Source: a virus
Virus record (IMG/VR): IMGVR_UViG_3300008450_000454
Location: 1-23,709 of that record
Reading direction: 5' to 3' (one strand)
DNA: 23,709 nucleotides
Below are positions 1-23,709 of this stretch, in pieces. Below the pieces are notes generated by a model. It was not told the DNA's origin and did not search any database. It saw only the letters and a program-made list of their open reading frames with translations. Both the position numbers and the translations under genes were made by a program. The first letter of the stretch is position 1. Each line of letters starts with the position of its first letter.

Positions 1-963
1 GGCGTGAACTTCACCAGCGCCGAGCTGACGATGCAGTTGGACGACTTTGCAGATCGCGTGCTGAAGCCTCGTATCAGCCAGTTGGCATCGTCCATTGACG
101 CTGATGTGGCTAATGCTTACAAGTCAATCTTTTCGGCTGTTGGCACCCCAGGCACGACCCCTGGCACCTCGCTGGTTCTGCTGCAAGCGCAACAGAAACT
201 CAACGAGAACGCAACGGTTATGTCGCCACGTTACGCCACCGTCAACCCTGCGGCAAACGCAGCTTTGGTTGAAGGTATGAAAGGCCTCTTTAACCCAACC
301 GATACTGTTTCAAAGCAGTTTAAGAACGGTATGATGGGCACCGGCGTGCTTGGCTTTGATGAAGTCAATATGTCGCAGTCGATCAAGCAGCACACTACTG
401 GCTCACGTTCTACGACTGACACGATTTTGGTTAACGGTGCTGTCAGCACACAAGGCCAAGCAACGATTAACCTTGACGGTGGTACTGGCTCGGCAACGAT
501 TGCTGTTGGCGACATTTTCACCATTGCTAATGTGTTCTCAGTCAACCCACAGACCCGTGAGTCTACTGGTTCGTTGCAGCAGTTTGTTTGCACCGCCACC
601 GCTACTGCATCTTCTGGTGCTTGGACGAGCGTTGCGATCAGCCCACCAATCTATACCAGCGACAGCGCTCTGGCTACTGTTAACAGCTTCCCCGCTGATA
701 ACGCTGCCGTGACCTTCTTGGGCGCTGCTTCTACGCAGTTCGCTCAGAATTTGGTCTACCACAAGGACGCCATCACGTTTGCCACCGCTGACCTCTTGCT
801 GCCGCAAGGTGTTGACATGGCTGCGCGTGCAAATCATAACGGTATCAGCCTGCGCGTTGTTCGCCAGTACGACATCAACAACGACCGTATGCCTTGCCGT
901 ATTGACGTTCTGTACGGCTTCAGCACTATTCGTCCACAAATGGCCTGCCGGATTTGGGGCTAA
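1..963 (+). CDS. P22 gp5-like major capsid (coat) protein, 5'-partial
   Basis: The frame is open from the first base to a TAA at 961-963, so the gene probably begins upstream of the window; a GTG at 4 is the first possible start inside it but has no visible ribosome site. The visible 320 residues resemble the P22 coat protein family (gp5, about 430 aa), which forms the icosahedral shell. The recognisable features are an N-terminal 'FADRVLKPRISQLA' helix region, a Gly/Thr/Ala-rich middle (about residues 130-230) like an inserted beta domain, and a C-terminal stretch ending 'LRVVRQYDINNDRMPCRIDV'. Compared with P22, about 100 residues would be missing on the left if length is conserved. It is followed after 25 bp by a small structural gene, in the normal head-gene order. 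The family call is from sequence style and gene order, not a search. Confidence 0.85.
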   Translation, partial: GVNFTSAELTMQLDDFADRVLKPRISQLASSIDADVANAYKSIFSAVGTPGTTPGTSLVLLQAQQKLNENATVMSPRYATVNPAANAALVEGMKGLFNPTDTVSKQFKNGMMGTGVLGFDEVNMSQSIKQHTTGSRSTTDTILVNGAVSTQGQATINLDGGTGSATIAVGDIFTIANVFSVNPQTRESTGSLQQFVCTATATASSGAWTSVAISPPIYTSDSALATVNSFPADNAAVTFLGAASTQFAQNLVYHKDAITFATADLLLPQGVDMAARANHNGISLRVVRQYDINNDRMPCRIDVLYGFSTIRPQMACRIWG

Positions 964-988
964 TTCTTAATTTTTAGGAGCAAATATC

Positions 989-1411
989 ATGGCACTTCCT
1001 AGTATTGGTGGCGGTCAGCAAATTGGCGACGGCAACCTGAATGAGATTCTTCTTGGTTTTGATGCGGCTCCACAGACTGCAACTGCAACCGCAACGCTGA
1101 CTGTTACTCAAATCACCAACGATATTTTGATTGGTAACCCTTCCACTACCGCAGCAAGCTACACTCTGCCAACCGCAGCATTGATTGACGCTACGCTCAC
1201 CAATGCCAAGGTCGGCAGCACGTTTGACTTGATCATCATCAACTTGGGCACTTCAACGGGCCTGATTACGGTGGTTGTTGGCACGGGTATCACAGCAGTT
1301 GGCAACTTGGTTGTGGCTATCACCGGCAGCGCTGCTGGCGTTGGTGGCGCGGCACGATTCAGGTTCCGCAAAACTGGTGATGCTGCCTACACGGTGTATC
1401 GCATCGCATAA
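989..1411 (+). CDS. Small head/decoration-like protein
   Basis: A 140-residue protein starting at ATG 989 with a good ribosome site (AGGAG at 976-980, 8 nt upstream). It is rich in Thr, Ala, Gly and Ile and has alternating beta-type hydrophobic stretches, no signal peptide and no clear membrane helix. I do not recognise a family. Its position directly after the coat gene, its small size and its beta-rich composition fit a capsid decoration or head-stabilising protein. It is followed immediately by a strong intrinsic terminator, so coat protein and this gene may be made in larger amounts than the genes that follow. Function is inferred from context only. Confidence 0.7.
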   Translation: MALPSIGGGQQIGDGNLNEILLGFDAAPQTATATATLTVTQITNDILIGNPSTTAASYTLPTAALIDATLTNAKVGSTFDLIIINLGTSTGLITVVVGTGITAVGNLVVAITGSAAGVGGAARFRFRKTGDAAYTVYRIA

Positions 1412-1415
1412 AAGA

Positions 1416-1437
1416 GGGGGCTTCGGCCCCCATTTTT
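1416..1437 (+). terminator. Rho-independent terminator with UUCG loop
   Basis: A perfect 6-bp GC stem, GGGGGC-TTCG-GCCCCC (1416-1431), is followed by ATTTTT. The UUCG tetraloop is exceptionally stable. It lies 5 bp after the stop of the 140-aa gene and before the next ribosome site (AGGA at 1441-1444), inside a same-strand structural operon, so it probably reduces rather than abolishes downstream transcription. Confidence 0.9.
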
Positions 1438-1451
1438 CAAAGGATTAGAAC

Positions 1452-1970
1452 ATGGGTAATACCAAATCAATTGGCGTTGCGTTTAGCGACCCCGACCTGG
1501 TGGCTGGCACGACGATCACGGGCGCTGTTATTGACGCTACGTCAAAGATTGCGTCTAATATCGCCAGCGGTTTTTCGGAGATGCAGCAAGGCGCGACTAT
1601 CGCCACCACCGGCAACAGCGATGTGTACATGATTGCTGATGCGGCTGGTGTGCTTACCGGCGCTCGTTTTTCGGGTACTGATGCGTTGGCTGCGAGTGAC
1701 ACCAACCACATCACGTTCTCGATTACCAACTTGGGTACTGGCGGCGCTGGTTCAGCCGCTATGTTGGCGGCTACTGATGCCAATACGACCAAGGTTACTG
1801 GTGGAACCGCGCTGACGGCGAACGCCGCTCGCTCGTTGACGCTCAATGGAACCGCAGCCAATCTGGTTGTGGCCGCTGGTGATCGCCTGCGTATCCGCGC
1901 AGCCGCAACTGGTACGCTTGCCAATACGGTGACGTTCCCGGTTTACAACCTAACTTTTAGCGTTGCATAA
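1452..1970 (+). CDS. Ala/Thr-rich putative structural protein
   Basis: A 172-residue protein beginning at ATG 1452, preceded by AAAGGA (1439-1444). It is dominated by Ala, Thr, Gly, Asn and Val, with many short beta-like repeats and no charged core, signal peptide or membrane helix. The composition is like that of head fibres, decoration proteins or other surface beta proteins. Its neighbours are a 140-aa decoration-like gene upstream (across a terminator) and a gp4-like adaptor downstream. I do not recognise a family; an accessory head protein is the most likely role by position. Confidence 0.65.
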   Translation: MGNTKSIGVAFSDPDLVAGTTITGAVIDATSKIASNIASGFSEMQQGATIATTGNSDVYMIADAAGVLTGARFSGTDALAASDTNHITFSITNLGTGGAGSAAMLAATDANTTKVTGGTALTANAARSLTLNGTAANLVVAAGDRLRIRAAATGTLANTVTFPVYNLTFSVA

Positions 1971-1991
1971 TTGTAAAAAGGAGGGGTAGTC

Positions 1992-2702
1992 ATGACGACT
2001 GCTGGAGATCAGATCAACGCCGCTTTGCGGCTTTTGGGTGTTCTGGCAGAAGGCGAGACTACCTCCCCCGACGCATCTCAGGATGCGCTTGCGGCGCTGA
2101 ACCAGATGATCGATTCGTGGTCAACTGAGCGTCTGATGATCTACAACACCCTTGACCAAGTGTTCACTTGGCCGTCGGGTGTGATTGAGCGCACGCTCGG
2201 GCCTACGGGCAACTTTATTGGCGTGCGGCCTGTGTTGCTGGACGATTCGACGTACTACCGCGACCCAGGCACCAATGTTTCGTATGGCATAAAAATGATC
2301 AACCAACAGCAGTACAACGGTATTGCTGTCAAGACGGTGACAAGCACCTACCCGCAGGTGATCTTTGTCAACATGACTTTTCCCGACATCACCATGACCA
2401 TCTATCCCAAACCTACACGGGATTTGGAGTGGCACTTTGTATCGGTGCAGCAACTGGCGGCACCCGCCACGCTGGCAACGCAGATTTATATGCCGCCGGG
2501 TTACTTGCGGTGTTTCAAGTACAACTTGGCCTGCGAGATCGCGCCTGAGTTTGGCGTCGAGCCATCGCAGACAGTTCAGCGCATTGCCATGACCAGCAAG
2601 CGCAACCTCAAGCGCATCAACAACCCTGATGATGTGATGTCGATGCCGTATGCGATTGTGGCGACTCGCCAGAGGTTCAATGTGTACTCTGGTAATTTTT
2701 AA
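1992..2702 (+). CDS. P22 gp4-like head-to-tail adaptor / DNA stabilisation protein
   Basis: A 236-residue protein with a strong ribosome site (AAGGAGGGG, about 1979-1987) before ATG 1992. The N-terminus ('TTAGDQINAALRLLGVLAEG', then 'ALAALNQMIDSWSTERLMIY') is the typical helical start of the P22 gp4 tail-accessory-factor family. These proteins bind under the portal ring and help retain packaged DNA. The middle contains beta strands with 'VNMTFPDITMTIYPKP', also typical. The gene sits between head proteins and a gp10-like protein, which is the P22 order. The stop codon lies in a TAATTACTAA sequence that has a near copy just before the next tail gene, on the other side of an inserted HNH gene. 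Confidence 0.8.
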   Translation: MTTAGDQINAALRLLGVLAEGETTSPDASQDALAALNQMIDSWSTERLMIYNTLDQVFTWPSGVIERTLGPTGNFIGVRPVLLDDSTYYRDPGTNVSYGIKMINQQQYNGIAVKTVTSTYPQVIFVNMTFPDITMTIYPKPTRDLEWHFVSVQQLAAPATLATQIYMPPGYLRCFKYNLACEIAPEFGVEPSQTVQRIAMTSKRNLKRINNPDDVMSMPYAIVATRQRFNVYSGNF

Positions 2703-2709
2703 TTACTAA
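2700..2709 (+). repeat. Left copy of 10-bp near-direct repeat flanking the HNH gene
   Basis: TAATTACTAA here includes the gp4-like stop codon. TAACTACTAA at 3233-3242 differs at one position. Together they bracket the 2710-3232 segment that contains nearly all of the minus-strand HNH gene, whose TAG stop lies inside this left copy. This could be a remnant of the ancestral gene junction or a by-product of insertion. Confidence 0.5.
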
Positions 2710-3194
2710 ATGGTACACGCGGCATGGTACTTTCGTTTTGCTTCAAGGTAGACTTGATGAGCTTCTTCTGGTGTGCTGTAGTCGCCAAGCCATTTAGTCT
2801 TTCCGTTGACAGACATGCTGGCACGCCATTTATTTTGAAACCAAATCACGCCCATAAAGCCAGATTTGTTGCGGCGATTGGGCTTGCGAACATTCTGCGA
2901 ATTGCCGTCTGCAAAAACATCGCGCAAGTTTTCAATTCGGTTATCCGCTTTGTTGCCGTTGATGTGATCTATCAGACCTTTAGGCCATTCCCCGTGCGTG
3001 TACAGCCACGCCAAACGATGCGCTTTGTAGATGCGGCCAACAATGCCAATGGTGATGTATCCGATACGTTTTTCAACACACCCCGCGACATCGCCTGCTT
3101 TGACCGCTCTGCTTGGCCGAATTTTCCATACAAACGCGCCCGTCTTAGCGTCATAATCAAGCGTTTCTTTCAACTGCGCTGCCGTCAATGTCAT
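2706..3194 (-). CDS. Free-standing HNH homing endonuclease with AP2 domain
   Basis: A 162-residue protein on the minus strand, starting at ATG 3194-3192 with AAGGA (3205-3201) 6 nt upstream. Residues about 55-92 carry an HNH_3-type core: 'AHRLAWLY', 'DHINGNKADNRIENLR'. Residues about 108-157 form an AP2-type DNA-binding domain ('NKSGFMGVIWFQNKW' through 'EEAHQVYLEAKRKYH'). This domain pair is characteristic of phage homing endonucleases, which make site-specific double-strand breaks in DNA lacking the element. It is inserted between two structural genes that normally adjoin and faces against them, so it must be transcribed from its own or an antisense promoter. Catalytic His and Asn residues appear intact. 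Confidence 0.9.
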   Translation of the reverse strand: MTLTAAQLKETLDYDAKTGAFVWKIRPSRAVKAGDVAGCVEKRIGYITIGIVGRIYKAHRLAWLYTHGEWPKGLIDHINGNKADNRIENLRDVFADGNSQNVRKPNRRNKSGFMGVIWFQNKWRASMSVNGKTKWLGDYSTPEEAHQVYLEAKRKYHAACTI

Positions 3195-3232
3195 TTTGCA
3201 TCCTTAGTAATGATGCACAAATGCTATCACGC

Positions 3233-3242
3233 TAACTACTAA
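3233..3242 (+). repeat. Right copy of 10-bp near-direct repeat flanking the HNH gene
   Basis: TAACTACTAA, nine of ten bases shared with 2700-2709. It is followed directly by GGCGCAACC and the ATG of the gp10-like gene, so the AAGG that serves as its ribosome site overlaps the repeat end. Confidence 0.5.
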
Positions 3243-3251
3243 GGCGCAACC

Positions 3252-4706
3252 ATGCACACGCCTATTCTGGGCAGCAGCTATGTGGCCCGCAGCGTCAACG
3301 CTGCGGCAAACCGCATGGTGAATCTTTTTCCAGAAGTGATCCCAGAAGGCGGCAAAGAGCCTGCTTTCCTTAACCGAGCGCCTGGGCTGGCGTTTCTCCA
3401 GACCGTTGGCACTGGCCCGATCCGAGGCTTGTGGGCGCATCAAACCAACGGCTCAGACTTCTACGTTGTCTCGGGCACAGAGGTCTACAAACTGACCTCC
3501 ACCACCGGCACGCCGGTCAAGCTGGGCGATGTGTCCGGTACGGGGCCGGTCAGCATTGCAGACAACGGCACGCAGATTTTCTTTGCCTGTAACGGCCCAA
3601 GCTACATCTACAACGAAGTCACCAACGTCTTCCAGCAGATCACCGACATTGACTTTCCCGGCGCAAAGACGGTCGGCTACTTGGACGGCTACTTTGTCTT
3701 CAACGAGCCAACCGGACAACAAATTTGGGTGACTAGCCTGCTGGATGGTTTGTCAGTTGACCCGTTGGATTTTGCCAGCGCAGAAGGATCGCCTGACGGA
3801 TTGGTGGCTGTCAACATTAACAACCGCGAAGCGTGGTTGTTTGGGTCTGACTCGGTTGAGGTCTGGTACGACGCAGGCTTGGCCGACTTTCCGCTGACCC
3901 GAATTCAAGGCGCGTTTTCTGAAGTTGGTTGCGTTGCAGCCTACTCAATTGCCAAGTTGGACAACTCGCTGTTCTGGCTGGGCACCGACGCTCGCGGCCA
4001 AGGCATTGTCTACCGCACCGCTGGCTACAACGCGCAGCGCGTCAGCACGCACGCGATTGAGTACGCTATTGCCCAGTATGCCGACATCAGCACGGCTGTG
4101 GCATACAGCTATCAGCAAGAAGGCCACGCCTTCTATGTGTTAAGTTTTGCCGAGGCCACTTGGGTGTTTGATGTGGCGACAAGCGCATGGCATGAGCGTG
4201 CCGGGTTTGAGGCTGGTGAGTTCACCCGGCATCGGTCAAACTGCCAATGCAACTTCGGCGGCACAATTATTGTTGGCGACTACGAGAACGGCAACATCTA
4301 CGCATTTGATTTAGATGTCTATGCCGACAACGGTGAGATTCAGAAATGGTTGAGGTCTTGGCGGGCAATCCCCACCGGACAGAACAACCTCAAGCGCACC
4401 GCGCACCATGCGTTGCAATTGGATTGCGAGTCTGGCGTTGGGTTGGACTATCTGGATGCGATAGACACAACAGAGATGATGAAGCCCCGTGTCATGTTGC
4501 GGTGGTCAGACGACGGCGGCCACACCTGGAGCAACGAACATTGGTCTGACATGGGCCAAATTGGTCAGTTCAGCCACCGTGTGTTCTGGCGGCGTCTAGG
4601 CATGACGCTCAAGCTGCGAGACCGAGTTTATGAAGTGTCGGGCACCGACCCGGTGAAGGTTGCTATCATGGGCGCTGAGCTTCAAGTCAGCGGAACCAAT
4701 GCCTAA
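3252..4706 (+). CDS. P22 gp10-like tail / packaged-DNA stabilisation protein
   Basis: A 484-residue protein starting at ATG 3252 with AAGG about 7 nt upstream. The start 'TPILGSSYVARSVNAAANRMVNLFPE' and the following 'PGLAFLQTVGTGPIRGLWAHQT' are typical of the gp10 family, which forms the second plug ring below gp4 and closes the tail tube. The body is a beta-propeller-like series of short repeats ('DFYVVSGTEVYKLTSTTG', 'REAWLFGSDSVEVWYDAG'). The length is close to that of P22 gp10 (about 470 aa). The stop overlaps the next gene's ATG by 8 bp, indicating translational coupling. Confidence 0.85.
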   Translation: MHTPILGSSYVARSVNAAANRMVNLFPEVIPEGGKEPAFLNRAPGLAFLQTVGTGPIRGLWAHQTNGSDFYVVSGTEVYKLTSTTGTPVKLGDVSGTGPVSIADNGTQIFFACNGPSYIYNEVTNVFQQITDIDFPGAKTVGYLDGYFVFNEPTGQQIWVTSLLDGLSVDPLDFASAEGSPDGLVAVNINNREAWLFGSDSVEVWYDAGLADFPLTRIQGAFSEVGCVAAYSIAKLDNSLFWLGTDARGQGIVYRTAGYNAQRVSTHAIEYAIAQYADISTAVAYSYQQEGHAFYVLSFAEATWVFDVATSAWHERAGFEAGEFTRHRSNCQCNFGGTIIVGDYENGNIYAFDLDVYADNGEIQKWLRSWRAIPTGQNNLKRTAHHALQLDCESGVGLDYLDAIDTTEMMKPRVMLRWSDDGGHTWSNEHWSDMGQIGQFSHRVFWRRLGMTLKLRDRVYEVSGTDPVKVAIMGAELQVSGTNA

Positions 4707-5634
4707 CAACATTACCCAGATTCCCGCGCTGCGGGTGCCGCTTATCGACGAAAAAACCGGGTTGATCTCGCGTGAGTGGTATCGGTTTTTTATCAACATA
4801 TTTACGCTAACCGGCGAAGGCTCCAACACCTTTTCCCTGTCTGATTTGCAAGTCGGCCCGCCGCCGGTTGAGCCAGTTAACTCGGTGTTTACTTCGTCAA
4901 CTGCTGGCTTGGCCCCCGCAAGCGGCGGTGGCACAACCAACTTTCTTAGGGCAGACGGCACGTTTGATGTTCCTAGCGGCGTTCCTGCTGCTCCGACTAC
5001 CGCTATCCAGTTTAATAATGCTGGCGTTTTTGGTGGCAGCGCAAACTTTACCTACGATACCGGCACGAACACGTTTACTGTTGGCCCCGCAGGGGCGACA
5101 ACAACGATTGAAACGCTGGCTCCAACAGGCGCTACTGTTGTGGGGACTTTGCTGATTAGGGGTAAAAACGCCAGCGCGACTAACGGAAACGGTGGGGGTT
5201 TGCAGTTTGTTAGCGGAAATGGACTAGGTACTGGCGTTGGTGGAGACTTTGATTTTCTTTGCGGTTTAGGCCCATCTGGTTCTGGAAGTATTATTTTTCG
5301 CACCAACAGTTTTACGGTAATCAAAGCAACAGAAAACCTTACTCCCGCTCCGCAACTAGGCTTTTATGGTGCAACTCCTGTTATAAAAGCCGCCGCGTAC
5401 ACCAAGACTTATTCCACCGCATCTAGAGTTATTCCTGTTGCGACGTTCACAAACCTTGTCACCACAGCGGCAACAAACGTCTCTCCTTACGGATTCACCA
5501 CGCAAGCGCAAGCAGACGCAATTGCCACGAAGGTCAACGCTCTGGCAGCAGATGTGCTGATACTGAAGCAGTTGATTGTTTCGCTTGTTAACGACTCGTC
5601 AACAACCCTTGGGGTTGGTTTGAACGCAACTTGA
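4699..5634 (+). CDS. Tail fibre-like protein
   Basis: A 311-residue protein. I chose ATG 4699, which overlaps the end of the gp10-like gene (ATGCCTAA), over an earlier in-frame ATG at 4660, because the N-terminus 'MPNNITQIPALRVPLIDEK' then reads as a natural virion-binding segment. The middle has the common fibre motif 'GLAPASGGGTTNFLRADGTF'. The rest is Gly/Thr/Ala-rich beta sequence, and the end ('ADAIATKVNALAADVLILKQ') can form a coiled coil suited to trimerisation. It probably attaches to the tail and contributes to host recognition or links another fibre. The exact subunit role is inferred. Confidence 0.75.
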   Translation: MPNNITQIPALRVPLIDEKTGLISREWYRFFINIFTLTGEGSNTFSLSDLQVGPPPVEPVNSVFTSSTAGLAPASGGGTTNFLRADGTFDVPSGVPAAPTTAIQFNNAGVFGGSANFTYDTGTNTFTVGPAGATTTIETLAPTGATVVGTLLIRGKNASATNGNGGGLQFVSGNGLGTGVGGDFDFLCGLGPSGSGSIIFRTNSFTVIKATENLTPAPQLGFYGATPVIKAAAYTKTYSTASRVIPVATFTNLVTTAATNVSPYGFTTQAQADAIATKVNALAADVLILKQLIVSLVNDSSTTLGVGLNAT

Positions 5635-5641
5635 GGCTCTT

Positions 5642-7027
5642 ATGACCGCCGTACTTACGCCAGCACCCAAAGCCCAGTTCTTTACCAACAATGGCGAGCC
5701 GCTGGTCGGCGGCAAGCTGTACAGCTACGCTGCGGGCACCACGACGCCCCTGGCGACGTACACGACCTACGCGGGCAACGTAGCCAACACCAACCCGGTC
5801 ATCTTGGACTCGCGCGGCGAGGCGAACGTCTGGCTTACTAGTGGTGTGCTGTACAAGTTGGCGCTGTACGACGCCGACAACGCGCTGATCTGGACGGTAG
5901 ACAATGTTTCTTCTAGAGATGACGGCATTTTTACTGGCCCTGTTGCGGGCACCACAGCCACGTTCAGCGGGGCGCTTACTGCTGCGTCAGGCACATTCAG
6001 CGGGGCGCTTACTGCTGCGTCAGGCACATTCAGCGGGGCGCTTACTGCTGCGTCAGGCACATTCAGCGGCAACGTGCAAATGGCCTCTGCCAATGGCGGG
6101 GCGCTTGCTGGCCTGCGCAATCGCGTGACCAACGGAAATTTTTACGTTGACCAACGCAACGCCGGCGCATCACAGACCATCACCGCAGCCGCAGCACTAG
6201 CCTACACGGTAGACCGTTTTTACGCCTATTGCACAGGCGCAAACGTCACCGGCCAGCGCGTTGCAGGCACAGCGCCCAACGCCTTCTTGTATCGCTTTAC
6301 AGGCGCTGCATCAGTCACCAAGATTGGCTTTGCCCAACGCATTGAAAACGTCAACTGCCAAGACCTTGCGGGCAGCACCGCAACGCTGTCGGTTGATTTG
6401 TCTAACAGCTTGTTGAACACCGTTACTTGGACAGCGTCGTATGCCAGCACCGCCAACACGTTTGGCACGCTTGCAAGCCCAACAGTCACGTCTATTGCAA
6501 CAGGCACGTTTACTGTTAATTCAACGCTAACCCGATACAGCGTAAATATATCCATTCCATCAGCAGCAACAACAGGAATTCAAGTTGAATTGAGTGTTGG
6601 AGCGCAAACCTCTGGAACGTGGAATATTGGAAATGTTCAGTTGGAATTTGGTACTACTGCCACGCCATTTGAGCAACGTCCGATTGGGGTGGAGTTGGCG
6701 TTGTGTCAAAGGTATTTTGAAACTATTCGTTACCAAACAAGTTCTGTTATTGCTGTTTGTCAGGCAACTTCTACAACGGCAGCGTCTGGTTTTGGAACCA
6801 ATTTTGCAGTTACCAAAATAAGTACACCAGCCGTTATTTATGGAACTGGCAGCGCAAACGCATTAACCGCAACAGGAGGTAACGCAGGCGGGACTATTTT
6901 GGCATCAGCACCCAACGTAAATAACTTCAACTGGTCTGTTACATCGGCGTCTGGTTTGGTTGCTGGAAATGCTGTAATTATAAATTGTGCTTCGACGTTA
7001 ATTTTGCAAGCATCGGCGGAGTTGTAA
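5642..7027 (+). CDS. Tail fibre / receptor-binding protein with repeated segment
   Basis: A 461-residue protein starting 8 bp after the previous stop, with GAGG as ribosome site. Residues 1-95 ('TPAPKAQFFTNNGEPLVGGK', 'YSYAAGTTTPLATYT', 'NPVILDSRGEANVWL', 'IWTVDN') form the head-binding-like N-domain common to podovirus fibres. It is followed by exact repeats of FSGALTAASGT (about residues 108-140) as a spacer. From about residue 160, 'LRNRVTNGNFYVDQRNAGAS' begins a carbohydrate-binding-like beta domain found in many phage fibres, with 'WNIGNVQLEFGTTATPFEQR'. The C-terminal part is variable and has lower GC than its surroundings, as expected for host-range sequence. It likely binds the bacterial surface. 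Confidence 0.8.
   Translation: MTAVLTPAPKAQFFTNNGEPLVGGKLYSYAAGTTTPLATYTTYAGNVANTNPVILDSRGEANVWLTSGVLYKLALYDADNALIWTVDNVSSRDDGIFTGPVAGTTATFSGALTAASGTFSGALTAASGTFSGALTAASGTFSGNVQMASANGGALAGLRNRVTNGNFYVDQRNAGASQTITAAAALAYTVDRFYAYCTGANVTGQRVAGTAPNAFLYRFTGAASVTKIGFAQRIENVNCQDLAGSTATLSVDLSNSLLNTVTWTASYASTANTFGTLASPTVTSIATGTFTVNSTLTRYSVNISIPSAATTGIQVELSVGAQTSGTWNIGNVQLEFGTTATPFEQRPIGVELALCQRYFETIRYQTSSVIAVCQATSTTAASGFGTNFAVTKISTPAVIYGTGSANALTATGGNAGGTILASAPNVNNFNWSVTSASGLVAGNAVIINCASTLILQASAEL
5963..6070 (+). repeat. 33-bp tandem repeat, three perfect copies plus a partial fourth
   Basis: Units at 5963-5995, 5996-6028 and 6029-6061 are identical, and the fourth begins at 6062 and diverges after TTCAGCGG. 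Each encodes 11 residues (FSGALTAASGT), so copy-number change keeps the fibre frame and alters the spacer length between the virion-binding and the receptor-binding parts. Identity at silent positions suggests recent expansion. Confidence 0.95.
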
Positions 7028-7030
7028 ACC

Positions 7031-7420
7031 ATGAACTACCAACTTACAAAAACAACCGACGTTTTTCGCTCAGACGGTTGGGTTATTCCCGCCGACCCTG
7101 CAAATACGTTTTACCAAGAATATCTGCAATGGCTTGCCGAAGGCAACACGCCTGACCCTTATGTGCCACCACCGACACCCATCCCTGCGTCGGTGACGCG
7201 CTTCCAAGCCCTTGCCACGCTCGCCGCTGGCGGCTACTTGGACACCGTTCGCACCTACATCAACACGCTGGATCAGAACAATGTCCAGCGGCTTGCGTGG
7301 GAAAATGCGACGGATTGGGAGCGCACCAGCCCGACGCTGAACGCGCTTGCCCAGATGCTTGGCTTGACTGATACTGAAGTTGATGATCTGTTTGTGGCGG
7401 CTGCACAGGTGAGCGCATGA
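7031..7420 (+). CDS. Fibre-associated protein (tail assembly/XkdW-like)
   Basis: A 129-residue protein 3 bp after the fibre gene. Residues 15-50 ('DGWVIPADPANTFYQEYLQW', 'EGNTPDPYVPPP') are typical of small proteins that follow phage fibre genes. The C-terminal half has a helical pattern, 'VTRFQALATLAAGGYLDTV' then 'LNALAQMLGLTDTEVDDLF', common to the same group. It may be a minor tail component or a fibre chaperone; the sequence does not settle this. Its stop shares ATGA with the next start. Confidence 0.7.
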   Translation: MNYQLTKTTDVFRSDGWVIPADPANTFYQEYLQWLAEGNTPDPYVPPPTPIPASVTRFQALATLAAGGYLDTVRTYINTLDQNNVQRLAWENATDWERTSPTLNALAQMLGLTDTEVDDLFVAAAQVSA

Positions 7421-7752
7421 CCGTCACCGCAAAAGTTTTGGTTCCGGCCAAGACGGCGGAGGCGGCGCAGACACGGCAGTACACCGCGTCGGGCGTGACA
7501 ACAATCATCGACAAATTTACCGCGACAAACTACAGCGCCAGCGCTGCGACGATTAGCGTAAACTTGGTAACGGCAGCAGGTACGGCCAGCGACGACAACC
7601 TTATTACCAAGGCTAGAACGCTGCAACCGTCTGAGGTGTACACTTTCCCCGAGCTTGTCGGCCAGGTGCTGTCGCCGTCGGCGTTCATCTCAACTCTTGC
7701 TGGCACGGCCAGCGCGATCAACATCCGGGTGTCAGGACGTGAAATTACATGA
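7417..7752 (+). CDS. Small beta-rich structural protein, unknown
   Basis: A 111-residue protein starting in the ATGA overlap with the preceding gene and ending in another ATGA overlap with the next. It is Thr/Ala/Ser-rich with beta alternation ('TASGVTTIIDKFTATNY', 'AISVNL'-type stretches), no signal peptide and no membrane helix. I do not recognise a family. Coupling to fibre genes on one side and an ejection-protein gene cluster on the other suggests a minor virion component. Confidence 0.65.
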   Translation: MTVTAKVLVPAKTAEAAQTRQYTASGVTTIIDKFTATNYSASAATISVNLVTAAGTASDDNLITKARTLQPSEVYTFPELVGQVLSPSAFISTLAGTASAINIRVSGREIT

Positions 7753-8240
7753 AAATAGCCGTTGAAAAATTAACGTCTGAGGTGTTTGCTGAAATTGCTC
7801 TTCTTGGACAAGAGGCTTGGGATGAGTGCAGCGAGATCAAGAAGGACACTTGTTCGTTTCATGGTGAACGAGGCTTTAAGATTGAACCCTTTGAGGCTCG
7901 GTACTTAGACCTTGCGGAAAATGATTTGTTGCTAACTTTTGTATTGCGTGACGACGAAAATGTGCTGCAAGGGTATGCTTTTGCAATTTTCTATCAAAGT
8001 CTGCACCACGCTCCCGTAAGCTGCGCGAACGTAGACACCTTCTATCTGCGCCCTGCTGTTCGCACTAGAATACGCAGCTTCATCGCGTTGATGGAAGAAC
8101 ACTTTGAGGCACGAGGTGTCGTGGTGGTTGGATGGCCTGTGTCCCCTAGCGGCGGACTGTTTGGCATACTTAAAGCTCTTGGGTACGCGCCCGATGACGT
8201 AATTATGGAGAAACGTATATGTGCATTGCAGCAGCCATAG
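7749..8240 (+). CDS. GNAT-fold (acetyltransferase-like) protein
   Basis: A 163-residue protein with the strand-helix pattern of GNAT N-acetyltransferases: strand 'DLLLTFVLRD' plus 'LQGYAFAIFYQSLHH', strand 'CANVDTFYLRP', helix 'RSFIALMEEHFEARG', strand 'VVVVGWPVS', then 'GLFGILKALGYAPDD' and a final strand 'VIMEKRI'. The usual acetyl-CoA loop (Q/R-x-x-G-x-G/A) is not clear: 'LRPAVRTRIRSF' occupies its place, so cofactor binding may be weak or lost. GNAT proteins are often found next to ejection genes in such phages. Its substrate, if any, is unknown. It overlaps the next start by 22 bp. Confidence 0.65.
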   Translation: MKIAVEKLTSEVFAEIALLGQEAWDECSEIKKDTCSFHGERGFKIEPFEARYLDLAENDLLLTFVLRDDENVLQGYAFAIFYQSLHHAPVSCANVDTFYLRPAVRTRIRSFIALMEEHFEARGVVVVGWPVSPSGGLFGILKALGYAPDDVIMEKRICALQQP

Positions 8241-9058
8241 CAGGTAGCGCCGTTGTAGGCGCCGCCGCGTCAAAATCAGCCGCCAAAAAGCAGTCAAAAG
8301 CCGCAGGCAAAGCGGCTGATATATCGCAAGAGCAATACTATCAGACCCGCGAAGACCAGATGCCGTTTTTGGAGGCTGGTTACGGTGCGTTAAATCGTAT
8401 GAATCAACTGCTTGGGTTGGGCCCAAAGTATGACCAATCGTTTGGCAATTTTAACGCCGCTGCGTATCTTGCTGCTAACCCTTCTTTGGAAAATAGTTTA
8501 GGTAGGTTTACAAGTGGCCTTGAACAAGTAGCTTACGATGATTTTTTATCAAAAGGCGCGAACCAAAACCAATTTCTTCGCAATCAAACGCCTGTTGCCG
8601 ATTACGGAAAATACGCCCGCGATTTTTCAATGAAAGACTTTACAACTGACCCAGGCTATGCGTTTCGGATGCGCGAAGGTTTGAAGTCACTAGACCGCCA
8701 AGCAGCAGCGCGTGGCGGCTTGATTTCTGGCGGGGCGTTGAAGGCCGCGCAACGCTACGGGCAGGATTTGGGGTCGCAGGAGTACATGAACGCCTTTAAC
8801 CGCTACCAAGTGAACCGCTCCAACCAACTGACCCCATTGCAGTCGATGGCTGGTATGGGGCAAACTACGTCTCAACAGTTGGGCAACGCAGGACAGACCT
8901 ACGCTGGTCAAGCAGGCGCCGCTTACGGCGCAGCAGGTCAAGCGCAAGCATCTGGCATGATGGGCATGGCAAACGCAGCAGCAGGCGGTCTGGGGCAGTA
9001 TTTGAACTACACAAGTAACAACAGTCTGTTGGATGCGATAAAGAACCGCCCAGCCTGA
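8219..9058 (+). CDS. Ejection / DNA-transfer protein (first of three)
   Basis: A 279-residue protein starting at ATG 8219 inside the previous gene. The N-terminus 'CIAAAIAGSAVVGAAASKS' is a hydrophobic Ala/Gly segment followed by Lys-rich and helical sequence. The centre has 'DPGYAFRMREGLKSLDRQAA' and 'RGGLISGGALKAAQRYGQDL', a motif common in podovirus DNA-transfer proteins. The C-terminus is an Ala/Gly/Gln-rich region with many short repeats. In P22 three proteins (gp7, gp16, gp20) are ejected ahead of the DNA to cross the envelope; this gene begins the equivalent three-gene set here. Assignment to a particular P22 protein is not possible. Confidence 0.75.
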   Translation: MCIAAAIAGSAVVGAAASKSAAKKQSKAAGKAADISQEQYYQTREDQMPFLEAGYGALNRMNQLLGLGPKYDQSFGNFNAAAYLAANPSLENSLGRFTSGLEQVAYDDFLSKGANQNQFLRNQTPVADYGKYARDFSMKDFTTDPGYAFRMREGLKSLDRQAAARGGLISGGALKAAQRYGQDLGSQEYMNAFNRYQVNRSNQLTPLQSMAGMGQTTSQQLGNAGQTYAGQAGAAYGAAGQAQASGMMGMANAAAGGLGQYLNYTSNNSLLDAIKNRPA

Positions 9059-9068
9059 GGATAAAACC

Positions 9069-10382
9069 ATGCCACTCGTTGACCCAAACATCGCTATGAG
9101 CTACAGGGGCATTGAACTGCCCAACCAGTTGGCGCAGTACGGCCAAGTGCAGCAGATTCAGAACGCGCAGAACCAGAACAGGCTGGCTAACGCGCAGATG
9201 CAAGAGTACGAGCGGGCGCGTACCGAAGCCGAGGGTCTGCGTAACTACCTTTCCGGCGCAGACTTGACTGACCCTACCGCGCGTGCTGGGCTGGCGCGGT
9301 TTGGCGAGTCAGGCCTGAAGTACGGCAAAGCGTTGACCGAGCAAGAAACGGCGGCGCTTACGCAAAGGGAAACAAAATTTAAGATTGCAAAAGCCAGACA
9401 AGATTTTATGGCCCAAACTTTGCGGGACATCAGCAGAAATCCATCTGACGCCAACATCACGGCGTACATGGAAGATTTGGCGTCTAGCCCGCTGTTTTCC
9501 GCCGAAGAAAAAGCAGGAATAACTTCAACCGCAAGTCGAATTTTGGCTATGCCGATTGACCAGCGCGGCGCGTTTATGGCATCTCAAGGCGCTAGCGCAA
9601 GCGATCTGAAACCAAGTTATCGCGAAATTGATCAAGATGGGCAATCCCTTCTGCTTGAAACACCCGCAACAGGCGGCGCTCCTGTGGTTCGCGGTATTTA
9701 CGCCAAAGTTCCCCTGCCAGAAAATGTTGTGGGGCAGAAAAGAGATATTGCACAAGCCGGACGACCAGAAGGCGCAAGAGTGTATCTGCCGCCGCAGCCG
9801 AAAGCAGAACAGGAAAAACGCGGCGAGTTGCTGGTCAAGCAATACGGCGCGGTTTCAGATCAAGCGGGTATCGCCATTAAAACACTACCGGCTATTCAGT
9901 CCAACCTAGCCATTCTTGACAAAGGTTTTGACACCGGTTTCGGTACTGAAACGCAAGCCGCTGCCGCTAAAGTGCTGGGCGCGCTGGGCGTCGCGGATGC
10001 TGAGAAGTACGCCACCAACGCGCAAACCTTTTCTGCTAACGCTACGCAAGCGGTGTTGCAGAAGCAGCTTGAGCAGAAAGGCCCGCAGACGGAATCTGAC
10101 GCGCAACGTATTACGCAAATCGGCGCGCAACTGGGCAACACCAAGGAAGCCAATAAAATCTTGCTCACCGTCGCTCAAGAGCAACTCAAGCGTGATGTCG
10201 AGCAGCGCAACTTCTACGACAAGTGGTGGAAGACCAACAAGACCTACGACGGCGCGGAAGATGCGTGGTACGCAGGCGATGGCGGCAAGTCGCTGTTTGA
10301 CCGGCCTGCGCTTAAAGACATTGGAAAATCGGCTGACAAACGAGAACCTTTAGATAAGATTTTTGCTAAGCCAAAAGGTTAA
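9069..10382 (+). CDS. Ejection-type internal virion protein (second of three)
   Basis: A 437-residue protein with GAGG ribosome site 10 bp after the previous stop. It is largely alpha-helical: residues 15-75 are Gln/Asn/Ala-rich with coiled-coil character ('QIQNAQNQNRLANAQMQEYE'), and residues about 250-380 form another helical block. The middle includes 'YREIDQDGQSLLLETPATGG', a motif often seen in such virion proteins. No enzymatic domain was recognised. Its place between two other ejection-type genes supports an internal virion role in DNA delivery. Confidence 0.65.
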   Translation: MPLVDPNIAMSYRGIELPNQLAQYGQVQQIQNAQNQNRLANAQMQEYERARTEAEGLRNYLSGADLTDPTARAGLARFGESGLKYGKALTEQETAALTQRETKFKIAKARQDFMAQTLRDISRNPSDANITAYMEDLASSPLFSAEEKAGITSTASRILAMPIDQRGAFMASQGASASDLKPSYREIDQDGQSLLLETPATGGAPVVRGIYAKVPLPENVVGQKRDIAQAGRPEGARVYLPPQPKAEQEKRGELLVKQYGAVSDQAGIAIKTLPAIQSNLAILDKGFDTGFGTETQAAAAKVLGALGVADAEKYATNAQTFSANATQAVLQKQLEQKGPQTESDAQRITQIGAQLGNTKEANKILLTVAQEQLKRDVEQRNFYDKWWKTNKTYDGAEDAWYAGDGGKSLFDRPALKDIGKSADKREPLDKIFAKPKG

Positions 10383-10384
10383 AA

Positions 10385-11956
10385 ATGGCCGACCAGTTTC
10401 AAGAGCAGATCAAAGCCGCGCGTCGTGCGGGGTACACCGACGACGAAATTGTCGGCCACTTAAAAGGCCAAGACCCCCGCGTTAGCACCGCGCTGGAAAG
10501 CGGATATAACGCCAGCGAGATTCTTGGTTATCTTGCGCCGCCGCGCTCTACCGGCGAAGAAGTTGCAAGAAAGATCGGCGTTGCTGCGCGTGGCGCGTCA
10601 GAAGCCTTGGCACCAGTCGCAACAGGCGCGGCCACCGGATTCATGATGGGCGGCCCCGTAGGCGCGGGCGTGGGCGCGTTGGCGGGCGGGTTGGCTGTAC
10701 CTGTGGCCGATCTAGCCGTACAAGGCTACAACCGGCTGGCCGGTGGTAACGTCCAGATGCCTTCGCAAGTCATCTCCAATATGTTGCCTGGGCCACGGGC
10801 GGAAACGCCCACAGAACGAGTCGTTCAAGCCAGCGGCAGCGCGTTAGGAAACGTCGGAGGTTCAGTCGCGGCTGGCCGCGCTATTGTGAACGCTGGCCGA
10901 TCCGCGTTTGGTATGCCTTCGCCCGTAGCACAACAAACGCTGAATATCGGCGAGGAGGCCGCGCGTCGTCCAGTAGGTCAGATCGTTGCGGCGCCGCTTG
11001 CTACCGCAGCAGGGCAGACCACAACAGAACTGACCGAAAACCCGCTGGCCGGTCTGGCTGTCGGCGCGGCTACTGGCATGGCGGCGGGCGTGCGGCCTGT
11101 CAAGCGCGGTGCAGTGCCTACCGCAGAACAACTGGCTACGCGGTCTAAAAAGAACTACGACATTTTGGAATCGTCAGGGTTTGAAATAGATTCCAAGCAA
11201 TTTAACGACCACATGAGCGGAATGGCAGCCAAGCTGCGGTCTTCGGCAGGATACGACCCGCGCACCATGCCCGTCATAGATGCTGCGTTGGCGCAACTGA
11301 CCGCGCCAGCGGCAAAAACGGTGGCTGAATTACAGACGCTGCGTACCATCGTAAGCAACGCGGCCAAAAGTAATAGCCCGCCCGAGCGTAAAGCGGCAAG
11401 CCAACTCTTAGATGATTTCGATGAGTATGTAATGAACGCGCCCGCCGTATCCGGCGACGCGAAAGCCGCGCAAGCGTGGAAAGAAGCGCGGGCTGACTAT
11501 TCCAAGATGAAGAAAAGCGAGTTGATAACGGACATCATCGACAACGCTGAAGTGTCCCAAGGAACTAAAGACGCAAGCATCGCGGGTCAACTTTCTGCAT
11601 TGGCAAAAAACCCTAAGAAGATGCGGTTTTTTTCTGCTCCGGAACAGGAAGCAATCCGTGAAGCCGCCAAGGGCGGGAACTTACAAGCTGCACTTCGCAT
11701 AGCGGGAAAGTTTTCGCCGGTAACGCCAGCCGCCGCTATTTTCACCGCGTTCAATCCGTTTGGCGGCTACACTGCTGCCGCAGGTATGGCCGCTAAAGGC
11801 ATGGCGGATGTGCGCCGCACCCAGCAAGTAAACAGGCTGGCGAGTCAGATGCGTCTGGGGGAGCGTCCGCCAGTCATTGAAGGCGCGATGGCAAACACGC
11901 CGGTGTTTGTAGCAAGAAACATCCAAAATATGCTTGCCCAACAAAATCAGCCATGA
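10385..11956 (+). CDS. Ejection-type internal virion protein with Gly-rich membrane segment (third of three)
   Basis: A 523-residue protein starting at ATG 10385, just after the previous TAA. The N-terminal 50 residues have two copies of a UBA-like pattern ('ARRAGYTDDEIVGHL' and 'ALESGYNASEILGYL'). Residues about 77-120 are a Gly/Ala-rich hydrophobic stretch with GxxxG spacing that could insert in membrane. Residues 240-430 are helical. This architecture fits a DNA-transfer protein that spans or enters the inner membrane. The end shares ATGA with the next gene, linking it to the lysis cassette. Confidence 0.7.
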   Translation: MADQFQEQIKAARRAGYTDDEIVGHLKGQDPRVSTALESGYNASEILGYLAPPRSTGEEVARKIGVAARGASEALAPVATGAATGFMMGGPVGAGVGALAGGLAVPVADLAVQGYNRLAGGNVQMPSQVISNMLPGPRAETPTERVVQASGSALGNVGGSVAAGRAIVNAGRSAFGMPSPVAQQTLNIGEEAARRPVGQIVAAPLATAAGQTTTELTENPLAGLAVGAATGMAAGVRPVKRGAVPTAEQLATRSKKNYDILESSGFEIDSKQFNDHMSGMAAKLRSSAGYDPRTMPVIDAALAQLTAPAAKTVAELQTLRTIVSNAAKSNSPPERKAASQLLDDFDEYVMNAPAVSGDAKAAQAWKEARADYSKMKKSELITDIIDNAEVSQGTKDASIAGQLSALAKNPKKMRFFSAPEQEAIREAAKGGNLQAALRIAGKFSPVTPAAAIFTAFNPFGGYTAAAGMAAKGMADVRRTQQVNRLASQMRLGERPPVIEGAMANTPVFVARNIQNMLAQQNQP

Positions 11957-12186
11957 ACTCACAAGACCTTCTTAACATAGCCTTTGGTGTGGCCTCCAGC
12001 GTGTTGGGCTGGTTTGCCCGCGAAATGTGGTCTGCGGTCAAGGAACTAAAAACTGATCTTGCTAAGCTGCGCGAGGAGTTGCCTCGGTCATACGTCATGA
12101 AAGAGGACTATCGCAGAGACATTTACGAAATCAAAGAAATGCTCAACAAGATATTTGACCGGCTTGACAATAAGGTTGACAAATGA
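11953..12186 (+). CDS. Small membrane/coiled-coil protein of the lysis region
   Basis: A 77-residue protein starting in the ATGA overlap at 11953. The first ~27 residues ('NIAFGVASSVLGWFAREMW') form a hydrophobic or amphipathic helix that may act as a membrane anchor; the remaining 50 are charged and helical ('VKELKTDLAKLREEL', 'YEIKEMLNKIFDRLDNKVDK') with coiled-coil heptads. Similar small proteins commonly precede phage holins. It could be a holin partner or a short inner-membrane spanin; the cytoplasmic/periplasmic side cannot be decided. Its stop overlaps the holin start. Confidence 0.6.
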   Translation: MNSQDLLNIAFGVASSVLGWFAREMWSAVKELKTDLAKLREELPRSYVMKEDYRRDIYEIKEMLNKIFDRLDNKVDK

Positions 12187-12665
12187 ATGAACTTCTTCGA
12201 CTTCTGGGAAGCGTTGCCCCTGCTCTGGCGGGTATTGTTGCTGGACCTGCCGGCGGTGCTGCTGTGTCTGCTATTGCTCGGCACTTGGGAGTAGCGGATA
12301 CCGTTGAGGCGGTGACGCAGGCAGTCAAGGCAGACCCAGACGCCGCGTTGAAGCTGGCGCAGATTGATCTGGAAACGATCAGAGTTCAGCACGCCAACAC
12401 CGAAAACGCTCGGGCCATGCAAGTCGCTGCGCTGGCTCAGTCGGATGTGTTCAGCAAACGCTTCACGATGTACTTGACCTCGTTTTGGAGCATTGCTGCG
12501 GCGGTCTACATTGGCTTCATTACGTTCAGCATAATTCCTGAAACAAATGTCCGGTTCGCCGACACGATTCTCGGATTCATATTGGGCACGGTGATCGCAA
12601 CCATGTTGAACTTCTGGTTTGGTTCCAGCATTGGCAGTAAGGAAAAAGATGCGCGAAAACTTTGA
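12183..12665 (+). CDS. Holin, 3-TM type
   Basis: A 160-residue protein starting in an ATGA overlap at 12183. It has an Ala/Gly-rich N-terminal hydrophobic segment (residues 8-32), a charged helical middle ('ALKLAQIDLETIRVQHANTE'), and two clear membrane helices ('FWSIAAAVYIGFITFSII', then 'ILGFILGTVIATMLNFWF'). This matches the 3-TM holin family described for gene-transfer agents and many phages. It would permeabilise the inner membrane to release or activate the endolysin encoded next. The endolysin start lies within the last 17 bp of this gene. Confidence 0.8.
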   Translation: MNELLRLLGSVAPALAGIVAGPAGGAAVSAIARHLGVADTVEAVTQAVKADPDAALKLAQIDLETIRVQHANTENARAMQVAALAQSDVFSKRFTMYLTSFWSIAAAVYIGFITFSIIPETNVRFADTILGFILGTVIATMLNFWFGSSIGSKEKDARKL

Positions 12666-13164
12666 GAAAAGTTTAGCCGAGCTGCTCAAGCACGAAGGCG
12701 GTTTTGTCAACCACCCCAGCGATCCTGGCGGCGCTACCAACTTGGGCGTAACGCAGGCCGTCTGGGAGGATTGGATTGACCGCGCAGTTAGCGAAGAAAA
12801 CATGAGGGCGCTCACGCCGTCCAAGGTCGCGCCGCTGTACAAAGAACTGTACTGGGACAGGATCAAGGGCGACAAGCTGCCAAGCGGCGTGGACTACTGC
12901 GTGTTTGATGCCGCCGTTAACAGCGGTGTGTCTCGCGCAGCTAAATGGCTCCAGACAACTGTTGGCGCTGTTGCAGACGGCGCGATTGGTGAGCAGACGA
13001 TGAAACAGGTGTTGCTGACCAACCCCCAAATGATCGTTGATAAGTACAGCGCGATCCGGCTGGAGTTTCTCAAGGGTCGCAGCACCTGGCCCACGTTTGG
13101 CAAGGGCTGGGCGCGCCGGGTAGAAGAAGTCCGAGCCACCGCGCTGAAGATGTGTGGCGGCTAA
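12649..13164 (+). CDS. Endolysin, glycoside hydrolase family 108
   Basis: A 171-residue peptidoglycan hydrolase. I chose ATG 12649 (MRENFEKSLAELLKHEGGF) because AAGGA at 12639-12643 lies 5 nt upstream, rather than an upstream GTG at 12619. The motif 'LKHEGGFVNHPSDPGGATNLGVT' region marks GH108, with Glu16 of 'HEGG' as the expected catalytic acid. The second half ('VGAVADGAIGEQTMKQVL', 'YSAIRLEFLKG', 'GWARRVEEV') matches the peptidoglycan-binding-3 region that normally follows. There is no signal peptide, so release depends on the holin just upstream. It cuts murein glycan strands for host lysis. Confidence 0.92.
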   Translation: MRENFEKSLAELLKHEGGFVNHPSDPGGATNLGVTQAVWEDWIDRAVSEENMRALTPSKVAPLYKELYWDRIKGDKLPSGVDYCVFDAAVNSGVSRAAKWLQTTVGAVADGAIGEQTMKQVLLTNPQMIVDKYSAIRLEFLKGRSTWPTFGKGWARRVEEVRATALKMCGG

Positions 13165-13331
13165 TCCTGCTCCTGCTAGCCGGATGCGCTAGTCCTCCTG
13201 AGGAGGACGATCTTTGGTACTGTCAGGAGCGGGGAGCGTATCTGTACTGTGTTCCTGAACGCTCCATCGATGTCCTGTCTGGCACTCGAAACGCCGGTAA
13301 CGCCCATACGGTCGGGGGCGAGACTCGATGA
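13152..13331 (+). CDS. Small lipoprotein of the lysis cassette (possible outer-membrane spanin)
   Basis: A 59-residue reading frame starting at GTG 13152 within the end of the endolysin gene (13-bp overlap) and ending at TGA 13329-13331. The N-terminus is Met-Trp-Arg plus 'LILLLLAGC', a short signal peptide with a convincing lipobox, so Cys11 would be lipidated. The mature part is 'ASPPEEDD' followed by two cysteines in 'YCQERGAYLYCVP'. Small lipoproteins after an endolysin are usually o-spanins (Rz1-like), which disrupt the outer membrane with an inner-membrane partner. Proline content is lower than in typical Rz1 and no clear Rz gene encloses it. It overlaps antisense with the zinc-ribbon gene for 143 bp. 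Confidence 0.7.
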   Translation: MWRLILLLLAGCASPPEEDDLWYCQERGAYLYCVPERSIDVLSGTRNAGNAHTVGGETR

Positions 13332-13368
13332 TCTTGGCGTGCCTGCCGCACTCAGGACATTTGATCAC
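13189..13368 (-). CDS. Zinc-ribbon microprotein (last gene of minus-strand operon)
   Basis: A 59-residue frame on the minus strand from GTG 13368-13366 to TAG at 13191-13189. It contains 'IKCPECGRHAKIIESRPR' and, 18 residues on, 'RYRRFECQTGHRW', giving a Cys-Cys...Cys-His set suited to bind zinc, similar in layout to Ogr/Delta-type and other phage zinc-finger regulators. An in-frame TGA lies four codons upstream, so GTG is the only nearby start. It overlaps the preceding coiled-coil gene by 17 bp in another frame, consistent with translational coupling. The last ~18 residues are Pro/Asp/Glu-rich and probably disordered. Role unknown; DNA/RNA or protein binding is likely. Nearly the whole gene lies opposite the lipoprotein gene. 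Confidence 0.7.
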   Translation of the reverse strand: MIKCPECGRHAKIIESRPRPYGRYRRFECQTGHRWSVQEHSTDTLPAPDSTKDRPPQED

Positions 13369-13504
13369 GCCAGGCTTTCAACATCAGTTTCAGGTCGGCC
13401 CGCAGCGCTTCGATCTCGGCCTGCTGCTCTTTGATCTTCTCGTTTGCTTCTTGGGCGAACTGCACCAGCGTCTCGCGCTGCCAGGCTTCAAATTCGTTCG
13501 GCAT
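13352..13504 (-). CDS. 50-aa coiled-coil microprotein
   Basis: A 50-residue protein from ATG 13504-13502 to TGA at 13354-13352. Almost all of it is one charged helix with heptad pattern ('FAQEANEKIKEQQAEIEALR'), so a dimeric or trimeric coiled coil is likely. No membrane segment. The start lies inside the preceding 59-aa gene (17-bp overlap). I do not recognise a family; small coiled-coil proteins of this kind are common near phage lysis and replication regions. Confidence 0.65.
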   Translation of the reverse strand: MPNEFEAWQRETLVQFAQEANEKIKEQQAEIEALRADLKLMLKAWRDQMS

Positions 13505-13667
13505 GATTTCGGATGTAATGCGTCAGAGCAACAACGTTTTGAGGGATGGGAGTTGGCACGGTGTAGCCAATCGCGGCCAAAGAACCCAGCACGATGCCTT
13601 CTGCCTTCTCTGGCGGCGCATCTTCGATCATCATAGCCACCAGCATGGCTCTGCGGAAGATCAGCAT
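13488..13667 (-). CDS. 59-aa hypothetical microprotein
   Basis: A 59-residue protein. The frame is open from further upstream, but ATG 13667 overlaps the TGA of the preceding membrane-protein gene (ATGCTGA), which makes it the natural coupled start. Sequence: a hydrophobic, Met-rich beginning ('IFRRAMLVAMMIEDAPPEKA') and then 'IVLGSLAAIGYTVPTPIPQN'. No recognised domain. Overlaps at both ends with its neighbours support real, coupled translation within this minus-strand operon. Confidence 0.55.
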   Translation of the reverse strand: MLIFRRAMLVAMMIEDAPPEKAEGIVLGSLAAIGYTVPTPIPQNVVALTHYIRNHAERI

Positions 13668-13822
13668 ACCATCAGCCCTATGATCAAGATGGCCAGCAAG
13701 ATCGTGACGCCGACGGCCAACCAAAACGTCCACACCTCAGCAGGGTCTGGGTCTTCGTCAATGTGATGGCTGGTGTATGGGCCAAAGGCCGACTGCATTG
13801 TGCGGTGATATTTATCGCTCAT
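13661..13822 (-). CDS. 53-aa single-pass membrane microprotein
   Basis: A 53-residue protein starting at ATG 13822-13820. Its ribosome site TAGGAGA lies about 8 nt upstream, the strongest in this operon segment. Residues 1-29 are polar with a His/Asp/Pro patch ('SHHIDEDPDPAEV'), and residues 30-52 ('WTFWLAVGVTILLAILIIGL') form one transmembrane helix ending at the C-terminus. The topology N-out or N-in cannot be fixed. It may act in superinfection exclusion or lysis control, as many short phage membrane proteins do, but this is only a possibility. Confidence 0.7.
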   Translation of the reverse strand: MSDKYHRTMQSAFGPYTSHHIDEDPDPAEVWTFWLAVGVTILLAILIIGLMVC

Positions 13823-13843
13823 CAATAAGTCTCCTAAAGTTAC

Positions 13844-14056
13844 TCAATTTGTTCCCCACATAATTTCGCTGTTGTGCCCTGCCACCTCTTTATGCGCCGC
13901 CCACTTGCCGGCCTTCTGCGCTGATTCATGGGGAAACGCAGGCCACGACCAACGCTCGCCGTCCCACCAGCGCCATGCGTTGTTCCAAGTCGGTGAACGG
14001 GTTCTCCACGCCGGATACCAGCCCGCTTCAGGCGGTTTTCCTTTGTTCCACTTCAT
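13844..14056 (-). CDS. 70-aa Trp-rich hypothetical protein
   Basis: A 70-residue protein beginning in an ATGA overlap with the previous gene (ATG 14056-14054). It has eleven tryptophans, with motifs 'KGKPPEAGWYPAW' and 'WRWWDGERWSWPAF', a compact pattern recurring in small phage proteins of unknown function ('PPxxGWYP...WW DG'). The fold is likely a small beta domain. No catalytic motif. A start in the ATGA overlap and the sequence style make coding convincing. Confidence 0.75.
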   Translation of the reverse strand: MKWNKGKPPEAGWYPAWRTRSPTWNNAWRWWDGERWSWPAFPHESAQKAGKWAAHKEVAGHNSEIMWGTN

Positions 14057-14250
14057 ACTGCGCGTGCCTTGGCCAAAAGTTCAATCCTCTCCCTCGACAC
14101 CCTCAGGGCGCTGTAGCGTTGATGCAGGCGTTGCAGGAACATCGCCCTGCATCGGTTCTTCACTTCGTGCTCCAGCAAGACCCTCACCTTCTCCTCGTCG
14201 AAGGTGTTCAGGTGTTGATTCAGTACCCGCCAGTTTTCCAGTTCGTCCAT
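14053..14250 (-). CDS. 65-aa helical hypothetical protein
   Basis: A 65-residue protein starting at ATG 14250 and ending in the ATGA overlap with the Trp-rich gene. It is helical and strongly charged ('DELENWRVLNQHLNTFDEEK', 'VRVLLEHEVKNR', 'FLQRLHQRYSALRVSRERIE'), basic in its second half. An in-frame TGA lies directly before the ATG. About 170 bp of its sequence is shared, in another frame, with the end of the 92-aa frame that begins at 14359; this one looks the more protein-like in the shared part. Function unknown. Confidence 0.7.
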   Translation of the reverse strand: MDELENWRVLNQHLNTFDEEKVRVLLEHEVKNRCRAMFLQRLHQRYSALRVSRERIELLAKARAV

Positions 14251-14359
14251 TCAGTTCCTCGATTCTTTTTACGACTTTCGTATACCCACGTTGAGCGGCG
14301 TTCAACTGCCGCTGCCTGATCCTCAGTTCCGCTTTCGCGGCGAACAACTTCTCTTTCAT
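14081..14359 (-). CDS. 92-aa hypothetical protein, N-terminal coiled coil
   Basis: Begins in an ATGA overlap with the helicase stop (ATG 14359-14357). Residues 1-38 ('KEKLFAAKAELRIRQRQLNA', 'YTKVVKRIEELNG') are a convincing basic helix. From about residue 39 the sequence turns Gly/Glu/Pro-rich and low complexity, exactly where the 65-aa frame starts, so the C-terminal half may be merely a tail forced by the overlapping gene, or the two may once have been one protein separated by a frame change. No indel-prone run explains a simple sequencing error convincingly. Confidence 0.55.
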   Translation of the reverse strand: MKEKLFAAKAELRIRQRQLNAAQRGYTKVVKRIEELNGRTGKLAGTESTPEHLRRGEGEGLAGARSEEPMQGDVPATPASTLQRPEGVEGED

Positions 14360-15624
14360 TTAAGCGCCTCCATCGCGATGTCTGACACCGACCGCTTGTC
14401 TTCTAACGCCCGCACGATCTTCTCGTCCACAGTGCCCCTGGTGATCATCCGGTAGCACCAGACATCATGGCGCTGACCGCTGCGGTGCAGTCGCCCCACC
14501 GTCTGCTCGTAGAGTTCCAGCGACCACGGCAGCGAGAAGAACACGATATTGCTGCCGCCGTGCTGAAGATTCAGCCCGTGCCCCGCTGACTTGGGGTGGA
14601 TCAGCAGCAGCTCTATCTTCCCGTCGTTCCAGTCATCAATCGAGCCTTCGATGGTTCTGGCCTTCGGGTAGCGGCGCTGGAGTTCTTCCAGTTCCGCTTG
14701 GAAATTGTAAACAACTATTGTATTGGCGCGTTGGTTTTCTTGCAAAAGATTGTCAAGCGCGTCGAATTTGTGTGGCGAGGTATGCACCGTCGTTTTGCTT
14801 TCGGCGTAAACAAACCCTGACGCCAGTTGCTGTAACTTAGCCGTGACGACGGCGGCGTTGGCAGCGATGGCGCGCTCATCACCGTAGCGCAGCACCATCT
14901 CTTGCTTCATTGCCTTGTAGTCGACCATGTCCATCTCGCAGTCAACGTCCACGGTGTGCAGCGGCGGCAGCTTGTCGGCGTACTCGCCTGGCTCCAGTAC
15001 GAACGTGGCGTGCTTGATGCGCTCCATGACCATCTTGAGCGCGCCCGCGCGCGGCTCCCATTGGCCGAATTCCTTGTTGATAAGTACGAAATACTGTTGC
15101 TGAAACGCGCCCTTGCTGCGGCCCAGCAGGGATTGGTCGATGATCTTGCACTGACCGAATACGTCTTCCAGACCGTTGCTGGTAAACGATCCGGTCAAGC
15201 CCCACCTGATCTGGATCGGGTCAATGACTTTGAGCAGCGCCTTGAACCGCGCGCCGGATGGGTTCTTCAGCCGCGTGAGTTCGTCAAACACGATCCCGTC
15301 GAACGGGCGCATATTGTTCGACAGCCATTGCAGATTGTCGTAGTTGGTGACCGTAATGTCAGCGTCCTCCATCAGCGCCTTCAGCCGTTGCGCTGGCGTG
15401 CCGACGCATACAGCCACCGACAGGTTCGGCGCCCACTTCTTTGTCTCGGTCGGCCAGACCGACACGGCCACCCGTTTCGGGGCGACGACAAGGAACCTTC
15501 CAAGACCCTGCATCGCGGCCAGCGTGATGGCGGTCTTGCCCGCGCCCACAGGTGCGAGGATCATCGCGCGGTCAAGTCCGTACAGGAAGTCAGCGGCAAG
15601 GTCTTGGTACTCACGCAAGTTCAT
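14356..15624 (-). CDS. SNF2-type DEAD/DEAH-box helicase
   Basis: A 422-residue ATPase. I chose ATG 15624 because AAGGA (15635-15631) lies 6 nt upstream; an earlier TTG at 15642 lacks this. It carries the SF2 set: 'REYQDLAADFLYGLDRAMIL' Q-like region, Walker A 'APVGAGKT' (about residue 30), Walker B 'IVFDELTR', motif III 'LTGSFTSN', motif V 'PKSAGHGLNLQ' and motif VI 'EQTVGRLHRSGQ'. This compact SNF2 form is common in phages of this replication type, usually close to a VRR-NUC gene, and is thought to remodel or unwind DNA in replication or recombination. It overlaps the methyltransferase by 14 bp and the next small gene by 4 bp. Confidence 0.92.
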   Translation of the reverse strand: MNLREYQDLAADFLYGLDRAMILAPVGAGKTAITLAAMQGLGRFLVVAPKRVAVSVWPTETKKWAPNLSVAVCVGTPAQRLKALMEDADITVTNYDNLQWLSNNMRPFDGIVFDELTRLKNPSGARFKALLKVIDPIQIRWGLTGSFTSNGLEDVFGQCKIIDQSLLGRSKGAFQQQYFVLINKEFGQWEPRAGALKMVMERIKHATFVLEPGEYADKLPPLHTVDVDCEMDMVDYKAMKQEMVLRYGDERAIAANAAVVTAKLQQLASGFVYAESKTTVHTSPHKFDALDNLLQENQRANTIVVYNFQAELEELQRRYPKARTIEGSIDDWNDGKIELLLIHPKSAGHGLNLQHGGSNIVFFSLPWSLELYEQTVGRLHRSGQRHDVWCYRMITRGTVDEKIVRALEDKRSVSDIAMEALK

Positions 15625-16990
15625 TTGCGATCCTTTTGCCAATCCACCGCACTACGGGCACGGCCCATGAGTTACCAAGCGCCTTGTACCGGGGGCCGTC
15701 AGGCGTCGGCTTACCTTTAGGTTTAATGTCGGTGTAGTCGTCAGGGAAGCCTTGCAGGCGTTCGCACTCCACAGGCGTTAGGCGGCGCACTCGCATTGAT
15801 TGCGGCCCCATCACCACCGCGTGTTCGGCGTTGCTGCGCGCCAGCGTGTGGCACGGGTCGCCCGGTGTTCTGCTCTGGCGGTTGACAGGCGCAGTGATGT
15901 TGAAGAAGTCGTAGGTGACGGGTTGTTCGATAACGTCAACAAAGTGACCCCCGTTGATAGGAATCAGCGTCTCCGTTTCGGCGTCGTAGCGTTTCCCTGT
16001 CCCCGAAGTAAGGCACAGGGACAAACAAGGCACCCCCCCATTGATGTGTTGGTCTTCTAAGCCTTGCTTGTCGCCAAAATGCGCGTCTAAAGTTGTGGCT
16101 ATCTCGGCGGGCCAAGTTTTAACTGGTGCAAGATATGCACCTCGTTGACTAAAAATTTCTTGATTGCTCATGCCAACACCCCCGCAATTACCCGCTTGGG
16201 TTAGTGTTGGGTGTGCAAAATCGCCATCCCAATGAGATGGGCGCTTTACACCTACGAAATGATTTCCGGCGGCACCTTCTGGTCGCCCTCCTGCACCACC
16301 GCTAAAAGCGCTTCGCGTAATTGTTCCGGCAACTTCTTGCCTCTTTTCTCTGCTCGGCGCAGTATCCCGGCGCACGCCGTCGAACTCAAAAAGAACCGCT
16401 GCGGGATCGAAGTCGTCTCTAGCACTTGCGATAACGAACACACGGCGGCGTCGTTGGGCCACTCCGAAATATTGGGCGTCAAGGATTCGCCACGCAACTG
16501 CTCTTTTGGCTCCATCAACAAAACCAGCGTTAGCCCATCGGCCCCCTGGTGGGATGAGCGCATCATCTTCACCGGCAAGCGCACCCAAAAAGCACCCAAA
16601 GGCGTTGTCTTTGGTGTTGAGGACGCCGGGGACGTTTTCCCAGAAGACAATGCTTGGGGTAGTTCTAACTGAGTCGATTGCATCGGCGATCTCGCAAAAA
16701 GTCAAAGAAAGGTTGCCGCGCGCATCGTCAAGCGAGTGACGCAAACCAGCAACAGAAAACGCTTGGCACGGTGTGCCACCGCAAAACAGATCGGGCGCTT
16801 CCACTTCACCCGATCTGATGCGATCAGGCAGGGAAGTCATGTTGCCAAGGTTGGGCACACTAGGGTAATGATGCGCCAGCAAAGCGCACGGGAACGGCTC
16901 AATCTCGGAAAGCCATGCAGCTTCCCACCCAAGCGGATGCCACGCGACCGACGCCGCTTCAATCCCGCTACAAACGCTGCCAAATTTCAT
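15611..16990 (-). CDS. DNA C5-cytosine methyltransferase
   Basis: A 459-residue protein from ATG 16990, which lies 23 bp inside the VRR-NUC gene; an upstream start at 17017 would add nine unconvincing residues. Motifs of the family appear in order: motif I 'FGSVCSGIEAASVAWHPLGW', motif IV 'GGTPCQAFSVAG' with catalytic Cys, motif VI 'ENVPGVL', motif VIII 'QRRRRVF', a variable target-recognition region (about residues 215-395), motif IX/X 'RRLTPVECERLQGFPDDY' and 'YKALGNSWAVPVVRW'. It transfers methyl groups to cytosine. No cognate restriction enzyme is present in the window, so it is an orphan methylase, plausibly shielding phage DNA. An alternative-frame ORF lies inside at 16252-16683. Confidence 0.93.
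   Translation of the reverse strand: MKFGSVCSGIEAASVAWHPLGWEAAWLSEIEPFPCALLAHHYPSVPNLGNMTSLPDRIRSGEVEAPDLFCGGTPCQAFSVAGLRHSLDDARGNLSLTFCEIADAIDSVRTTPSIVFWENVPGVLNTKDNAFGCFLGALAGEDDALIPPGGRWANAGFVDGAKRAVAWRILDAQYFGVAQRRRRVFVIASARDDFDPAAVLFEFDGVRRDTAPSREKRQEVAGTITRSAFSGGAGGRPEGAAGNHFVGVKRPSHWDGDFAHPTLTQAGNCGGVGMSNQEIFSQRGAYLAPVKTWPAEIATTLDAHFGDKQGLEDQHINGGVPCLSLCLTSGTGKRYDAETETLIPINGGHFVDVIEQPVTYDFFNITAPVNRQSRTPGDPCHTLARSNAEHAVVMGPQSMRVRRLTPVECERLQGFPDDYTDIKPKGKPTPDGPRYKALGNSWAVPVVRWIGKRIANELA
16252..16683 (-). CDS. Alternative-frame ORF inside the methyltransferase gene (possible overlapping gene)
   Basis: A 143-residue frame from ATG 16683, wholly inside the C5-methyltransferase coding region, same strand, different frame. 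Its second half ('NDAAVCSLSQVLETTSIPQR', 'FFLSSTACAGILRRAEKRGK', 'LPEQLREALLAV') looks like a real helical protein and I recall closely similar sequences annotated as separate phage proteins next to or within methyltransferases; this recollection needs a search. The methyltransferase frame in the same stretch is also clearly conserved ('AQRRRRVFVIASARDDFDP'). The ribosome site is weak. It may be a true dual-coding gene or a conserved shadow caused by constraint on the enzyme frame. Confidence 0.4.
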   Translation of the reverse strand: MQSTQLELPQALSSGKTSPASSTPKTTPLGAFWVRLPVKMMRSSHQGADGLTLVLLMEPKEQLRGESLTPNISEWPNDAAVCSLSQVLETTSIPQRFFLSSTACAGILRRAEKRGKKLPEQLREALLAVVQEGDQKVPPEIIS

Positions 16991-17240
16991 CAATCTGCTC
17001 CTTGCTCCAGACGACAACGTATCGCTGGTTGAGGCGCATCATATCTTCGGCAAAAACTTTTTGCAAGGCAGACAGCCGACCGCCTTCGGTCTTGACCTCA
17101 ACGAACCATGTCTCACCGTTCGGCAAGCACACAATTCGGTCGGCTACACCGGCCCTGCCGGGGCTAACGAACTTGTACGCCCGCCCTCCACACGCCTCAA
17201 CACGCTTCACTAGGTATCGTTCGATGTCACGTTCAAGCAT
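16968..17240 (-). CDS. VRR-NUC domain nuclease
   Basis: A 90-residue, single-domain protein from ATG 17240, first gene of the minus-strand operon. It has the VRR-NUC signature of the PD-(D/E)xK superfamily: an N-terminal helix 'ERDIERYLVKRVEACGG', 'KFVSPGRAGVADRIVCLPNG' with the Asp, then 'TWFVEVKTEGGRLSALQ' with the E-x-K pair, and a closing strand 'RYVVVWSKEQID'. Stand-alone phage VRR-NUC proteins are structure-specific nucleases (Holliday-junction or flap type) and are typically found with SNF2 helicase and polymerase genes, as here. It overlaps the methyltransferase by 23 bp. No good ribosome site is seen. Confidence 0.9.
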   Translation of the reverse strand: MLERDIERYLVKRVEACGGRAYKFVSPGRAGVADRIVCLPNGETWFVEVKTEGGRLSALQKVFAEDMMRLNQRYVVVWSKEQIDEIWQRL

Positions 17241-17250
17241 AAAAAACTTG

Positions 17251-17278
17251 TTGACTTGGGTTGTGGTGATGCTAGCAT
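17251..17278 (+). promoter_or_regulatory. Predicted sigma70-like promoter of the replication operon
   Basis: TTGACT (17251-17256) and TAGCAT (17273-17278) are separated by 16 bp, with a TG one base before the -10 (extended -10). It lies in the 78-bp gap between the divergent VRR-NUC and replication operons and points to the latter; start of transcription would be about 17285. Prediction from consensus only. Confidence 0.5.
17269..17278. promoter_or_regulatory. Palindrome overlapping the predicted -10 (candidate operator)
   Basis: ATGCTAGCAT is a perfect 10-bp palindrome that covers the -10 hexamer of the rightward promoter. Read on the minus strand it also offers TATGCT as a possible -10 for the leftward operon, so one protein bound here could affect both directions. 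Confidence 0.35.
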
Positions 17279-17318
17279 AGCGTCGCGGGTCATTCTCCCG
17301 TAACCACTAAAGGCAAAC

Positions 17319-17480
17319 ATGAAACTCACAATCACTCCTGAAGAAATCAACGACATTTTGCTCACTTGGGCGCAGCGCCAGTTCCCGCAGGCTGAGTTCA
17401 ACACGGTCGTGATGGAGACGTACACCTACGCTCCGAACGCCACCTTCACCTTCGAGGAAAAGACCGATGAAGCACTCTAA
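17319..17480 (+). CDS. 53-aa hypothetical protein, first gene of replication operon
   Basis: A 53-residue protein from ATG 17319 with AAAGG 6 nt upstream, ending at TAA 17478-17480 and overlapping the next gene by 14 bp. It is acidic with a helical start ('TPEEINDILLTWAQRQFPQA') and a beta-like end ('MEТ'-type 'TYTYAPNATFTFEEK' stretch). No recognised domain. Being first behind the predicted promoter and coupled to a nuclease gene, it is likely to be an early accessory protein. Confidence 0.75.
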   Translation: MKLTITPEEINDILLTWAQRQFPQAEFNTVVMETYTYAPNATFTFEEKTDEAL

Positions 17481-18597
17481 TATCGTTGGCGGCAGCACCG
17501 CCGAGCGCGTCATCAACTGCCCAGGCAGCGTCAAGTTGGTGGCGAACATGCCGCCAAAAGAGTCCAGCACCTATGCAGATGAAGGGACACTCCTTCACGA
17601 TTGCATTGCTGATCTGCTGGATTTGAAGGTCAGGAGCGCCAAAGAAATGATTGGCCGTCAGTACAACGACCAGATTCTTACTGAAGAGTTGGTGGAGGAA
17701 AAACTCCTGCCAGCCCTGCGCCTGCTTAACACGATAGACCCCGAAAACGTGATGGACTTCGAGGTCGAGCAGAAGGTCGGTTTCGGCGATTTCCTGCCGG
17801 GGGTCTTCGGGCACGTTGACCTGTTGGGCGCGTTGCCCAAAACGGCGGTGATCGTCGATTGGAAATTCGGCAGCGGCGTCATGGTAGAGGCCGAGGAGAA
17901 CTACCAAGGGCTGTTCTACGCTGCCGCCGCGCGGCGTACTGATTCCACCAAATGGGTCTTCAGAGGCGCTGAGAAGGTCATTATTGCGATCATTCAGCCT
18001 CCAGGCATCAAGATTTGGGAAACCACACCGGAACGGCTCGACCGTTTCGAGGCGCAGTTGGCGTCGGCTGTTGTCGAGGCGAAGTCCGACAACGCGCTAA
18101 TGGCGGCTGGCAAGTGGTGCAAATGGTGCCCCGCGAAGCCAGTCTGCCCCGTGATGACCGGCGAGGTGGATCGGGTTCGGGCGGCGCAGATCGAGGCTTT
18201 ACCCGCTGACCAGATCAGCGCATACTTGAAGACCGCTGACGCGCTTGAAGGGTGGATCACCGACCTTCGCGCGTTGGCGTTCACGATGCTGGAGTCGGGC
18301 GTCGAAGTGCCTGGTTACAAGTTGGTCGCTAAAAGGGCCACACGATCATGGGTGAACGAGGACGCAGCCAAGGCGCTCCTCCTCGCGCACCTTCCAGAGT
18401 CTGAGCTGGTGGAGGTCAAAATGTGCTCCCCTGCGGTGGTCGAGAAGAAGTTGAAGAAACTGAAACTTGCATTGCCAGAGGGTAGCACCGCCGCCGTCAG
18501 TTCGGGCGTTACGCTTGCAGATGTGGATGATCCACGCCCGCAAGTCATGCAACTCGGGTCGCAACTCAAGTCGGCCCTCACTAAACTTCAAGGATAA
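17467..18597 (+). CDS. DUF2800 / Cas4-RecB-like PD-(D/E)xK exonuclease
   Basis: A 376-residue protein from ATG 17467. The start 'NIVGGSTAERVINCPGSVKL' with Cys18 and a His at residue 44 ('TLLHDC'), 'GHVDLL' (Asp118) and 'AVIVDWKFGSG' (Asp131, Lys133), followed by 'ENYQGLFYAAAA', give the RecB/Cas4-type nuclease core. Cysteines at 218, 221 and 227 ('WCKWCPAKPVCP') complete a probable iron-sulphur cluster with Cys18. DUF2800 proteins accompany family A polymerases in many phages and probably resect DNA ends for recombination-linked replication. The C-terminal ~140 residues are helical. A ribosome site for the next gene (AAGGAT) lies at its stop. Confidence 0.88.
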   Translation: MKHSNIVGGSTAERVINCPGSVKLVANMPPKESSTYADEGTLLHDCIADLLDLKVRSAKEMIGRQYNDQILTEELVEEKLLPALRLLNTIDPENVMDFEVEQKVGFGDFLPGVFGHVDLLGALPKTAVIVDWKFGSGVMVEAEENYQGLFYAAAARRTDSTKWVFRGAEKVIIAIIQPPGIKIWETTPERLDRFEAQLASAVVEAKSDNALMAAGKWCKWCPAKPVCPVMTGEVDRVRAAQIEALPADQISAYLKTADALEGWITDLRALAFTMLESGVEVPGYKLVAKRATRSWVNEDAAKALLLAHLPESELVEVKMCSPAVVEKKLKKLKLALPEGSTAAVSSGVTLADVDDPRPQVMQLGSQLKSALTKLQG

Positions 18598-18603
18598 ACA
18601 ATC

Positions 18604-19221
18604 ATGTTCCCAGTAGTTCAAAACGGCGGTTCAATTTCTACTATCGCCACCGCTCTCCGCACGTTGGCCCCTGCCGCCGCAACCGGCGTCGCCATCTTGA
18701 AGATGGACAAAACCGGCCATTGGGTGTTCGGCGCAGACCAGACCGAGGTCGATGCCGGTTCCCTGTGGGCGGTGAATCCGTTCTCTTTCGTCCACGGCTT
18801 TATTGCGTGGGGTGAGGGCGAAGTTCTCGGCGAGAAGATGGTCAGCATCACTCAGCCGCTGCCAGAACTCGACGCTGCGCCTCCCGGTGCAAAGCGTGGT
18901 TGGGAGGAACAGGTCGGCCTGTCCATGAAGTGCCTGTCAGGCGAGGATGAGGGTCTGGAAGTGCGCTACACCGTCACGTCGGTCGGCGGTAAGCGCGCGG
19001 TGCAGGCGATGGGCGTGAAGATCGCCGAGCGCGTGGACACTGACCCTGAGTCGCCTGTGCCTGTGGTGTCGCTGGGCAAGGAGCACTACGTCCACAAGTC
19101 CTACGGTCGCATCTACACGCCGCTGTTCGACGTTAAGAAGTGGATCGGCATGGATGGCCCTGCGCCGAAGGAAGAAGTGGCTGAAGCGCCAGCCCGTCGT
19201 CGTCGGGCAATCGCCGAGTAA
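18604..19221 (+). CDS. Conserved-looking replication-operon protein, unknown
   Basis: A 205-residue protein from ATG 18604 with AAGGA about 8 nt upstream. It has a beta-rich core: 'GVAILKMDKTGHWVFGADQT', 'WAVNPFSFVHGFIAWGEGEV', 'GLEVRYTVTSVGGKRAVQAM', 'KSYGRIYTPLFDVKKWIGM', then an acidic/basic tail ('PKEEVAEAPARRRRAIAE'). The acidic-then-basic C-terminal tail and location between a recombination nuclease and DNA polymerase would suit a single-strand DNA-binding protein, but no OB-fold signature is certain. I recall similar proteins beside phage polA genes without assigned function. Confidence 0.7.
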   Translation: MFPVVQNGGSISTIATALRTLAPAAATGVAILKMDKTGHWVFGADQTEVDAGSLWAVNPFSFVHGFIAWGEGEVLGEKMVSITQPLPELDAAPPGAKRGWEEQVGLSMKCLSGEDEGLEVRYTVTSVGGKRAVQAMGVKIAERVDTDPESPVPVVSLGKEHYVHKSYGRIYTPLFDVKKWIGMDGPAPKEEVAEAPARRRRAIAE

Positions 19222-19328
19222 AGGATCGGGGGCGCTGTTAAGCCAGCGTTCGAGGATGTCGAAGCGGGGGTTTTTCTGGCTTTCCACCCTGCCGCGTTTA
19301 AGACCAAATCGAGGCGTCCCCACCTAAT
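19222..19328. other. 107-bp spacer before the NUMOD4-HNH gene
   Basis: The largest gap in the window. The frame of the 205-aa gene stays open after its TAA for 36 further codons to a TGA at 19330-19332 that overlaps the HNH start. No ribosome site, promoter consensus or convincing terminator (a 5-bp stem, CGCTG/CAGCG, lacks a T-run). It may be leftover sequence from the HNH insertion. Confidence 0.4.
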
Positions 19329-19715
19329 ATGATGGAAAACTGGAAAGACATACCCGGTTATGAAGGCCGGTATCAAGTGAGCGATCAAGGCCGCGTCAAG
19401 TCATTTTGCAGGCGCGCTGAGGGTGTACTTTTACGCCCTGGCAGGATGCCTGAAGGCCACCTATCCGTGGCGCTAGGTAAGGGTAATTCTCAAACTGTTC
19501 ACAGACTTGTTTTGCTCGCGTTTGTTGGCGCTCCGCCGGAAAAACATGAGTGTTTGCACGGTAATGGTATTCCGTCTGATAACAGGCTGGAAAATTTACG
19601 GTGGGGCACGAGGGGCGAGAACATACGCGATGCATACACGCACGGCGCGAGAGACCGCGAAAAGAATCGCGCAGCGTTGGCAAAAGGCCGCGCGACAAGA
19701 TGGGGTCATGTGTGA
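19329..19715 (+). CDS. Free-standing NUMOD4-HNH homing endonuclease
   Basis: A 128-residue protein. Residues 3-25 ('WKDIPGYEGRYQVSDQGRVK') are a clear NUMOD4 DNA-binding motif. Residues about 56-95 contain the HNH core 'VHRLVLLAFVGAPP', 'LHGNGIPSDNRLENLRWGTR'. The C-terminus is basic ('REKNRAALAKGRATRWGHV'). Homing endonucleases of this type cut allelic sites and spread by repair. It sits directly upstream of the DNA polymerase, and its TGA overlaps the polymerase GTG start (GTGA, 19712-19715), so the polymerase is translated as its coupled neighbour. Either ATG at 19329 or 19332 could be used; no strong ribosome site. Confidence 0.9.
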   Translation: MMENWKDIPGYEGRYQVSDQGRVKSFCRRAEGVLLRPGRMPEGHLSVALGKGNSQTVHRLVLLAFVGAPPEKHECLHGNGIPSDNRLENLRWGTRGENIRDAYTHGARDREKNRAALAKGRATRWGHV

Positions 19716-22462
19716 CTGTACTTTTTGTGGATTTCGAGACAAAGAGCGCCTGCGACCTAAAAACCGCAGGCGTTTACAACTACGCGCAGGACATCAGCAC
19801 AGAGGTTCTGTGTATGTCCTACGCTTTCGACGATGAACCTGTACAGACTTGGGTTCCTTTTTGTACAGATGCCACCGGACGTGTACAGAAAAACCCTTTT
19901 CCTGTACAGGTCGCCCAGTTCACCGGCCAGATCAGGGCGCACAACGCGGCCTTCGAGCGGCTGATCTTCTGGTACGTCCTACAGATCGAGTTCAAGTTGG
20001 AGCAGTTCTACTGCACCGCCACGCAGGCCCGCGCCAACTGTGCGCCTGGTTCGCTGGAAGACGTTGGCCGGTTCTTCGGCGCGTCGATGCGGAAGGATCA
20101 CCGAGGCGCGCATCTGGTGCGGCAATGCTGCGTCCCCCCGTACAACACCGCGTTGCTGCCTGAGCTGTACAGTTACTGCGAGCAGGACGTTCGGGCGATG
20201 CGCGCCATAAGCAACGGACTGCGCCAGTTGACCGACGATGAACTGCTTGACTACCATGTCAACGAACGCATCAACGACCGAGGCGTGTTGGTCGATGTAC
20301 CGCTGGCGCGCGGTGCTGTGCGGTATGCCGCGCAGGAGGTCAAGGACATCGAGCAGATCGTCGTCGAGGTGACGGGCGGCGCTGTGCCGACCGTGCGGTC
20401 GCCGAAAATGAGGGAGTGGGTCTTCGAGCGTCTGGACGAAGAAGGCCAGAAGCTGATGATGGTCGAGGGCAAGAAGTCCATCGACAAGACTGTGCGCGCC
20501 AACTTGCTCAACACCAACCTCGACTCGGATGTGCGCGAGGTCATCCAATCAGCCGACGACCTCTGGGCGTCGTCGGTCGCCAAGTTTCAACGGATGGCCG
20601 ATCTGGCCGACGTTGAGGATCACCGCGTGCGCGGCGCGTTTGTCTTCGCTGGCGGTTCGGCCACCGGGCGCGCATCGTCCTACGGGCTGCAAGTCCACAA
20701 CTTCGGGCGCAAGTGCCACGCCGACCCCGAGGCTGTGCGCGCGGCCATCGTCGAAGGTCGGTCGGTTGTGCCTGAGTTTGGTGTTCGCATTACGGACGTT
20801 CTGAAAACCATGCTGCGCCCCGCTATGCGCGGCCCGTTTACCGTGGCAGATTGGTCGGCTATCGAGGCGCGGCTGACGCCGTGGCTGTCTGGTGACGGTG
20901 AGGAAGTGCTAGACGTGTTCCGCGCGGGCGGTGATATTTACGTCAACGAAGCCATGAAGATGTTTGGGCGTGTAACCCCCGAGCTACGCCAGATCGGCAA
21001 GGTCGCCGTCCTCGCTTGCTTTGGCCCACAAACCCAAGTGTTTACAAACAACGGGCTGAAGGCTATAGTGGAGGTTCAATCAACAGACCTTTTATGGGAT
21101 GGGCAATCATGGGTGACGCATCAGGGAGTGATTTCAAAGGGGCTTCGACAGACTATCAACGTGTGCGGCGCGGAAGTAACGCCGGAACATTTGATAAGAA
21201 CCCAGCAAACTTGGCTTCCGGCGAAGCAACTCGTTTCAAACAAACGATTGTTGACCCAAGCATTGGGAGTCGGTTCGGCCAACTTACCTTATTGGGCGTT
21301 GAAATCCGCAAACATGGCGCATCCAAGCAGCGCATGGCACAGGTTCAATGCGATTGCGGCGCTGCGCCACATTTTGTTTACATTTACAACCTTCTTAAAG
21401 GCGCGTCTACACGATGCCCTACTTGTGCAAAAGCAGCGTCTGGCTATTGGCGCAAAGATTTTTTCAAGTATGCCGACGCTTGCCCCGATGACGCGCATCG
21501 TCGGCGGTTGCTTAACCGCTTGTCGGCTTGCAAGAATAGATGCCACAACCCAAAAGACAGCGTCTACGCGAACTACGGTGGGAGGGGCATCACATTGTAT
21601 GAGCCTTGGCGCGTCGATAAGGCCGCGTTTCTCCGTTACGTTCTTACGTTGGACGGGTGGGATCAGCCTTACCTTGAATTGGATCGCATCAACGTGGACA
21701 AAGGGTACGAACCAAACAATCTTCGGTTTGTCACTCGCAAAGAAAACGTGCGAAACAGGCGATGTGTTCAAGAAATGCAGCAGCGAATTATCGAGCTTGA
21801 AGCCCGTATTCGACATTTTGAACAGCGGCCCAAGGAATCAATTCACGATCCTGACTGACGCTGGCGCGCTGATCGTACACAACTGCGGCTTCGGCGGTGG
21901 GCATAACGCCTTTGCTGCTATGGGCAGGGCTTACAACGTCAAGATGTCCGAAGCCGAGGCACGCCAGACGGTCGAGGCGTGGCGCAGGGCGAACCCTTGG
22001 GCTGTGCGCTACTGGTCTGATCTTGAGTGGGCCTACAACGCCGCCATGCGGAACCCAGGCGAACACATCAAAGTCGCCCGTGTGACCTACTGTTTCAACG
22101 GGCAACACCTATGGTATTCGCTGCCTTCGGGGCGTATTCTCTGTTACCCGTTTGCCAAGATCGAGGAAGACGGCATCACCTACGCGAAGGCCGCGTGGAA
22201 GCCCGCCCAAAATGCAACAGAGTGGCCGCGCGCGAAGTTGTGGAAGGGTTTGGCCTGCGAGAACATTACCCAAGCGACCGCCAACGATTTGTTGCGCCAC
22301 GCGCTGCGCCAGATCGACAACGTGGTGCTGCACGTTCATGACGAAATAGTGGTCGAGGGCGACTGCCCCGACCTCGAACGGATTATGTGTACCCCGCCCG
22401 CGTGGGCGGCGGGTCTGCCTCTGAAAGCAGAAGTCAAAAAAATGGAGAGATACGGCAAATGA
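19712..22462 (+). CDS. Family A DNA polymerase with 3'-5' exonuclease, interrupted by an intein
   Basis: A 916-residue precursor (about 627 residues after splicing). I prefer GTG 19712, in a GTGA overlap with the HNH stop, giving 'MTVLFVDFETKS'; ATG 19700 is possible. The exonuclease domain shows 'VDFET' (Exo I), 'IRAHNAAFER' (Exo II) and 'YSYCEQDVRAM' (Exo III). Polymerase motif A is 'ADWSAIEARL' (Asp codon 20849), motif B 'RQIGKVAVLA' joined after splicing to 'CGFGGGHNAF', and motif C 'HVHDEIVVEG' (Asp codon 22340). The position equal to E. coli Phe762 is Leu. No 5'-3' exonuclease domain. It replicates the phage genome; activity must depend on removal of the 289-residue intein at 21017-21883. 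It ends in an ATGA overlap with the primase. Confidence 0.92.
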   Translation: MTVLFVDFETKSACDLKTAGVYNYAQDISTEVLCMSYAFDDEPVQTWVPFCTDATGRVQKNPFPVQVAQFTGQIRAHNAAFERLIFWYVLQIEFKLEQFYCTATQARANCAPGSLEDVGRFFGASMRKDHRGAHLVRQCCVPPYNTALLPELYSYCEQDVRAMRAISNGLRQLTDDELLDYHVNERINDRGVLVDVPLARGAVRYAAQEVKDIEQIVVEVTGGAVPTVRSPKMREWVFERLDEEGQKLMMVEGKKSIDKTVRANLLNTNLDSDVREVIQSADDLWASSVAKFQRMADLADVEDHRVRGAFVFAGGSATGRASSYGLQVHNFGRKCHADPEAVRAAIVEGRSVVPEFGVRITDVLKTMLRPAMRGPFTVADWSAIEARLTPWLSGDGEEVLDVFRAGGDIYVNEAMKMFGRVTPELRQIGKVAVLACFGPQTQVFTNNGLKAIVEVQSTDLLWDGQSWVTHQGVISKGLRQTINVCGAEVTPEHLIRTQQTWLPAKQLVSNKRLLTQALGVGSANLPYWALKSANMAHPSSAWHRFNAIAALRHILFTFTTFLKARLHDALLVQKQRLAIGAKIFSSMPTLAPMTRIVGGCLTACRLARIDATTQKTASTRTTVGGASHCMSLGASIRPRFSVTFLRWTGGISLTLNWIASTWTKGTNQTIFGLSLAKKTCETGDVFKKCSSELSSLKPVFDILNSGPRNQFTILTDAGALIVHNCGFGGGHNAFAAMGRAYNVKMSEAEARQTVEAWRRANPWAVRYWSDLEWAYNAAMRNPGEHIKVARVTYCFNGQHLWYSLPSGRILCYPFAKIEEDGITYAKAAWKPAQNATEWPRAKLWKGLACENITQATANDLLRHALRQIDNVVLHVHDEIVVEGDCPDLERIMCTPPAWAAGLPLKAEVKKMERYGK
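21017..21883 (+). mobile_element. Intein in polymerase motif B
   Basis: In the polymerase frame a Cys codon (21017) starts block A, 'CFGPQTQVFTNNGLKAIVEV', and block B 'GAEVTPEHLIRT' follows with the TxxH signature about 55 residues later. The end carries 'VFDILNSGPRNQFTILTDAG' and 'ALIVHN' with the penultimate His and terminal Asn, then the +1 Cys of 'CGFGGG'. The block F His position appears to be Asn/Arg ('PRNQF'). These are the residues needed for N-S shift, transesterification and Asn cyclisation. Insertion is six residues after the catalytic Lys of the O-helix, a conserved active-site location typical for inteins. Total 289 codons; roughly 180 central codons are non-Hint and hold an endonuclease in another frame. 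Confidence 0.9.
21094..21858 (+). CDS. HNH homing endonuclease encoded out of frame inside the intein
   Basis: In the -1 frame relative to the polymerase, an open frame runs to TGA 21856-21858. The recognisable protein begins near 21262 ('IGSRFGQLTLLGVE'), has a zinc-ribbon 'CDCG...CPTC', then the typical phage HNH-like region 'LLNRLSACKNRCHNPKDSVY', 'NYGGRGITLYEPW', 'LELDRINVDKGYEPNNLRFV' and 'TRKENVRNRR', ending in a helical 'QQRIIELEARIRHFEQR'. The given start, ATG 21094, is the first ATG in frame; ATG 21109 is another. Neither has a good ribosome site and the sequence before 21262 looks like a shadow of the Hint frame, so the true start or a frameshift is unresolved. Its 3' end overlaps the C-terminal splicing domain. 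Confidence 0.8.
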   Translation: MGWAIMGDASGSDFKGASTDYQRVRRGSNAGTFDKNPANLASGEATRFKQTIVDPSIGSRFGQLTLLGVEIRKHGASKQRMAQVQCDCGAAPHFVYIYNLLKGASTRCPTCAKAASGYWRKDFFKYADACPDDAHRRRLLNRLSACKNRCHNPKDSVYANYGGRGITLYEPWRVDKAAFLRYVLTLDGWDQPYLELDRINVDKGYEPNNLRFVTRKENVRNRRCVQEMQQRIIELEARIRHFEQRPKESIHDPD

Positions 22463-23709
22463 TTGAATATCTGAGTTCACTCGCTACCGAAGGCGAAACT
22501 TTCCTGATTGTCAAGCAAAAGCCCAAGGGTGAAGCGTTCACCTACCCGGCGTTCTTGCCCCGTAAGTACACGCCAGGCGGCGCATGGTACGGAAACACCG
22601 GCTCTTTCATCATCGACCGCTTCCGCGATGGTCATGTCTCAGCCAGCAGCGCGAACATCGAACACGTTCTGTGCATGGTGTTAGATGACGTTGGAACCAA
22701 AAGCAAAACGCCCCCGTTGTCTCCGACTTGGATCATGGAGACAAGCCAAGGAAACTTTCAGTTGGGCTACACCTTCGCCGTACAGCCGACAAAGCATGAG
22801 TTTGCCGCAGCCATTATCGCCATCGCCGCTGCGGGATATACCGATCCAGGCGCGATCAACCCCGTGCGGAATTTTCGCCTCCCCAATTCTGTCAATCACA
22901 AAAATGGTTTCGAGTCTCGATTGGTCGAATTCCACCCAGAGCGCGAATACACCTTAGAGGAAATCTGCGAGGCGCTCGAAGTGACGCCCGCCGAATGTGG
23001 CAACGGCAGCGTGGCAAATGTGGCGATAGACGCCGCCCCCGACGATGTTGTCGAGTGGCTGGCCGGTCGCGGTGAGGTGTTGGAACAGGGGAATTCGAGC
23101 GGCTGGTGGGGCATCAAGTGCCCCAACAGCAACGAACACAGCGACGGCCAGATCGGCGCGCGTTATCTGCCCACCTCGCGCGCGTTTGCGTGTTTTCATG
23201 GGCATTGTCAGGATTTAGGGTCAGAACAATTCTTGGCTTGGGTCGCGGCCGAAGGTGGCCCCAAGCACTCGCATGGGCTGCGGTCTGAACTGATCGCCAC
23301 CATCATGCAGTCGGTGACCGAAAAACTGAACCCGACACCAGCCTTCCCCGACGCCGCCGCCAAGCAGATAGCGCAAGTCGAGGCGCGCGAACTGGGCCGC
23401 ATCGATAAGGCAGATTGGTGGGATAAGTGGGCGTACATCCAAGACGATGACGCCTATTTCAACATGGATGATCGCCGCGCGATGACGCGCAGCACGTTCA
23501 ACGCCACCTACCGCCACGTCGGCTGTTTGTCTATTCACAACGGAAGAAAGATAGAGGCATCTGTGTCTTATGACGAAAATCGCCAAGCGAAGGGCGCAAA
23601 AAGTTTGAGCGGCATTACATACGCCGCAGGCAGTTCGGTCTTGGTCACCCGCGAGGGGTTGGTTTACGGGAATCGATGGCGCGATCAGCGCCCCCCTGCT
23701 GTGCCAGGC
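22459..23709 (+). CDS. Primase/helicase replication protein, 3'-partial
   Basis: Starts at ATG 22459 in an ATGA overlap with the polymerase and stays open to the last base (417 codons). Residues about 75-165 resemble an archaeo-eukaryotic (RepB/PrimPol-like) primase: 'CMVLDDVGTKS' (acidic motif I), 'ETSQGNFQLGYTF' (motif II region), and 'INPVRNFRLPNSVNHK' (motif III region). A Cys/His cluster follows at about residues 216-255 ('WWGIKCPNSNEHSDGQIGAR', 'FACFHGHCQ'), like a zinc-binding element. The end of the window ('MDDRRAMTRSTFNATYRHVG') looks like the linker before a D5/VirE-type helicase, which would lie beyond the edge. It would prime and unwind DNA for the polymerase encoded just before it. 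Confidence 0.8.
   Translation, partial: MIEYLSSLATEGETFLIVKQKPKGEAFTYPAFLPRKYTPGGAWYGNTGSFIIDRFRDGHVSASSANIEHVLCMVLDDVGTKSKTPPLSPTWIMETSQGNFQLGYTFAVQPTKHEFAAAIIAIAAAGYTDPGAINPVRNFRLPNSVNHKNGFESRLVEFHPEREYTLEEICEALEVTPAECGNGSVANVAIDAAPDDVVEWLAGRGEVLEQGNSSGWWGIKCPNSNEHSDGQIGARYLPTSRAFACFHGHCQDLGSEQFLAWVAAEGGPKHSHGLRSELIATIMQSVTEKLNPTPAFPDAAAKQIAQVEARELGRIDKADWWDKWAYIQDDDAYFNMDDRRAMTRSTFNATYRHVGCLSIHNGRKIEASVSYDENRQAKGAKSLSGITYAAGSSVLVTREGLVYGNRWRDQRPPAVPG

Follow-up and report, generated by a model that had tools for sequence, protein, structure and literature searches.

Convergent tail-to-tail overlap of a small lipoprotein gene and a stand-alone zinc-ribbon gene next to the lysis block of a freshwater phage

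We examined a 23.7-kb IMG/VR virus record from a freshwater phage, referred to here as the window (the whole stretch of DNA that was analysed), and identified two opposite-strand protein genes that share their 3′ coding ends and thus form a convergent overlapping pair (Table 1). One encodes a small lipoprotein and the other a stand-alone zinc ribbon. It is very probable that the pair consists of two real small genes that overlap tail to tail at the junction of the plus-strand lysis block and a minus-strand gene block, their tails being tolerated by-products of compact packing. The functional part of the lipoprotein (codons 1–40) would then adjoin that of the zinc protein (codons 1–39), with about 22 bp in common, and beyond that point each gene would cross the opposite core as a disordered tail until a chance stop. 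We infer that the lipoprotein would act as a lysis accessory and the zinc ribbon as a DNA-binding regulator, each being made through coupling to the preceding gene.

Table 1 Coordinates of the overlapping pair, its parts and the neighbouring genes in the window
Feature	Position	Strand	Remarks
Small lipoprotein gene	13152–13331	+	59 aa; GTG start; lipobox LLAGC; lipid Cys is residue 12
Lipoprotein core	13152–13271	+	Codons 1–40: signal peptide, then C12, W22, C24, G28, C33, VPxRSID
Lipoprotein tail	13272–13331	+	Codons 41–59 and stop, opposite the zinc core; mostly by-product frame
Stand-alone zinc-ribbon gene	13189–13368	−	59 aa; GTG start; last in the minus-strand block
Zinc-ribbon core	13252–13368	−	Codons 1–39; C4, C7, C29 and H33 invariant in 56 relatives
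Zinc-protein tail	13189–13251	−	Codons 40–59 and stop, opposite the lipoprotein core; mostly by-product frame
Sole stretch constrained in both frames	13251–13272	Both	Lipoprotein codons 34–40, zinc codons 33–39; about 22 bp
77-aa protein, start of the lysis cassette	11953–12186	+	One membrane helix and a coiled coil; found with and without the lipoprotein
Holin-like membrane protein, lysis cassette	12183–12665	+	phrog_1544, no named function; syntenic in most relatives
GH108 endolysin, directly upstream of the lipoprotein	12619–13164	+	PF05838 (8e-30), phrog_315 (1.1e-50)
50-aa coiled-coil gene upstream of the zinc gene	13352–13504	−	17-bp overlap; in most, not all, relatives

The plus frame begins with VWRLILLLLAGC, which holds the lipobox, and the ligands of the zinc ribbon are arranged as C4-x2-C7 and C29-x3-H33. 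A previous sequence-only reading of this DNA had reported 59-aa frames on both strands with a 143-bp overlap, and its coordinates, lipobox and Cys/His pattern were all reproduced. The DNA common to both frames (13189–13331) takes up around 80% of each 59-codon gene. It lies in phase (123:132), at which codon position 1 faces position 1, and position 3 faces position 2 of the opposite gene. The lipoprotein GTG at 13152 precedes the endolysin stop (13162–13164), so that the gene starts inside the end of the endolysin gene; likewise, the zinc GTG at 13368 precedes the stop (13352–13354) of the 50-aa coiled-coil gene and lies inside the end of that gene. Judging by these start/stop overlaps, it is plausible that the translation of each gene is coupled to that of its upstream neighbour.

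Both frames were intact, in the same arrangement, in the window and in 17 distinct IMG/VR contigs, with indels in the 17 relatives occurring only in multiples of three. Since the window and 17 relatives keep both frames, the pair of ORFs is more than a chance occurrence, and sequence comparison indicates that both small genes are real and that their overlap is conserved. The GTG starts that had been described for both genes hold for the window but are not fixed: the lipoprotein of some relatives starts with TTG and has a better signal peptide (MKKLKQLQIVLLLTGC), that of others starts with ATG (MKRLAAWLSLLLAGC), and the zinc gene of some starts one codon later. The window's lipoprotein has both a signal peptide and a lipobox, the former being short (11 aa). 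Despite three kinds of signal peptide, the lipobox Cys was invariant across 17 aligned sequences. The lipoprotein gene is thus supported from outside the overlap, as the signal peptide was swapped in some relatives while the lipobox Cys stayed, and as the gene also follows another lysis cassette in L008 and two additional small genes in L035. All lipoprotein carriers are fairly closely related and form a single group; the tests reported below, in which codons were taken as independent, therefore rest on few independent changes.

Substitutions tracked the plus frame over 13189–13251 and the minus frame over about 13273–13331. Among 17 sequences that were aligned, plus positions 1/2/3 had 0.71/0.52/1.48 changes per site over 13189–13251, as expected for a plus-strand gene, and 0.54/2.07/0.85 over 13252–13331, as expected for a minus-strand gene. 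The constrained frame therefore switches in the middle of the overlap. Purifying selection in relatives, which the sequence-only reading had put forward as a test for each frame, was found in the core of each, with pN/pS of 0.32 for zinc codons 13–32 and 0.40 for lipoprotein codons 13–33. In the lipoprotein core, pN was low and variation fell mostly in codon position 3.

True dual coding, at which the full-length proteins including their tails are selected and all 143 bp carry two messages, is improbable. It would agree with the intact frames and the in-frame indels of the 18 carriers (window included), where the tails are present at similar lengths. It would also agree with the lipoprotein-synonymous rate opposite the zinc tail, which was lowered to 0.337 compared to 0.497 for the endolysin (random codon sets were as low in a fraction of 0.005); on the basis of this rate, the zinc tail may be under weak constraint or selection. 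On the other hand, the zinc-synonymous rate opposite the lipoprotein tail was near neutral (0.434 vs 0.497 for the endolysin; random codon sets were as low in a fraction of 0.15). The naive pN/pS exceeded 1 in both tails (1.53 for zinc codons 40–59 and 1.42 for lipoprotein codons 41–59), in a phase at which nearly every silent change in one frame alters the opposite protein.

The predicted structures and the openness of the frames also speak against dual coding. AlphaFold gave the zinc protein a pLDDT of about 85 for residues 1–40 and 54 afterwards, while the lipoprotein, for which the overall model was poor (58), was given strands at 22–27 and 30–35 and a pLDDT below 50 from residue 40 on. 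Both proteins are thus predicted to be ordered up to about residue 40, with disordered tails. Open frames opposite the cores are expected by chance: the antisense of the lipoprotein core was open for at least 20 codons in 84% of random synonymous recodings, and that of the zinc core stayed open over 17 codons or more in 100% and over 22 or more in 96%. Stop-codon avoidance was considered as a sign of selection and was rejected, since these simulations show that open frames are expected anyway.

Constraint in both frames did not extend through most of the overlap and was found in 13251–13272 only, where it is clear; this short stretch is genuinely double and, to that extent, fits dual coding. 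There, the synonymous rate pS was 0.031 for the zinc gene and 0.171 for the lipoprotein gene, compared to 0.497 for the endolysin. Zinc codon 33 was CAT and codon 39 was GAA in all 18 lipoprotein carriers, the window included, whereas the lipoprotein-less relatives L076, L077 and L078 had CAC at codon 33 and GTC at codon 37, and lipoprotein-less L075 had GAG at codon 39. As L077 and L078 are identical in this zone, these represent three independent cases rather than four. The former suggestion of two recognisable proteins encoded on the same DNA thus fails over most of the overlap: the two domains share only about 22 bp and, in the remainder, the core of one gene faces the tail of the other. 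The phage pair does not place two folded domains on a single piece of DNA.

Close zinc relatives without the lipoprotein (L075–L078) kept the zinc core and had unrelated zinc tails; this replacement of the tail also argues against dual coding. The sequence-only reading had named the loss of one frame with retention of the other as an observation that would go against its proposal, and this was found in one direction, as these four relatives keep the zinc Cys/His residues with no lipoprotein. In L075 and L076, the zinc core still faces an open frame that runs to the same stop site and resembles the lipoprotein tail. In lipoprotein-less relatives the zinc tail overlaps whatever closes the lysis block, namely the holin gene in L076 and the endolysin in L077 and L078, with both partner and length varying.

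The complementary 143 bp of coding sequence between the convergent genes could also be kept for antisense regulation, at which lysis and minus-block transcripts pair and time lysis. A precedent exists in Escherichia coli, where arfA RNA regulates the convergent mscL (PMC10070815). Nevertheless, this explanation is very improbable, as no structured or covarying element was detected, the folding z-score was −2.0 on the plus strand and 0.1 on the minus strand, and the overlap partner and length differ among relatives. It is likewise very improbable that the full proteins are functional over all 143 bp and that, in addition, complementary transcripts regulate the timing of lysis, making the overlap a dense sense-antisense element of coding and control. 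As with arfA-mscL in Enterobacterales, the phage pair consists of functional genes that meet at their tails, where their 3′ sequences are complementary, and the length and presence of the overlap vary between species (PMC10070815). It differs in that antisense RNA regulation was demonstrated for arfA-mscL (PMC10070815), whereas for the phage pair it is suggested by the geometry, and in that one gene of the phage pair encodes a lysis-block lipoprotein.

A perfect 7-bp inverted repeat (GTCCTCC-TGA-GGAGGAC) was detected at 13192–13208, just within the stop of the zinc gene. It was rejected as a conserved hairpin or terminator, as it is broken in some relatives (L043 and L061 do not maintain it), its minus side has no T run and the encoded residues S-P-P-E-E-D explain the repeat.

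Returning to the two tail-to-tail genes, the zinc gene is a member of a broad family of ribbons that stand alone in phages. Residues C4, C7, R25, R26, C29 and H33 were invariant in 56 zinc-protein sequences. All 56 aligned relatives matched the NrdR-type ribbon PF22811 at E ≤ 0.01 (best 5.8e-15), and 39 of them matched Ogr_Delta (PF04606) at the same threshold; the profile of the 56 relatives also matched solved NrdR chains (E 0.0003). The window protein by itself scored under the curated cut-offs, with 0.0013 for PF22811 and a weak 0.022 for PF04606. Searching phage databases with both proteins, as had been proposed, gave one weak tblastn match for the zinc protein and none for the lipoprotein, and scans of prokaryote genomes yielded no relative of either. 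The zinc protein shares with the NrdR ribbon and the Ogr/Delta finger the pattern CxxC ... Arg-Arg-x-Glu-Cys ... His-Arg. Unlike these references, it has His as the fourth ligand (C-x3-H), and the ATP-cone that follows the ribbon in an NrdR repressor is absent, the protein ending in its disordered tail instead. A fold search with the zinc-protein model gave no significant match. By its sequence, the protein is best described as a stand-alone NrdR-type ribbon with a tail that varies with the opposite gene and, most simply, as a putative small DNA-binding regulator with a ribbon of the NrdR/Ogr type.

The lipoprotein had no match in Pfam, PHROGs or NCBIfam, and no known o-spanin family was matched in these or in the phage collection. 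It directly follows a lysis gene in the late block of nearly all carriers. The endolysin in the window likely starts with the ATG at 12649 (the listed ORF begins at 12619), and the upstream holin-like membrane protein is a putative holin. The lipoprotein was found behind two cassettes, GH108 in most carriers and a different lysozyme and holin in L008; L076, which has the L008-type cassette, has no lipoprotein. The gene is thus separable and closes two different lysis cassettes.

In L008 and L076, a 139-aa lysozyme-like protein and a 127/128-aa holin-like protein take the place of the GH108 endolysin, while the genes on either side stay the same. In L035, once oriented, two extra small genes lie between the endolysin and the lipoprotein (from 640 to 213 bases ahead of the start of the zinc gene), and the lipoprotein start is re-formed as VRWLILLLLAGC, overlapping the last inserted gene.

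We tentatively consider the lipoprotein as an outer-membrane lysis accessory, possibly an o-spanin-like subunit. This role is the best single guess because of the position at the end of the lysis block, the lipobox and two conserved Cys residues in a predicted beta hairpin. Members of the T4-type o-spanin family have no proline-rich region and two conserved Cys (PMC6139136). Like the T4 PseT.2-type o-spanins, the phage protein is a small lysis-block lipoprotein with a lipobox that fits [LVI][ASTVI][GAS]C, has no poly-proline and carries two conserved Cys where a beta region is predicted (PMC6139136); unlike them, it matches no family and is missing from some relatives that have the same cassette. 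An unsafe i-spanin candidate is the 77-aa membrane/coiled-coil protein, which is also found where the lipoprotein is absent and has charges that favour the opposite topology.

An outer-membrane superinfection-exclusion protein or another moron lipoprotein, acting outside lysis, is somewhat unlikely, yet such a role in exclusion or as another accessory has to be taken seriously as a rival, because the protein matches no profile in Pfam, PHROGs or NCBIfam, the candidate for its partner is unsafe, and it can be absent from the same cassette (L076 vs L008). The gene is also separable and lies behind unrelated genes in L035. Its position directly after a lysis gene in the late block of nearly all carriers speaks against a moron, as do the two conserved Cys in the predicted beta hairpin, which recall T4-type o-spanins by resemblance only (PMC6139136).

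Elsewhere in the window, an intein-like insert (21017–21883) was identified in the family A DNA polymerase gene; the insert begins with CFGPQTQVFTNNGLKAI and ends with ALIVHN before C. Inside it, a 280-aa frame (21016–21858) lies on the same strand in a different frame and contains an HNH-like stretch (NRCHNPKDSVYANYGGRGI); both the insert and the inner frame are open, the latter with no Pfam match. Two free-standing homing-type HNH genes were also detected, one at 2706–3194 (minus strand; HNH_3 and AP2), opposite to the strand of the structural gene block, and the other at 19329–19715 (plus strand; NUMOD4 and HNH_3). A C5-cytosine methylase frame (15611–17017, minus strand) shares its upstream end with part of a VRR-NUC nuclease gene (16968–17240, minus strand).

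The overlapping arrangement had been taken as rare, but convergent overlaps are no rarity among prokaryotes. Of the 1218 convergent overlaps in a survey that covered 58 prokaryotes, 49% were in phase (123:132), the commonest one, in agreement with an origin by stop loss (PMC2174442). Like those overlaps, the phage pair joins opposite-strand 3′ ends in phase (123:132), and it can be explained by stop-codon loss followed by extension (PMC2174442); it differs in that its 143 bp are long relative to the size of the genes. The pair is a conserved new example of this established class, in which two tiny genes overlap over an unusually large part of their length, and otherwise an ordinary instance of how compactly phages pack their genes.

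The pair offers a clean natural test of how antisense overlaps evolve, as seven zinc codons are frozen at silent sites where the lipoprotein is present and variable in close relatives without it, and outside those seven codons the overlap costs little. It is also a warning that the openness of an ORF opposite a gene, and even its amino-acid conservation, can be a by-product. Moreover, an unannotated lipoprotein is described here, together with a zinc ribbon that is common in freshwater phages.
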